Source: Pseudodesulfovibrio portus (lineage in GTDB: Bacteria > Desulfobacterota > Desulfovibrionia > Desulfovibrionales > Desulfovibrionaceae). From it: DNA of 64,000 nt. Under the pieces are notes generated by a model. The model ran no database searches. It worked only from the letters and a program-made list of their open reading frames with translations, and was not told the DNA's origin. Positions 1-64,000 of the stretch are shown here, in pieces. The first letter of the stretch is position 1, and each line of letters begins with the position of its first letter. Where the stretch lies: positions 3,012,001-3,076,000 of the forward strand of contig NZ_AP026708.1 of the NCBI RefSeq assembly GCF_026000375.1, read 5' to 3'. A program made the position numbers and the translations under genes.

Positions 1-1
1 C

Positions 2-247
2 TATCAGGACCGTTCCTTCGACTTCATCACCAAGACTCCTCCGGCCGCAGTGCTGCTCAAACGTGCAGCCAAGGTCGAGAAGGGCTCCGGTGAACCCAAC
101 AAGGAGAAGGTCGGCAAGGTTACCCGGGCTCAGGTCAGGGAGATCGCCGAATTGAAGATGGTCGATTTGAATGCCAATGACATCGAAAACGCCATGCTTC
201 AGATTGAGGGCACCGCCCGCAGCATGGGTCTCGAAGTCAAGGGTTAA
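2..247 (+). CDS. rplK: 50S ribosomal protein L11, 3' part
   Basis: The reading frame is open from the first bases of the window and ends at TAA. The visible 81 residues match the C-terminal RNA-binding domain of L11, including the TPPAA turn and the closing GLEVKG-like tail. L11 binds 23S rRNA in the GTPase-associated centre together with L10-L12. The N-terminal half lies outside the window, so no start can be given. It is followed 13 bases later by rplA, the usual rplKA pair. Confidence 0.95.
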
Positions 248-260
248 TGAGGAAATAACA

Positions 261-968
261 ATGCCTAAGCATGGAAAAAAATACCGCAACGCTATCGGTG
301 ATCGTGACACTGATGTGCGAGTCGGTGTCGAGGAAGGCGTCAAGGTCGCTGTCGACAACGCATTTGCAAAGTTCGACGAGACCGTGGACGTCGCTATCAA
401 CCTCGGCGTGGACCCCAAGTACTCCGATCAGATGATCCGGGGCGCAGTCTCCCTGCCCAATGGGCTGGGCAAGGACGTGCGCGTGGCCGTCTTCTGTAAG
501 GGCGAAAAGGAAAACGAGGCCAAGGAAGCCGGTGCCGATTACTACGGTTCCGACGATCTGGTCGAAAAAATTCAGGGTGGCTGGCTCGATTTCGACAAGG
601 CCGTCGCGACCCCCGACATGATGGCAGTGGTCGGCAAGATCGGCCGTGTGCTCGGCCCCCGCGGCCTGATGCCCAACGCCAAGACCGGCACCGTGACCAT
701 GGACGTGGCCACCGCCGTGTCCGAACTCAAGGCCGGTAAGGTCGAGTTCAAGGTCGACAAGGCGGGCGTGCTGCACGCTCCCATCGGCAAGGTCTCTTTC
801 GGACCTGACAAGCTCCTGGAAAACCTCCGGTCCCTGCTGGATACCGTCATGCGCCTGAAGCCCTCCTCCGCGAAGGGCACCTATATGAAGGGCCTGGCCG
901 TGTCTTCCACCATGGGCCCCGGCGTCAAGATCGATCCCTTGACTGTCAGGAAATTCCTGGATAGCTAA
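261..968 (+). CDS. rplA: 50S ribosomal protein L1
   Basis: The 235-residue product begins MPKHGKKYR and contains the L1 signatures [14 protein letters not shown] and the [18 protein letters not shown] stretch. Its length equals that of E. coli L1. L1 forms the mobile L1 stalk at the ribosomal E site and in many bacteria represses its own rplKA mRNA. The ATG at 261 is preceded by AATGAGGAAATAACA. The frame is open upstream to 171, but that extension overlaps rplK and lacks a ribosome site. Confidence 0.97.
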
Positions 969-985
969 GATAAGTTTATGGATTG

Positions 986-1090
986 CCGGGCTCCTTCGGG
1001 AGCCCTGTAGATAATCGCACGGAAGGTTGAGTCAGAGACGGCAGGTGGGGGACGTTACCCTCTTAATATCCTGCTCAGACAACGCTTTGA
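986..1090 (+). promoter_or_regulatory. Ribosomal protein L10 leader (rplJL leader)
   Basis: The 156-base gap before rplJ holds a GGGCTCC/GGAGCCC hairpin (988-1005). It is followed by a segment reading AGACGGCAGGTGG, then TCTTAATATCCTGC, then TCAGAC. The GCAGG and CCTGC halves (1041-1045, 1070-1074) pair around an internal purine-rich part. This is the recognisable pattern of the conserved L10 leader, where the L10(L12)4 complex binds and represses translation of rplJ-rplL. The assignment is by motif recall; a covariance-model search was not run. Confidence 0.75.
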
Positions 1091-1124
1091 CCTGCTTTCC
1101 GGGCCGAACGACGAGGAGTGGTAG

Positions 1125-1646
1125 ATGAACAGGCAAGAAAAGGCCCAGATCATCGAGCAGCTGCACGAAAAAGCTTCGCGCGCCAGCATCGCCATCGTCA
1201 CCGACTTCAAAGGTCTGACCGTAGAGGAAATGACCAATCTGCGCGCCAAGTGCTATGAAGCCGGAGTCGATTACCAGGTCGTCAAGAATACCCTGGCCCG
1301 GTTGGCTCTTCAGGACACCGATCACGGTGGACTGAGTGAACACCTCAAAGAGAACTGCGCCGTTGCGCTGGGCTACGATGATCCCGTAGCCCTGGCCAAG
1401 ACGCTGGCCGATTACGGCAAGGGGAACAAAAAGTTCTCCATGCGTTTCGGCTCTCTCGAAGGGAAATTCCTTGATACCGACGGCGTGAAGGAACTCGCCA
1501 CAATGCCCAGCAAGCCTGAGCTCTTGAGTTCCGTACTCGGCACAATGCAAGCCGTACCGCGTAATTTCGTGTGTCTGTTCGCAAACATCGAGCGCAAATT
1601 CCTGTATGCCTTGACCGCCATCAAGGACCAGAAGGAAGCCGCTTAA
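1125..1646 (+). CDS. rplJ: 50S ribosomal protein L10
   Basis: The 173-residue protein starts [13 protein letters not shown] and has the L10 N-terminal rRNA-binding domain with [12 protein letters not shown] and [12 protein letters not shown]-terminal helix anchors L12 dimers to the stalk base. It sits behind the L10 leader and 42 bases before rplL, the standard stalk operon. The start has a GAGGAG ribosome site (1113-1118) seven bases upstream of the ATG. Confidence 0.97.
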
Positions 1647-1688
1647 ACACAAGGTTCAAAGCGAATCAATTTTTAAGGAGAATTTACC

Positions 1689-2075
1689 ATGGCTGATATC
1701 ACCAAAGAACAGGTCGTCGAATTCATCGGCAACATGACCGTCCTGGAACTGTCCGAATTCATCAAGGAACTCGAAGACGTCTTCGGCGTCGAGGCCGCTG
1801 CTCCCGCAGCCGCCATGATGGTTGCTCCCGCAGCCGGCGGCGACGCTGGTGGCGACGACGAGCAGACCGAGTTCAGCGTCATCCTGACCGGTGCCGGCGG
1901 CAACAAGATCGCCGTCATCAAGGCTGTCCGCGCCATCACCGGCCTGGGTCTCAAGGAGGCCAAGGCTCTGGTCGACGAAGCTCCCAAGGCTCTGAAGGAA
2001 GGCGTTTCCAAGGAAGAAGCCGACGAAGCCGCCAAGCAGCTCCAGGAAGCTGGCGCTGAAGTTGAAGTCAAGTAA
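1689..2075 (+). CDS. rplL: 50S ribosomal protein L7/L12
   Basis: The 128-residue acidic protein has the L12 layout: an N-terminal dimerisation domain, an Ala/Gly/Pro-rich hinge at about residues 38-57, and a C-terminal factor-binding domain with the motif [21 protein letters not shown]12 recruits EF-G, EF-Tu and IF2. An AAGGAGAATTTACC ribosome site precedes the ATG. The hinge contains two consecutive Met residues between Ala-Pro runs, a small variation. Confidence 0.97.
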
Positions 2076-2097
2076 CTTCAACATCTTAAGCTGACAA

Positions 2098-2143
2098 AGC
2101 AAAGAGCGCTCGTCCTTGCTATAAGGGCGTTGCGCTCTTTGCT
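2098..2143 (+). promoter_or_regulatory. rplL-rpoB intercistronic hairpin (attenuator candidate)
   Basis: AGCAAAGAGCGC (2098-2109) pairs perfectly with GCGCTCTTTGCT (2132-2143), with an additional imperfect inner stem. No T run follows; the next bases are CTGTATGTATATATAATGG. The position between the stalk genes and rpoB is where other bacteria attenuate transcription or process the mRNA, so it may set the ratio of L12 to RNA polymerase. The rest of the gap to rpoB (2144-2365) shows nothing else I can name. Confidence 0.55.
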
Positions 2144-2365
2144 CTGTATGTATATATAATGGTTTAATCGCCTTTTGATTTTGGGTTTGCTCGCTGTAGG
2201 ATGACAATCTGCTCCTCGTCGGTGTGCCGGTGGTTTTGGTTCCGGCTGCAGCTTATCTACCCATTTCCCCGCACCTTGCGCCGTTCTGGCCATGGTGCCT
2301 GACAGAGGGCCAGGGCCCCCCAAACCCGGCGCCCCAACCATCAACCACTCATGCATGAGGGTACA

Positions 2366-5300
2366 ATGGGTCAACTGAGAAAAAAATTCGGCAAAATCGT
2401 CAACACGCTCCCCATCCCGCACCTGCTGGAACTCCAGGTGGATTCGTACAATCGTTTCCTCCAGGCGGAGACCCCGCCGGCCAGCCGTGGTGATTTCGGG
2501 CTTGAGGGCGTGTTCAGGTCCGTTTTTCCCATTGAAGATTTCAACAAGACCGCTAGCCTTGATTTCGTCTCCTATGAAATCGGCGAACCAAAATACGACG
2601 TCGATGAGTGCATCTCGAAGGGCCTGACCTACGAGACACCCATACGTATCACCGTCCGTCTCGTAGTTTTTGACGTGGACGAAGAGACTGACAACCGCAC
2701 GATTCGAGACATCAAGGAACAGGACATCTACTTCGGCACGCTCCCGCTCATGACCGAGAAGGGAACCTACGTGATCAATGGCACCGAGCGTGTCATCGTG
2801 AACCAGTTGCAGCGTTCCCCCGGCATCATCTTCGAGCATGATTCCGGCAAGTCCCACTCCAGCCGCAAAGTCCTGTACTCGAGCCGCATCATTCCCATGC
2901 GCGGCTCCTGGCTCGATTTCGATTTCGATCACAAGGACATCCTGTACGTGCGCATCGACCGCCGCCGCAAGATGCCCGTCACCATACTGCTCAAGGCCAT
3001 GGGGCTGTCCCGGGCCGACATCCTCGATTACTTCTACGACATCGAGTCCTACACCCTGCTCAAGACCAAGGTGCAGCGCACCGTGGTCGCCGAACAGTAC
3101 CGCAAGGAAATCGCCTTCACCGACATCAAGGTCGACGGCAAGGTCGTTATCGCCAAGGGCAAGGACATCACCAAGGGCGCCTGGCGCAAGCTGGTGCGTG
3201 CCGAGGTCAAGAATATCGAGGTCGATCCCGATTCCCTGGTGGGCCAGTACCTGGCCAGGGACATGGTGGACAAGAACGGCGAAGTGCTCGCCGAGGCGGC
3301 CGAAGAGCTTACTCCCGAGCTCATCGAGAGGCTCCGCGAGGCCAAGATCAAGGACCTGGACGTGCTGCACACCCGCGGCATGGAGGTTTCCTCTTCCCTG
3401 CGCGACACGCTCTTGCTCGACAAGACCACCGACATGGAGACCGCGCAGATCGAGATTTACCGTCGTCTGCGCCCCAGCTCTCCGCCCACGCCCGAGATTG
3501 CGTCCAACTTCTTCGAGAACCTGTTCCGCTCATCCGACTACTACGACCTGTCCAGCGTGGGCCGTTACAAGCTCAATTCCCGTCTGAACCAGGATGTGGA
3601 CCTGTCGATCCGTACCCTGACCAACGAGGACATCCTCCTGGCGGTCAGGGAACTGATGCGGCTCAAGGATTCCCACGGCCCGGCCGACGACATCGACCAT
3701 CTGGGCAACCGCCGCGTCCGCCCCGTGGGCGAACTGGTGGAGAACCAGTACCGCATCGGTCTCGTCCGCATGGAGCGCGCCATCAAGGAGCGCATGTCCC
3801 TGCAGGAAGTGGCCACCCTGATGCCCCATGACCTGATCAACCCCAAGCCGGTTGCCGCAGTGCTCAAGGAGTTCTTCGGAACTTCCCAGCTCAGCCAGTT
3901 CATGGATCAGACCAACCCGCTTTCCGAGGTCACCCACAAGCGCCGTCTCTCCGCGCTGGGACCCGGCGGCCTGACCCGCGAACGCGCGGGCTTCGAAGTG
4001 CGCGACGTGCATACTTCGCACTACGGCCGCATCTGCCCCATTGAGACTCCGGAAGGCCCGAACATCGGCCTGATCGTGTCCCTGACCACCTACGCCAAGG
4101 TCAATGACTACGGTTTCATCGAGACGCCGTACCGTAAGGTCGTGGACAAAAAGATCACCAATGAGATCAATTACATGGATGCGTCCAAGGAAGCCAAGGA
4201 AGTGGTGGCCCAGGCCAACGCTCCCCTGGACGACAAGGGCGTGTTCGTCAATCCGCGCGTCAACGCGCGCTTGGCGGGCGACGTTCAGCTGACCGCAGCC
4301 GAAGACGTCACCTGCATGGACATCAGCCCCAGCCAGACGGTTTCCATCTCGGCCGCGCTGATTCCGTTCCTGGAGCACGATGACGCCAACCGCGCGCTCA
4401 TGGGTTCCAACATGATGCGTCAGGCCGTGCCCCTTCTCCAGGCCGAGGAGCCGCTTGTCGGCACCGGCATGGAAGGCCCGGTCGCTCGCGACTCCGGCGC
4501 CTGCGTGCTGGCCGAGGAAGATGGCGTCGTCCACTATGTGGATGCCGAGCGCGTCATCATCAACTACGATAAGGGGTTGTACTCCAAGTCCGGCGGCGCC
4601 AAGCACTACGAGCTGCAGAAGTGGCACAAGTCCAACCAGAACTCCTGCTTCGGCCAGACGCCCCGCGTCCAGGTCGGGCAGCGCGTCCTCAAGGGCGAAG
4701 TCCTGGCCGACGGCCCCGGCATCGACCACGGCGAGCTTGCCCTGGGCAAGAACCTGCTCGTGGCCTTCATGCCCTGGTGCGGTTTCAACTACGAGGACTC
4801 CATCCTCATCTCCGAGCGCATGGTCAAGGAAGACGTGTTCACCTCCATCCACATCGAGGAGTTCGAACTGGTCGCCCGCGACACCAAGCTCGGACCCGAA
4901 GAGGTGACCCGCGACATCTCCAACGTCTCGGAAGAGATGCTCCGCAACCTCGACGAATGCGGCATCATCCGCATCGGTGCGCGCATCAAGCCCGACGACA
5001 TCATGGTCGGTAAGATCACGCCCAAGGGCGAGACCCAGCTGACCCCGGAAGAGAAGCTCCTGCGGGCCATCTTCGGCGACAAGGCGCGCGACGTGAAGAA
5101 CACGTCCCTCAAGGTGCCGCCGGGAATCGCGGGCACGGTCGTGGACGTCAAGGTCTTCAACCGCCGCTCCGGCGAAAAGGACGACCGCACCAAGGCTATC
5201 GAGGATGCCGAACTGGCCGCCTTCGACGTCAAGGAACTGAAGCACATCGCTTCCCTGACGGACGCCGTGCGCGAAAGGATCTGGGATTCCCTCGAAGGGA

Positions 5301-6496
5301 CCAAGCTCAAGAAGGACCTTGTCGGCTCCAAGAAGACCACGCTGGCCAAGTCCGGCGAAGTCATCAGCCGCGAAGCCCTGGACGGCGTCCCCGTCAAGAA
5401 GCTGATCGGCCTCTTCGACAAGGACGCCAATGACCAGCTCAAGCTGATCGTGGCCGACTACGAGTCGCAGGTCGCCTTCATCAAGAATATATATGACGTC
5501 AAGCGCGAGAAGGTTACCGAAGGCGATGATCTGCCTCCGGGCGTCATCAAGATGGTCAAGGTCTACGTCGCCGTGAAGCGCAAGCTCTCCGTGGGTGACA
5601 AAATGGCCGGTCGTCACGGCAACAAGGGCGTCGTTTCCTGCATCCTTCCCGAGGAAGACATGCCGTTCTTCGACGACGGCACCCCCATGGACATCGTCCT
5701 CAACCCGCTGGGCGTTCCCTCCCGTATGAATATCGGGCAGATCATGGAAACCCACCTGGGCATGGCAGGGCGCAAGCTCGGCCAGCAGGTCACCGCCATG
5801 CTGGAAGAGTCCGGCAATTCCCTCAAGGGAATCCGCGAGGAAGTGAAATCCATCCTGGCGACCCCGGACATGGACGAGTTGATCGACACCCTGGACGACG
5901 AGCAGTTCGTCGATGCCCTCAAGAAGCTCAAGAACGGCATCGTCGCCAAGACCCCGGTCTTCGACGGCGCCGAGGAAGACGGCATCTGGGGCTGGCTGGA
6001 AAAGGCCGGTCTCGCCTCCGACGGCAAGTTCATCCTGTATGACGGCCGCACGGGCGAGCCCTTCCACAGCCGCGTCACCGTGGGCATCATGTACATCCTC
6101 AAGCTGCACCACCTGGTCGACGAGAAGATCCACGCCCGGTCCACGGGCCCGTACTCCCTCGTCACGCAGCAGCCTCTGGGCGGTAAGGCCCAGTTCGGCG
6201 GACAGCGACTGGGTGAAATGGAAGTCTGGGCGCTGGAAGCATACGGCGCCGCGTACCTCCTGCAGGAGTTCCTGACCGTCAAGTCCGACGATGTGCAGGG
6301 CCGCGTGAAGATGTACGAGAAGATCGTCAAGGGCGACAACTTCCTGGAAGCCGGCTTGCCGGAATCCTTCAACGTCCTGGTCAAGGAACTCATGTCGCTG
6401 GGTCTGGATGTGACCCTGCACTACGAGGACCGCAAGCGGCCCGGCGCACCTTCCGCGCCGACCATGCCTTCGGCAATGCAGCCGCTGGTGGACTAG
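2366..6496 (+). CDS. rpoB: DNA-directed RNA polymerase subunit beta
   Basis: The 1376-residue product begins [16 protein letters not shown]. It carries the rifampicin-pocket region near residue 505 ([15 protein letters not shown], then [20 protein letters not shown]), with the sensitive-type Gln, Asp, His and Ser residues. The C-terminal part has the [20 protein letters not shown] signature. The ATG at 2366 is chosen over the in-frame ATG at 2351 because GAGG at 2357-2360 is spaced for it and nothing precedes 2351. It is followed by rpoC, forming the catalytic core with rpoA at 26767. Confidence 0.98.
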
Positions 6497-6516
6497 CGAC
6501 GACCATAAGGTAATAG

Positions 6517-6544
6517 GCCCGGCCGGCTCAGCGGCCGGCCGGGC
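6517..6544 (+). promoter_or_regulatory. rpoB-rpoC intercistronic hairpin
   Basis: An 11-bp perfect GC stem (GCCCGGCCGGC with GCCGGCCGGGC) encloses a 6-base loop. No T run follows, so it is unlikely to terminate transcription. It probably acts on mRNA stability or processing between the two large subunit genes. Confidence 0.6.
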
Positions 6545-6575
6545 ATGAGATAACTTTTTACGATAGGGGATATCC

Positions 6576-10730
<4,155 letters not shown>

Positions 10731-10780
10731 ACACGGGAAGTTTATAACACGGCTTTGTGCTGATATAACTGGCTGATAAA

Positions 10781-10811
10781 ATTGGAGAGGCCTCGCCTCT
10801 CCAATTTCTTT
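10781..10811 (+). terminator. Rho-independent terminator behind rpoC
   Basis: ATTGGAGAGG (10781-10790) pairs with CCTCTCCAAT (10796-10805) around CCTCG, followed by TTCTTT. It separates rpoBC from the rpsL-rpsG-fusA genes. Confidence 0.8.
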
Positions 10812-10856
10812 GGCGGGAAGACCGCAAAAGTACATGGATTCTCCGGGGCAAATGCC

Positions 10857-10886
10857 TTGACAACGCCGGAGGATATGGAGTACTTG
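10857..10886 (+). promoter_or_regulatory. Possible promoter of the str genes
   Basis: A perfect -35 hexamer TTGACA (10857-10862) is followed at 18 bases by a weak -10 candidate TACTTG. It lies between the rpoC terminator and rpsL, where a promoter is needed. Downstream a GCGCG/CGCGC hairpin (10898-10912) sits in the leader. Only the -35 element is convincing. Confidence 0.35.
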
Positions 10887-10946
10887 CGGTCCTCTTTGCG
10901 CGAAATTCGCGCGTGGGTAATCTATTAACTAATGATTGGAGGATGA

Positions 10947-11318
10947 ATGCCCACTATTAACCAATTGCTCCGCTCCGGCCGCAAGGCGCAGCCCAAGCGG
11001 AAAAAGACCCCGGCCCTGATGGAATGCCCCCAGCGCCGCGGTGTATGCACCAGGGTGTACACCACGACCCCCAAGAAGCCGAACTCCGCGCTTCGCAAGG
11101 TCGCTCGTGTTCGCCTGACCAACGGCATGGAAGTTACCGCCTACATCGGCGGTGAAGGCCATAACCTGCAGGAACACTCCGTGGTTCTGATCCGTGGCGG
11201 TCGTGTAAAAGACCTTCCCGGTGTCCGTTACCACATCGTTCGCGGTACGCTGGACACCTCCGGTGTCGATGATCGTCGCCGTGGTCGTTCCAAGTACGGC
11301 ACCAAGCGCCCGAAATAA
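10947..11318 (+). CDS. rpsL: 30S ribosomal protein S12
   Basis: The 123-residue protein begins [13 protein letters not shown] and contains the decoding-site motifs [15 protein letters not shown] and [17 protein letters not shown]. The lysines that mutate in streptomycin resistance are wild type. S12 monitors codon-anticodon pairing. The start is preceded by TTGGAGGATGA. It leads the rpsL-rpsG-fusA set. Confidence 0.98.
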
Positions 11319-11326
11319 GGTTTTAG

Positions 11327-11887
<561 letters not shown>

Positions 11888-11902
11888 ATTCGGAGCATTA
11901 AA

Positions 11903-13975
11903 GTGGCAAGAAAAGTACCCAGAGAAAAACAGCGCAATATTGGTATCATGGCCCACATCGATGCGGGCAAGACTACCACGACCGAGCGCATCCTGTTCTA
12001 CACCGGCGTGTCCCATAAGATCGGTGAGGTCCATGACGGCGAAGCCACCATGGACTGGATGGTTCAGGAGCAGGAACGCGGCATCACCATCACGTCTGCC
12101 GCAACCACCTGCTTTTGGCGCGAGCATCGCGTCAACATCATCGATACCCCGGGCCACGTGGACTTCACCATGGAAGTCGAGCGCGCCTTGCGCGTGCTTG
12201 ACGGCGCCATCGCCGTCTTCGACTCCGTGGCGGGTGTCGAGCCCCAGTCCGAAACCGTGTGGCGTCAGGCCGACCGGTACAAGGTTCCCCGCATGGCCTT
12301 CGTCAACAAGATGGACCGCGTCGGCGCGGACTTCTTCCGTTGCGTTGAAATGATGAAGACCCGGTTGGGCGCCAAAGCTGTTCCTCTGCAGCTGCCCATT
12401 GGGGCCGAGGACGATTTCGAAGGCGTCGTCGACCTGATCGAGGGCAAAGCGTACATCTATGATCATCAGGACCATGGTGCCAGCTTCACCACCACCGACA
12501 TTCCCGCCGAACTCCAGGACCAGTACGAGGAGATGCGCGCGGATATGATCGAGGCCATTGCCGAGGAAGACGAGACGCTTCTGGAACGGTACATGTCCGA
12601 TGAGGTGCTGACCCCCGAAGAGCTTCGCGAGGGCGTGCGCAAGGCCACCAACGCCTTGGCCATCTGCCCCGTGCTCTGCGGCACCGCATTCCGCAACAAG
12701 GGCGTCCAGCCGCTGCTCGACGCCATTGTCGACTACATGCCGTCCCCGCTGGACATCGCCATCATGAAGGGCGTCAACCCCGACAACGAAGCCGTTGTCG
12801 AGTGCCCCTGTGACGACGACAAGCCGCTGGCGGCCCTGGCATTCAAGCTGATGACCGACCCGTTCGTCGGTCACCTGACCTTCCTGCGCCTCTATTCCGG
12901 CAAGATCGAGTCCGGTGCCACGTTCATGAACGGCGCCACCGGGAAGAAGGAGCGCATCGGTCGACTTCTGAAGATGCACGCCAACAAGCGTGAGGAAATA
13001 AAAGAGGCATACGCCGGTGACATCGTCGCCGCCGTCGGCCTCAAGAACGTAGCCACCGGCGACACCCTGGCCGATCTCAAGAACCCCGTTGTTCTCGAGT
13101 CCCTGGATATTCCGGAGCCGGTCATCGAGGTGGCTATCGAACCCAAGACCAAGGCAGACCGCGACACCCTGTCCGCCGCCCTCGTCAAATTGGCCAAGGA
13201 GGACCCGTCCTTCCGCGTCAAGACCGATGAGGAAACCGGGCAGACCCTTATCGCCGGAATGGGCGAGTTGCACCTGGAAATCATCGTTGACCGCCTTCTC
13301 AGGGAGTTCAACGTGAATGCCAACGTGGGCGCTCCCCGCGTTGCGTACCGGGAGACCATCTCCGCGCCGAACAAGGTGGATGTCAAGCATGCCAAGCAGT
13401 CTGGCGGTCGTGGCCAGTACGGCCACGTTGTCCTCGAGATCGAGCCCAATCCTGAGAAGGGCTACGAGTTCGCGGACGAGATCAAGGGCGGCGTGATTCC
13501 CAAGGAATACATCCCCGCCGTTGACAAGGGCATCCAGGATGCCATGAAGAACGGCATCACCGCCGGATTCCCGGTGGTGGACGTGAAGGTCAAGCTCGTG
13601 TTCGGCTCCTACCATGAAGTCGACTCCTCTGAGCAGGCCTTCTACATTGCCGGTTCTCTGGCGATCAAGGAAGCCTGCAGAGGTGCAAAGCCGATCCTGC
13701 TCGAGCCGATCATGTCGGTGGAAGTCGTGACCCCCGAGGATTACCTCGGCGACGTCATGGGTGACTTGAACGGCCGCCGCGGCCGCGTGGGCGAAATGGA
13801 AGCCCGCGTCGGTGTGCAGGTCGTCCGCTCGTTCGTCCCGCTGTCCGAAATGTTCGGATACGCCACGGACCTGCGCTCCAAGACACAGGGCAGGGCTACC
13901 TTTACCATGCAGTTCGACCACTACGAGAAGTTGCCGAACAATTTGGCTGAAGAATTGATGAAAGGAACAGATTAA
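11903..13975 (+). CDS. fusA: Elongation factor G
   Basis: The 690-residue GTPase has G1 [16 protein letters not shown]3 DTPGHVDF and G4 NKMDR, followed by domains II-V with [18 protein letters not shown] drives translocation and, with RRF, ribosome recycling. It starts at GTG, 15 bases behind rpsG. tuf, which commonly follows fusA, is absent; rpsJ comes next. Only one fusA is present in the window. Confidence 0.98.
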
Positions 13976-14001
13976 CGTAGAGCCGAGGATTTTCCCTCAG
14001 C

Positions 14002-14085
14002 TTGACACTGCGGCGTTCGGGATGTACTCATCCCGACCGCTGCAATGAACAGCGCTTTTTTATTTTGAAAGCGCGAGTTGAGATA
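14002..14085 (+). promoter_or_regulatory. Possible promoter and structured leader of the S10 genes
   Basis: TTGACA (14002-14007) and a weak TACTCA (14025-14030) are spaced 17 bases apart in the fusA-rpsJ gap. The same stretch forms a hairpin with a perfect TCGGGATG/CATCCCGA inner stem (about 14017-14036) and an imperfect outer GCGG/CCGC extension. A second hairpin GCGCTTT/AAAGCGC with a T-rich loop follows (about 14055-14079). The first could instead be an fusA terminator or attenuator. L4-dependent control as in E. coli is not demonstrated. Confidence 0.35.
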
Positions 14086-14107
14086 AATCCTTTGAGGAGA
14101 AAGCACT

Positions 14108-14431
14108 ATGTCTGCTTCGACGATGGCGAGCGATCGCATCAGAATTAAACTGAGAGCATACGATTACCGTATTCTGGACAAGGCTGTCACCGAGATCGTT
14201 GACACCGCCCGGAATACCGGTGCGGCAATTGCCGGCCCCGTGCCGCTGCCCACCGACATTCATCGTACCACCGTCCAGAAGTCCGTTCACGTGGACAAGA
14301 AGTCCCGTGAGCAGTTTGAAATGCGCATCCATAAGCGCCTTCTGGATATTCTTGAACCCACTCAGCAGACGGTTGACGCCCTGGGCAAGCTTTCGCTTCC
14401 CGCCGGCGTGGACGTCGAAATCAAGCTCTAG
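14108..14431 (+). CDS. rpsJ: 30S ribosomal protein S10
   Basis: The 107-residue protein has the S10 core ([17 protein letters not shown], then [15 protein letters not shown]). S10 is in the 30S head and doubles as NusE in antitermination. The ATG at 14108 follows TTTGAGGAGAAAGCACT. An internal ATG at 14123 would give a shorter protein but has no ribosome site. It is the first gene of the S10 cluster. Confidence 0.97.
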
Positions 14432-14442
14432 GAGGATTAGTC

Positions 14443-15075
14443 ATGGCTAAGACTCTCGGACTGCTTGGCAAGAAAGTGGGCATGACCCGCATTTTCAAGG
14501 ACGATGGCACTATCTGCCCCGTGACCGTTATCGAGGCAGGCCCCTGCCCGGTCATGCAGATCAAGACCACCGACAAGGAAGGCTACAACGCCCTGCAACT
14601 CGGCTTTGACACCATTGCCGAACGCAAGGTCAACAAGCCCATGAAGGGCCACCAGGCCAAGGCCGGCAAAGACCTCTACCGCACGCTGAAGGAATTCCCC
14701 ATCGAGGCGGTCGAGGAATACGAGCTGGGCCAGGAAATCACCGTGGACATTTTCGCCGCCGGCGAGAAGGTCAAGGTGACCGGCACTTCCAAGGGTAAGG
14801 GTTTCCAGGGCGTCATGAAGCGTCACAACTTCGCCGGGTCCCGCGCCTCTCACGGCGCTGAAAAGGTTCACCGCGTTCCCGGCTCCGTCGGTAACGCCAC
14901 CTACCCCGGTCGTGTCTGGAAGGGCAAGAAGATGCCCGGCCAAATGGGCAACGCCCGCGTGACCGTGTCCAACGTGGAAATCGTCGACGTCCGCCCCGAG
15001 GACAACGTTCTCGTGGTGAAGGGGCAGATCCCCGGCGCCAACGGCGGTCTCGTGATGATCCGCAAGAACGGTTAG
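14443..15075 (+). CDS. rplC: 50S ribosomal protein L3
   Basis: The 210-residue product begins [18 protein letters not shown] and includes the L3 signature around [15 protein letters not shown]3 nucleates 50S assembly and reaches the peptidyl transferase centre. AGGAGG precedes the ATG by eight bases. Confidence 0.97.
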
Positions 15076-15086
15076 AGGTGAGTATC

Positions 15087-15707
15087 ATGGCAAAATTACA
15101 GATCATAGATCAGAACAATAAGAAAGTGGGCGATATCGAGTTGGCTCCCGAGGTTTTCGAAGTCGAAATCCAGCCCGAGATCCTCAACCTGGTTGTCCGT
15201 TCCCAGCGCGCTGCCAAGCGCCAGGGCACCCATGCAACCAAGAACCGCGCCTTGATCAATGGCGGCGGCCGCAAGCCCTGGCGCCAGAAAGGCACCGGAC
15301 GCGCCCGTGCCGGTTCCTCCCGTTCGCCCCTGTGGCGCGGCGGTGCGACCACCTTTGGTCCCCAGCCCCGCGACTACAGCTTCAAGGTGAACAAGAAGGT
15401 CCGCAAGCTGGCCCTGCAGATGGCTCTGTCCTCCCGCTTCTCCGAGGAGAAGCTGCGGGTGGTCAACACCATCGAGCTGGCCGAGATCAAGACCAAGGCG
15501 TTTGCCGAAATCGCTGAAAAGCTCGGCCTCGGCAAGACCCTCATCGTGGCCAAGGACATTGATGAGAAGCTGGCGCTGTCCGCACGGAACATGCCCCACA
15601 TCAAGGTCATCGAAGCCGACAAGCTGAATGTTTACGACGTGCTGCTGTACCCCGAGCTGATCATGCTCGAGTCTGCCGCCCAAGACGTTCAAGAGAGGTT
15701 GAAGTAA
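15087..15707 (+). CDS. rplD: 50S ribosomal protein L4
   Basis: The 206-residue protein has the L4 exit-tunnel loop (KPWRQKGTGRARAGSSRSPLW). In E. coli L4 also represses the S10 operon. The ATG at 15087 is used because GAGGTG at 15075-15080 is correctly spaced. The in-frame GTG at 15078 lies within that ribosome site. The stop overlaps the rplW start by one base (TAATG). Confidence 0.96.
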   Translation: MAKLQIIDQNNKKVGDIELAPEVFEVEIQPEILNLVVRSQRAAKRQGTHATKNRALINGGGRKPWRQKGTGRARAGSSRSPLWRGGATTFGPQPRDYSFKVNKKVRKLALQMALSSRFSEEKLRVVNTIELAEIKTKAFAEIAEKLGLGKTLIVAKDIDEKLALSARNMPHIKVIEADKLNVYDVLLYPELIMLESAAQDVQERLK

Positions 15708-16000
15708 TGGATTATTCGAAAGTTCTGCTGAAGCCCGTGGTCTCCGAAAAGGCCAATGAGGCCAAGGAGCAATCCAATCACGTCTCTTTTTACGTCCACC
15801 CCGACTCCAACAAGATCGAGGTGAAGAAGGCCGTTGAGGCAGCCTTCGACGTCAAAGTCGAGTCCGTGAATATCGTCAAGAAGAAAGCAATGCCGCGCAC
15901 GAAGTTCGGCCGGGCCACCGGTGGTCGCATCCCCGGTTACAAGAAGGCCTACGTCAAGCTTGCCGCCGGTGATAAAATCGAAATCTTCGAAGGAGTGTAA
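15707..16000 (+). CDS. rplW: 50S ribosomal protein L23
   Basis: The 97-residue protein starts [16 protein letters not shown] and carries the L23 tip region [17 protein letters not shown]23 sits at the tunnel exit and docks trigger factor and SRP. It is translationally coupled to rplD through the TAATG overlap. Confidence 0.96.
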
Positions 16001-16002
16001 CC

Positions 16003-16833
16003 ATGGCAACCCGTAAGCTGAAGCCTACTTCTCCGGGCCGCCGGTTCCAGACGGTTTCCGATTTTGCGGAAATCACGCGGACCACTCCCGAGAAGTCGCT
16101 GACCAAGGGCCTGACCAAGAAGGCCGGTCGCAACAACAATGGTCGCGTCACCATGCGCCGTCGCGGCGGTGGTCACAAGTCCCTGTACCGCATCATCGAC
16201 TTCAAGCGGAACAAGGATTCCATCCCCGCCAAGGTCGCTGAGATCGAGTACGATCCGAACCGCAGCGCCCGCATCGCACTGCTGCATTACGCAGACGGCG
16301 AGAAGCGCTACATCCTGTGCCCCGTCGGCCTGAACCAGGGTGATGTCATCACCTCCGGCGAAGGTTCCGACATCAAGCCCGGCAACGCGCTGGTCCTGGC
16401 CAATATCCCGACCGGTACCATCGTGCACAACATCGAACTGCACCCCGGAAAGGGCGGTCAGTTCTGCCGTGCCGCCGGCACGTACGCGCAGCTCATCGCA
16501 AAGGAAGGCAAGTACGCCCTCCTGCGCATGCCCTCCGGCGAGGTCCGCAAGGTCCTGGCCTCCTGCTGCGCCACCGTCGGCCAGGTTGGCAATATTCATC
16601 ATGAGAACATCAAGATCGGTAAGGCCGGACGTAATCGTTGGCTTGGCCGTCGTCCGAAGGTTCGTGGTGTGGCAATGAACCCGATCGATCACCCGCTGGG
16701 TGGTGGTGAGGGCCGTAGTTCCGGTGGTCGCCATCCGGTGTCCCCGTGGGGTACCCCGGCCAAGGGCTACAAGACCCGGAACAAGAAGAAGGCTTCCTCG
16801 AAGCTCATCGTCAAACGCCGCGGCCAGAAGTAG
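16003..16833 (+). CDS. rplB: 50S ribosomal protein L2
   Basis: The 276-residue product includes the near-universal [17 protein letters not shown] motif, with the His next to the peptidyl transferase centre, and the C-terminal [14 protein letters not shown]2 is a primary 23S rRNA binder needed for subunit association. An AAGGAGTGTAACC site precedes the ATG. Confidence 0.98.
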
Positions 16834-16844
16834 GAGTATAACCA

Positions 16845-17114
<270 letters not shown>

Positions 17115-17128
17115 GGGAGGAGGACATC

Positions 17129-17461
17129 ATGGAAGCGAAAGCAGTAGCAAAGTTCGTACGTGTGTCTCCGCGCAAGACCCGCATTGTTGCCGAGAACATC
17201 AAGGGCAAAGGCGTCGAAGACGCCCTGAACATTCTCCGGTTCACCCCGAAGAAGCCCGCCGAGATTCTCAGCAAGGTCCTGTACTCCGCCATTTCCAATG
17301 CGGAGCAGATGCCCGGAGTCGATGTCGACTCCCTGATCGTTGATACGGTCATGATTAACGAAGGTCCTACCTGGAAGCGTATCCAGCCGCGTGCCATGGG
17401 CCGCGCCTACCGCATCCGGAAGCGCACCAGCCATATCACCATCGTGGTGAAGGAGCAGTAA
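17129..17461 (+). CDS. rplV: 50S ribosomal protein L22
   Basis: The 110-residue protein has [19 protein letters not shown] near the N terminus. The C-terminal tunnel hairpin contains [21 protein letters not shown]22 lines the exit tunnel with L4, and changes in this hairpin affect macrolide response; none is obvious here. GGGGAGGAGG precedes the start. Confidence 0.97.
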
Positions 17462-17462
17462 T

Positions 17463-18101
17463 ATGGGACAGAAAGTACATCCTTACGGTTTCCGGCTGGG
17501 GTATAACAAGAACTGGCTGTCCCGCTGGTACAGCAGAAAGGACTACCCCGCGTACGTCCTTCAGGACGACCAGGTTCGCAAGTTCGTCAAGAAAAAACTG
17601 TTTCAGGCCGGTGTTGCCCGTCTCGAGATCGAGCGGGCCGGCGGCAAGATTCGCCTGATCATCCACACTGCGCGTCCCGGTATCGTCATCGGGCGCAAGG
17701 GTGTTGAGATAGAAAAGTTGCGTGAAGAGTTGCGCAACAAGTTTCAAACTGAATTCACCATTGAGGTCAACGAGATCCGTCGACCGGAGGTTGAAGCTCA
17801 GCTCGTAGCTGAGAACATCGCCCAGCAACTCGAACGTCGAATTGCCTTCCGCCGTGCCATGAAGCGCACGGTGGGCCTTGCCAGGAAATTCGGCGCCGAG
17901 GGTATCAAAGTTGCGTGTGCAGGCCGCCTTGCAGGTGCCGAAATTGCGCGCGGCGAATGGTACCGTGATGGTCGTGTGCCCCTGCACACCCTCCGTGCCG
18001 ACATCGACTACGGTTTCGCCGAAGCGGCTACCACCTACGGCGTGATCGGTGTCAAGGTCTGGATCTTCAAGGGTGAGATTCTGGACAAAGAGGTACAATA
18101 A
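17463..18101 (+). CDS. rpsC: 30S ribosomal protein S3
   Basis: The 212-residue protein starts [16 protein letters not shown] and contains the KH-type RNA-binding loop [17 protein letters not shown]3 lies at the mRNA entry channel and contributes to helicase activity. It begins one base after the rplV stop, so the two are probably coupled. Confidence 0.97.
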
Positions 18102-18103
18102 CA

Positions 18104-18517
18104 ATGCTTGCTCCAAAACGAGTTAAATTCAGAAAGCGGCAGAAAGGCCGTCTCAGAGGCAAGGCCCAACGGGGTAACAGCGTGTCCTTCGGCGATATCG
18201 GCCTGAAGGCACTGGAGCACGGAAAGATCACCAGTCAGCAGATCGAGTCCGCTCGTGTCGCCATCATGCGTCACATTAAGCGCGGCGGTAAGGTCTGGAT
18301 TCGCATCTTCCCTGATTATCCCACCACCTCCAAGCCCGCGGAAGTCCGCCAGGGCAAGGGTAAAGGCGCTCCCGACGGTTGGGTCGCGCCGGTGAAACCG
18401 GGCCGTATCATGTACGAAGTGAAGGGTGTTGACATCGAGCTGGCCAAGGAAGCCCTCAAGCGTGCTTCCTACAAGCTGCCGATCAAGACCACCATCGTTG
18501 TGAAGGAGGGTATGTAA
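18104..18517 (+). CDS. rplP: 50S ribosomal protein L16
   Basis: The 137-residue product has the L16 signatures [14 protein letters not shown] and [11 protein letters not shown]-like [19 protein letters not shown]16 organises the A-site tRNA region of the 50S subunit. It follows rpsC by two bases. Confidence 0.97.
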
Positions 18518-18712
18518 ATGCTGTCCAACAAGGAACTTCGTGAAATGGATGACGCAAAGCTGACCAAGACCCTGATGGATACCCGGCACGAGCTCTTCTC
18601 CATGCGTTTCAAGCATGCGACCGCTCAGCTGGAAAACACCCAGGCTCTCAGCGGCGCCAAAAAGACCATCGCCCGTATCCTGACCATTCAGCGGGAACGG
18701 CAGGGAGCGTAA
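18518..18712 (+). CDS. rpmC: 50S ribosomal protein L29
   Basis: The 64-residue helical protein starts MLSNKELREMDDAKL and has the L29 core LFSMRFKHATAQLENT. It sits beside L23 at the tunnel exit. The gene abuts the rplP stop directly, with GGAGGGTATGTAA as ribosome site. Confidence 0.95.
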   Translation: MLSNKELREMDDAKLTKTLMDTRHELFSMRFKHATAQLENTQALSGAKKTIARILTIQRERQGA

Positions 18713-18715
18713 GAA

Positions 18716-18982
18716 ATGGCTGAGTATAAATTCAAAGGCAACAAGCGCGTGCTCACCGGCCTGGTGATCTCCGACAAGGCCGACAAGACCATCGTCGTCC
18801 GCGTCGAGACCCTGGTGAAGCATCCGCTGCTGAAGAAGTATATCCGCCGCCGCAAGAAGTTCATGGCCCATGATCCGGCCAATGACTGCGGTGTTGGCGA
18901 TAAGGTGCAGATTGTCGAATCGAGGCCCATGTCCCGGCGTAAGCGCTGGCACCTGGTGCAGATCCTCGAAAAGGCCGTCTAG
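18716..18982 (+). CDS. rpsQ: 30S ribosomal protein S17
   Basis: The 88-residue OB-fold protein contains KRVLTGLVISDKADKTIVVRV and the S17 signature ending IVESRPMSRRKRWHL. S17 binds the 5' domain of 16S rRNA early in assembly. It begins three bases after rpmC. Confidence 0.96.
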   Translation: MAEYKFKGNKRVLTGLVISDKADKTIVVRVETLVKHPLLKKYIRRRKKFMAHDPANDCGVGDKVQIVESRPMSRRKRWHLVQILEKAV

Positions 18983-19001
18983 GGTTTAGGAGGATATCAG
19001 T

Positions 19002-19370
19002 ATGATTCAGGTAGAATCCAACCTCGACGTGGCCGACAACTCCGGGGCCAAGAAGGTCCAGTGCATCAAGGTGCTTGGAGGCTCCAAGCGCCGTTATGCC
19101 GGCGTCGGCGATATCATCGTTGTGTCCATCAAGGAAGCCATGCCTCACTCCAAGGTGAAGAAGGGTTCCGTGATGAAGGCCGTTATTGTTCGGACCAAGA
19201 AGGAAATCGGCCGCGCCGATGGTTCCTACATCAAGTTCGACAACAACTCCGCTGTCCTGCTCAACACGAACATGGAGCCCGTTGGTACTCGTATCTTCGG
19301 CCCTGTTGCCCGTGAGCTTCGTGGCGCCGGTTTTATGAAGATCGTATCCCTCGCTCCCGAGGTCCTGTAA
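19002..19370 (+). CDS. rplN: 50S ribosomal protein L14
   Basis: The 122-residue protein begins [18 protein letters not shown] and has the L14 motif [21 protein letters not shown]14 forms intersubunit bridge B8 and is a target of the silencing factor RsfS. A TTTAGGAGGATATCAGT ribosome site precedes the start. Confidence 0.97.
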
Positions 19371-19382
19371 AAGGATATGATG

Positions 19383-19703
19383 ATGAAGACGAAGATCCGT
19401 AAAGACGATAAGGTCATGGTCATCGCCGGGAAGGACAAGGGTAAGGTCGGCAAGGTGTTGAAGATCCTCAAGAAGAAGGACAAAGTCCTGGTTGAGAAGG
19501 TGAACATGGTTCAACGTCACACCAAGGCCAACCCCTATGCCCAGCAGCCCGGCGGCATTATCGAGAAGGAAGCCCCTATCCATGTATCCAATGTGGCTGT
19601 CGTGTGCGATGCGTGCACCAAGCCCACGCGGGTAGGGTACAAGAAGACTGAAGACGGAAAGAAGGTGCGCTTCTGCAAGAAGTGCAACGAGACCTTCAAA
19701 TAG
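19383..19703 (+). CDS. rplX: 50S ribosomal protein L24
   Basis: The 106-residue protein has the KOW motif ([19 protein letters not shown]) and then a region with a C-X2-C and a second C-X2-C pair ([12 protein letters not shown] and CKKCNETF) that could bind zinc. Three consecutive in-frame ATGs occur at 19377, 19380 and 19383. The third is best spaced from AAGGA at 19371. L24 helps initiate 50S assembly. Confidence 0.94.
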
Positions 19704-19711
19704 GTATCAGT

Positions 19712-20251
19712 ATGACACGTCTCGAAAAAGTATATAATGAAAAGGTCGTCCCCGAGCTCCTCAAGGAGTATGGGTACAAGTCCGCAATGGAGATCCCCAG
19801 ATTGGTGAAGATCTCCCTGAACATCGGTCTCGGTCAGGCCAGCCAGAACAGCAAGCTGATCGACGCCGCTGCGGACGAGCTGACCGCCATCGCAGGCCAG
19901 AAGGCCGTGGTCACCACCGCCAAGAAGTCCATCGCCCAGTTCAAGCTGCGCGAAGGCATGCCGGTCGGTACCCGGGTCACCCTGCGCGGCGAGGCCATGT
20001 GGGACTTCTATGACAAGCTCGTGAGCTTCGCCCTGCCCCGTGTCCGCGACTTCCGCGGCATTCCCGACCGCGGTTTCGACGGTCGTGGAAACTTCACGAT
20101 GGGCATCAAGGAGCACACTATCTTCCCCGAGCTTGACATCGACAAGGTTGAGTTGACGAAGGGCATGAACATTACTGTGTGCACCACCGCCAAGACCGAC
20201 AAGGAGTCCAAGACCCTTCTCGATCTGCTCGGTATGCCCTTTAAGAAATAG
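19712..20251 (+). CDS. rplE: 50S ribosomal protein L5
   Basis: The 179-residue protein starts [16 protein letters not shown] and has the L5 signature [22 protein letters not shown]5 carries 5S rRNA and contacts S13. The ribosome site AGGT is weak, so translation may depend on coupling to rplX eight bases before. The frame is open to 19682, but that extension lies inside rplX. Confidence 0.96.
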
Positions 20252-20262
20252 GAGGACGGAAA

Positions 20263-20448
20263 GTGGCCAAAACAAGCTTACGCGTTAAGGCACGCCGCAA
20301 ACCCAAGTTCAAGGTTCGCGCCTACAATCGTTGTCCGATTTGTGGCCGTCCTCGGGCTTTTCTGAGGCGCTACGGCATTTGTCGTATCTGCTTCCGCAAC
20401 AAGGCTCTCGCCGGTGAACTCCCCGGCGTCCGCAAGGCGAGCTGGTAA
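20263..20448 (+). CDS. rpsN: 30S ribosomal protein S14, zinc-binding type
   Basis: The 61-residue protein is the short S14 form with four cysteines (CPICGRP and CRICF), the zinc-binding version, rather than the roughly 100-residue cysteine-free form of enteric bacteria. It starts at GTG after AGGAGGACGGAAA. S14 is a late-assembling protein of the 30S head. Confidence 0.96.
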
Positions 20449-20463
20449 TTAAGGAGAAAGAAA

Positions 20464-20847
20464 ATGGCTGTTGTTGATCCTGTAGCCGACATGTTGACCC
20501 GCATCCGGAATGCGTATGGCGCCTTTCACAAGGACGTTAACGTGCCGACTTCCAAGATGAAGTCTTCCATCGCGGGTATCCTGAAGGAAGAAGGTTATAT
20601 CACCGACTACGCTGTCGAGGACAGGGACATCAGTATTACGCTCAAGTACACCGATGGCAAACCGCTTATCACTGGCCTGAAAAAGGTCAGCAAGCCGGGT
20701 CGCCGCGTGTACGTCGGAGCATCTGATATCCCCCGTGTCCAGAACGGCATCGGTATTTGTATCGTGTCCACCTCGAAAGGGCTGCTCGAAGGCGCCAAGG
20801 CCAAAGAGGCCAATGTCGGCGGCGAGTTGCTCTGCGAAATCTGGTAA
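20464..20847 (+). CDS. rpsH: 30S ribosomal protein S8
   Basis: The 127-residue product begins with DPVADMLTRIRNA and ends GGELLCEIW, both hallmarks of S8. S8 binds helix 21 of 16S rRNA and in E. coli represses the spc operon. An AAGGAGAAAGAAA ribosome site precedes the ATG. Confidence 0.97.
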   Translation: MAVVDPVADMLTRIRNAYGAFHKDVNVPTSKMKSSIAGILKEEGYITDYAVEDRDISITLKYTDGKPLITGLKKVSKPGRRVYVGASDIPRVQNGIGICIVSTSKGLLEGAKAKEANVGGELLCEIW

Positions 20848-20859
20848 AGAGGTTCCGTT

Positions 20860-21393
20860 ATGTCTCGTATAGGAAAAAATCCCATCGACATCCCCTCGGG
20901 TGTCGAGGTGTCCGTAGGAGCCTCCGAGATCCAGGTCAAGGGCCCCAAGGGGACCCTGAAGACTCCGGTCGATTCGGCCGTTGAGTACAAGATCGAGGAT
21001 GGCAAGGTGTTTGTTAATCGCGTCGACGACTCCCGCCGCGCACGGGCCCAGCATGGTCTTCGCAGGACCCTGCTCGCCAACTGCGTTGAAGGCGTGACCA
21101 AGGGGTACGCCAAGACCCTGGAAGTCATCGGCGTCGGTTACAAAGTGTCCGTGCAGGGCAAGAAGGTCGTGCTGAACGTCGGGTATTCCCACCCGGTCGA
21201 GTTCGATCTGCCCGCCGGTCTCGAGGCCAAGGCCGAAGGCGCCAAGTTGATTGTCGAAGGTATCGACAAGCAGCTTGTCGGCGAAGTCGCGGCCCAGATT
21301 CGTCGCGTTCGTCCGCCGGAACCCTACAAGGGCAAAGGCATCAAGTACATCGACGAATTCATCCGCCGCAAGGCTGGCAAGTCCGGCAAGTAG
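20860..21393 (+). CDS. rplF: 50S ribosomal protein L6
   Basis: The 177-residue protein starts [17 protein letters not shown] and has the C-terminal L6 signature [17 protein letters not shown]6 lies next to the sarcin-ricin loop and supports elongation factor action. AGAGG precedes the start. Confidence 0.97.
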
Positions 21394-21404
21394 GGGTATA
21401 CGTC

Positions 21405-21764
21405 ATGAGCAAAAGCAAAAATGCACAGCGGCTTCTCCGCAAGCCCCGCATCAGAAAGAAGATCTCCGGTACCGAGTCCCGGCCCCGTCTGGTCGTCTTC
21501 CGCTCCAACCAGCATCTCTATGCCCAGTTGGTGGACGACGAAAACGGTGTGACTCTGGCCTCCACCAGCACCCAGGTGCTGAACAAGGGCGGCGAAGCCC
21601 TGAAGGCCAACAAGGAGTCCGCCGCCAAGGTCGGCAAGGCTATCGCCGATGCCGCCAAGGCCAAGAACATCGAGACCGTCGTCTTCGATCGTAATGGATA
21701 TATCTATCACGGCAAGATCAAAGCCCTTGCCGACGGCGCCCGTGAAGGCGGGCTTAAATTCTAG
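21405..21764 (+). CDS. rplR: 50S ribosomal protein L18
   Basis: The 119-residue protein begins with a basic tail ([20 protein letters not shown]) and closes with [19 protein letters not shown], typical of L18. L18 delivers 5S rRNA to the central protuberance with L5. Confidence 0.97.
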
Positions 21765-21781
21765 GTAGCTAGGAAAGAAAA

Positions 21782-22273
21782 ATGGAACAGAATGAAAGTG
21801 GACTGATCGAAAAAATCGTCTACCTCAATCGCGTCGCCAAGGTCGTCAAGGGCGGCCGCCGTTTCAGCTTCAGCTGCCTGGTGGTCGTCGGTGACGGTGA
21901 AGGTGGAGTCGGATACGGACTGGGCAAGGCCAACGAAGTGCCTGAAGCCATCCGCAAGGCGTCCGAGCGCGCCAAGAAGAACATGATCAATGTTCCTCTG
22001 CTGGACGGCACCCTTCCGTATGAGGTTCTGGGACGCTACGGTGCAGGCCGCGTCATGCTCAAGCCTGCCTCCCGTGGTACCGGCATCATCGCCGGTGGTC
22101 CCGTTCGTGCGATCATGGAGGCCGTGGGCGTCCATGACATCCTGACCAAGGCTATTGGCACCAACAATCCGCACAACGTGCTGCGTGCCACCATGGCTGG
22201 TCTGGAGTCCCTGCGGAGCGCCGAGGAAATGTCCGCCCTGCGCGGTGTCTCGGTTTCCACTCCGCGCAAGTAA
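21782..22273 (+). CDS. rpsE: 30S ribosomal protein S5
   Basis: The 163-residue protein contains the S5 double-stranded RNA-binding fold ([19 protein letters not shown]) and [21 protein letters not shown]5 affects translational fidelity and lies at the mRNA entry site. It starts 17 bases after rplR. Confidence 0.97.
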
Positions 22274-22284
22274 AGGAGATCGCC

Positions 22285-22455
22285 GTGATCAAGGTCAAAC
22301 AGAAAAAGAGCAAGATCGGCTGCAAGCCCGACCAGGTCAAAACCCTGGAAGCATTGGGTCTTCGCCGGATCGGCCATGTCAAGGAACACGATGACACCGC
22401 TGTCATCCGTGGCATGATCTATAAGGTCAGGCACCTTGTGGAGGTAGTGGAATAA
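22285..22455 (+). CDS. rpmD: 50S ribosomal protein L30
   Basis: A 56-residue frame starts at GTG behind AAAGGAGATCGCC and reads IKVKQKKSKIGCKPDQVKTL, then RRIGHVKEHDDTAVIRGMI. This is the single-domain L30 fold. It fills the gap between rpsE and rplO and overlaps the rplO start by one base (TAATG). Confidence 0.93.
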   Translation: MIKVKQKKSKIGCKPDQVKTLEALGLRRIGHVKEHDDTAVIRGMIYKVRHLVEVVE

Positions 22456-22901
22456 TGAGACTGCATGAACTCTACGCCTTCCCGGAAGAATACAAGAACC
22501 GCAAGCGCATCGGTCGCGGCTCCGGCTCCGGCTGGGGCAAGACCTCCGGCAAGGGCCACAAGGGTCAGAACGCCCGTTCCGGCGGCGGTGTCCGTCCCGG
22601 TTTCGAGGGCGGCCAGATGCCTTTGGCGCGCCGTCTGCCCAAGCGCGGGTTCAAGAATCCCTTCCGCGAAGAGTACGAAGCTGTGAACGTGGGCCGTCTT
22701 CTGGCCCTGTTCGAAGGCAAGGACGAAATCACCCTGGCCGACATGTATGAGCGCGGCGTCGTCAAAGACGGTGCCCCGGTCAAGGTCCTCGGTACCGGTG
22801 ACGTCGACAAGGCCGTGACCATCGAAGCTCACCGCTTCAGTGCGTCCGCTGCCGACAAAATTGCCAAGGCCGGCGGCAACGCCAAGGCCATTGAAGCATA
22901 A
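22455..22901 (+). CDS. rplO: 50S ribosomal protein L15
   Basis: The 148-residue protein has the glycine-rich N-terminal arm (RGSGSGWGKTSGKGHKGQ) and GGVRPGFEGGQMPLARRLPK, both L15 signatures. L15 is a late 50S assembly protein. It is coupled to rpmD by a one-base overlap and followed by secY. Confidence 0.97.
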   Translation: MRLHELYAFPEEYKNRKRIGRGSGSGWGKTSGKGHKGQNARSGGGVRPGFEGGQMPLARRLPKRGFKNPFREEYEAVNVGRLLALFEGKDEITLADMYERGVVKDGAPVKVLGTGDVDKAVTIEAHRFSASAADKIAKAGGNAKAIEA

Positions 22902-22930
22902 CTTAGACGTTTCGAAAGGGTAACTATACG

Positions 22931-24241
22931 ATGGCTGGAGTTGACAATATTGCCCGGTTGCCGGAGCTGCGGAAAAAGCTGCTCTGGACGTTCGCCCTGC
23001 TCGCTGTCTACCGGATGGGCATTCACATTCCCATCCCAGGCGTCGATAGCGCTGCGCTCTCCGAGTTTTTTGCTCAGGCGCAGAACACCCTCTTCGGGAT
23101 TTTCGACATGTTCTCAGGCGGTGGACTTAAAAATATGTCCATTTTCGCCCTGGGTATCATGCCGTACATCTCGGCCTCGATCATTCTTCAGCTGCTGACC
23201 GTGGTCAGCCCCGAGCTGAAGCGCCTCCAGAAGGAGGAGGGTGAGGCCGGTAGAAAGAAAATAACCCAGTACACCAGGTACGGGACGGTGCTCATCACCA
23301 TTGTGCAGGGCTTTGCCATTGCCACCGGTCTTGAGCAGATGAGCAGCCCCACGGGCGCGCCCATGGTGCTGTTCTCCGGCATCGGGTTCAAGGTGATGAC
23401 CATCCTGACCCTGACCGCCGGTACCGTCTTCCTGATGTGGCTGGGAGAGCAAATGACGGAAAAGGGAATCGGAAACGGTATCTCGCTCATCATCTACGCC
23501 GGCATCATCGCCGGTCTGCCCGCTGCGGTGATCAACACCATGCAGCTGATGACCGTGGGTGAGATATCCCTTTTCATCCTGCTCGTTCTCCTGGCGGTGA
23601 TGGGGGCCACTCTGGCCTTCATCGTCTTCATGGAGCGCGGTCAGCGACGGATTCCGATTCACTACGCCAAGCGTCAGCAGGGACGCCGCATGTTCGGTGG
23701 GCAGACTACGCATCTGCCGCTCAAGATCAACACCGCGGGTGTTATCCCGCCGATCTTCGCATCGTCCATCCTGATGTTCCCCGCGACGCTCGCGCAGTTC
23801 TCGAACAACGAGATCCTGCAGGACATCTCGGCGTTCTTCAGTCCCGATTCCATCATCTACAACCTGCTGTTCATCGGCATCATCATATTCTTCTGCTATT
23901 TCTATACGGCGATCATGTTCGATCCCAAGGGAATCGCGGAGAATATCCAGAAGCAGGGCGGCTTCATCCCGGGCATCCGTCCCGGTGCCCGCACCCGCGA
24001 GCACATCGACAAGGTGCTCGCCCGCATCACCCTGTGGGGCGCGTTTTACGTGGCCGCAGTGTGTGTGCTGCCCATGTTTCTGATCAGTAAGTTCAATGTC
24101 CCGTTCTACTTCGGCGGCACCTCGTTGCTGATCGTCGTCGGCGTGGCCATGGACTTCATGGGCCAGATCGAATCCTACATGATCTCTCGCCAGTACGAGG
24201 GGTTGATGGGGAAAGGCAACAGAATCCGAGGAAGGAATTAG
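22931..24241 (+). CDS. secY: Preprotein translocase subunit SecY
   Basis: The 436-residue membrane protein has ten predicted hydrophobic segments and SecY signatures: GIHIPIPGVD near the first segment, MPYISASII, and RRIPIHYAKRQQGRR in the cytosolic loop that contacts SecA and the ribosome. It forms the SecYEG channel in the inner membrane. Placement at the end of the spc genes, before map, is standard; adk is absent. Confidence 0.98.
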   Translation: MAGVDNIARLPELRKKLLWTFALLAVYRMGIHIPIPGVDSAALSEFFAQAQNTLFGIFDMFSGGGLKNMSIFALGIMPYISASIILQLLTVVSPELKRLQKEEGEAGRKKITQYTRYGTVLITIVQGFAIATGLEQMSSPTGAPMVLFSGIGFKVMTILTLTAGTVFLMWLGEQMTEKGIGNGISLIIYAGIIAGLPAAVINTMQLMTVGEISLFILLVLLAVMGATLAFIVFMERGQRRIPIHYAKRQQGRRMFGGQTTHLPLKINTAGVIPPIFASSILMFPATLAQFSNNEILQDISAFFSPDSIIYNLLFIGIIIFFCYFYTAIMFDPKGIAENIQKQGGFIPGIRPGARTREHIDKVLARITLWGAFYVAAVCVLPMFLISKFNVPFYFGGTSLLIVVGVAMDFMGQIESYMISRQYEGLMGKGNRIRGRN

Positions 24242-24243
24242 CC

Positions 24244-25014
24244 TTGAAGAAATTCAGAGGCGTATTCCTCAAGAACGATAATGAGATTGGCCTCATGCGT
24301 GAGGCCAATCGTATTGTTTCCCGTATCCTTGACGAACTGGGCAAGAACGTCCAGCCGGGCGTGCCGACCATGCTTTTCGAGGATATCTGCCGGGCGCGGT
24401 GCGAAGAGTTTGGCGTCCGTCCGGCGTTTCTGGGGTATCAGGGGTTTCCCTTTGCCCTGTGTTGTTCCGTGAATGAAGAGATCGTGCACGGCTTTCCTTC
24501 CAAGGAGCGTATCCTCAAGGAAGGGGACATCGTCAGTTTTGACATGGGCGTCGTGTACAACGGCTTCTACGGGGATTCCGCCCGCACGTTTGCGGTGGGT
24601 AAAGTTTCCAGCGAAGCCGAAAAACTCATGGATGTAACCCGTGAGTCTCTGTATAAGGGTATTGAGCAGGCCGTACCCGGCAACAACCTGTATGACATTT
24701 CCGCGGCAGTTCAGTCATACGTTGAAGGGTTCGGCTTCGGTATAGTCCGCCGTTTTGTAGGACACGGAATAGGGTCGCATCTTCACGAGAAGCCCGAGAT
24801 CCCCAACTTCGTCCCCAAGGGCATGGCCGGCGTTCCTCTTAAAGCCGGTATGGTGCTCGCCATTGAGCCGATGGTCACGGTTGGGACCTACGAAGTTGAA
24901 GTCCTCGAGGACAAATGGACTGCGGTGACAAAGGACAGGAAGCTGTCCGCTCACTTCGAGCACACCATCGCGGTCACCTCCGGCGGGCCTATGATATTGA
25001 GCCTGTCCGAGTAG
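24244..25014 (+). CDS. map: Type I methionine aminopeptidase
   Basis: The 256-residue enzyme removes the initiator Met from nascent proteins. The metal ligands are visible as the two Asp of FDMGVVYNGFYGDSART, the His of FVGHGIGSHLHEKP, and Glu in AIEPMVT and in EHTIAVT. It starts at TTG two bases after the secY stop, with GAGGAAGGAA as ribosome site. No in-frame ATG lies closer than residue 20, so the TTG start is well supported. Confidence 0.96.
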   Translation: MKKFRGVFLKNDNEIGLMREANRIVSRILDELGKNVQPGVPTMLFEDICRARCEEFGVRPAFLGYQGFPFALCCSVNEEIVHGFPSKERILKEGDIVSFDMGVVYNGFYGDSARTFAVGKVSSEAEKLMDVTRESLYKGIEQAVPGNNLYDISAAVQSYVEGFGFGIVRRFVGHGIGSHLHEKPEIPNFVPKGMAGVPLKAGMVLAIEPMVTVGTYEVEVLEDKWTAVTKDRKLSAHFEHTIAVTSGGPMILSLSE

Positions 25015-25042
25015 CCTCCCGTTGTGGGAGATTGATTCGTAC

Positions 25043-25112
25043 TTGCTCTTTGTCGGAAAACGCTGTATGAGATACAGCTTCGTTTAAAAGGCCACCCCCG
25101 TAAGGGGGCGTG
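25043..25112 (+). promoter_or_regulatory. Possible alpha-cluster promoter and leader hairpin
   Basis: The 131-base map-rpmJ gap carries TTGCTC (25043-25048) and TATGAG (25066-25071) spaced 17 bases apart. A tight hairpin ACCCCC-GTAA-GGGGGC with flanking GCC/GGC follows (about 25089-25112). This could give the rpmJ-rpsM-rpsK-rpsD-rpoA-rplQ genes their own transcript and a leader target, for example for S4. Both parts are motif-level readings only. Confidence 0.35.
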
Positions 25113-25145
25113 GGCATTATTGTATTTAGACAATGGAGAATGGTC

Positions 25146-25259
25146 ATGAAAGTCAGACCTTCTGTGAAAAAAATGTGTTCCAAGTGCAAAGTAATCAGGC
25201 GCAACGGCGTACTCCGGGTAATCTGTGAAAACCCGCGTCACAAGCAGCGTCAAGGATAG
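25146..25259 (+). CDS. rpmJ: 50S ribosomal protein L36
   Basis: A 37-residue frame reads [19 protein letters not shown] and ends NPRHKQRQG. It holds the zinc ligands C-X2-C, a later Cys and a His, the zinc-containing L36 type. An ATGGAGAATGGTC site precedes the start. It lies directly before rpsM, as usual, but without infA. Confidence 0.95.
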
Positions 25260-25271
25260 AGGGATAGAACT

Positions 25272-25643
25272 ATGGCACGTATTGCTGGTGTTGACCTGCC
25301 GAAGAATAAGCGCATGGACGTTGCGCTGACCTACATTTACGGCATCGGCCGGACCATGGCCCTGAAGATCCTTACGGACACCAAAGTCGACTGGCAGACC
25401 AACAGTGACAACCTCACTGCCGATGAAGTCAGCGCCATCCGTCAGGAAATTGAAAGCAATTACAAGGTTGAGGGTGACCTCCGTCGTGAGATCACCACCA
25501 ACATCAAGCGGCTGATGGATATCGGCTGCTACCGCGGCCTGCGTCATCGCCGTGGCCTGCCCGTGCGCGGCCAGAAGTCCAAGACCAACGCCCGTACCCG
25601 CAAGGGTCCCCGTCGTTCGGTCATGGGCCGCAAGAAAAAGTAG
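25272..25643 (+). CDS. rpsM: 30S ribosomal protein S13
   Basis: The 123-residue protein starts [16 protein letters not shown] and has the C-terminal [14 protein letters not shown] and [11 protein letters not shown] tail that contacts P-site tRNA. It lies 12 bases after rpmJ. Confidence 0.97.
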
Positions 25644-25723
25644 GCTCGTTTCGCAACGATCGCCGCGGCGTCCGTGAACGCCGGGGCGTTTTATAAGACT
25701 TTTATTCAACGGAGATTAAGGTA

Positions 25724-26110
25724 ATGGCTAGACCTCGTCGAGCTGGGAAGAAGAAAGAGAAAAAGAATATTCCCGTAGGCATCGCTCACGTCAAGGCCAC
25801 GTTCAACAACACGATCGTGACCTTCACCGACGTCAAGGGCAATGTCGTGAGCTGGGCTTCTGCCGGTGCTCATTTCAAGGGTTCCCGTAAATCCACTCCT
25901 TTCGCGGCCCAGATGGCTGCTGAATCCGCTGCCAAGCGCGCCCAGGATGCGGGCATGCGTACCGTGGGCATCTACGTCAAGGGCCCCGGCTCCGGACGTG
26001 AGGCCGCCATGCGCGCCATCAACAGCGTGGGCTTCAAGGTGACCTTCATTCGGGACATCACCCCGATTCCCCACAACGGTTGCCGTCCGCCCAAACGCCG
26101 TCGCGTCTAA
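25724..26110 (+). CDS. rpsK: 30S ribosomal protein S11
   Basis: The 128-residue protein contains [29 protein letters not shown] and [18 protein letters not shown], all diagnostic of S11. S11 is in the 30S platform with S18 and S21. The 80-base gap before it holds a GGCGT/ACGCC hairpin of unclear role. ACGGAGATTAAGGTA precedes the start. Confidence 0.97.
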
Positions 26111-26127
26111 CTTAAAGGAGAAGTATC

Positions 26128-26754
26128 GTGGCAAGATATACTCAAGCAAAATGCAAGCTGTGCCGCCGCGAGGGAGAGAAACTCTTCCTCAAGGGCGATC
26201 GCTGCTACACCGATAAGTGCGCTTACGAAAAGCGTCCGTACCCCCCGGGACACTCCGGCCGCATGCGCCACAAGATGTCCGACTACGCAATCCAGCTGCG
26301 TGAAAAGCAGAAGGTCCGCCGCATGTACGGCGTGCTCGAAGGCCAGTTCCGCATGTACTACCATCGTGCCGACGGCATGAAGGGCGTCACCGGTCACAAC
26401 CTGCTGTTCCTGCTGGAACGCCGCCTGGACAACGTCATTTACCGCCTCGGTTTCGCCAACTCCCGCGACCAGGCACGCCAGCTGGTGCGTCACGGCATCT
26501 TCAAGCTCAACGGCCGCCGGGTGAACATCCCGTCCATGCAGGTCAAGAGCGAAGATGTGATTGAGGTGCGCGAAGAGGCTCGCAAGATCCCCGTGATCAA
26601 CGAAGCCCAGGAAGTCATCGCGCGCCGCGGCTGCCCCGAGTGGCTGGAATCCGACGGAGCCAACTTCAAGGGCACGGTCAAGGCCATGCCGAGCCGGGAC
26701 GACATCCAATTCCCGATCAACGAGCAGCTCATTGTCGAATTGTACTCCAAGTAA
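26128..26754 (+). CDS. rpsD: 30S ribosomal protein S4, zinc-finger type
   Basis: The 208-residue protein starts at GTG (MARYTQAKCKLCRREG) and has four N-terminal cysteines (CKLC, then DRCYTDKC), the zinc-binding version of S4. The C-terminal S4 RNA-binding domain reads RLDNVIYRLGFANSRDQARQ. S4 starts 30S assembly and often regulates the alpha operon. The ribosome site is AAAGGAGAAGTATC. Confidence 0.97.
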   Translation: MARYTQAKCKLCRREGEKLFLKGDRCYTDKCAYEKRPYPPGHSGRMRHKMSDYAIQLREKQKVRRMYGVLEGQFRMYYHRADGMKGVTGHNLLFLLERRLDNVIYRLGFANSRDQARQLVRHGIFKLNGRRVNIPSMQVKSEDVIEVREEARKIPVINEAQEVIARRGCPEWLESDGANFKGTVKAMPSRDDIQFPINEQLIVELYSK

Positions 26755-26766
26755 ATAGGGGAATAC

Positions 26767-27807
26767 ATGCTTATTGAGAACGGCGACAAACTCATCAACA
26801 CCCGCAATTGGAGCGAATTGGTCAAGCCCGAGAAACTCGTGCGCGATCCCAAGTCTTCCTCCATGTACGGCAAGTTCATCTGCGAACCCCTGGAGCGCGG
26901 CTATGCCACCACCATCGGCAACGCCATGCGCCGGGTTCTTCTCTCCTCCATGCAGGGCTGTGCCATCGTGTCGGCCACCATCGAGGGAGTGCAGCATGAA
27001 TTCACCACGCTGCCGGGTGTTCTTGAGGACATGACCGAGGTTGTGCTGAACCTGAAGCAGGTTCGCATCGCTATGACCACGGACGAGCCGCAGCGCTTGG
27101 TCCTGGAAGCCAACAAGAAGGGTCAGGTTACGGCCGGCATGATCCAGGAAAATCAGAATGTCACCATTCTGAACAAGGATCAGCTCATCGCCACGCTGAC
27201 CGAAAACCGTTCCCTCAAGATGGAGCTGGAAGTCCGCATGGGCAAGGGCTACGTCCCGGCCGACATGCACGAAGGGCTGACCGATGAAATCGGCTCCATG
27301 GTCCTCGACGCCAGCTTCTCTCCTGTCAAGAAGGTCGCATACTCCGTCGAACAGGCGCGTGTCGGCCAGATGACGAACTACGATAAGCTCATCCTCGAAG
27401 TGTGGACAGACGGTTCCGTCTCCCCCGAGGATGCCTGTGCATACAGCGCCAAGATCCTGAAAGAGCAGCTTTCCGTGTTCATCAATTTCGATGAGCTCTC
27501 CAGCGAGACCGCTGAGGAAGAGGAAGACTGCATTGATCTGAACCCCAATCTCTTCAAGTCTATTGATGAGCTCGAACTCTCTGTTCGCGCCACCAACTGC
27601 TTGAAGGCCGCCAACATCCAGATGGTCGGGGAACTGGTTCAGCGCACCGAACAGACCATGCTCAAGACCAAGAACTTCGGTCGCAAGTCCCTGGACGAGA
27701 TTCGTCGCGTCCTGGATGGCATGTCCCTCAAGTTCGGCATGACGATCGAGGATTTTGACAAGAAATACCAGGAATGGTTGAAGAGGAAAGAGAAAAATGA
27801 GGCATAG
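26767..27807 (+). CDS. rpoA: DNA-directed RNA polymerase subunit alpha
   Basis: The 346-residue protein has the N-terminal dimerisation domain ([18 protein letters not shown]). The C-terminal domain, with [15 protein letters not shown] and [11 protein letters not shown], contacts UP elements and activators. Its end overlaps rplQ by 11 bases. Confidence 0.98.
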
Positions 27808-28357
27808 AAAGTCTGGCCGTAAACTGAATCGGACCAATACTCACCGCGCCGCCATGTTCAAGAACATGGCCCGCGCGCTCCTGACCTACGAGCAGATCCG
27901 CACCACCGAGCCCAAGGCCAAGGAACTTCGTCGCATCGTCGACAAGCTCATCACCCTGGCACTGCGCAACGACCTGCACGCCCGCCGTCAGGCCTACAAG
28001 GTCCTCGGCAGCCATCAGATGGTTCAGCGTCTCTTTGACGACATCGGCCCCCGTTTCGAGGGCGGCAAGGGTGGCTACACCCGCATCGTCAAACTGTCCC
28101 AGCCCCGCAAGGGTGACTGCGCGCCCATGGTCATCATTGCGCTGACCAAGCTGGCCGCCGATACCAAGGTTGAGGAAGCTCCCGTCGCGGAAGAGCCCAA
28201 GAAGGCCGCTCCCAAGAAGGCTGCTCCCAAGAAGACCGAGGCAAAGAAGGACGAAGAGAAGAAGCCCGCCAAGAAGGCTGCTCCCAAGAAGAAAGCCGAG
28301 CCCAAGGAAGAGAAGGCCGAAAAGGCCGTTGATTCCGAGGACAAATCGGACGATTAG
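27797..28357 (+). CDS. rplQ: 50S ribosomal protein L17 with long basic tail
   Basis: Residues 1-121 are a normal L17 ([33 protein letters not shown]-like). Residues 122-186 form a low-complexity tail rich in Lys, Ala, Pro and Glu, with repeated KKAAPKK units and an acidic end (DSEDKSDD). Typical L17 is 120-130 residues. The gene overlaps rpoA and ends the large ribosomal block. The tail is probably disordered; its role is unknown. Confidence 0.95.
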
Positions 28358-28365
28358 GGATTCCC

Positions 28366-28397
28366 AAAGGGCAGGCCTTGCGCCTGCCCTTTTTTTG
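28366..28397 (+). terminator. Rho-independent terminator behind rplQ
   Basis: AGGGCAGGC (28368-28376) pairs with GCCTGCCCT (28382-28390) around CTTGC, followed by seven T. It is a strong terminator closing the ribosomal block. Confidence 0.9.
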
Positions 28398-28404
28398 TGC
28401 TTAG

Positions 28405-28423
28405 GTATTGAAAATTTCAATAC
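28405..28423 (+). promoter_or_regulatory. Palindromic operator of the LysR gene
   Basis: GTATTGAAAATTTCAATAC is a perfect 9-bp inverted repeat around one A. It contains T-N11-A, the LysR-family recognition form. It sits between the rplQ terminator and the regulator's ribosome site, 16 bases before the ATG, which suits autorepression. Confidence 0.6.
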
Positions 28424-28438
28424 AGGAGATAGGGTCAC

Positions 28439-29326
28439 ATGGATATCAGAAAGTTGGAGGCCTTTTGCAAGGTCTACGAATTACAGAGTTTTTCAAAGGC
28501 CGGAGAGATGTTGTTCCTGTCTCAGCCGACCATCAGTTCCCATGTGGCCAACCTGGAAGACGAGCTGGGGGTCAAACTTTTCGACCGGCTGGGCCGGACG
28601 ATCATGGCCACCCAGGCCGGCGACGTGCTGTACCGGAACGCCGCTGGCGTGTTCGCCAACCTGGAGCAGGCCCGTGCCGCCATTGAGGAATTGCGTGACC
28701 GCGTGGTCGGGGACCTGTCCGTCGGCTGCAGCACCATTCCTTCCCACAACATCCTCCCCGGAATCCTGGCCGGGTTCAGCCAACGCTACCCCGAGGTGAG
28801 CTTCACCGTTCACACCGCCAGCTCGGGCGAGGTCGTCCGACAGGTCGTCAGCGGCGATTGGGCCGTCGGCATCGTGGGCCGCAAGCCCACCGATTCCGAG
28901 CTCGAAGTGACCCACCTCGTCCAAGACGAGACCCTTGTGGTGGCATCGCCGACCGCCTCGTGGCTTCCCGCTGGCGATGGGCCCGTGTCGTTGGCCGACC
29001 TGGCCGCCATGCCGTGGATCATGCGTGACAAGGGCTCGGCTACCCGCGAGGCCCTGGAGTCCGCCCTGGCATCCGAGGGTCACTCTCTTTCAGACCTCAA
29101 CATCCGGTGCCGTGTGGAAGGGACCTGCGAGAGCCTGGCCCATGCCGCAGCCGGGGTGGGCGTGTGCTTCACATCCCGCCTGGCAGCCCAGGAGCTGATC
29201 GACACCGGCACTGTCAGGCCTCTGAACGTCCCGTCCCTCGCGGGCAAGCGCGATTTCTATCTCATCCGCCACAGCGGCAGGTACATGTTCCCCGCGCTCC
29301 GGGCGTTCACGGAATACAACAGCTAG
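28439..29326 (+). CDS. LysR-family transcriptional regulator
   Basis: The 295-residue protein has an N-terminal winged helix (residues 1-60: RKLEAFCKVYELQSFSKAG, LSQPTISSHVANLEDELG). A LysR substrate-binding domain of two periplasmic-binding-like lobes begins near residue 90. The sequence resembles the selenium-metabolism-associated LysR group found in Desulfovibrio, but I cannot confirm this. No target gene is adjacent; the flanking genes are ribosomal and, convergently, mqnA. The ATG follows ACAGGAGATAGGGTCAC. Confidence 0.85.
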   Translation: MDIRKLEAFCKVYELQSFSKAGEMLFLSQPTISSHVANLEDELGVKLFDRLGRTIMATQAGDVLYRNAAGVFANLEQARAAIEELRDRVVGDLSVGCSTIPSHNILPGILAGFSQRYPEVSFTVHTASSGEVVRQVVSGDWAVGIVGRKPTDSELEVTHLVQDETLVVASPTASWLPAGDGPVSLADLAAMPWIMRDKGSATREALESALASEGHSLSDLNIRCRVEGTCESLAHAAAGVGVCFTSRLAAQELIDTGTVRPLNVPSLAGKRDFYLIRHSGRYMFPALRAFTEYNS

Positions 29327-29348
29327 CAGGCCCACTCATTCAGGAAAG

Positions 29349-29396
29349 AGCACATCCCCTCATGCACCGACGGTGCGTGAGGGGATGTGCTTTTTG
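29349..29396. terminator. Terminator between lysR and mqnA
   Basis: A 14-bp stem (AGCACATCCCCTCA with TGAGGGGATGTGCT), with a further GCACC/GGTGC tip, is followed by TTTTTGTT on the plus strand. It lies between convergent genes. The plus-strand function is clear; use by the minus strand is likely weaker. Confidence 0.85.
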
Positions 29397-29413
29397 TTGC
29401 CGTGCCGCGCCGA

Positions 29414-30238
29414 TCAGGGCAGGAAGTGGAGTTCGGGCACCTCGTCCAGGAGTCCGTGGGCCTTGAGCCGTTCATAGAAGGCCAGCAGGCCCTGCTGTTC
29501 CTTCGGGCCGAACTCGTAGACCAGGCCGTGGAAGTAGGAGCACATCTCCTCGTCGCTCAGGCAGCTTGCGTCAGCGGCCATGGTGCAGACATCCGGCATG
29601 TGCGAGACACCCCATATTTTGCCCTCGATGAGCGTCCGGGCGGCATATTGCAGCTTTTCCCGGCTACGGTCCCAGCTGGAGCGCTGCACGAGCCAGACAC
29701 CGAAAATGAAAGGCAGGCCGGTCAGTTCCCGCCAGGCCTCGCCCAGATCGAATCGGTGGGGATAGTCCGGATGATAGCGCAGATTCAGGGCCTCGTCGCC
29801 GATGGCCAGGATGGCGTCGGGTAGGTCGCCCTTTTCCAGGGCGGCGGTGGCGCTGCCCGTGGTGTAGCCGGTCTCGATGCCCCACAACTCGGCCTGGAGG
29901 ATGCGGAGCAGGGCCGCCGAGGTGTGGGTCTGGGCGCTGACAAGGATGTCCTTCCCGGACAATTCCTTGGCCGGATGGCGGCTGAGCAGGAGCACGCTCT
30001 GCACCGGCCCCCGGCTGCCGATGGCCACGTCCGGGACCAGGTAGTACTTGCCCGGGTGCCGCCCGTATTCGATGGAGGAGGCGGCGGAGATGTCGAGTTC
30101 GCCACGGTCCATGAGCCCGTTCAGTTCGGACGGCGGGCCGGAGACCACGGTAAAGTCGTTGTCGATGAGCCCGGACTCCAAGGGATGGTAGATGGGCAGG
30201 ACGTTGAGGTAGCCGATTCTTCCGAGGCGGATGGTCAT
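29414..30238 (-). CDS. mqnA: Chorismate dehydratase (futalosine menaquinone pathway)
   Basis: The 274-residue protein has MqnA/MqnD periplasmic-binding-like architecture with the N-terminal GRIGYLNVLPIYHPLE and the SAASSIEYGRHPGKY region typical of MqnA. MqnA converts chorismate to 3-enolpyruvylbenzoate, the first step to 1,4-dihydroxy-6-naphthoate. It overlaps mqnC by four bases (ATGA). A GGAGGCGAAGCA ribosome site precedes the ATG. mqnC, mqnE and mqnD are neighbours, supporting the assignment. Confidence 0.92.
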   Translation of the reverse strand: MTIRLGRIGYLNVLPIYHPLESGLIDNDFTVVSGPPSELNGLMDRGELDISAASSIEYGRHPGKYYLVPDVAIGSRGPVQSVLLLSRHPAKELSGKDILVSAQTHTSAALLRILQAELWGIETGYTTGSATAALEKGDLPDAILAIGDEALNLRYHPDYPHRFDLGEAWRELTGLPFIFGVWLVQRSSWDRSREKLQYAARTLIEGKIWGVSHMPDVCTMAADASCLSDEEMCSYFHGLVYEFGPKEQQGLLAFYERLKAHGLLDEVPELHFLP

Positions 30239-31308
30239 TGCTTCGCCTCCATTAGGGTGTAGTCCATGGTCCGCTGGCGGGGCGTGAATCCGGCGGTTTC
30301 CACCAGCCGGTGAATCTCCGCGCGGGAGAGGCTGAAGGAGACGCCCGCCGCCTTGACCACATTTTCCTCGATCATGGTGGAGCCGAAGTCGTTGCCGCCG
30401 AAATACAGGCCGAGCTGGGCTATCTTGGGGCCCATGGTCACCCAGGAGACCTGGATGTTGTCCACGTTGTCCAGCACCAGCCGCGACAGGGCCAGGGTGC
30501 GCAGGTATTCCACGCTGGTCAGTTTACGGCAGTGGGGGAGCTGGGTGTGATCCGGTTGGAAGGTCCAGGGGATGAAGGCCGTGAACCCGCCGGTACGGTC
30601 CTGGGTGTCGCGCACGGCCAGCATGTGCTCGATGCGCTGGGCCGGGGTCTCCTCGTGGCCGAACATCATGGTGGCGGTGGTCCTGAGTCCCTGGTTGTGC
30701 GCCTCTTCCATGACGCCGAGCCACTGGTCGGCAGGGCACTTGTTGGGCGCGACCCGGGACCGCACCTCGTCCACCAGGATTTCCGCGCCGCCGCCGGGGA
30801 TGGAGTCCAGTCCGGCAGCGCGCAGCCGCTTGATGACCTCGGCCACGGGAATGTCTTCCTTTTCGCTCCAGAAGACCACCTCGGGCGGGGAAAAGGCGTG
30901 GATGTGGATGGGATGGTTTGCCTTGATGTAGCGGAGCATGTCCTCGTACCAGGACAGCGGCAGGTCGGGGTGGTGCCCGCCCTGCATCAGGATCTGGGTG
31001 CCGCCCAGGGCCTTGGTCTCGTCGATTTTCCGGCCTATCTCCTCAAGGGAGAGCACGTACCCGCCGTCTTCGTCCGGTCCCTTGTAGAACGCGCAGAACT
31101 TGCAGCAGCATACGCAGATGTTGGAATAGTTGATGTTCCGGTCCACCACGTAGGTGACGATGGGGGCCGGGTGCTTGCGCAGCCGCACCTGATGGGCCAG
31201 GTGGCCGAGGTCATGGAAATCCGCTTCGGCGTACAGCAGCATGGCCTCATCGAAGTCGATGCGCCCGCCAGCCAAAATCTTTTCGAATATCAAATCAAGC
31301 TTGTTCAT
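30235..31308 (-). CDS. mqnC: Cyclic dehypoxanthinyl futalosine synthase (radical SAM)
   Basis: The product (357 residues from 31308) has the radical-SAM motif C-X3-C-X2-C in NICVCCCKFCAFY and the family motifs GGTQILMQGGHHPDLP and IPGGGAEILVDEVR. MqnC cyclises dehypoxanthinyl futalosine. An in-frame ATG at 31329 would add seven residues (MNPSEKS) and has GAGG too close upstream; MNKLDLIFEKIL is the more family-like start. It forms an mqnE-to-mqnA series on this strand, although a repeat element separates it from mqnE. Confidence 0.92.
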   Translation of the reverse strand: MNKLDLIFEKILAGGRIDFDEAMLLYAEADFHDLGHLAHQVRLRKHPAPIVTYVVDRNINYSNICVCCCKFCAFYKGPDEDGGYVLSLEEIGRKIDETKALGGTQILMQGGHHPDLPLSWYEDMLRYIKANHPIHIHAFSPPEVVFWSEKEDIPVAEVIKRLRAAGLDSIPGGGAEILVDEVRSRVAPNKCPADQWLGVMEEAHNQGLRTTATMMFGHEETPAQRIEHMLAVRDTQDRTGGFTAFIPWTFQPDHTQLPHCRKLTSVEYLRTLALSRLVLDNVDNIQVSWVTMGPKIAQLGLYFGGNDFGSTMIEENVVKAAGVSFSLSRAEIHRLVETAGFTPRQRTMDYTLMEAKQ

Positions 31309-31349
31309 ACTTTTCTCACTAGGGTTCATCCCGCCTCAACCCCAACCCG

Positions 31350-31462
31350 CGCGCATACGCCCCAAAAAAGTTTGGGAAAAGGAGGGGATGGGGGGCCGGG
31401 GGAAGGGGAGGAAACAACCCTTTTCAAAGAGTTTTTCCTCCCCTTCCCCCGGCCGCCGGAGG
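31350..31462 (+). repeat. Dispersed hairpin repeat, copy A
   Basis: The mqnC-mqnE gap holds CAAAAAAGTTTGGGAAAAGG followed by a 20-bp-class inverted repeat (GGCCGGGGGAAGGGGAGG at 31394, its complement ending at 31454) and GGCCGCCGGAGG. The same order of parts occurs at 52197-52280 and 54678-54758, with a partial copy at 52352-52409. It lies directly against the mqnE stop codon. A role as transcript 3' end or mRNA stabiliser is plausible. Confidence 0.7.
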
Positions 31463-31465
31463 CGC

Positions 31466-32560
31466 CTACACTTCGTTGAAGTAGCCGTCGCGTTCCACGG
31501 GCGTGCAGCCGCAGCCACGGATCATCGCCTCCAGTTCGCCCCGGGTCATTCCCTGCTGGCTGGTGGCCCCGGCTTCGTGGCCGATCTTTTCCTCGACCAC
31601 GGTCCCGTCGAAATCGTCGGCCCCGAACTTGAGGGCGGCCTGTGCCTGCTTGACGCCGAGCATCACCCAGTACGCCTTGATGTGCGGGATGTTGTCGAGC
31701 ATCAGCCGGGACACGGCGATGGTTCGCAGCTCCTCCAACCCGGTCAGCGGGTTGTCGATGACGAGCTGGCTGTTCTCGGTCAGGAAGGGCAGGGGAATGA
31801 AACAGGTGTACCCGCCGCCCCGGTCCTGGGATTCGCGCAGCCGGACCAGGTGGTCGATGCGGTCCGCATGGGACTCTATGTGGCCGAAGAGCATGGTGCA
31901 GTTGGTCTTGAGGCCGAGGGTGTGGGCCTCTTCGTGCACGGCCAGCCACTCGTCCGCCGTGGATTTGCGCGGACAGAGCTGTTCGCGGATTTCGGTCTTG
32001 AAGATTTCCGCGCCGCCGCCGGGCAGCATGTCCAGGCCGACGGCTTTGAGCCGGGTCAGGACTTCGCGCGTGGTGGTGTTCCCGAGCTTGGCGAAATGGG
32101 CGATCTCCACGGCAGTGAAGCATTTGAGCACCACTTGCGGGTGACGCTCCTTGATGGCCGCGAGAATCTCTTCGAAATAGGAGAGCGGGAGCCTGGGATG
32201 GCAGCCGCCCACGATATGGATTTCGCGCGGGGCGAGGGCGGCCTCGTCGATGCGGGCCAGGATGTCGTCCCCGGTCAGCACGAACCCGCCTTTCTGCCCT
32301 TCCTCGCGCTGGTAGGCGCAGAACACGCAGCCGTTGACGCAGACGTTGGTGTAGTTGACGTGCTGGTTGATGACGTAGAACGCCTTGTCGCCGTGCAGCC
32401 GGGTGCGGACGTGATGGGCCAGGGCACCCACGGCCAGGGGCTCGGGGCAGCTGAAAAGGCGCAGGCCGTCGTCGGGCGAGAGGCGTTCGCCGTTCATGAC
32501 CTTGTCCCGGATGTCGGCAAGGCCCATGTTGTCGAAGTAGTCGCTCTTGAATATGTTCAC
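31466..32560 (-). CDS. mqnE: Aminofutalosine synthase (radical SAM)
   Basis: The 364-residue protein has the radical-SAM motif in NVCVNGCVFCAYQRE and the family features EIHIVGGCHPRLPLSYFEE and LPGGGAEIFKTEIR. MqnE joins 3-enolpyruvylbenzoate to SAM to make aminofutalosine. It starts at GTG overlapping the TetR stop by one base (TAGTG) with GGGAGGG upstream, so the two are translationally coupled. The next in-frame Met is residue 12 and lacks a ribosome site. Confidence 0.93.
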   Translation of the reverse strand: MNIFKSDYFDNMGLADIRDKVMNGERLSPDDGLRLFSCPEPLAVGALAHHVRTRLHGDKAFYVINQHVNYTNVCVNGCVFCAYQREEGQKGGFVLTGDDILARIDEAALAPREIHIVGGCHPRLPLSYFEEILAAIKERHPQVVLKCFTAVEIAHFAKLGNTTTREVLTRLKAVGLDMLPGGGAEIFKTEIREQLCPRKSTADEWLAVHEEAHTLGLKTNCTMLFGHIESHADRIDHLVRLRESQDRGGGYTCFIPLPFLTENSQLVIDNPLTGLEELRTIAVSRLMLDNIPHIKAYWVMLGVKQAQAALKFGADDFDGTVVEEKIGHEAGATSQQGMTRGELEAMIRGCGCTPVERDGYFNEV

Positions 32561-33204
32561 TATCCCTCCCGGGAGCCGCCCAGGCCGTGGCGGAACAAAT
32601 CCGTCATGGCGCGGGCCTTGTCGTGCAGAGTGTTTTCTGTCGGTTCCACGCCGTGATCCAGAGAGGGCACGGCATATCCCTGGAGAAAACGGTCCATGGT
32701 GGAGTGCAGGATGAAGACGGCGTCTGCCGCGTCGAGGCCGGCGGGCAGGTCTCCCCGCTTTTTCCCGTCTTCGATCAACTGCCGGAGAAATTTGGCGTGC
32801 GCCTTGCGAATCTCGCCCAGAAACCGTTCGCGCAGGGGAAACCGCTCGTTGAAGAGCATTTTCAGATAGATGCGGTAGATGTTCGGGTGGGCGTCCACAA
32901 ACGCGCCGCTGGCCAGGAAGGTCTGTTCGATGCGGTCGAAGAAGTCGCCTGTGCCGTTGTCACGGATGGCCTTGAGCGGTTTCTTGAACTCGGCGACGGC
33001 GTGGCCGAAGAGGTATTCGAACAACCCCTCCTTGTTGCCGAAGTACTTGAACAGGGACCCCTTTGCGATGCCCAGCCGGTTGACTATGCGGTTGACGCTC
33101 GCCTGGTGGAAACCATGGTCCGCGAACTCGCGGGTGGCCTCGGCCAGGACCCGTTCCCGCTTCTCATCGGGCAGGTTTTCAAATGTCTTCGCCGGTTTCG
33201 TCAT
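32560..33204 (-). CDS. TetR/AcrR-family regulator of the mqn locus
   Basis: The 214-residue protein has an N-terminal TetR helix-turn-helix (ATREFADHGFHQASVNRIV, GIAKGSLFKYFGNKEGLFEY) and a helical ligand domain of about 150 residues. It is the first gene of the minus-strand unit TetR-mqnE, divergent from mqnD with an inverted repeat between them. It is therefore likely to control menaquinone synthesis genes. The ligand is unknown. Confidence 0.88.
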   Translation of the reverse strand: MTKPAKTFENLPDEKRERVLAEATREFADHGFHQASVNRIVNRLGIAKGSLFKYFGNKEGLFEYLFGHAVAEFKKPLKAIRDNGTGDFFDRIEQTFLASGAFVDAHPNIYRIYLKMLFNERFPLRERFLGEIRKAHAKFLRQLIEDGKKRGDLPAGLDAADAVFILHSTMDRFLQGYAVPSLDHGVEPTENTLHDKARAMTDLFRHGLGGSREG

Positions 33205-33234
33205 GCTTGCTCTTTGGTTCTGGTTCCGCTAGAA

Positions 33235-33250
33235 GTGACCAGGTGGTCAC
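33235..33250. promoter_or_regulatory. Candidate TetR operator between tetR and mqnD
   Basis: GTGACCAGGTGGTCAC is a 7-bp inverted repeat (GTGACCA/TGGTCAC) around two G, in the 114-base divergent region. Its size and symmetry fit a TetR dimer site. It is 31 bases upstream of the regulator start and 69 upstream of mqnD, so it could repress both directions. Confidence 0.65.
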
Positions 33251-33318
33251 CATAAGTACAAGGGGCTGGCCCCGCTGTCAATATGAATGCCAATGATCAA
33301 TGATTCAAGTGAGATAAT

Positions 33319-34146
33319 ATGCCCATCAATCTGACTGTCGGCTATTCGCCCTGTCCCAACGACACCTTCATCTTCCACGCCCTGGCGTCCGGCATCGTGG
33401 ATTGGGACGGCGAGCTTTCCGTCACGCTGGCCGACGTGGAGGAATTGAACTCCAAGGCCGGGAGCGGTGACCTGGACGTGGTCAAGGTGTCGGTGGCGGC
33501 CGCTGCGGGCATTCTCGACGACTACGTGCTGCTCCGGGCGGGCGGGGCCATGGGCTTCGGCGTGGGCCCCATCCTGGTGGCCGGAGAGCATGCCGAACTT
33601 GGCGACCTGGACGGGAAGCGGGTGGCCATACCGGGCCGCAAGACCACGGCCAACCTGCTCTTCGGGCTGTGCTGCCGCGAGGCGGGCATTTCGGTGGAAC
33701 CGGTGGAGATGGTCTTCGACCAGGTCATGCCCGCAGTGGAATCCGGCGACGTGGCCGCGGGCGTCGTCATCCACGAGGGGCGGTTCACCTTTCGGGCCAG
33801 GGGGCTGCAACGCATCCTCGATCTCGGCGGCTGGTGGGAGGAGCATACCGGGCTGCCCATCCCGCTCGGCGGCATTGCCATGAAGCGGTCACTGGGCGAG
33901 GACGCGGCAAGGGCCATGGACGAGGCCATCCGGCAGAGCCTGCTCCATGCGCGTTCCCACCCGGAAGACGGGCAGGGGTACATCAGATTTCATGCCCAGG
34001 AGATGGACGAGGCGGTGGTCCGGACCCACATCGAGACCTTTGTCACGGATTACAGCCTGGACGTGGGCGAGGCGGGCGTTGAGGCCGTGTCCCGCCTGTT
34101 GCGCGAGGCGGGCTGCACACGCGCAGACGTCTTTATCGACAGCTAG
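33319..34146 (+). CDS. mqnD: 1,4-dihydroxy-6-naphthoate synthase
   Basis: The 275-residue protein starts with the MqnD hallmark VGYSPCPNDTFIFHAL and has VVKVSVAAAAG and VIPGRKTTANLLF-like motifs. It cleaves cyclic dehypoxanthinyl futalosine to 1,4-dihydroxy-6-naphthoate. It is divergent from tetR-mqnE. Its stop codon overlaps the stop of the convergent transporter gene inside one CTAG. Confidence 0.93.
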   Translation: MPINLTVGYSPCPNDTFIFHALASGIVDWDGELSVTLADVEELNSKAGSGDLDVVKVSVAAAAGILDDYVLLRAGGAMGFGVGPILVAGEHAELGDLDGKRVAIPGRKTTANLLFGLCCREAGISVEPVEMVFDQVMPAVESGDVAAGVVIHEGRFTFRARGLQRILDLGGWWEEHTGLPIPLGGIAMKRSLGEDAARAMDEAIRQSLLHARSHPEDGQGYIRFHAQEMDEAVVRTHIETFVTDYSLDVGEAGVEAVSRLLREAGCTRADVFIDS

Positions 34147-35042
34147 GCGGAGGCTTTTTTCTTCTGTTTTTCCTGGCTCACGTAAACGCCCAGGACGACC
34201 ACGGCGGAGGCTGCGTACTGCATCCAGTTGAGGCGTTCGCCGAGCATGAGCACGCCCAGGACCAGGGTGATGACCGGGATCAGGTTGATGAAGGCCGATG
34301 CCTGGCCGGCCGGGATCTTGGACATGCCGTAGTTGTACAGGCCGTATGCCATGATGGTCACGAACACGCCGAGGTAGAAGATGGAGGCCAGGCCGGTCAG
34401 ATCGAAACTCGTGGGCAGGCTGGTGGAGGGCAGGAAGAGCAGCGGGAAATAGAATATCGCCCCGACAAAGGCCTGGACCATGGTCAAAAACCACGGGTTG
34501 TACCGGGGAGTGAGTCTCTTGAGTGTGATCATGTAGCCGCAGGCGCAGATCATGGCCAGAAATTCCAGGAAGTTGCCGAGTGCCGGGTTGGATGCCGTTT
34601 CCGTGGATTCGGCGACTGCGGACAGGGTGACGGCGCCGACGATTGCCAGGCCGAAGCCGGTCACCGTGCGTCTGGTCAGGGGCTCGTTCAGGATGAATTT
34701 TGCGCCCACGGCCACCATGAGCGGCAGCAGGGCGCAGATCATGCCTGCCTGGGATGCGTCGGTGTAGGTCAGGGCCAGGGCCTCGAAGATGAAGTAGAAG
34801 CCGGGCTCACAGACACCCATGAAGACCAGGAATTTCCAGTCGCCGGGCTGATAGTCGATGTTTTTGAGGTTCTTGAAGACAAATAAGAAGCAGAGAGAGG
34901 CCACGAGCATGCGGCCGAAGATGACCACCATGGGGTCGTATGTCCTGAAGGCGACCTTGAGCGCGACAAATGAACTGGCCCAGAGAAAGACACCCGCTCC
35001 GAGTGCAATGAAAGCCTTTGTTTTCCCTTCCGTGAAGACCAT
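34143..35042 (-). CDS. DMT-superfamily (EamA) transporter
   Basis: The 299-residue protein has ten hydrophobic segments arranged as two EamA repeats (about residues 8-135 and 155-285), with the second-repeat motif FYLGVFVTIMAYGLYNYGMSKI. Such permeases export metabolites or amino acids; the substrate cannot be told. It ends in a KQKKKASA tail. It is convergent with mqnD with overlapping stop codons. Confidence 0.88.
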   Translation of the reverse strand: MVFTEGKTKAFIALGAGVFLWASSFVALKVAFRTYDPMVVIFGRMLVASLCFLFVFKNLKNIDYQPGDWKFLVFMGVCEPGFYFIFEALALTYTDASQAGMICALLPLMVAVGAKFILNEPLTRRTVTGFGLAIVGAVTLSAVAESTETASNPALGNFLEFLAMICACGYMITLKRLTPRYNPWFLTMVQAFVGAIFYFPLLFLPSTSLPTSFDLTGLASIFYLGVFVTIMAYGLYNYGMSKIPAGQASAFINLIPVITLVLGVLMLGERLNWMQYAASAVVVLGVYVSQEKQKKKASA

Positions 35043-35159
35043 GATTCCTGCCTGCGTTACGAGTGAATCCCCGGTCTAGCACTCTTCCGCCTGGAAGAAA
35101 ATACCTTGTTCATCACATCTTCGGATGCATCCGATCAGCGTCGCGGCGGGGTGAAACGC

Positions 35160-35191
35160 GAAAAGGGCTCCGCCGAAGCAGAGCCCTTTTC
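35160..35191. terminator. Terminator downstream of the small zinc-motif gene
   Basis: GAAAAGGGCTC (35160-35170) pairs with GAGCCCTTTTC (35181-35191) around CGCCGAAGCA. The A and T runs within the stem allow termination in either direction. It mainly serves the minus-strand gene ending at 35212. Confidence 0.75.
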
Positions 35192-35211
35192 ACGGTGTTC
35201 TATGATCTTCC

Positions 35212-35481
35212 CTAATGAGGGCAGACTGCCAGGACGTTGACGGGCTTGAAGCCGTTGTCCGGGTTTTCCGCGTAACGGCAACCCAGATGGGAATCGTCGC
35301 GTTTGTGCAGGATGTCGGTCTCGCTGCCCAGGTAGTGGGGGCAACTGTTGTTGTTGCAGATCAGGATGACTCCCCAGCCGGTTTCCGGCGGAGCGAGCCA
35401 GGCGTCCAGGACCTTTCCGCAGTGCGGACATTCCCTGTCAGGCAGTTCGGTGCGGATTCCGGCATATTCGTGAATGACCAT
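35212..35481 (-). CDS. Small protein with cysteine motifs, function unknown
   Basis: The 89-residue product begins MVIHEYAGIRTELPDR. It contains CPHCGK at residues 18-23, further cysteines in CNNNSCPHYLG, and CRYAENPDNGF near the end. The paired cysteines suggest a zinc-ribbon or rubredoxin-like metal site. An AAGGAGATATCTG site selects this ATG over the in-frame one at 35499. It follows darP on the same strand. I do not recognise a named family. Confidence 0.75.
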   Translation of the reverse strand: MVIHEYAGIRTELPDRECPHCGKVLDAWLAPPETGWGVILICNNNSCPHYLGSETDILHKRDDSHLGCRYAENPDNGFKPVNVLAVCPH

Positions 35482-35574
35482 CAGATATCTCCTTGGCATA
35501 CGGCGCGGGCCGTCGTGAGGTTCGTTGACCCCATAGATAAAACCGTATGCGCCCGCGTCAAGGGCGTGCGATGA

Positions 35575-36108
35575 TTATTTTTCCGGGGAAGGAAGGGAGC
35601 GCAGGAGCTTGAAGAGCGCGCGGGCGTCCTTGGGCGGCTTCTCCCTGGCCCGCTCGCGGCGAGCGCCGAGCGTCAAATGGCGCAGCCGCCGACCTTCTTC
35701 GGGATGCTGCTCGAAGAGTTCCTGGAGGAGGTCGTCGTCGCCGTCGATCAGGCGGTCGCGCAATTTCTCCAAACGCTTGAACTCGGCGGTCTTGATCTGG
35801 TGGCCCGCCTTGGCGGCCTCCACTATCTCGCGCACGGGGCCGGTGTCGAAGGTACGCATGAGCTTGCCCACGTACTGGAGGTGCCGCCGCCGCGCCTCGT
35901 GCTTGGTTATTTTTTTGATCATCAGCAGGGCCTTCTCCACCTCTTCGGGGAGATTCGCTCCTTTGATCACGCCGTCGCCAAGCGCGGCAAGGTCCATTCC
36001 GAGTTGCTGCAACTCGGTCATGTCCCTTTTCAACTGGGATCGACTCGGTCCGTCGTACCCGTTTTCGTCGAATTCCTGGGGTCTGTATGTTTCTTTTCTT
36101 TTTGCCAT
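35575..36108 (-). CDS. darP: Ribosome biogenesis factor DarP (YjgA/DUF615)
   Basis: The 177-residue basic helical protein has the family start (SRSQLKRDMTELQQLG) and HLQYVGKLMRTFD. DarP acts late in 50S assembly near the peptidyl transferase centre. Its ATG overlaps the stop of the upstream lipoprotein gene by one base (TAATG), so it is the tail of the Mla-type operon, an unexpected pairing. Confidence 0.9.
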   Translation of the reverse strand: MAKRKETYRPQEFDENGYDGPSRSQLKRDMTELQQLGMDLAALGDGVIKGANLPEEVEKALLMIKKITKHEARRRHLQYVGKLMRTFDTGPVREIVEAAKAGHQIKTAEFKRLEKLRDRLIDGDDDLLQELFEQHPEEGRRLRHLTLGARRERAREKPPKDARALFKLLRSLPSPEK

Positions 36109-36722
36109 TATGGGGTGAGCGGCGCTTTGGCCAGATCGGTTTCAAGGTTGGTGAAGATCGTTTCCACGCCCTGCGTCATGGCCTTGACCAGCTCCGTGGG
36201 ATCGGCCTTGGACACAGGCACGCGCTGCGTATAGCCGGCGGAGAAAACGATGACGTTCCTGGACGTGGATTCGTCCACCACGAAGAATTGCATCTCGACC
36301 ACGGCGGTGGGCGCATCAGCCGTATAGTCGCCGTAGAGCGCGTTGACAACTCCTTCGAGCGTCAGGCCCGGGACGACCATGGAACCGGGCTCGATGACGT
36401 GGGTGAAGAGGTTCGAGTCCCGAAGCCATTGGCGGAGTTCCTGGGTCAGCATGTCGCCGGGGGTGACGAAGAACATGTTGTAGTAGTCGGACTCCACACG
36501 CCCGTCGGCTTCTCGGTAAACCAGCTCGCGGGTGTTGTACAGGTCGGAGACGGACAGCCGCCGCACCTTGAGGACCATGTCCTTGTTCGTTGCGGCCCCG
36601 GCGGCCGTGCGTTCAGGCGTAATCTGGTAATAGCGTTTGTCCACGGGGTCGTGGGTAAGCTGGACGCAGCCGGCGGCCAGGAGCGCCGCCAGGGCGAGCA
36701 GGATGAGGGTGTGTCGTTTCAT
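36108..36722 (-). CDS. ABC-type transport auxiliary lipoprotein (PqiC-like)
   Basis: The 204-residue protein has a lipoprotein signal peptide with lipobox LLAAGC (Cys19). The mature part resembles the PqiC/DUF330 auxiliary lipoproteins, with YYQITPERTA and VLKVRRLSVSDLYNTRELVYR. It follows mlaD by 15 bases. It probably links an MCE-type system to the outer membrane. Outer-membrane localisation is inferred, since the residues after Cys are Val-Gln. Confidence 0.82.
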   Translation of the reverse strand: MKRHTLILLALAALLAAGCVQLTHDPVDKRYYQITPERTAAGAATNKDMVLKVRRLSVSDLYNTRELVYREADGRVESDYYNMFFVTPGDMLTQELRQWLRDSNLFTHVIEPGSMVVPGLTLEGVVNALYGDYTADAPTAVVEMQFFVVDESTSRNVIVFSAGYTQRVPVSKADPTELVKAMTQGVETIFTNLETDLAKAPLTP

Positions 36723-36737
36723 GGTTCTGGCCCCTGG

Positions 36738-37889
36738 TTATGGTGCTTCCGGGTTGGGTTTCTTGGGCGGCGCTCCGAAGAGGAGATCAGAGGGATACCG
36801 CTTGGCGGTGCCCGTCAGTTCCTTGATGTTCTGCATGACCTCGCGGGTGTCCTCGAGGATGGAGTGGACGTTGCTCGTCTCGGAGGCGACCACGCCGTTG
36901 AGGCGGTTGACCAGGGCGTGGACCTTGCTGACTGCGGCGGTCAGGTCCGTGGACGCCCTGGAGATGTTTTCCAGCGTGGGCGCGATCTCGCCCATGGCCG
37001 TGTCCACGCGCGGGTCGGACAGGGCTTTTTCGAGCACCGAGGACGCCCGCTTGAAGCTGGTCATGGCCTGCCGCGCTTCCCCTGCTGCCGCAATGATGTC
37101 GTCGGCGGACCGGGTGAGGATGGTGTTCAGCGATTCGGCGGCCCCGGCTGCGTTGGGGATGATCTTGTCCATGGCCGGGTCGGCCAGGAGTTCGTCGGTG
37201 CGGCTCAGGATGGAGTGCGTCTCTTCGAGGATGGCCAGGATCTTGTTGCCTGCGGCGCGTCCGCCTTCGGTCTTCATGAATTCGGCGATGGTGTTGACGA
37301 TGGATTTGACGTCCCCGATGATGGCTTCGAGGTCATCCTGCTTGAGGCTGCTCAAGGTCTTGGAAATGGTGGTGATGGCCCCTTCCACCTGGCTGAGTGT
37401 GGACGGCGCGGATGGGATGTATGAGTGCTTGGGTTCCCAGTTGATGGGCAGCGGAGTGCTCGTGTCGGGGTCGTCGTAGACGATGTTCAGGAACAGCTGC
37501 CCGGTCAGCCCCAGCGAGGTGGGGCGTATCCGCAGGCCGCGCTTGACTTCCTGCTGCACCTGTTTCCGGAATTCCACTTCCGGGATGTCGTCGTAGAGGT
37601 CGGGGTTGATGTCGCATTCCACGTACACGTAGCGGGAGCCGGAGGCGTCGATGTCCTTGTATATGTTGGGCACGAAGCTGATGTCGGCCACGCGTCCGAT
37701 CTTGACGCCCCTGAGCTTCACAGGCGAGCCCACGGCCAATCCGTTGACCGATTCGTCGAAGTAGGTCTCCATGGTGTAGGTGGTCTCGAAATAGCGGCCC
37801 GCACCGAGGATGATGATCACCGCGATGAGCATGCCCGTGCCGATGATGATGAAGACGCCCAATTTGTAATAGTCGTTTTTCCGTATCAT
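36738..37889 (-). CDS. mlaD: MCE-domain lipid-transport protein (MlaD family)
   Basis: The 383-residue protein has one N-terminal transmembrane segment (about residues 11-30) and an MCE domain (GLAVGSPVKLRGVKIGRVADI). A long helical C-terminal part (about 180-370) is rich in Ala and Leu. MCE proteins form hexameric periplasmic rings or tubes that shuttle phospholipids. E. coli MlaD is 183 residues, so this is the longer class. It overlaps mlaF by four bases. Confidence 0.9.
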   Translation of the reverse strand: MIRKNDYYKLGVFIIIGTGMLIAVIIILGAGRYFETTYTMETYFDESVNGLAVGSPVKLRGVKIGRVADISFVPNIYKDIDASGSRYVYVECDINPDLYDDIPEVEFRKQVQQEVKRGLRIRPTSLGLTGQLFLNIVYDDPDTSTPLPINWEPKHSYIPSAPSTLSQVEGAITTISKTLSSLKQDDLEAIIGDVKSIVNTIAEFMKTEGGRAAGNKILAILEETHSILSRTDELLADPAMDKIIPNAAGAAESLNTILTRSADDIIAAAGEARQAMTSFKRASSVLEKALSDPRVDTAMGEIAPTLENISRASTDLTAAVSKVHALVNRLNGVVASETSNVHSILEDTREVMQNIKELTGTAKRYPSDLLFGAPPKKPNPEAP

Positions 37890-38689
37890 CCCGCATCCTT
37901 CATGGAAGTTTGGCCGTCAGGCAGCAACCCTGGCTGGCGGTGGAAGAATCGTTTGACGAACAGGTTGTCGGAGGTGTCGCGCAGCACCTTGGGATCGCCC
38001 TCGGCCACGATGGACTTGACGTCCTTGTCGAGCATGATAACCCGATCCGCGATTTTGTAAATGGACTCCAGCTCGTGGGTGACGATGACGAACGTGATGC
38101 CCAGATTCCGGGAGAGATCGAGGATCAGTTCGTCCAGGCTTGCGCTGGAAATGGGGTCGAGCCCGGCCCCCGGTTCGTCCAGAAAGAGGATGCCGGGATC
38201 GAGCGCCATGGCCCGGGCGATGGCGGCCCGTTTCTTCATGCCGCCGGACAGGGCGGCGGGCATCTTGTACACCGAGTGCTCCAGGTCGACCATGGCCAGC
38301 TTGGACTTGGCCACGATCTCGCGTGCGTCCCGGGGCAGGTCCGTGAATTCCTCCAGCGGCAGCATGACGTTCTGCAACAGCGACATGGACCCGAACAGGG
38401 CGCCCATCTGGTACATGACCCCGAACTTGCGGATGATGGCGTCCCGTTTCCCGCCCGTGGCCGCAGTCAATTCGTCCTCGCCGAACCAGACCTCGCCGGA
38501 CATGGGGGTGAGGAGCCCGATCATGTTCTTGAGCAGGGTCGACTTGCCGCAGCCCGAGCCGCCCAGGATGATGAATATCTCGCCTCGGGTGATGTCGAAG
38601 CTGACATTGTCCACGATCACGGTCCCGTCGTAGCCGCAGGTCAGGTTGCGTGCGCTGATGACGATCTCTTTGCTTTCCACGGTCGCCAC
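37886..38689 (-). CDS. mlaF: Lipid-transport ABC ATPase (MlaF family)
   Basis: The 267-residue ATPase has Walker A GGSGCGKST, signature LSGGMKKRAAIARAM, Walker B ILFLDEPGAGLD and the switch His in VTHELES. The GMKKR form of the signature is typical of MlaF. It starts at GTG directly after the mlaE stop with GGGGATATAG upstream. It drives lipid movement through the MCE complex. Confidence 0.93.
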   Translation of the reverse strand: MATVESKEIVISARNLTCGYDGTVIVDNVSFDITRGEIFIILGGSGCGKSTLLKNMIGLLTPMSGEVWFGEDELTAATGGKRDAIIRKFGVMYQMGALFGSMSLLQNVMLPLEEFTDLPRDAREIVAKSKLAMVDLEHSVYKMPAALSGGMKKRAAIARAMALDPGILFLDEPGAGLDPISSASLDELILDLSRNLGITFVIVTHELESIYKIADRVIMLDKDVKSIVAEGDPKVLRDTSDNLFVKRFFHRQPGLLPDGQTSMKDAG

Positions 38690-39832
38690 CTATATCCCCA
38701 GATAGTAGAAGGCCATGGCGAAGATGCCGTCCGCAAAGGCGATCAAGATGATGCCGGAGACCACTGCCGAGGTGGTGGACAGCCCCACCGCGCTGGCCCC
38801 TGTCCTGGTCTGGATGCCGCGCAGGCAGCCCACTCCGGCCACCAGGAAACTGAAGACCAGGGCCTTGCCCATGCCGCCCCAGAAATCGCCGAAATCGAGA
38901 TAGCTGAACACGCGGGAGGTGAAGGTGACCAGGGGGTAGCCCATGGAGAGCATGACCACCGCGCCGCCCACCAGCGAGGCCAGGTTGAAGAACATGGTCA
39001 TCAGCGGCACGACCATCATGGTGGACAGCAGCTTGGGCACCACCAGGAATTTCATGGGCGACAGCCCCATGGTGGTCAGGGCGTCCAGTTCCTCGTTGAT
39101 CTTCATGGTGCCGATCTCGGCGGCAAAGGCCGAGCCGGACCGGGCGGCCAGGAGGATGGAGGTCACAAGCGGGCCCATCTCGCGGAACATGACAAGCCCG
39201 AGCATGTTGGGAACGAATATCTCGCCGCCGAACCGCTGCAGGCTGATGGCGGACTGAAACGACATGATCAGCCCCATGAGAAATCCGATGAGCACGATGA
39301 TGAACATGGAGTCCACGCCCACGTTGATGCAGGAGAGGAGCACGTCCTTCCAGCGGACCTGGCCCGGATGGAGTATGGCCTGGCCCAGCAGGGCAAAGGA
39401 CTCGCCCACAAAGGAGATCATCTGGTGGATGGTTTTCCATATCTCGCCGGTGGCCTCGCCCACGGCCACGGCCAGTCCCCGCCGCTCCCGGTTGGCCCGG
39501 TCCCACTGGGGCAGTTCGGTTTCCCAGGTCAGCATGAGGAGATTCTCGTCCTCGTCGCGCAATCGGCTCAGGGTGATGGGGGCGTTCTTCGCGGCGGCCA
39601 CCTCCCGCAGCCGGACGAGCAGGGCCACGCCCGCGCCGTCCATGTAGGTGACCTCGCCGCAGTCCGCTTCCACGGCGGAAAAGGAGGCCGCCTTCACGGC
39701 CTCCAGGGCTGCCTTCCATATGGAGGCCGTTCCATCGGCGTCAAGACGACCGCCGAGGGCCACGCGGAGGGCGTCTCCGTCGGCGGTCACGGTGAAGCGG
39801 GCGGTGTCCTGAATGGAAGTCGTCACGGCCAA
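38690..39832 (-). CDS. mlaE: STAS-MlaE permease fusion
   Basis: The 380-residue protein fuses an N-terminal STAS domain (about residues 10-105, with TYMDGAGVALLVRLREVAA) to an MlaE permease (about 125-380) with five to six hydrophobic segments. In E. coli the STAS partner MlaB is a separate protein. It is the first gene of the operon mlaE-mlaF-mlaD-lipoprotein-darP. The start is uncertain: TTG at 39832 has only a weak GGAC upstream, and GTG at 39826 is an alternative. Confidence 0.9.
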   Translation of the reverse strand: MAVTTSIQDTARFTVTADGDALRVALGGRLDADGTASIWKAALEAVKAASFSAVEADCGEVTYMDGAGVALLVRLREVAAAKNAPITLSRLRDEDENLLMLTWETELPQWDRANRERRGLAVAVGEATGEIWKTIHQMISFVGESFALLGQAILHPGQVRWKDVLLSCINVGVDSMFIIVLIGFLMGLIMSFQSAISLQRFGGEIFVPNMLGLVMFREMGPLVTSILLAARSGSAFAAEIGTMKINEELDALTTMGLSPMKFLVVPKLLSTMMVVPLMTMFFNLASLVGGAVVMLSMGYPLVTFTSRVFSYLDFGDFWGGMGKALVFSFLVAGVGCLRGIQTRTGASAVGLSTTSAVVSGIILIAFADGIFAMAFYYLGI

Positions 39833-39950
39833 TGTCTTTGTCCGGGCAAAATGTTCAATCCCAAATATTCACGAATTGTAAAGATATCTGAGGATTTGGC
39901 AACAGGAAAGAGGGGCGGGCCGATTTCTTGGTCCAACCTCTGAAAGGGTA

Positions 39951-39979
39951 TTGACTTTCTGCTTGAAGAATATTATTTG
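39951..39979 (+). promoter_or_regulatory. Candidate promoter of the Lrp-type gene
   Basis: TTGACT (39951-39956) and TATTTG (39974-39979) are spaced 17 bases apart; TATTAT at 39971 is a second -10 option. Either would start transcription within a few bases of the ATG at 39988, which has no Shine-Dalgarno sequence. Confidence 0.4.
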
Positions 39980-39987
39980 CTATTTCT

Positions 39988-40461
39988 ATGAATAACAGAA
40001 AGATTGACAAGCTGGATTTGGAAATCCTGAACATACTTCAGGCTGACGGCAAGATATCCAATGCCGAGATCGCGCGGAAGGTGGGCAAGGCCCCTTCGGC
40101 AGTGCTCGAACGGGTACGCAAGCTGAAGAATTCCAGCATCATCAAGGGATATGAGTGCATTGTCAACCACAAGGCACTGGGGCGGGGGCTGACGGCCTTC
40201 ACCTCCATCCGGGTGGAAGAGGGCGTGGGCGCCACCGAAGTGGGCAGCAAGCTCGCCGAATTCCCCGAAGTTCTTGAAGTTCATTATACCGCGGGCCGCG
40301 ACTCCTATCTGGTCAAGGTGCGCGTGGAAGATACGGAAGCGTTGCAGGCCACGCTGGCCAAGTTCGGCACCATCGGGCCGGTCAGGGACACCAACTCAAC
40401 CATCGTGCTGACCACGGTGAAAGAATCCCGGGTCATACCGCTACCCGGAGAAGACGAATAA
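39988..40461 (+). CDS. Lrp/AsnC-family regulator, likely of putA
   Basis: The 157-residue protein has an N-terminal helix-turn-helix (KLDLEILNILQADGKISNAE, then KAPSAVLERVRKLKNSSIIK) and a C-terminal RAM effector domain (VHYTAGRDSYLVKVR). It lies 12 bases upstream of putA on the same strand. Lrp-type regulators commonly activate proline catabolism in response to proline, so a local role is inferred. The annotated ATG lacks a ribosome site, suggesting a leaderless mRNA or a different start. Confidence 0.9.
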   Translation: MNNRKIDKLDLEILNILQADGKISNAEIARKVGKAPSAVLERVRKLKNSSIIKGYECIVNHKALGRGLTAFTSIRVEEGVGATEVGSKLAEFPEVLEVHYTAGRDSYLVKVRVEDTEALQATLAKFGTIGPVRDTNSTIVLTTVKESRVIPLPGEDE

Positions 40462-40473
40462 CAGGAGCTAAAC

Positions 40474-43400
40474 ATGACGACTGACATCAGCTCCCTGGAC
40501 CCGAGGATCATTGCTCGGGGCAGGGAGTTTTTTTCGTCCATTTCAGGCGAATCTCCTTCGGTTTTCAACAAGGGCTGGTGGACCGGAAAGGTCATGGATT
40601 GGGCCATGAAAAACGAGGATTTCAAGGTCCAAATGTTCAGGTTTGTTGATGTTCTTCCTTACCTGAACACCTCGGAGTCGCTTTCGCGCCATATCGAAGA
40701 ATATTTTGCAGGCGACGATTCCAACATTCCCGACGTCCTCAAATGGGGGGCCACCAAGACCAAGATCGGCGGCGGTCTGGTGGCCAAGGTCCTGAACAAG
40801 ACCATCCGCTCCAACATCGAGTCCATGGCCCGCCAGTTCATCATCGGGCAGGTCTCCAAGGAGGCGGTCAAGGGCATCAAGAAGCTCCGCAAGGACGGCT
40901 TCGCCTTTGTCCTGGACCTGCTGGGCGAGGCCACCGTGTCCGAGGTGGAGTCCGACGCCTATCGCGAAGGGTACATGGAAGTGCTGGAAGCCATCCAGAA
41001 GGAGCTGGCCAAGTGGAAGCCCCTGGACGGCGGCGGTGACGACCTCGATTGGGGGCACGCTCCCAAGGTCAACGTGGCGGTCAAGCCGTCCGCGTTCTAT
41101 TCCCAGTCCAAGCCCGTGGACATGGACGGCACCGTGGAAGGCATGATGTCCCGCATCGAGCCCATCTACAGGAAGGTCATGGAGATGGGCGGGTTCATGT
41201 GCATCGACATGGAGCAGCTCAAGTACAAGGGCGCCACCGTCGAGTTGTACAAGCGGCTGCGCACCAAATATCCCGACTACCCGCACCTGGGCATCGTGTT
41301 CCAGGCCTACCTCCGCTCCACGGACGAAGACGTGCGCGGCCTCCTGGCCTGGGCCCGCGAGACGGGACTGCCGATCTCCATACGTCTGGTCAAGGGCGCA
41401 TACTGGGATTACGAGACCGTCCTGGCCAAGCAGAACGGCTGGCCCGTGCCGGTCTGGACGCACAAGCCCGAGTCCGACATGGCCTTTGAGCGCGCCGCCA
41501 GGATGATCCTTGAAAACGCCGACATCTGCCATTTCGCCTGCGCCTCGCACAACATCCGCACCATCTCCGCCGTCATGGAGATGGCCGCCGACATGAACGT
41601 GGCCGAGGACCGCTACGAGTTCCAGGTGCTCTACGGCATGGCCGAGCCCGTCCGAAAGGGCCTCAAGAACGTGGCCAGGCGGGTGCGCCTGTACTGCCCC
41701 TACGGCGACCTGCTGCCCGGCATGGCCTATCTGGTCCGCCGGTTGCTGGAGAATACGGCAAACGAGTCATTCCTCAAGCAGACCTTTGCCGACGAGGCTG
41801 ACATGGACCGGCTCCTGGAGAACCCGGAGGCCACCCTGCGCCGCCAGTTGGAAGGCAAGTGCGTTGCGCCCGAGCCCGAAGCGCAGGGCGGGCTGCCCCG
41901 TTTCGCCAACTTCCCGCCTTCGGACTTCACCATCGAGGCCGAGCGCGCCGCCTACCCCGAGGCCATTGCCAGGGTGCGCGGCGTCATGGGCAAGGAGGTC
42001 CCCCTGTTCATCAACGGGCAGGAGGTCCGCACTGGCGACCATCTGGATTCCTACAACCCGGCCGATCCGTCCGAGATCATCGGGTCCGTCTGCCAGGCGG
42101 GCGTGGCTGAGGCGGACGACGCCATCGCTGCCGCCTCCGAAGCCTATCTGTCCTGGCGCGACGTGCCCGCCGAGGAACGCGCCGAGGTCCTGCTCAAGGC
42201 GGCCCGGTACCTCAAGGACAATATCCACGACCTGTCCGCCATGCAGATCCTGGAAGTGGGCAAGCAGTGGGATCAGGCCCAGGCCGACGTGGCCGAGGCC
42301 ATCGACTTCCTGGAATATTACGCCCGCGAGATGATCCGGCTGGGCAACCCCCGCCGCATGGGCCGCGCCCCAGGCGAGATGTCCCAGCTCTTCTACCAGG
42401 GCAAGGGCGTGGCTGCGGTCATCGCGCCGTGGAACTTCCCCCTGGCCATCTCCGTGGGCATGGTCTCCGCAGCCATCGTGTCCGGCTGCCCCGTGGTCTA
42501 CAAGCCCGCCGGGATTTCCTCCTGCGTGGGCTACGGCCTGGTGGAGATGTGGAAGGCCGCAGGACTGCCCGACGGCGTGTTCAACTACATTCCGGGCCGG
42601 GGTTCGGTCATCGGCGACCATATCGTCGAGCACCCCGACGTATCCGTCATCGCCTTCACCGGCTCCATGGAGGTCGGCCTGCGCATCCAGGAAAAGGCGG
42701 CCAGGGTCCAGCCGGGCCAGCAGCAGTGCAAGCGGGTCATCGCCGAGATGGGCGGCAAGAACGCCACCATCATCGACGACGACGCCGACCTGGACGAGGC
42801 CGTGCTCGGCGTGCTGTATGCCGCCTTCGGCTTCCAGGGCCAGAAGTGCTCGGCCTGTTCGCGGGTCATCGTCCTCGACGCGGTCTACGACCGGTTCGTG
42901 GAGCGCCTGACCGAGGCGGCCAGGTCCGTCAAGCTCGGCCCGTCCGAGAATCCGGCCAACTACATGGGCCCGGTGGTGGACAAGGCTGCCCGGGAAAATG
43001 TGCTGCGCTACGTCAAGATCGCCGAGGAGGAGGGCAACGTGCTGGTCAAGCGCGAGGTGTCCGACGACCTCAAGGCCACGGGCGGCTGCTACGTGCCGTT
43101 GACCATCGTGGACGGCATCACCAGGGAGCACCGCATCGCCCGGGAAGAGGTGTTCGGCCCTGTGCTGGCGGTCATGCGCGCCAAGGACATGAATGACGCC
43201 ATCGATATCGCCAACTCCACCCGGTTCGCCCTGACCGGGGCCATCTACTCCCGGTCCCCGGCCAATCTGGAGCTGGCCTACAAGCAGTTCCGCGTCGGCA
43301 ACCTCTACCTGAACAAGCCTTCGGTCGGCGCACTGGTGGAACGCCACGCCTTCGGCGGCTTCAAGATGTCCGGCGTGGGCTCCAAGTCCGGCGGCCCCGA

Positions 43401-43497
43401 CTACCTGCTCCAGTTCCTCGATCCGCGCCTGGTCTGCGAAAACACCATGCGCCGTGGCTTCGCTCCCATCGAGGAGGAGGACGACTGGCTCGGTTAG
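40474..43497 (+). CDS. putA: Bifunctional proline dehydrogenase / glutamate semialdehyde dehydrogenase
   Basis: The 1007-residue enzyme oxidises proline to glutamate in two steps. A FAD-binding proline dehydrogenase barrel (about residues 130-430) shows IRLVKGAYWDYE at residue 303. An aldehyde dehydrogenase domain (about 510-990) shows the Glu of EMGGKNAT near 758 and catalytic Cys in FQGQKCSACSR near 792. There is no N-terminal ribbon-helix-helix DNA-binding domain, so it is not a self-regulating PutA; the upstream Lrp-type gene may do this. TAACAGGAGCTAAAC precedes the ATG. Confidence 0.95.
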   Translation: MTTDISSLDPRIIARGREFFSSISGESPSVFNKGWWTGKVMDWAMKNEDFKVQMFRFVDVLPYLNTSESLSRHIEEYFAGDDSNIPDVLKWGATKTKIGGGLVAKVLNKTIRSNIESMARQFIIGQVSKEAVKGIKKLRKDGFAFVLDLLGEATVSEVESDAYREGYMEVLEAIQKELAKWKPLDGGGDDLDWGHAPKVNVAVKPSAFYSQSKPVDMDGTVEGMMSRIEPIYRKVMEMGGFMCIDMEQLKYKGATVELYKRLRTKYPDYPHLGIVFQAYLRSTDEDVRGLLAWARETGLPISIRLVKGAYWDYETVLAKQNGWPVPVWTHKPESDMAFERAARMILENADICHFACASHNIRTISAVMEMAADMNVAEDRYEFQVLYGMAEPVRKGLKNVARRVRLYCPYGDLLPGMAYLVRRLLENTANESFLKQTFADEADMDRLLENPEATLRRQLEGKCVAPEPEAQGGLPRFANFPPSDFTIEAERAAYPEAIARVRGVMGKEVPLFINGQEVRTGDHLDSYNPADPSEIIGSVCQAGVAEADDAIAAASEAYLSWRDVPAEERAEVLLKAARYLKDNIHDLSAMQILEVGKQWDQAQADVAEAIDFLEYYAREMIRLGNPRRMGRAPGEMSQLFYQGKGVAAVIAPWNFPLAISVGMVSAAIVSGCPVVYKPAGISSCVGYGLVEMWKAAGLPDGVFNYIPGRGSVIGDHIVEHPDVSVIAFTGSMEVGLRIQEKAARVQPGQQQCKRVIAEMGGKNATIIDDDADLDEAVLGVLYAAFGFQGQKCSACSRVIVLDAVYDRFVERLTEAARSVKLGPSENPANYMGPVVDKAARENVLRYVKIAEEEGNVLVKREVSDDLKATGGCYVPLTIVDGITREHRIAREEVFGPVLAVMRAKDMNDAIDIANSTRFALTGAIYSRSPANLELAYKQFRVGNLYLNKPSVGALVERHAFGGFKMSGVGSKSGGPDYLLQFLDPRLVCENTMRRGFAPIEEEDDWLG

Positions 43498-43520
43498 ACG
43501 GCTGATGCAAGGAATGAAAC

Positions 43521-43556
43521 AAGGCCCGGCAGAGTTCTCTGCCGGGCCCTTCTCGT
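43521..43556 (+). terminator. Terminator behind putA
   Basis: GGCCCGGCAGA (43523-43533) pairs with TCTGCCGGGCC (43538-43548) around GTTC, followed by CTTCTCGTT. It sits between putA and the convergent cooC gene. Confidence 0.8.
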
Positions 43557-43590
43557 TGGCGTCGGGCTGGCGCGGGCGGCCCTGAGGTTA

Positions 43591-44385
43591 CTAGGCCAGG
43601 GCGGGCCGTTTCGCGCCGAGCCTGTCCAGAAGATTCTCGATGATGGCGTCGATGCGTTCGGTCTCGGGCAGGCCGAGGACCGAGCCGTCCGTCATCTGCC
43701 GTTCCATCAGGCCGGGGAGGGGCGGTATGGTGACGCTCCATTCGGGCAGGCCGTCCAGGGCGGGCGGGGTGCCGTGGGCGAGCCGGTTGATGACCAGGGC
43801 CTGGTTGGTCAGGCCGAGGTCCGTTGCCATGCGCCCGACCTCCGCGCCGGTCTGCAGGCTGCGCATGGACGGTTCGGAGACCACCACCAGCCCGTCCACG
43901 TGGGCCACGGTGCCGCGTCCCAGGTGTTCCACGCCCGCTTCCAGGTCCACCAGGACCCAGTCGTCGCGGTCCATGACGATATGGGCCAGGACCGCCTTGA
44001 GCAGGGCGTTGGCGTCGCAGGCGCAGCCGCCGCCCGCGTTGGTCACGGCTCCCATGACGATGAGCCGCTTGCGGCCCGGAGTGACGCCCGGTCGGGCAGG
44101 GCCGCCGAGGGGCACGTCCACGGCCAGGGTCTCCGGCAGGTCGTCCACGTCGGGATTGAGATTCAGGAATCCGCCCGCGTGGATGCGGTCGCGGACCAGG
44201 TCCCCGCGCCGGATGAGCGGCTCGGGCAGGTCCCCGGCGGCCAGTCCCGACGCCTGTCCCAGGGACAGGGCGGTGTCCGCGTCGATCATCCACACATTGC
44301 GCCCGGTGCGGGCGAGGTGGTCGGCCATCCATGCCGTGAGGGACGTTTTGCCCACGCCCCCCTTGCCGGCGAATGCTATCTTCAT
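43591..44385 (-). CDS. cooC: Carbon monoxide dehydrogenase maturation ATPase CooC
   Basis: The 264-residue P-loop ATPase begins MKIAFAGKGGVGKTSLTAW, the deviant Walker A of the MinD/CooC family. It has DWVLVDLEAGVEHLGRGT, typical of CooC, and a Cys pair in GGGCACDANA that may hold the nickel/zinc dimer site. CooC inserts nickel into CooS. The ATG at 44385 follows GGAGATCGC; the open frame further upstream is only a shadow of cooS. It follows cooS on the same strand. Confidence 0.93.
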   Translation of the reverse strand: MKIAFAGKGGVGKTSLTAWMADHLARTGRNVWMIDADTALSLGQASGLAAGDLPEPLIRRGDLVRDRIHAGGFLNLNPDVDDLPETLAVDVPLGGPARPGVTPGRKRLIVMGAVTNAGGGCACDANALLKAVLAHIVMDRDDWVLVDLEAGVEHLGRGTVAHVDGLVVVSEPSMRSLQTGAEVGRMATDLGLTNQALVINRLAHGTPPALDGLPEWSVTIPPLPGLMERQMTDGSVLGLPETERIDAIIENLLDRLGAKRPALA

Positions 44386-44407
44386 GCGATCTCCGTTGAG
44401 TTGGGAG

Positions 44408-44435
44408 ACGGGGACCTCCCGAGAGAGGTCCCCGT
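44408..44435 (-). promoter_or_regulatory. Intercistronic hairpin between cooS and cooC
   Basis: ACGGGGACCTC (44408-44418) pairs perfectly with GAGGTCCCCGT (44425-44435) around a 6-base loop. No U run follows on the cooS-to-cooC transcript, so it may instead stabilise the cooS mRNA or lower read-through into cooC. Confidence 0.55.
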
Positions 44436-44441
44436 GCGGGT

Positions 44442-46319
44442 CTACTTGTCCAGTCCGAGGCCCTTGCGCTTGGCGTTGATCCGCTCCTCGAACAGGTCCG
44501 CCGTCTTGACGGGGTCGGGTTCGATGAAGAAGGTCGCGCCCACCAGGTCTTCCAGGCCGGAGACGGCCAGGTTGGTGACGGTCTCGGAGCCGAGGATGTT
44601 CGGCGGGTGGCCGAGGTGGGTGTAGATGCCCGAGGCCACGGCGTAGAGGCCGATGGCGGCGGCCTTTTCCGAGTACCACTCGGGCGAGGACGCGCCCACG
44701 GGCAGGTCGGAGATGTCCACGTTCAGGGTGTTGGCCAGGGCCGCGCAGAGCTGCATGATGCGGGAGTTGTCCACGCAGGACCCGTAGTGCAGGACCGGCG
44801 GGATGCCCAGGGAACCGCAGACCTTTTTCAGGCCCGGACCGGCCATCTCGATGGCGCCGGGCACGAGCAGTCCCGCCTTGCCCGCCGCGGTGGTGACGCA
44901 GCCGGTTGCGATGACCAGGATGTCGCGCTTGATCAGTTCCTTGGCCAGGCCGACGTTCAGGGAGTCGTGTTTGATCTTGGGGTTGTTGCAGCCCACGATG
45001 CCGACAGCGCCCTTGATGTCGCCCGCCACGATGGCCTGGATCAGCGGATCAAGGGAGCCGCCGAGGGCCTCGATGACGGCCTCGTTGGAGAAGCCGGTCA
45101 TGATCTCGATCGGTTCGCCCGGGATTTCCACGCGACCGGCGTCGCGCTCGGCGAACGCCTCGACCGCGATGGACACGATTTCCTTGGCCTGCTGCATGGC
45201 CGTGCGCGGCTGGAAGTCGAAGTGGATGGCCCCGGTGAAGCGGGCCTTGTTGGCGGTGTCGATGAATTTGGTGTGGTAGCAGCCGGCCACCTGGACCAGG
45301 GAGGGCATGATGCACTGGTAGTCCACCACGATGGCCTCGACCGCGCCGGTGATGATGGCCAGCTCGGTCATCAGGTGGTTGCCCGCCATGGGGATGCCCT
45401 GGCGCATGAGCAGTTCGTTGCCCGTGCAGCACAGGCCTGCCAGGTTGATGCCGGATGCGCCGAGTTCCTTGGCACGGGCCAGGAGTTCGGGATCGCGGGC
45501 GGCGGCCAGGATCTGCTCGGAGACGACCGGGTTGTGGCCGTGCACCAGGATGTTGACCTGATCCTCTTTGATGACGCCGAGGTTGGCCGTGGACATCCTG
45601 GGCTTGGGTGTGCCGAAGATGACGTCGGACAGTTCGGTGCCGATCATGGAGCCGCCCCAGCCGTCGGCCAGGGCCGTGCGGGCCGCGTGGATGAGGGTGT
45701 TGGGCGCGTCGTTGTCGCAGCCCATGTGGGTGCGGTGCATCATCTCGGCGATCTCGCGGTCAACGCCGCGCGGGGTCATGCCGAGTTTGGCCCACAGGTC
45801 CTTGCGTTTCTGCGGCACGCGGGAAAGGAAGGAGACTTCCTTTTTGCGGGACCCGAAGTCGGCGAAGAAACATTCCATGACGTCCTTGGCCACGTCCATG
45901 ATGTCGCGGCCTGCCTCTTTGATGCCGATCTCACCGGCGATGGTGCGCAGCTTGCCTTCCTCGGTGATCTTGTAGTCCGGAGCCTCGCCTTCGACGATGG
46001 CCTCCAGCACTTCGATGAGGTCGCGGCCGTGATCGGAGTGCCCGGCGGCACCGCCGGTCACGAACCGGCCGAAATTGCGGGCCACGATGACGTCGGCGTC
46101 GGCGCCGCACACGCCGCGCGGTTTTTTCTCGGAGACGCGGCAGGGGCCCATGGTACAGTTGCGGCAGGTGGTGCCCAGTTCACAGAATTTGCAGTGGGGC
46201 GTCTGTTGGTCAAGCCGCTCGTGCACGGTCTCGATGCCTTCGGCCCTGGCCTTCCTGATCATGGCCTTTGCATCGTCCCAGATGGTCAACTGGTCGATAG
46301 GTCTCGGTTCTTTTGCCAT
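44442..46319 (-). CDS. cooS: Anaerobic Ni-Fe-S carbon monoxide dehydrogenase, catalytic subunit
   Basis: The 625-residue enzyme oxidises CO to CO2. N-terminal cluster cysteines are at 43, 46, 52, 55, 60 and 71 (HCKFCELGTTCRNC onward). The 43/46 pair has C-X2-C spacing, the form described for the D. vulgaris enzyme D-cluster. C-cluster candidates are the His of HGHNPVV and Cys in AGLCCTGNE, VDYQCIMPS, VGCNNPK, ATGCVTTAAG and HYGSCVDNS. The ATG at 46319 follows GGAGGGAAAA; an in-frame TTG at 46331 is part of that region. It is followed by cooC and preceded by a CooA-like gene. Confidence 0.96.
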   Translation of the reverse strand: MAKEPRPIDQLTIWDDAKAMIRKARAEGIETVHERLDQQTPHCKFCELGTTCRNCTMGPCRVSEKKPRGVCGADADVIVARNFGRFVTGGAAGHSDHGRDLIEVLEAIVEGEAPDYKITEEGKLRTIAGEIGIKEAGRDIMDVAKDVMECFFADFGSRKKEVSFLSRVPQKRKDLWAKLGMTPRGVDREIAEMMHRTHMGCDNDAPNTLIHAARTALADGWGGSMIGTELSDVIFGTPKPRMSTANLGVIKEDQVNILVHGHNPVVSEQILAAARDPELLARAKELGASGINLAGLCCTGNELLMRQGIPMAGNHLMTELAIITGAVEAIVVDYQCIMPSLVQVAGCYHTKFIDTANKARFTGAIHFDFQPRTAMQQAKEIVSIAVEAFAERDAGRVEIPGEPIEIMTGFSNEAVIEALGGSLDPLIQAIVAGDIKGAVGIVGCNNPKIKHDSLNVGLAKELIKRDILVIATGCVTTAAGKAGLLVPGAIEMAGPGLKKVCGSLGIPPVLHYGSCVDNSRIMQLCAALANTLNVDISDLPVGASSPEWYSEKAAAIGLYAVASGIYTHLGHPPNILGSETVTNLAVSGLEDLVGATFFIEPDPVKTADLFEERINAKRKGLGLDK

Positions 46320-46424
46320 TTTTCCCTCCAAATCTGCTTGTCCCGGGCAATGTTTTTACGCGCCGGAAATATTGAAGAAACCCTATTGCTGGCCTGTAGC
46401 TTACACCACCGGGGGCAAAGGGTA

Positions 46425-46440
46425 TGTCGGATACCCGACA
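46425..46440 (-). promoter_or_regulatory. CooA-type operator upstream of cooS
   Basis: TGTCGGATACCCGACA contains a perfect 6-bp inverted repeat (TGTCGG/CCGACA) around four bases. It closely matches the known CooA target form TGTC-N8-GACA. It lies about 105 bases before the cooS start, between the CooA-like gene and cooS. Confidence 0.75.
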
Positions 46441-46503
46441 AAACAGGCAGGATGAGCGAAAAAGAATTGAGGGTAGGGGCTGGGCCGGGGGGAGCTTGGA
46501 TAA

Positions 46504-47166
46504 TCAGGCCGCGTTTTTGTCCGCCTGCCGCGAGAGTTCATCCATGTCCGGGATGCAATACCTGCCGCGTCCGGTTTTTTTGATCAGTCCGTCCCGTTCC
46601 AGATTGTTGAGCAGGGTGGATACGGTCTGGCGGGTTGCGCCCATGAGCAGGGAGAGCTGTTCGATGGTCAGGTCGAATCGCAACTCAACGCCGCCGTCCT
46701 CCAGCTTCGTGCCGTGAGTATCGGCCTCGACGAGGATGTAGCTCAACAGTCGGTCGCGGATGTCCTTGAAGGCGAGGTCGCCGATGATGGAAAAGGAGTT
46801 GCGCAGGATGTGCCCCAGAACCCGCACCATGGTCCGGGTGAACAGGGGGACCCTGGCCATGACGGTCTTTACCTCTTTTACGCCCGCGAGCAGCAGGGTG
46901 GTGTCGTCAAAGGCCTGGATGTAGCAGTCCGCATGGGTGGCGTAGAGGTCGCCCGGATTCAGGATGGCCAGGGTGAACTCCTTGTCCCCGTAAGCCAGGT
47001 AAATCCGCACGCGCCCCTTGGAGATGACGAAGACGAGATCGTCTTCCGCCTCCGGGGTGTAGATGATGTGGTCCTTGACGAAGGAGCGCTCGTGGAATGC
47101 GGCCCGCAGTTCGGCCAGTTCCGATTTGCCCAGTTCGTCAAGGAGATTGATGCCGGAGAATTTCAT
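46504..47166 (-). CDS. cooA: CRP/FNR-family regulator, candidate CO sensor CooA
   Basis: The 220-residue protein has an N-terminal cyclic-nucleotide-type domain and a C-terminal winged helix (LTIEQLSLLMGATRQTVS). The segment GDLYATHADCYIQA aligns with the heme-binding stretch of CooA. His78 matches the CooA heme ligand His77, while Ala76 replaces the redox-switch ligand Cys75 of the Rhodospirillum protein. It lies directly upstream of cooS with a CooA-like operator between. No FNR iron-sulfur cysteine set is visible. A plain CRP homologue is the alternative. Confidence 0.8.
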   Translation of the reverse strand: MKFSGINLLDELGKSELAELRAAFHERSFVKDHIIYTPEAEDDLVFVISKGRVRIYLAYGDKEFTLAILNPGDLYATHADCYIQAFDDTTLLLAGVKEVKTVMARVPLFTRTMVRVLGHILRNSFSIIGDLAFKDIRDRLLSYILVEADTHGTKLEDGGVELRFDLTIEQLSLLMGATRQTVSTLLNNLERDGLIKKTGRGRYCIPDMDELSRQADKNAA

Positions 47167-47269
47167 GGCCGCCCCTCCCCCATGGTCTATGGTGTTTCAG
47201 TATAGCACGACGGCAGGAGAGCGTCCAACCGGCAAAGGCGTGCCAAGTGACGCCGGGGGTCGCGGGTGG

Positions 47270-47761
47270 CTAGAGGTGCAACGTCATCGAATGCCAGGCG
47301 GCTCCCCCGTGATTGGAGGCCGACAGCCCGTCATCCAGGAAGCCGTGGCGTGCGTAGTAGGGGATGAGATCTTCCTTGCACAACAGCTTGATTGCGCCCT
47401 TGCCCATGTCGCGGGCCTGGTTGATGAACTCGGTCATCAGCCGGTCGGCGATGCCCCGGCGTTGGAATTCGGGATGGACCGACAGGGAGAAGATGACGAT
47501 GTTCCGGCCGTCCGGGTCGTGGCCGACGAGCTGCTTGAACTCCTCGTCGGTGATGTCGTCCTTGTCAGTGGCTCCGGAGTTGACCTGGCCGACCACCTTG
47601 CCGTTCAATTCGGCCACGAGAAAGCCTTCGTGGTATTCCTCGATGCGGGTGCGCAGGGAGGTGGTCCAGGCCGCCTCGGCAGCGGGGAAGCAGTTGGCTT
47701 CGATGGTATGGCAGGCCGTGAGGTCGTCCATGGTGACGTTGCGAATTGTCAGGTCCTTCAT
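47270..47761 (-). CDS. GNAT-family N-acetyltransferase
   Basis: The 163-residue protein has the GNAT fold with the acetyl-CoA loop SVHPEFQRRGIADRLM and the C-terminal YYARHGF motif. Acceptor specificity is unknown; arylalkylamine or polyamine type is possible from GGAAWHSM. It starts two bases after uup. The ATG at 47761 is preferred over an in-frame TTG at 47767, which would overlap uup. Confidence 0.85.
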   Translation of the reverse strand: MKDLTIRNVTMDDLTACHTIEANCFPAAEAAWTTSLRTRIEEYHEGFLVAELNGKVVGQVNSGATDKDDITDEEFKQLVGHDPDGRNIVIFSLSVHPEFQRRGIADRLMTEFINQARDMGKGAIKLLCKEDLIPYYARHGFLDDGLSASNHGGAAWHSMTLHL

Positions 47762-47763
47762 AA

Positions 47764-49692
47764 TCAATCCAGTTCAATGCCTTCAAGGGCGGTTTCGAGT
47801 TGCTCCCATGTCGCGTAAGCGGCTTCGAGCTCGCTCTCAAGGGATTCCAGGCGGCCTTGGTCGTCGGCCATTGTTTCCGGAGGAGTCTTGAAATAATCCG
47901 GATCGGACATCCTGCCCTGCACCTCCGCGAGGTCCGTTTCCAGCCGCTCGATGAGCGCGGGCATGGCTTTGAGTTCCTCGCGTTTTTTTCCCAGTTCGTA
48001 TTTTTCCTTGTAGCTGAGCTTCTTTTTTGCCGGTTGGACCGGCCTGGGCGCGGCTTTGGGCTTGTCCTGCGCTTTCGGGGCAGGGGCCTGCTCGGGCCGC
48101 TGTCGAAGCCAGTCGTCGTAGCCGCCGACGTACTCGGCCACCATGCCGTTGCCTTCGAAGCCGATGGTCGAGGTGACCACATTGTTCAGGAAGTCGCGGT
48201 CATGACTGACCAGCAGCAGGGTGCCGGGGTAGTCCATGAGCAGCTCTTCGAGGAGATCGAGGGTCTCGGCGTCCAGGTCGTTGGTCGGTTCGTCCATGAC
48301 CAGGACGTTGGCCGGGCGGGTGAACAGTCGGGCCAGGAGCAGCCGGTTGCGTTCGCCGCCGGACAGCACCGAGACCGGCACTTTTGACCGGTCCGGGGTG
48401 AACAGGAAATTCTTGAGGTGGGACATCACGTGGCGGCGATGGCCGTTGATGTCCACGAAGTCGTTGCCGTCGGCCACGTTCCAGCGGGCATCCTTGGTCT
48501 CGTCGAGCTGTTCCCGAAGCTGGTCGAAATAGCTGACCTGGAGGTTCACGCCGTGGCGCACGGAGCCGGACTCCGGTTCGAGCTCACCGAGCAGTATCTT
48601 GAGCAGGGTGGTCTTGCCCGCGCCGTTGGGGCCGACCAGGCCGACCTTGTCGCCACGCATGATGGCCGTGGAGAAATCCGTGATCAGCGGCTTGTTGTCG
48701 TAGCCGAAGGAAATGTTCTTGGCCTCGGCCACCAGCTTGCCCGTGCGTTCGGCCTCCTGGATGACCATGGACACCGAGCCGGTGCGGTCCCGGCGGGCCT
48801 GGCGTTCCTGCCGCATCTTCCGCAGGTCGCGGACGCGGCCCATGTTTCGGGTTCGGCGGGCCTTGATGCCCCGGCGTATCCACGCCTCTTCCTCGGCCAG
48901 CTTCTTGTCGAAATTGTGGTTCTGCTTGGCCTCGGCCGAGAGCACCGCGTCCTTGCGTTCGAGATAGGTGTCGTAGTCGCAGTCCCAGTTGAAGAGTCTG
49001 CCCCGGTCCAGTTCCACGATGCGGGTGGCCAGCTTGCGCAGGAAGGCGCGGTCGTGGGTGACGAAGAGCAGCGCCGCATTCTGACGGACCAGGAAATCCT
49101 CGAGCCAGGTGATGGAATCGATGTCCAGGTGGTTGGTGGGCTCGTCCAGGATGAGCAGGTCCGGATTGGTGACCAGTGCACGGGCGAGCAGAGCGCGGCG
49201 CTTGGTGCCCCCGGACAGGTCGGAAAAGGATTCGTCGCCATCCAGCTTGAGGTGCGAGAGCACGGTCTCGATGGTTTGGTGGTGGGGCCAGCCCCCGGCG
49301 TCCTCCAGGGCGTGCTGGGCGCGTTCAAGCCTGGCCACCAGTGCGTCGTCGGGCTCGGGCGTTTCGGCCAGGGAGCGGGACGCCTCGTGGTAGCCGGTCA
49401 GGTGGCGTCCGACTTCGCCGAGTCCCTGGGCCGCGATGTCGTAGACCGTGCCGGACAGGTCCAGCGGCACCTCCTGCGGCAGCATGGCCACGCGGGAGCC
49501 GCGCGCATAATCCACGGAGCCGCGGTCGGGCGCTGTCCTGCCCTCGATGATGGACAGCAGGGTGGACTTTCCCTCGCCGTTGCGCCCCAGCAGGCAGACC
49601 CGTTCACCTGGCTCGATGCGGAGGGATACTCCGTCGAGCAGCACGGTGCCCGTGAAGTTGATGGAGATGTCGCGGAGGGAGATTACGGCCAT
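47764..49692 (-). CDS. uup: ABC-F ATPase Uup
   Basis: The 642-residue soluble protein has two ABC domains: Walker A GRNGEGKST and GPNGAGKTT, signatures LSGGTKRRALLARAL and LSGGERNRLLLARL, and Walker B with DEPTNHLD and DEPTNDLD. A proline/alanine-rich linker leads to a C-terminal coiled coil (about residues 560-640), which marks the Uup subfamily. ABC-F proteins act on the ribosome rather than as transporters. It forms a two-gene unit with the GNAT gene. Confidence 0.93.
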   Translation of the reverse strand: MAVISLRDISINFTGTVLLDGVSLRIEPGERVCLLGRNGEGKSTLLSIIEGRTAPDRGSVDYARGSRVAMLPQEVPLDLSGTVYDIAAQGLGEVGRHLTGYHEASRSLAETPEPDDALVARLERAQHALEDAGGWPHHQTIETVLSHLKLDGDESFSDLSGGTKRRALLARALVTNPDLLILDEPTNHLDIDSITWLEDFLVRQNAALLFVTHDRAFLRKLATRIVELDRGRLFNWDCDYDTYLERKDAVLSAEAKQNHNFDKKLAEEEAWIRRGIKARRTRNMGRVRDLRKMRQERQARRDRTGSVSMVIQEAERTGKLVAEAKNISFGYDNKPLITDFSTAIMRGDKVGLVGPNGAGKTTLLKILLGELEPESGSVRHGVNLQVSYFDQLREQLDETKDARWNVADGNDFVDINGHRRHVMSHLKNFLFTPDRSKVPVSVLSGGERNRLLLARLFTRPANVLVMDEPTNDLDAETLDLLEELLMDYPGTLLLVSHDRDFLNNVVTSTIGFEGNGMVAEYVGGYDDWLRQRPEQAPAPKAQDKPKAAPRPVQPAKKKLSYKEKYELGKKREELKAMPALIERLETDLAEVQGRMSDPDYFKTPPETMADDQGRLESLESELEAAYATWEQLETALEGIELD

Positions 49693-49702
49693 GGGGGTCC
49701 AA

Positions 49703-49731
49703 TAAAAAAGGGGGCTGGAATGAGCAGCCCC
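49703..49731 (-). terminator. Terminator behind rpe
   Basis: On the minus strand GGGGCTG pairs with CAGCCCC around seven bases, followed by CTTTTTTATT. It separates rpe from uup, which starts 11 bases further on. Confidence 0.85.
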
Positions 49732-49756
49732 GGCTTGGGTCAGTGAAATAAGGTCC

Positions 49757-50407
49757 CTACTTGCAGGCTGCCTGGAACGCCTTGTGCCGCTCGCCGTAGG
49801 GCGGGTGCTTGAAGAAGGCCGAACCGGACACGAGTACGTCCACGCCCGCCTCGGTCAACTCGCGGGCGTTGTCCAGCGTCACGCCGCCGTCGATCTGGAT
49901 CAGGGTGTCGGCCCCGGCGTCATTGATCATGGTCTTGAGGTCGCGCACCTTGTCCTTGCAGAAGGGGATGAATTTCTGGCCGCCGAAGCCGGGATTAACG
50001 GACATGATCAGGACCATGTACAACTGCGGCAGGAGATAGCGGATGGTCTCGGGCGGGGTGTGCGGATTGAGGGCCACGGCGGGCTTGGCTCCGGTCTCGG
50101 CGATCTGGGCGCAGACCCGCTCCAGGTGGTCGCAGGCCTCGGCATGAACGCAGATGAGGTCCGCTCCGGCGTCGGCGAAGTCCTGGATGTAGCGGCCAGG
50201 ATCATTGATCATCAGGTGACAGTCGAAGAAGAGCTTGGACTTCTTGCGCATGGCCTTGATGATCGGCGGCCCAAAGGTGATGTTGGGCACGAACATGCCG
50301 TCCATGACGTCGAGGTGGACCCAGTCCAGCCCGGCTTTTTCCAGGGCTTTCAGCTCGCTTTCCATGTTGGCGAAATCCGAGGAAAGCATGGAAGGGGAAA
50401 GTATCAT
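49757..50407 (-). CDS. rpe: Ribulose-phosphate 3-epimerase
   Basis: The 216-residue TIM-barrel enzyme interconverts ribulose 5-phosphate and xylulose 5-phosphate. It begins MILSPSMLSSDFANME and has the metal-binding HLDVMDGMFVPNITFGP, SVNPGFGGQKF and QIDGGVTLDNA. The ATG at 50407 has GGAG ten bases upstream. The 22-residue upstream extension of the frame is not family-like and is rejected. Confidence 0.95.
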   Translation of the reverse strand: MILSPSMLSSDFANMESELKALEKAGLDWVHLDVMDGMFVPNITFGPPIIKAMRKKSKLFFDCHLMINDPGRYIQDFADAGADLICVHAEACDHLERVCAQIAETGAKPAVALNPHTPPETIRYLLPQLYMVLIMSVNPGFGGQKFIPFCKDKVRDLKTMINDAGADTLIQIDGGVTLDNARELTEAGVDVLVSGSAFFKHPPYGERHKAFQAACK

Positions 50408-50573
50408 CGTGGCGCTGCTCCGCTTGGTTGGTGTCGTTAGGAGTGGTGTACCCGCTCCATGCTGGGATCGCAAGTCTTTCCGAGTCCGGTGAAGGATGGC
50501 GCAAGCACTTAAGGCTTGTTGGTTTTTTGGAAAATGGGCTAGTGTCTTTCGAATTAATAGGAGCGAAAGGTAT

Positions 50574-51356
50574 ATGGTGAAAAGAGGGGTGCTGGTTTTG
50601 TTCTGCCTTGCGGCGGCCTGTTGGCCGTCCCCCGGCCTGGCGGAAAGAGTGCTGTTCTATGCGGATGACCTGCCGCCTTACATTCAACTGCACAAGCAGG
50701 GGGTGCCAACGGGTTTTGCCGTGGAATTGTTGTGGGAGATCGTCCGGGAGGCCGGGATTCCGGAGGTCGATGTCTCCATTGAGAAATCGAACTGGGCTCG
50801 CGCCGTATCCAGTGTTCGGACTCTCCCCGGGACCGCCCTCCTGTGTCTGGCCAGGTTGCCCGAGCGTATTGACGTGTACAAATGGGTCGGCCCCATCGAT
50901 TCGATGGAGGTGGGGTTGTTCGCCGACGGTGCCGCGAAGATCGTCATGGACAAGGAAGAGGATATATTCCGGTATCGGATCGGAGTGGTCCGCAACACGG
51001 CACTCCAACTCGCTTTGCTCAAGGCCTATCCGGGGATTGAGCAGAATCTGGTTGAACTCCGGGGAATAGGGACGCAGCTGAAGATGCTTCGGGAGGGCCG
51101 GGTGGATTTGATCGCCCAGGCACTCCAGGGAACCAGGCGGATGATGCCCACCCACGGCATGCGGCCGGAAAATTATCCTCTGGTCCGCAGGCTGGAGCCT
51201 CTGAGAATGTATTTCGGGTTCAACACGTCCGTCAGCGATGCGTTCATCGCCCAGCTTCAGGAAGCGCTCGACAGGCTGAAAATCAGCAAAAGAGGAGAGA
51301 AGAGTCGGTACGAGCAGATCAAAGCGAAATATTTCAACCCGACATCGACCAAGTAA
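50574..51356 (+). CDS. Periplasmic solute-binding protein, family 3 type
   Basis: The 260-residue protein has a signal peptide (MVKRGVLVLFCLAAACW, probable cleavage after GLA at about residue 23). Its mature domain is of the amino-acid-type periplasmic-binding class (YADDLPPYIQL, GFAVELLWEIVREAG, IGVVRNTALQ). No ABC permease or ATPase is adjacent, so it may be an orphan sensor or binding protein, a form common in Desulfovibrio. The ATG at 50574 follows GGAGCGAAAGGTAT. The 166-base gap to rpe shows no clear promoter. Confidence 0.85.
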   Translation: MVKRGVLVLFCLAAACWPSPGLAERVLFYADDLPPYIQLHKQGVPTGFAVELLWEIVREAGIPEVDVSIEKSNWARAVSSVRTLPGTALLCLARLPERIDVYKWVGPIDSMEVGLFADGAAKIVMDKEEDIFRYRIGVVRNTALQLALLKAYPGIEQNLVELRGIGTQLKMLREGRVDLIAQALQGTRRMMPTHGMRPENYPLVRRLEPLRMYFGFNTSVSDAFIAQLQEALDRLKISKRGEKSRYEQIKAKYFNPTSTK

Positions 51357-51387
51357 ACGGCTATGACACGCCTTGGAGCACCACGGA

Positions 51388-51714
51388 TTACGGCAGTCGA
51401 TTGATGAGCCGGTCCGAGGTGTAGCCCAGCAGGCCGCCCAGGATGGCGGAGAAGATAATGACGGGAAAGACGCTTGTCGGATTGGCCGGGTAGGCCAGCA
51501 CCGCAATGGGGATGCCCGTCAACAGGGCGATGCCCGAGCCCGAGGCCCAATTGGGCAGGGGCATGCGGGCGTAGGTGATGATGATGCCGAGTCCGAGCCA
51601 GTGGAGCAGGGCTGAGATGTTCGCTTCCCAGGGTAGCCCCTGGAAAACCATGGGGATGGCGTCGATGATGCCCGCTGCCAGGCCGAGGAGCAGGGCCTTG
51701 AATATCCTGTGCAT
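51388..51714 (-). CDS. Small integral membrane protein, function unknown
   Basis: The 108-residue protein has three to four hydrophobic segments (about residues 5-25, 33-50, 62-78 and 83-98) with glycine-rich ends and no recognised motif. It lies 24 bases downstream of the siroheme decarboxylase gene on the same strand. The start follows CAAGAGAGAC, a weak ribosome site. A link to heme synthesis rests only on position. Confidence 0.7.
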   Translation of the reverse strand: MHRIFKALLLGLAAGIIDAIPMVFQGLPWEANISALLHWLGLGIIITYARMPLPNWASGSGIALLTGIPIAVLAYPANPTSVFPVIIFSAILGGLLGYTSDRLINRLP

Positions 51715-51738
51715 GCGTCTCTCTTGTCAGCGTCTCCG

Positions 51739-52188
51739 CTACTTGTCCATTTTGAAATCGACCTTGATCTTGAACAGCTTGCTCGCGGGCAGGTTCAGGA
51801 CCTTGATGCCCGTGGCTTCGGTGATGGAAGCCAGGATTGCCTCCACCGCGTCCATGTCCGGGGCGATCAGCGCAAACCAGACATTGAATTCGTTCTCGCG
51901 CAGATAGTTGTGCGTCACGCCGTCGTGTCCGTTCACTTCGGCCACGAATTCGTCCAGCTTGTCCTCGGGCACGCTGGCCGCGCACAGGGTTGACTGCCAG
52001 CCCAGCGACTGGGAGCTGAAGTTCGCCCCCATGCGCCGGATGAGCCCGGATTTCTTCATGTCCCGAACACGGCCCAGTACGTCCGTCTCGCTCAACCCTA
52101 CCTGCTTGCCCACTTCCTCGTAAGGACGGGAGGTCAGCGGGAAGTGGGACTGGATGATGTCGAGTATCTGCTTGTCGTATGCGTCCAT
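51739..52188 (-). CDS. ahbA: Siroheme decarboxylase subunit (AhbA/AhbB, Lrp-like fold)
   Basis: The 149-residue protein has an AsnC/Lrp-like N-terminal helix-turn-helix (YDKQILDIIQSHFPLTSRPY, LGRVRDMKKSGLIRRMGANF) and the family block GVTHNYLRENEFNVWFALI. AhbA and AhbB together decarboxylate siroheme to 12,18-didecarboxysiroheme. Only one of the pair is here; choosing AhbA over AhbB is a guess. The ribosome site GGAGG belongs to the adjacent hairpin repeat. Nearby ahbC, hemB and ahbD support the pathway. Confidence 0.82.
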   Translation of the reverse strand: MDAYDKQILDIIQSHFPLTSRPYEEVGKQVGLSETDVLGRVRDMKKSGLIRRMGANFSSQSLGWQSTLCAASVPEDKLDEFVAEVNGHDGVTHNYLRENEFNVWFALIAPDMDAVEAILASITEATGIKVLNLPASKLFKIKVDFKMDK

Positions 52189-52196
52189 GGATGATG

Positions 52197-52280
52197 CCTC
52201 CGGCGGCCAAGGGGGAACCCTTTGAGAAGGGTTTCCCCCTTGGATCCCCCTTCCTAAACTTTTTGTCGCGCCTTCGGCGG
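52197..52280 (-). repeat. Dispersed hairpin repeat, copy B (minus orientation)
   Basis: Read on the minus strand it is CAAAAAGTTTAGGAAGGGGG, a hairpin of AAGGGGGAAACCC type, and GGCCGCCGGAGG. This is the same order as copies A and D. Its final GGAGG lies eight bases before the ATG of the siroheme decarboxylase gene and serves as its ribosome site. Confidence 0.72.
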
Positions 52281-52351
52281 GGCCGTGTCAGCGCGGTGAA
52301 TACTCATCATTTATAAATATCTGGTCAAATCGGGCTTTTTCCCGTGACCCC

Positions 52352-52409
52352 CACCCTCCGCGAAGCGGCACAAAAAGCTTTGGAAAAGGATGGGGATGGG
52401 GGTCCGGAG
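52352..52409 (+). repeat. Dispersed hairpin repeat, partial copy C
   Basis: CGCGAAGCGGCACAAAAAGC and then GGAAAAGGATGGGGATGGGG and GTCCGGAGGCC match the left half of copies A and D. The central hairpin arm is missing. It abuts the ahbD stop codon. With copy B it forms a head-to-head pair in the ahbD-ahbA gap; 52281-52351 between them shows nothing else I can name. Confidence 0.6.
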
Positions 52410-52411
52410 GC

Positions 52412-53602
52412 CTATTTCTTGGGCCTCTTTTTCGGCGTATAGGAGCACAAAGGCTCTTCCTTGAGGTAATGGCCGTTCATGGTCTTGGCGCGGGCCCGGC
52501 AGCCGCCGCAGACCTTTTCGTATTCGCAGTAGCCGCACTTGCCGTCGTACACGTCCGGGTTGCGCAGGTTGAGGAACTCCGGTGACTGCTTCCAGATTTC
52601 CGGGAACGGGATCTCGCGGACGTTGCCGCAGTCGAGTTCCAGGTAGCCGCAGGGCTGGACCTGGCCCCGGTGGGAGATGAAGCAGAAACCGATGCCGCCC
52701 AGGCAGCCGCGGGAAACGGCGTCCAGGCCGAAGTTCTCGAAGTTGACCGGCGTGCCTTCTTCCTTGGCGCGCTGGCGCAGGATGCGATGGTAGTGGGGCG
52801 CACAGGTGGCCTTGAGTTGCATGGCCGTGGTCTTGCGGAAGTCGTAGAACCAGTTGAGCACGTCCTCGTACTCCTGGGCGGTGATGACCTCGGTGCCCAG
52901 TTCCACGGCCCGGCCCGTGGGCACGAGCAGGAAGATGTGCCAGGCGGACGCACCGATCTCTTCGCACAGGTTGAAGATGTCCTTGAACAGGTGGAGGTTG
53001 TTCTTGGTCACCGTGGTGTTGATCTGGAACTCGATGCCCACGTCCTTGAGATACCGGATGCCGCGCATGGAGGCGTCGAATGCGCCGACCTCGCCCCGGA
53101 ATTCGTCGTGCTGGGCGGCCTCGGGCGCGTCGATGGAGATGGAGCACCGCTCGATGCCCGCGTCCTTCATCTGCCGTGCGGTCTCGGGCGTGATGAGCGT
53201 GCCGTTGGGGGCCATGACGCAGCGCAGTCCCTTGGCCTTGGCGTAACTGATCAGCTCGTACACGTCGTGGCGCATCATGGGCTCGCCGCCGGTGAAGATG
53301 ATGATCGGGCTGCCCACGTCCGGGAAGGTGTCGATGAGCGCCTTGGCCTCTTCGGTGGACAGTTCGCCCTCGTAGGGTTCGGGGTGCGCCTCGGCCCGGC
53401 AGTGCTTGCAGGCCAGGTTGCAGGAACGGGTCACTTCCCAGGCGATGAGCCGGCAGATGGGGGTGACGCCGTCGTCGAGATATTTTTTGGGCGCATGCTC
53501 CGCGCCGGGGTGTGCCTTGCCGTGGGGATGGGTGCCGGGGTGTCCGCCGGGATGACCCTCGGGGGGACAGCCGCCGGGATGGCCTTTGGGATGTTCGCTC
53601 AT
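52412..53602 (-). CDS. ahbD: Heme synthase AhbD (Fe-coproporphyrin III decarboxylase, radical SAM)
   Basis: The 396-residue protein has the radical-SAM motif in RSCNLACKHCRAEA (near residue 61-71), FTGGEPMMRHDVYE, and C-terminal auxiliary-cluster cysteines (CGYCEYEKVCGGCRARAK, then EPLCSY) typical of AhbD. It converts iron-coproporphyrin III to heme b. Residues 1-37 form a His/Pro/Gly-rich leader with about eight His, resembling a metal-binding tail. It starts one base after hemB ends. Confidence 0.9.
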   Translation of the reverse strand: MSEHPKGHPGGCPPEGHPGGHPGTHPHGKAHPGAEHAPKKYLDDGVTPICRLIAWEVTRSCNLACKHCRAEAHPEPYEGELSTEEAKALIDTFPDVGSPIIIFTGGEPMMRHDVYELISYAKAKGLRCVMAPNGTLITPETARQMKDAGIERCSISIDAPEAAQHDEFRGEVGAFDASMRGIRYLKDVGIEFQINTTVTKNNLHLFKDIFNLCEEIGASAWHIFLLVPTGRAVELGTEVITAQEYEDVLNWFYDFRKTTAMQLKATCAPHYHRILRQRAKEEGTPVNFENFGLDAVSRGCLGGIGFCFISHRGQVQPCGYLELDCGNVREIPFPEIWKQSPEFLNLRNPDVYDGKCGYCEYEKVCGGCRARAKTMNGHYLKEEPLCSYTPKKRPKK

Positions 53603-53603
53603 G

Positions 53604-54584
53604 TTATTTCAATGCCTTGAGTACGTCTTCGGTGAAGTAAGTCAGGATCAGGTCGGCCCCGGCGCGCTTGAAGGCGACCAGGGATTCCATGATCACGCCC
53701 ATCTCGTCGATCCAGCCGTTTTGGGCGGCGGCCTTGATCATCGAGTATTCGCCGCTGACCTGGTAGACGGCCACGGGCGTGTCGAAGTTGTCGCGCACCT
53801 GCCGGACGATGTCGAGATAGGGCAGGCCGGGCTTGACCATCAGGATGTCCGCGCCTTCCTCCAGGTCGGCAACGGCTTCCCGCATGGCTTCGCGACCGTT
53901 GGGCGGGTCCATCTGGTAGGTCTTGCGGTCGCCGAACCGGGGCGCGGATTCCGCTGCCTCGCGAAACGGCCCGTAGAAGGCGGACGCGTACTTGACCGCG
54001 TAGGACATGATCGGGGTGTTGATGAACCCTTCTTCGTCCAGCGCCTCGCGGATGGCGGCCACGCGGCCGTCCATCATGTCGGACGGAGCGACCATGTCGG
54101 CCCCGGCCCTGGCCTGGGCCACGGCGGCCTTGGCCAGGAGATTCAGTGTCGGGTCGTTCTGCACGTAATCATTTTTCACCAGCCCGCAGTGGCCGTGGGA
54201 GGTGTATTCGCACAGGCAGGTGTCGGCGATGACGACCAACTCGGGCCAGCGGTCCTTCAGGAGCCGGATGGCCTTCTGGACGATGCCCGCGTCGTCGTAC
54301 GCGCCGGAGCCGACCTCGTCCTTTTCGGCGGGAATGCCGAACAGGATGCACGCCTTGAGGCCGTCGGCCACGGCTTCGCCGACTTTCCGCTCCAACTGTT
54401 TGAGGGACAGCTGGTACTGGCCGGGCATGGAGGAAATTTCTTTTTTGAATGACTCGTCGTCGGTCTCGACCACGAAGTAGGGCATGATCAGGTCATCGGC
54501 AGTGACCTTGTTTTCCCGGACCAACTCGCGCAGGGCCAGGGAGGTCCGCAAACGGCGTCCACGGTAGAATTCAGCAGGGATCAT
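53604..54584 (-). CDS. hemB: Delta-aminolevulinic acid dehydratase (porphobilinogen synthase)
   Basis: The 326-residue enzyme condenses two aminolevulinates. Schiff-base lysines are Lys198 (SYAVKYAS) and Lys251 (MVKPGLPY). The active-site zinc cysteines 123, 125 and 133 lie in [14 protein letters not shown], so it is the zinc-dependent class. It stands between ahbC and ahbD, giving a local supply of tetrapyrrole precursor for siroheme-derived heme. The ATG follows GGAGCGAAT. Confidence 0.96.
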
Positions 54585-54677
54585 ATTCGCTCCGGATCAG
54601 GTTTATGCAGTTTGAAACCATCTATACCCGATTTCGCCTGCCCCGCAAAGATGTGCAACTTGTGGAGAACGCACGCC

Positions 54678-54758
54678 TTCGAGCGAAGCGAGCGACAAAA
54701 AGTTCTGGAAGGGGGTCCGGGGGAAACCTCTTTCAAGAGGTTCCCCCCGGCCGTCGGA
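54678..54758 (+). repeat. Dispersed hairpin repeat, copy D
   Basis: CGAGCGAAGCGAGCGACAAAAAG is followed by GGAAGGGGGTCCGG, an inverted repeat of CCGGGGGAAACCTCTT with AAGAGGTTCCCCCCGG, and CCGTCGGAG. It lies against the ahbC stop in the ahbC-hemB gap. It is the clearest plus-oriented copy. Confidence 0.72.
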
Positions 54759-54765
54759 GACATTC

Positions 54766-55959
54766 TTACAGCTTTTCGCCGGTGATCTCTTCGTCAGTGA
54801 GGTAGCAGGCGGGGTCCTGCGCCCAGAAGTCGTCGTAGTAGGCTTCGGCCCGGGCGCGGAAGTTGCCGCCGCAGATGTTCAGGAAGCGGCAGGTGGCGCA
54901 GCGGCCGCCCACGTGCGGACGCTTGTCCTTGAGCTTGTGCAGCAGGTCGATGCTCTCGTCGGTCCAGATTTCGGAGAACGGGCGTTCCAGCACGTTGCCG
55001 AAAGTGTGGTGGCGCATGAACTGGTCCGCGTGCACCTTGCCGTCCCAGGAGATGCAGCCGATGCCGCGGCCCGAGGAGTTGCCCTCGTTCATCTTGAGCA
55101 GTTCGAGCACTTCCTTGGCCCGTTCGGGATCTTCCTTGAGCAGGCGGTAGTAGACGTAGGGGCCGTCGGCGTGGTTGTCCACGGTCAGGACTTCCTTGGG
55201 CAGCCCCTTGTCGAAGAGGGCGCGGGTCTTGTCCATGATCAGGTCGACCACTTCGCGGGTTTCCTGGTGGTCCAGGTCTTCCTTGATCAGCTCGGAGCCG
55301 CGTCCGGAGTAGACCAGGTGGTAGAAACAGATGCGGGGAACTTCCATGTCTTCAATGAGATTGAAGAGATGGGGAATCTCCGGGGCGTTGCGCTTGTTGA
55401 TGGTGAAGCGGAGGCCGACCTTGAGGCCTTCGGCCAGACAGTTCTCCACGCCTTTGAGGGCCTGCTTGTAAGCGCCCTTCACGCCGCGAAAATCGTCGTG
55501 CACTTCTTCGGAACCGTCGATGGAGATGCCCACGTAGGACAGGCCGACTTCCTTGAGCTCCTTGGCCTTGCGTTTGGTGATGAGCGTGCCGTTGGTGGAG
55601 ATGACCGCGCGCATGCCCTTGCTGGTGGCGTACTTGGCCAGGTCCACGAGGTCTTCGCGCACCAGGGGTTCGCCGCCGGAGAAGAGCATGACCGGTGCGC
55701 CGAACTGGGCCAGGTCGTCGATCATTTCCATCGCTTTTTCGGTGGAGATGGGGTCCTTGTGATCACTGGGATCGACGGCGTGGGCGTAACAGTGGACACA
55801 TTTGAGGTTGCACCGCTGGGTCATGTTCCAGACCACGACGGGTTTCTTGTCCTTGGAAAACTGCAGCAGGTGGGAGGGCAATTGCCCGGATTCACGACCG
55901 TATCGCAGGGCGTCGGACGTCTCGACTGCGCCGCAGTAGAGTTTTGAAATACCTATCAT
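54766..55959 (-). CDS. ahbC: 12,18-didecarboxysiroheme deacetylase AhbC (radical SAM)
   Basis: The 397-residue protein begins MIGISKLYCGAVETSDALRY, the AhbC hallmark. It has the radical-SAM motif in TQRCNLKCVHCYAHA, then FSGGEPLVREDL, and C-terminal cysteines CATCRFLNICGGNFRARAE. AhbC removes acetate side chains from didecarboxysiroheme to give iron-coproporphyrin III for AhbD. It leads the heme cluster on this strand, separated from hemB by repeat D. AGAGGTATATTTAA precedes the ATG. Confidence 0.92.
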   Translation of the reverse strand: MIGISKLYCGAVETSDALRYGRESGQLPSHLLQFSKDKKPVVVWNMTQRCNLKCVHCYAHAVDPSDHKDPISTEKAMEMIDDLAQFGAPVMLFSGGEPLVREDLVDLAKYATSKGMRAVISTNGTLITKRKAKELKEVGLSYVGISIDGSEEVHDDFRGVKGAYKQALKGVENCLAEGLKVGLRFTINKRNAPEIPHLFNLIEDMEVPRICFYHLVYSGRGSELIKEDLDHQETREVVDLIMDKTRALFDKGLPKEVLTVDNHADGPYVYYRLLKEDPERAKEVLELLKMNEGNSSGRGIGCISWDGKVHADQFMRHHTFGNVLERPFSEIWTDESIDLLHKLKDKRPHVGGRCATCRFLNICGGNFRARAEAYYDDFWAQDPACYLTDEEITGEKL

Positions 55960-56025
55960 TTAAATATACCTCTCGGGTGAAGTGAAGGTCTCAGGTATCA
56001 CACAAAGCGCGTGCTGAAAAGGACG

Positions 56026-56049
56026 AAAAAAGGGCCTGGAAAGGCCCCC
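56026..56049 (-). terminator. Terminator behind the OmpA-type lipoprotein gene
   Basis: On the minus strand GGGCCT pairs with AGGCCC around TTCC, followed by TTTTTTCGTCC. It separates this gene from the downstream ahbC promoter region. Confidence 0.8.
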
Positions 56050-56112
56050 CGTTGCGTTCCCGACGCAAAAGATAAGAATTGTTCGCAAAATGTCAAGAAG
56101 TCATCTCGGAGG

Positions 56113-57225
56113 CTATTGCACGAGCCGGACTTCCACCCGCCGGTTTTGCTGCTGTTCGGCATCGGTCATCCCCTGGTTCAGGGGCCGGGATTTGCCGTAG
56201 CCGATGGTGTCCATGGTGGCCGGGTCGATCTTCCATCGATCCGCGAGATACTGCTTCACGGCCTCGGCCCGCTTCTTGGAGAGGACGAGGTTGTATTCGG
56301 CGCTCCCCTTGGCGTCGGTGTGGCCGCCGATGAGAATGCGTTTGCCCTTGAGCTCCGGCGACTGCATGGCCGTGCCCAGCTCGTCGAGCAGGGAATAGGA
56401 ATCCTGCCTGATGGTGGACTTGTCGAAGTCGAAGTTCACGTCGAGGTTCACGCCCCGGACAACGGGGCGGACGTCAGGGTTTGCGTTGCCGCTCTCCTCG
56501 GGCGTCAATTCCTGTTCGCCCATGATGCTTTTGCCGTCGGCCGGGAGCGGCGCGAGACCGGCCTTCACGCCGTCGGCGTCCCGGGCAAAGCCGTACCGGA
56601 CGTCCGGGTCGGGCAGCCAGGCCTTGAGGGGGATGGCCATGTCCTTGGCGATGGCCCGGATCACGTCGTTGACCGGGCTCAGGCTCATGCGGGTTTTCTG
56701 CTGGAAGTAGATGAAATCCTTGGGCGCCTTTTCCTCCATGCGCGCCGACTGCATCATGGTCCAGAGCAGGGTGCCGCTGTTGACGGCGTAGATGTCCACC
56801 TGGAGGGTGATGGCGGTGTCGTCCACGGTGTGCCCGACGTAGAAGTAGGGGACCTTGCCCATGACCAGCAGGTCGGCGCCCTTTTCACGTGCCTCGGCCA
56901 GGGAGGAGCGCAGGCCCTGATAGCGGATGCCGGGGGCGAATTCCTGGACAGGAAAGATCCGTTCCTCGGTCCAGGCATTGTGGAATATCTGGGCAAAGGA
57001 GTCGGCCAGGGCTGCGTGGTCCGGGGTCCGCTGCTGGATGACGAACGGCTGGACAAAGGCGGTCAGGGGGCTGAATTGCTTGCCCCTCGGATGGACGGAA
57101 ACCTGGAGCGGCGATTTCCTGACGGGAGCATCACGGTAGATGGTCGGCTGATCCGTGATGGACGGGTCGATCTGCGCGCACGCGGACATTGTCAGCAACA
57201 GTACGAAAAGTAAGGCTTTTTTCAT
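56113..57225 (-). CDS. OmpA-type peptidoglycan-binding lipoprotein
   Basis: The 370-residue protein has a lipoprotein signal peptide (MKKALLFVLLLTMSACAQ; Cys after MSA). An N-terminal domain of about 200 residues of unknown family includes EKGADLLVMGKVPYFYVG. The C-terminal OmpA domain (about 250-365) has FDFDKSTIRQDS, IGGHTDAKGSAEYN and NRRVEVRL. It probably anchors the outer membrane to peptidoglycan. The ATG at 57225 is chosen over an in-frame GTG at 57234. Confidence 0.88.
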   Translation of the reverse strand: MKKALLFVLLLTMSACAQIDPSITDQPTIYRDAPVRKSPLQVSVHPRGKQFSPLTAFVQPFVIQQRTPDHAALADSFAQIFHNAWTEERIFPVQEFAPGIRYQGLRSSLAEAREKGADLLVMGKVPYFYVGHTVDDTAITLQVDIYAVNSGTLLWTMMQSARMEEKAPKDFIYFQQKTRMSLSPVNDVIRAIAKDMAIPLKAWLPDPDVRYGFARDADGVKAGLAPLPADGKSIMGEQELTPEESGNANPDVRPVVRGVNLDVNFDFDKSTIRQDSYSLLDELGTAMQSPELKGKRILIGGHTDAKGSAEYNLVLSKKRAEAVKQYLADRWKIDPATMDTIGYGKSRPLNQGMTDAEQQQNRRVEVRLVQ

Positions 57226-57328
57226 GACATACACCAGTTATTGGTTGCAACCGTTCCGGGTTGGGCGCCAAGAGGCCGACGCGCCGGATTTCACTGGTGG
57301 GATGAGAGCAAAGAGTATGCCGGAATCG

Positions 57329-57664
57329 TTACTGGAGGGTCTGGGTGGGGGAGGGCGCGGACTCGATGGATTCGAGCAACTGGTCGCGGGATTCCTTGAG
57401 CCCCTGCCTGAGGAGCAGCCGCTTGCCCGTGGACAGGCGGCGGAATTCCGGCCTGTCGGCCAGTTCGGCCAGCCGCTCCATTTCCACCAGGATGTTGCGC
57501 ACGAGTTTCTGGATGTCCCGTTCCCTGGGGTTCAGCTGGACGGCGAGCACGGCCAGGTCCCTGATTTCGCGGGCGGCCTTCTTGAACTCGTACGGGTCCA
57601 CCTGCTTGGCCAGCTTGCGTTGGGCCTTGAAGGTCTCGATTTTGTCTTTGAACCAGCCGAACAT
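57329..57664 (-). CDS. Short helical protein, function unknown
   Basis: The 111-residue protein (MFGWFKDKIETFKAQRKLAK onward) is charged and predicted almost wholly helical, without cysteines, signal or membrane segments. It starts 10 bases after the zinc-ribbon/Yip1 gene with AGGAGAGAACGG as ribosome site, so it is the second gene of that pair. I do not recognise a family. The 94-base gap to the OmpA-type gene shows nothing notable. Confidence 0.75.
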   Translation of the reverse strand: MFGWFKDKIETFKAQRKLAKQVDPYEFKKAAREIRDLAVLAVQLNPRERDIQKLVRNILVEMERLAELADRPEFRRLSTGKRLLLRQGLKESRDQLLESIESAPSPTQTLQ

Positions 57665-57674
57665 CCGTTCTCTC

Positions 57675-58892
57675 CTAAACCGTGGGCATCTGCCCCTGTA
57701 TCATCAGCAGAGCGAGAATCATGCCGACGAGCAGGGGCATGAGCAGGACGGGAATGGTCTTCAGGTAGGAGGTCTTGTGAATATGTTTGAAGCCGATGGC
57801 CGTGAGCACCAGGCTCCACGCGGCGTAGAGGAGCATCCACCCGGCCATGATCTCCATGGTGGGCATGGGAATGATGCCGGTGATCATGGGGGCGTATGCA
57901 TAGGCCAGGGCGCGGAACGAGCCTTCGAATCCACGGTCGCCGGCTTTGAGCATGGACAGGATGACGTGGTAGAATCCGGTGAAGAGGTACAGGGTGATGG
58001 CCGCGAACGCCGGGGTGAGCAGCAGCTCGAACATGCCGTTGGTCACGTTGTAGTCCACGGGGGTCACGCCGCCCGCCGTGACTTCCATGCCGGGGGTCAG
58101 CCCGGCCATGCCCCAGGCGAACTGGGCAACGGTCTGGATCAGGGCCATGAGGATGGCAAAGGTCAGGGGCTTGGACACGCCGTTGCCCACGGGCATGACC
58201 GAGAAGAAGAGCCTGGGGGAGAAAAGGACCAGTTTGACGGTCAGGAACAGGCCGCTGAAAAACCCGTAGCGGTCAAGCTGCTCGAAGGGCGGCGGCACCT
58301 GAACGGTGTGGCCTTCCTCCTCCATGGCTTCGTCCTCCTCATCCTGGAAATCCATGGGGTCCGGGAAATCCGAGTTGAATTCGCCGGTCCAGCCGGAAAC
58401 GGGCTCGTTGTCCCGGCTCTGGTCCTCGGGCTGGCCGTACTTCGCTCCGATGACGGGCGGTTTCCTTTCAACCTCGGGCCGGGGGGTTGCATCGTCTTCC
58501 GGCTTGGCCTCCGGGGGCGTCATGGTGTGCAGCCGGTCCCACAGGCCGCCGTCATCGTCTGCCGCAGGGCCGGGGATGCCGGGGAACGTGGGTTCTTCGG
58601 CTTCGGGCTCGGGTTTCGGAGCGGTTTCGGGCCGGGCCGGGACCTTCTGGACGAACGGCTTCAGTACGGGTTCCTGCTCGGGAGTCGGTTCGGGCTTGGC
58701 CTCGGCAACCGGTTCCGGCTTGGATTCCTGCTTGGGCGCAACTGGTTCCTCGATGAGAAAATCCTGTTCAGGCAGTTCGCGGAATTTGAATTTCGTCTGG
58801 CATTTCGGGCAAGTGGCAACCTGAGAGCGAGCGGGAATCTTGCTCTCATCTACCTCGCGGGCGAATTTGCACTCGGGACATACTATCTGCAT
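57675..58892 (-). CDS. Zinc-ribbon and Yip1-domain membrane protein
   Basis: The 405-residue protein opens with an MJ0042-type zinc ribbon (VCPECKFAREVDESKIP, then ATCPKCQTKFKF; two C-X2-C pairs). A Pro/Glu/Lys-rich linker (about 40-200) leads to a Yip1-like domain with five hydrophobic segments (about 215-400). Such fusions are frequent in Desulfovibrio and Myxococcota; no function is established. GGAACGGCA precedes the ATG. Confidence 0.82.
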   Translation of the reverse strand: MQIVCPECKFAREVDESKIPARSQVATCPKCQTKFKFRELPEQDFLIEEPVAPKQESKPEPVAEAKPEPTPEQEPVLKPFVQKVPARPETAPKPEPEAEEPTFPGIPGPAADDDGGLWDRLHTMTPPEAKPEDDATPRPEVERKPPVIGAKYGQPEDQSRDNEPVSGWTGEFNSDFPDPMDFQDEEDEAMEEEGHTVQVPPPFEQLDRYGFFSGLFLTVKLVLFSPRLFFSVMPVGNGVSKPLTFAILMALIQTVAQFAWGMAGLTPGMEVTAGGVTPVDYNVTNGMFELLLTPAFAAITLYLFTGFYHVILSMLKAGDRGFEGSFRALAYAYAPMITGIIPMPTMEIMAGWMLLYAAWSLVLTAIGFKHIHKTSYLKTIPVLLMPLLVGMILALLMIQGQMPTV

Positions 58893-58977
58893 TGCCGTTC
58901 CTTGAAAGACATTTATGTACGACGTTGAGTGGTCGTATCCATTTTGTACGGCAGAATCAAGTGGTCTGCAACGGAGG

Positions 58978-60177
58978 TCAAGCCGGGTTCTCCTCCAGCA
59001 GCAGCATTTGCAGCGCTCCCATGATGAAGGACGCCTCGGGCAGCAGGGAGCGGCCCACTGTGGGGTAGTCCTCGTTGAGCACGTGGCTCAGGCCGCCGGC
59101 CTCGTCGAACCGTTTCAGCTTGGCGGCCAGTTCCTCCGGGGTCTTGCGCAACCGGCTGTAGTGCAGGATGGGCGCGTCCAGGGCCAGGGCCGTGCGCCCT
59201 TCGACGCCGGTCAGCCGTTCGTGCACGGGCCGGGTGAAGCGCACTGATTCGCGGTTGCGGAACAGCCGGAGCTGGAGGTCGGGCCACAAGCCGTAGCCCG
59301 CTTTGACGCGGTTTTCGTCCGGGTAGAGGGTCATGCGCGGGAACCAGCACGCCTCCAGCCGCTTCACGAGCATGCAGGCCGTGAACAGTCCCCAGACGTC
59401 CTCGCTGAACATTTCATCGCCGTCGAGATACAGCACCCATTGGCCTGCGCATTCGTCGAGCATGCGGTTGCGCTGGGTGGCGAAGTCGGTGAGCGGCTGG
59501 GCGAAATGGCGGACCGGCGCGGCGCAGGCGATGTCCAGCTCCGGCACGGCGTCCGCGTCCCAGATGACCACCACCTCGCGTATCCAGTCCGGGAACTGGC
59601 TGAAGAAGAGGTCGAGGTCCGGCTCGTCCGGGCTGAGAATGGCCCCCACGGACAGGTCCGGGGCCTGGACGCCCACATGGCTCAGGTACGAGCTGTTGAT
59701 GGCCTGGTGCGGCGCGGCGTTCATGAACAGCCGCTGCAGGGATTGATACTGCTTGCGCTTGTCCTCGGGTGCGGACGGGTTCAGGGCCAGGGTGGCGCTG
59801 TCCGGCGTGATTCCGGCCAGGGCCAGGAGGTAGAGCTGCGCCCAGAGGGACAAGTCGCCGATGACGCACGCCCCGCCGTCTTCGTCCCCCCAGCCCGGGT
59901 GGTCGGCCAGGAAGGCGCGGGCAACGGCCGTGTCGGTCTCGCATACCACGAGCGGGGTGCATTCGGGCAGGGCTTCGCGCAGGGCCAGGGCATGTTCACC
60001 GCCTTCCAGCCCGAACAGGACCACGGCCTCGGCCCGGCTCTTTTCCGCGATAACGCGGGTGCGCTCGACAAAGGCGGGGATGTCGCCGGAAGGCTGCGCG
60101 GGAGCCGTCCCGGCGTCGTCCGCAAAGGCGAAGTCGAGGACGGCTTTGGTGTAGTTGGTGATCAGTCGGGTATTCAT
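58978..60177 (-). CDS. Glycosyltransferase, family 2 type
   Basis: The 399-residue protein has an N-terminal part of about 180 residues of unclear fold and a C-terminal family-2-like transferase (about 185-330). The acidic metal-binding motif is LYLDGDEMF, and HFAQPLTDFATQRN precedes it. GT2 enzymes of the tetratricopeptide/SunS type share this core. It overlaps the upstream GT4 gene by one base (TGATG). Together they lie directly downstream of fliS. Confidence 0.8.
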   Translation of the reverse strand: MNTRLITNYTKAVLDFAFADDAGTAPAQPSGDIPAFVERTRVIAEKSRAEAVVLFGLEGGEHALALREALPECTPLVVCETDTAVARAFLADHPGWGDEDGGACVIGDLSLWAQLYLLALAGITPDSATLALNPSAPEDKRKQYQSLQRLFMNAAPHQAINSSYLSHVGVQAPDLSVGAILSPDEPDLDLFFSQFPDWIREVVVIWDADAVPELDIACAAPVRHFAQPLTDFATQRNRMLDECAGQWVLYLDGDEMFSEDVWGLFTACMLVKRLEACWFPRMTLYPDENRVKAGYGLWPDLQLRLFRNRESVRFTRPVHERLTGVEGRTALALDAPILHYSRLRKTPEELAAKLKRFDEAGGLSHVLNEDYPTVGRSLLPEASFIMGALQMLLLEENPA

Positions 60178-61247
60178 CAGGCGATTCCTTTGGATTCAAG
60201 CAGTTCGAGGTACACGGTTTCGAGCTGGCGGGTGACGGTCTGCATCCGGTACAGGCGGCGCGCCTTTTCCCGGCCCGCCGCGCCCATGCGGCGTGCTTCC
60301 TCCGGGTGGGAGAATAGAAATTTCAGTGCGTTGGCGTATTCTTCGGCGTTGGCGGCCACCAAACCGGTGACGCCGTCCTCCACCAGTTCCAGCTGGGCGT
60401 TGTCCTTGAGCCCGTCGCTGGGGTGGGTGACGACCGGCAGCCCGCAGGCCATGGCCTCGGCAATGACCAGGCCGAAGGACTCCCCCGTGTCGTTGGCGTG
60501 GGCCAGGACCGATACCCGGTCCATGAAGGCGCAGATTTCAGCGTCGGTTTCCACGGGGTCGTAGAGCACCACGTTGTCGGTGAATCCGTTGTCTTCAAGG
60601 TACTTGCGGGCCTTGGGAATGCACCCGATGATGTGATAGCGGAAGTCCGGGATATCGCGGACCACATGGGGCAGGAACTCCAGGGCCAGCCCCGACCACT
60701 TGCCGGGATCGGCGCGGGAGATGCGGCCCGCCGCCGGGATGGAGAAATCCCGGTCCGTGCGCGCCTGGCTTTCGAACAGGTCCGTGTCCACCGGATTGTA
60801 CAGGAAGCGGTAGCGAGGCGTCCGGGCCGGGGCATGGTGGCCGGCCGCAAACCGGTCCAGGCAGAACCGGGACACGAACAGCGTGGCGTCAATGATCGAG
60901 GCTGACGGGCTGGGGTCGAAGCGGCCGAAAACGTTGGTCTCCACCACCACGGGCGTGCGGGCGCGTTTCATGGGCGTGAGCAGCTCCGGCTCGGGCCAGC
61001 CCGCCCGGTGGACGTGCACGATGTGGGGCTTGAACTTCAGGAGAACGTCCAAAAGGTCGGAGCCGATGAAGGTGTCGACGCCCAGTTCCCTGATCTGTTT
61101 GGCGCGGGGTCCGTCGCTGCGGCTGTATACCGCCGGAATGAAGCGGCTTCGGTCCAGGTTGGCAACGAAAAGCTGCATCACTTTTTCGGTGCCGCCGAGG
61201 CCGAGGTGGTTGGCCGCATGCAGGACGCGGACAGGGAAATCAGACAT
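60177..61247 (-). CDS. Glycosyltransferase, family 4
   Basis: The 356-residue protein has a GT-B fold with the N-terminal glycine-rich loop HLGLGGTEKVMQLF. The C-terminal nucleotide-sugar site includes SFGLVIAEAMACGLPVVTHPSDG. It forms a coupled pair with the GT2 gene. The neighbouring flagellin, cap and chaperone genes suggest flagellin or surface glycan modification, an inference from position only. Confidence 0.88.
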   Translation of the reverse strand: MSDFPVRVLHAANHLGLGGTEKVMQLFVANLDRSRFIPAVYSRSDGPRAKQIRELGVDTFIGSDLLDVLLKFKPHIVHVHRAGWPEPELLTPMKRARTPVVVETNVFGRFDPSPSASIIDATLFVSRFCLDRFAAGHHAPARTPRYRFLYNPVDTDLFESQARTDRDFSIPAAGRISRADPGKWSGLALEFLPHVVRDIPDFRYHIIGCIPKARKYLEDNGFTDNVVLYDPVETDAEICAFMDRVSVLAHANDTGESFGLVIAEAMACGLPVVTHPSDGLKDNAQLELVEDGVTGLVAANAEEYANALKFLFSHPEEARRMGAAGREKARRLYRMQTVTRQLETVYLELLESKGIA

Positions 61248-61301
61248 GGCCGAAAGGTGACATAAGCTTGGGAGCTTGTAAACAAGGGGGGAGAGCGGAG
61301 G

Positions 61302-61331
61302 ACAAAGAAAACCGGCCCCTTGGGGCCGGTT
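61302..61331 (-). terminator. Terminator behind fliS
   Basis: On the minus strand ACCGGCCCC pairs with GGGGCCGGT, followed by TTTTCTTTG. It ends the fliD-fliS transcript ahead of the glycosyltransferases. Confidence 0.85.
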
Positions 61332-61337
61332 CGTTCG

Positions 61338-61964
61338 TCATCGGTTGGCATTGTTGTAAGCGTTGGCGGCGCGGAATTTCGCCGCCTTGGCCGCCGAGCG
61401 CATTTGGGGTTGCGCGTCGGGCCGGGCCGGTTTCGGTGCAGCCGCCTGCTCGGGCGCGGCGGCCTTCCCCTGCTGCTGCTGAGTCGGGTACGCCTGGGGT
61501 GCGGGCGGCGCCGGAGGCGGTGCGAGTTGCTGCGGGGGCACGGGCGGTTGGGGCGCGGCCTGATTGGCGGCGGCGGTTCCGGGCGCGACCTTGCCGTCCT
61601 GCTCGGGCACGATCTGGGCGTAGGCCGAGCGCAGCCCGTCGAGGATGCGGATGACTTCGTCGATCATCTTCGTGTCCATGCGGATGTTGGCCTTGACCAG
61701 CTGGCTGGTGCAGAACTGGTACAGGGAGGCGAGCCTCGGAGTGATGTCGCCGCCTTTTTCCTTGTTCAGGCTTTCCGACAGCTCGTGGATGATGGCCATC
61801 GCCTTGGAAATGTAAATGCCCTTCTTGGCGAAATCCTTGTTCTTGATCTCAATCCTCGCCCGTTTGAGGAACTTGATCGCCGCCTCATAGAGCATGATCA
61901 GCAATTCGCCCTGGGTGGTGGTCTCGACCTGGGTAGCAAGGTACGCCCGTGCGGGGTTAGCCAT
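61338..61964 (-). CDS. fliS: Flagellin chaperone FliS with Pro/Ala/Gln-rich tail
   Basis: Residues 1-120 are a standard four-helix FliS (ARAYLATQVETTTQGELLIML, LYEAAIKFLKRA), which binds flagellin C-termini before export. Residues 121-208 form an unusual extension rich in Pro, Ala and Gln, ending in a basic AAKAAKFRAANAYNN stretch. Typical FliS has 125-140 residues. It follows fliD by 14 bases with AAGGAGACGGTTTA upstream. Confidence 0.92.
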   Translation of the reverse strand: MANPARAYLATQVETTTQGELLIMLYEAAIKFLKRARIEIKNKDFAKKGIYISKAMAIIHELSESLNKEKGGDITPRLASLYQFCTSQLVKANIRMDTKMIDEVIRILDGLRSAYAQIVPEQDGKVAPGTAAANQAAPQPPVPPQQLAPPPAPPAPQAYPTQQQQGKAAAPEQAAAPKPARPDAQPQMRSAAKAAKFRAANAYNNANR

Positions 61965-61978
61965 TAAACCGTCTCCTT

Positions 61979-63673
61979 CTATTCAAGCTGAGCAAGTGCA
62001 GCCGAGAGTTGTCCCTGCCTGAGGTCGTACTGGCCGAGCAAGGCGTCCAGCCTGGCGAATTTCAGGCGAAGGTTCTTTTCCATCTTTTCGATCCGGGATT
62101 CCTCGAAGGCGATCTTGCTGTCGATGGAATCCATGATGTCTTTGTAGTTGTTCTGGAGGACCGCCAGGGGGCCGCCCTCAAAGGTAAATTCGTTGAAGGG
62201 CTTGGTCAACGCCGTGAGTTCGTCGATCATCTCGCCGGTCTTGCCGAGCTTGACCGCAACCTCGCCGGAATAGGTCCCGGCGCCGGTATTGTCCAGCCTG
62301 ATGGCCATACCTGTGGCGTCCCCGGTTGTGCCGGTGATTTCCCAGCCCGAGATGGTGGCCGGTTCGCCGTTGATGGTGGCGCTGGTGATCTGCGTGCCGT
62401 CGCTGACGATTTCCACGTCGTAGACGCCGGATTTGGTCGTGCCGTCGATGAGCGAGAGGGCGGTGAAGTTGGGGGACTGGCTTTCCGCCGAGATTTCGGT
62501 GGAGAAGAGTTCGGCCACGGCGTTCGGGTCTGCTTCCAGGGCTTCGTAGAGCTTGTCGTAGTCGATGGTCAGCATGCCGTAGGTGGTGGAGGCCTCCTCG
62601 GCGTCGGTCATGATGCCCAACTGGGACAGGGCGGAATACTTGTCTCCGGTCAGGGTGTCTTCATCCCAGGGAATGAATCCCGCGCCCATCTCGGCGGTGA
62701 TGTTCTTGAGGTTCTGCGAGACGATGTCGATTCCGTAGTTGCCTGTCAGGACGGACCCTTCTCCGTCCTCGTCGACTTTGGTGATGGCCTGGATCTGCGC
62801 CCTGATGACGTTCACGGCGCTCACGAACTTGGTCACGTTTTCGGCGATGGCATCCGTGTCGGTGGTTACCGTCAGGCTGACGGTGGTGCCGGGTTCGGCG
62901 TCCTTGAGGTTGAGCGTCAGGCCGGAGATGACGTCGTCCATGACGTTGCTGGGGCGTTCGATCCAGCCCGCATTGGAGGCCGGGAAGCCGTTGACCCGAA
63001 TCTGCGCGTTCTGCGCGTCCTGGGTCTCGGTGAAGTCGCCCGCCCCGAAGATGAGGGACCCGGCGTTGGAAATGACGATCTGGTTGTCGCTGCCCTGGTC
63101 CGCGCCCGTGAGCTGGAGGTGGTAGACGGACCCGTCGAAGATGGTGGAGGCCACGATCTTCCCGCGGGAGTCGGAGTGGTTGTTGATGATGTTGATGAAC
63201 CCTTCCAGCGTGGTCCCGGCGGCGATGTTGTCGATGGTGATGGACTCGCCGCCGTAGGTGAAGGTGAACGAGGTGTCGGCGCTGGTGATGGACGCGTCCA
63301 TCGCGTTTGCCCCGGAGGCGGTGACGAGGACGTCGTTGGTGGCGAGCTGTCCGATTTCAATGGAGTGGGACGCCTGCTGGGCGTCGGAATTGGCGGTGGC
63401 GATGAGCAGGTTGGTGTTGCTGCTGGCCACTGCCTTGGTCATGAACTCGTTCATGGAGTCCAGCCCTTCAAGGGTGGACTTCAATTCCAGCATCTTGGTG
63501 TTGAGATCCTGGAAGTATTCGTTTTTCGTTTCCCACGACAGGCGCCAGTTCTCCAGGCGGGTGACGCGATTCTGCTCGATGCTGATGAGTCCGTCGATCA
63601 GCGTGCTGAAATCGGTTCCGTTGCCCAGGCCTGCGAAGTTGATGAGTCCTGATGTGTATGTGCTGTCTGCCAT
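61979..63673 (-). CDS. fliD: Flagellar filament cap protein FliD
   Basis: The 564-residue protein begins with the FliD N-terminal region (INFAGLGNGTDFSTLIDGLI) and has the hydrophobic helices at both ends that assemble the cap. The C-terminal part ends RLDALLGQYDLRQGQLSAAL. It promotes flagellin polymerisation at the filament tip. A sigma-54 promoter lies about 55-70 bases upstream, and fliS follows. Confidence 0.94.
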   Translation of the reverse strand: MADSTYTSGLINFAGLGNGTDFSTLIDGLISIEQNRVTRLENWRLSWETKNEYFQDLNTKMLELKSTLEGLDSMNEFMTKAVASSNTNLLIATANSDAQQASHSIEIGQLATNDVLVTASGANAMDASITSADTSFTFTYGGESITIDNIAAGTTLEGFINIINNHSDSRGKIVASTIFDGSVYHLQLTGADQGSDNQIVISNAGSLIFGAGDFTETQDAQNAQIRVNGFPASNAGWIERPSNVMDDVISGLTLNLKDAEPGTTVSLTVTTDTDAIAENVTKFVSAVNVIRAQIQAITKVDEDGEGSVLTGNYGIDIVSQNLKNITAEMGAGFIPWDEDTLTGDKYSALSQLGIMTDAEEASTTYGMLTIDYDKLYEALEADPNAVAELFSTEISAESQSPNFTALSLIDGTTKSGVYDVEIVSDGTQITSATINGEPATISGWEITGTTGDATGMAIRLDNTGAGTYSGEVAVKLGKTGEMIDELTALTKPFNEFTFEGGPLAVLQNNYKDIMDSIDSKIAFEESRIEKMEKNLRLKFARLDALLGQYDLRQGQLSAALAQLE

Positions 63674-63727
63674 GGCTATTTCCTTGATCGGAATATTTTT
63701 CCCGTTCCATTAGGTCGCCATAGTACT

Positions 63728-63743
63728 TGCAATCCCGATGCCA
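63728..63743 (-). promoter_or_regulatory. Sigma-54 promoter of fliD-fliS
   Basis: On the minus strand TGGCATCGGGATTGCA matches the -24/-12 consensus TGGCAC-N5-TTGC, with the required GG-N10-GC spacing. It lies between the flagellin terminator and fliD, in the correct direction. An NtrC-type activator such as FlrC/FleR would be needed. Confidence 0.78.
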
Positions 63744-63767
63744 CGTCCGGGCCCTGTCAGGGCCTTG

Positions 63768-63804
63768 AAAAAAGGGCCGGACCCCGTTTGGCGGAGCCCG
63801 GCCC
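63768..63804 (-). terminator. Terminator behind flagellin gene
   Basis: On the minus strand GGGCCGGG (with one mismatch region) pairs with CCGGCCC, followed by TTTTTTCAAGG. It isolates the flagellin transcript from the fliD promoter. Confidence 0.82.
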
Positions 63805-63836
63805 GGAAGTTCGCCGTGAAGCGATCTGATCCTGGA

Positions 63837-64000
63837 CTAACCGATGAGGGACAGAGCCATCCTCGGCAGGGAGTTCGCCTGTGCCAGCATGGACACTGCG
63901 GACTGGGTCAGGATCTGGTTGCGCACGAATTCGGTCATTTCCGTTGCCACGTCGACGTCGGAGATGCGGGATTCGGCGGCCTGGACGTTCTCGGCCTGGA
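63837..64000 (-). CDS. fliC: Flagellin, 3' part
   Basis: The frame is open to the window edge on the minus strand. It encodes the conserved flagellin C terminus ([20 protein letters not shown], then [20 protein letters not shown]). This D0 helix is the segment recognised by FliS and packed in the filament core. The rest of the gene lies beyond base 64000. Confidence 0.93.

Follow-up and report, generated by a model that had tools for sequence, protein, structure and literature searches.

The coo locus and its relatives

In the window, the 64-kb stretch of DNA at G000:C1:3012001-3076000 that was analysed as a whole, a regulatory gene, a carbon monoxide dehydrogenase (CODH) gene and a putative maturation gene lie in the order cooA-cooS-cooC, all in the same direction on the minus strand. 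The features are as follows.

43591-44385, minus strand: cooC-like P-loop NTPase, with CbiA/ParA-type domains
44442-46319, minus strand: cooS, anaerobic Ni-CO dehydrogenase (TIGR01702, 699.7 bits, cut-off 478)
46398-46403, minus strand: TAAGCT, the putative -10 hexamer for cooS, with TA at the conserved offset
46425-46440, no strand assigned: predicted CooA operator TGTCGGATACCCGACA, a perfect TGTCGG-N4-CCGACA, called from its sequence and its conservation before cooS
46504-47166, minus strand: cooA (predicted), 220 aa, CooA-family CRP/FNR-type CO sensor; open reading frame with its ATG at 47166
46924-46953, minus strand: heme-ligand segment GDLYATHADC, residues 72-81, placed by alignments
46933-46935, minus strand: His78, at the Rhodospirillum rubrum His77 column of the alignments
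46939-46941, minus strand: Ala76, at the R. rubrum Cys75 column of the alignments
47146-47166, minus strand: N-terminal arm MKFSGIN, ahead of the LL of the first helix, of fixed length in the group
47199-47227, minus strand: possible sigma-70-like cooA promoter TGGACG-17-TATACT with TG before the second hexamer, from a consensus scan only

The nearest solved chain to the window CooS is 6b6v (E 3e-297). By position and homology, the cooC-like NTPase is probably the CODH maturation protein, and its homologue adjoins cooS in many of the related loci. The annotation of these genes as a putatively CO-induced cooSC unit is well supported and ordinary. Elsewhere in the window, the segment at 51742-55959 encodes an aminolevulinate dehydratase, two radical SAM/SPASM proteins and an Lrp-like protein with a siroheme decarboxylase-like HTH, and these genes may supply the heme needed by CooA. 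A PutA-type fused proline dehydrogenase/aldehyde dehydrogenase is encoded at 40474-43497, with an Lrp/AsnC regulator upstream at 39988-40461.

Homologues of the window CooA were sought in 348 genomes of its order and found in 122, with 132 matches whose E was no higher than 1e-20, all of which were read. The protein also had homologues in 89 of 199 genomes of the family sample and in 12 of 395 genomes of the phylum sample. A homologue counted as linked if tblastn showed a cooS of more than 50% identity in flanks that reached at most about 1.5 to 3 kb, and by this measure cooS lay within the flanks of the cooA homologue in 107 of the 132 matches. Because of these identity and flank limits, some rows counted as unlinked carry a more divergent cooS-like gene (L054, L058, L067, L071).

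A second CooA-like group, with cooS absent from the flanks, makes up 16 of the 27 unlinked rows (L060, L066, L068, L069, L073, L074, L079-L082, L084, L085, L092, L093, L173, L181) and includes L092, the order's only carrier of Cys75. Each of these 16 genes is followed by a same-strand open frame of at least 920 aa that runs off the locus, and all six of the frames that were scanned matched Proton_antipo_M, a match to be expected if they encode the CooM-like subunit of a membrane hydrogenase. Of nine frames first chosen beside unlinked cooA-like genes, six had no family, the long ones being mostly antisense shadows. One genome outside the order carries tandem CooA-like genes (L133, L143) that are 48% and 44% identical to the window CooA. 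A plasmid search for further CooA proteins returned three distant matches, and a search of genome contigs for related loci returned two loci.

The CooA-family regulator and its putative heme ligands

Membership of the CooA family, which the preliminary description had proposed, is borne out by sequence search and fold comparison, both of which placed CooA structures on top. In phmmer searches the best PDB matches were CooA chains (2fmy, 1.9e-50; 2hkx, 3.2e-48; 6cpb, 2.4e-34; 1ft9, 4.1e-34), and the first match outside CooA, another CRP/FNR protein, stood at 3.1e-14. HTH_Crp_2 matched above its cut-off and cNMP_binding slightly below; in an NCBIfam scan no model reached its cut-off, the top one being another CRP/FNR activator at 42.6 bits versus 211. 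An AlphaFold model built with an input of 53 window and locus sequences had a mean pLDDT of 90.2 and a pTM of 0.77, and VIA-align matched it to CooA 2hkx with a Z of 25.9 (rmsd 2.1, 214 aligned), the runner-up being a CRP with a Z of 19.4. Foldseek ranked 2hkx, 2fmy and 1ft9 first to third, with poor whole-chain superposition for 2fmy (TM 0.56) and 1ft9 (TM 0.55), which likely reflects domains that are arranged differently in these two crystals. By sequence and predicted fold, the window protein is a CooA.

Residues at functional positions are largely retained. Leu116-Gly117 and Leu120 on the C helix of R. rubrum CooA, which we take to be CO pocket residues, are all kept as Leu117, Gly118 and Leu121 and are conserved across the order (129, 129 and 128 of 132 homologues, respectively). 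The R. rubrum residues Arg177-Gln178-x-x-Ser181, presumably those of DNA recognition, are present in the recognition helix as Arg179, Gln180 and Ser183, found in 131, 129 and 131 of the 132 homologues. At the Asn42 position of R. rubrum the window protein has Asp43, as do 44 of the 107 cooS-linked homologues.

Within the heme-ligand segment, Ala76 aligns with Cys75 and His78 with His77 of R. rubrum, just as had been read at the outset, and Cys81 aligns with Cys80. Across the order, the His77 column is His in all 132 homologues. At the Cys75 column Ser is the commonest residue (72 homologues), followed by Thr (29), Ala (21), Val (9) and a single Cys (L092). None of seven further rows from outside the order has Cys at this column; the His is missing in one of them, L142, which at 28% identity to the window CooA is not convincing as a CooA. 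Cysteine is rare at the Cys75 column in this sample, and several small residues are tolerated. These counts correct a framing: the lack of Cys75 does not make the window protein unusual, 131 of the 132 homologues being without it, and in this sample it is a cysteine of the R. rubrum type that stands out, the column varying freely among Ser, Thr, Ala and Val with the His invariant. Youn et al. reportedly treated Cys75 as not conserved among CooA homologues in 2004.

At least 20 changes at this column are required on an unrooted tree of 78 rows, from which rows more than 80% identical to a retained row, as well as L102, L142 and L177, were left out. The three rows with Cys (R. rubrum, Carboxydothermus and L092) lie mutually apart on it. 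With a sample drawn almost entirely from one order, no root and a long branch to R. rubrum, the tree does not tell which state at the column came first.

Carboxydothermus CooA had been cited as a protein that lacks the cysteine and uses other ligands. The first half of that statement is mistaken, since Cys occupies the column in all three solved chains (2fmy, 2hkx and 6cpb), where the segment is GDIFCTH; the second half agrees with PMC6955866, which names Ala2 and His82 as the ligands and reports no ligand transfer when the redox state changes. As Carboxydothermus CooA has the cysteine and reportedly does not use it, Cys at this column is insufficient for thiolate ligation. The Cys75 ferric ligand is a feature of the R. 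rubrum type only and does not define the family. We reasonably infer for the whole group a redox behaviour unlike that of R. rubrum CooA, in that the Cys-to-His switch would be lacking. Open-licence literature was searched for work touching Cys75, the N terminus or the ferric ligands of CooA; among the matches listed, none was titled as dealing with this in Desulfovibrio, and there is no mention of it in the available portions of PMC545781, PMC7306483, PMC9670170, PMC6955866, PMC6085454, PMC6557876 and PMC12750200.

The amino-terminal arm is of nearly constant length. An ATG stands exactly seven codons ahead of the first Leu of the NLL motif in 100 of 106 cooS-linked homologues of the order (one of the 107 rows was dropped), and at each of ten neighbouring codons checked in 0-12 of the 106. 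The start codon of each homologue was taken as the one nearest to the window's start, which is plainly wrong for L101, and the count of ATG positions serves as a check. A Shine-Dalgarno-like 4-mer precedes that ATG in 91 of the 106 and is absent in 15; an upstream in-frame ATG is also present in 34. A mechanistic role for the chain end fits so strict an arm length.

At residue 2, 75 of the 107 cooS-linked homologues have Lys and 19 have Arg. Methionine aminopeptidase usually leaves Met1 in place before such residues, so that by this rule Met1 should stay on. The N-terminal heme ligands of the model proteins are Pro2 and Ala2 (available text of PMC6955866 and PMC9670170). The window CooA has neither and begins Met-Lys. 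Taking as the basis of comparison the first residues that we assume for R. rubrum and Carboxydothermus CooA, its arm seems two to three residues shorter than theirs; for this reason, and because the AlphaFold model is least sure at the N terminus (pLDDT 74 for residues 1-10), the reach of Met1 to the partner heme is uncertain. Residue 1 of the window protein falls opposite chain residue 4 in 2fmy, chain residue 5 in 2hkx and residue 1 in 6cpb: a Met-Arg internal to the full-length Carboxydothermus chains (residue 4 of 2fmy) aligns with the window start, and the heme-domain chain 6cpb starts there. Given this internal Met-Arg, the native start of Carboxydothermus CooA, and hence its 'Ala2' ligand, might need revisiting.

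It is conceivable, though we would not expect it, that the cooS-linked CooA proteins of the order form a class with a heme-ligand solution of their own, in which there would be no ferric thiolate and the displaceable ligand would be a retained Met1, coordinating through its amino group or its thioether, on a fixed seven-residue arm two to three residues shorter than in the model proteins. Because the arm is fixed, the ligand question can be put to the test across a group of about a hundred natural variants.

The operator before cooS

A perfect TGTCGG/CCGACA site before cooS had been reported, and it is indeed present at 46425-46440, between the genes, its first base lying 121 nt upstream of the cooS ATG on the coding strand. 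TGTCGGATACCCGACA is the sole exact TGTCG-N6-CGACA within the 64-kb window and the sole TGTCGG-N4-CCGACA without mismatch in the 3,403,863-bp single-contig genome. It fits the consensus TGTCR-N6-YGACR given for the CooA operator upstream of coo genes in the accessible part of PMC6085454, and matches the published consensus TGTCGGCNNGCCGACA save at positions 7 and 10 (PMC545781, in the portion available). The genome search for more such sites, which had been suggested along with the operator, yielded no second perfect one and four with one mismatch, all within open reading frames as judged from mechanical ORF lists; with the other near-sites inside ORFs, direct control is predicted for cooSC only. 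With as many as two mismatches allowed, the genome holds 102 matches per strand versus 177 for a reversed control pattern, and since the count falls below the control, weak matches are uninformative.

Before cooS in the related loci, the operator was found at two mismatches or fewer in 102 of 106 usable upstream regions, compared with about 2% of mononucleotide shuffles (perfect in 45, one mismatch in 32, two in 25, more than two in 4). These regions derive from 112 cooS-linked rows (107 of the order and five from outside it), of which five were dropped with the cooS start or upstream region off the contig and then L035, an off-contig artefact whose long region also entered the shuffles; the window's own region and five from outside the order are among the 106. 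By this sequence comparison, the site is above chance.

A TA dinucleotide lies 22-23 nt downstream of the operator in 80 of 102 sites and is missing at this offset in 22; the next commonest offsets are 1 (32 of 102, within the TAC flanking the site) and 35 (14 of 102). If TAAGCT at this offset is the -10 hexamer, transcription would start near 46391 and the operator centre is predicted to lie at about -41.5 from this start site. An operator so centred represents the class II arrangement. Before cooA itself, the scan of the 64-kb window found no TGTCG-N6-CGACA at one mismatch or fewer; the cooA promoter scan gave one candidate versus 0.3 in shuffles.

Other patterns and loci in the genome were set aside or noted separately. 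TGTCGG-N6-CCGACA was rejected as an operator pattern, having the wrong spacer and six matches against 4.89 expected. A second exact TGTCG-N6-CGACA (G000:C1:1262134, in L001) has two mismatches to TGTCGG-N4-CCGACA and is part of a repeat run, and the ORF list around it shows no gene recognisably related to CO. This run of TGTCGCA/TGCGACA palindromic units (L001 1482-1548) lies upstream of a small ORF (ATG at about 1704, stop at 1952) and is perhaps the operator array of another regulator. A NiFe hydrogenase-like cluster with a PF00346 match occurs at L179 2591-7650 (G000:C1:2636590-2641649), and its metal-site motifs are what we take to support assignment to group 4 (Ech-type); the genome scan found no CooA site of one mismatch or fewer before it. 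A second protein of the Prismane/CO dehydrogenase family (573.7 bits), either a hybrid-cluster protein or a CODH, is encoded at L127 (G000:C1:1875323-1876912).

Proposed mechanism and comparison with known systems

CooA family membership, the heme His, the replaced Cys75 and the operator before cooS together make a CO-activated regulator of cooSC the best reading, and the window protein is very probably a cooS-linked CooA-type CO sensor working by ligand displacement. The sequence, its alignment, the operator with its spacing and the order of the genes are observed; for this protein we infer the heme, the CO response, the identity of the ligands, the cooS start site and activation. Heme would be bound on His78. 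Without CO its other axial site would be occupied from within the dimer, most likely by Met1 at the amino terminus of the partner subunit, and the dimer would not bind DNA. CO would displace this internal ligand, the DNA-binding domains would turn, and the helix with Arg179-Gln180-x-x-Ser183 would bind the palindrome at 46425-46440, centred about 41.5 bp before the cooS start site. Bound CooA would then stand in for a -35 element in recruiting RNA polymerase, as in class II activation, with CO dehydrogenase and its maturation protein as the output. With no Cys at position 76, there would be no Cys-to-His ligand switch on reduction.

A thiolate redox switch might nevertheless survive through another residue, if Cys81 rather than the amino terminus or a Cys75-like residue were to ligate the ferric heme. 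Cys81 is near His78 in sequence and present in the window protein and 41 of the 132 homologues of the order, but the column is Ala in 78 and Thr in 13, and R. rubrum CooA, which has a Cys there too (GDMFCMHSGC), yet reportedly uses Cys75 (PMC6955866, available text), so that we regard this as improbable. The protein could also be a heme CRP/FNR sensor of another signal, such as NO or redox, that stands beside cooS by chance: other heme proteins of this type (DNR, HcpR) sense NO, and general CRP/FNR models match the window protein weakly. Its closest relationship in sequence and fold is to CooA, however, cooS lies in the flanks of 107 of 132 homologues and the operator in 102 of 106 upstream regions, and the CooA heme-ligand residues are not kept in HcpR (according to the part of PMC12750200 at hand), which makes such a sensor very unlikely.

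Hardest to credit is a chance palindrome before a constitutive cooS. Although short palindromes do occur and genome-wide matches at two mismatches or fewer fall below the control, the site is intergenic, has no second perfect copy in 3.40 Mb, and has its sequence, position and -10 phase conserved in relatives.

R. rubrum CooA (1ft9) shares 33% identity with the window CooA over 193 residues, and its His77, Leu116-Gly117 and Arg177-Gln178-x-x-Ser181 are all matched. In contrast, Cys75 is replaced by Ala76 and Asn42 by Asp43, and R. rubrum CooA has Pro2, which the window protein lacks, and a seemingly longer N-terminal arm, with the N terminus that we assume for it. Carboxydothermus hydrogenoformans CooA-1 is closer (40% identity over 211 residues) and alike in fold, His, Leu-Gly and Arg-Gln-Thr-Val-Ser; the two proteins differ at the Cys75 column, which is Cys in CooA-1 and Ala in the window CooA, and no Cys ligation is reported for CooA-1 in the available text of PMC6955866.

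According to PMC6557876, which cites Rajeev et al. 2012, cooS expression in D. vulgaris depends on active CooA at low CO. In the CooA regulons of D. vulgaris and D. desulfuricans, the 16-bp palindrome TGTCGGCNNGCCGACA precedes cooSC at -187 and -111 (Rodionov et al. 2004, PMC545781, in the part available). D. vulgaris has an additional site before its coo hydrogenase operon (same source and portion), whereas the Ech-type hydrogenase cluster of the window genome has no site of one mismatch or fewer. The likeness lies in cooSC behind the 16-bp palindrome, with CooA present. A CooA regulon with this operator was already published for Desulfovibrio in 2004 (PMC545781), and the window protein is an ordinary cooS-linked CooA, whose gene, operator and regulation are known in kind.
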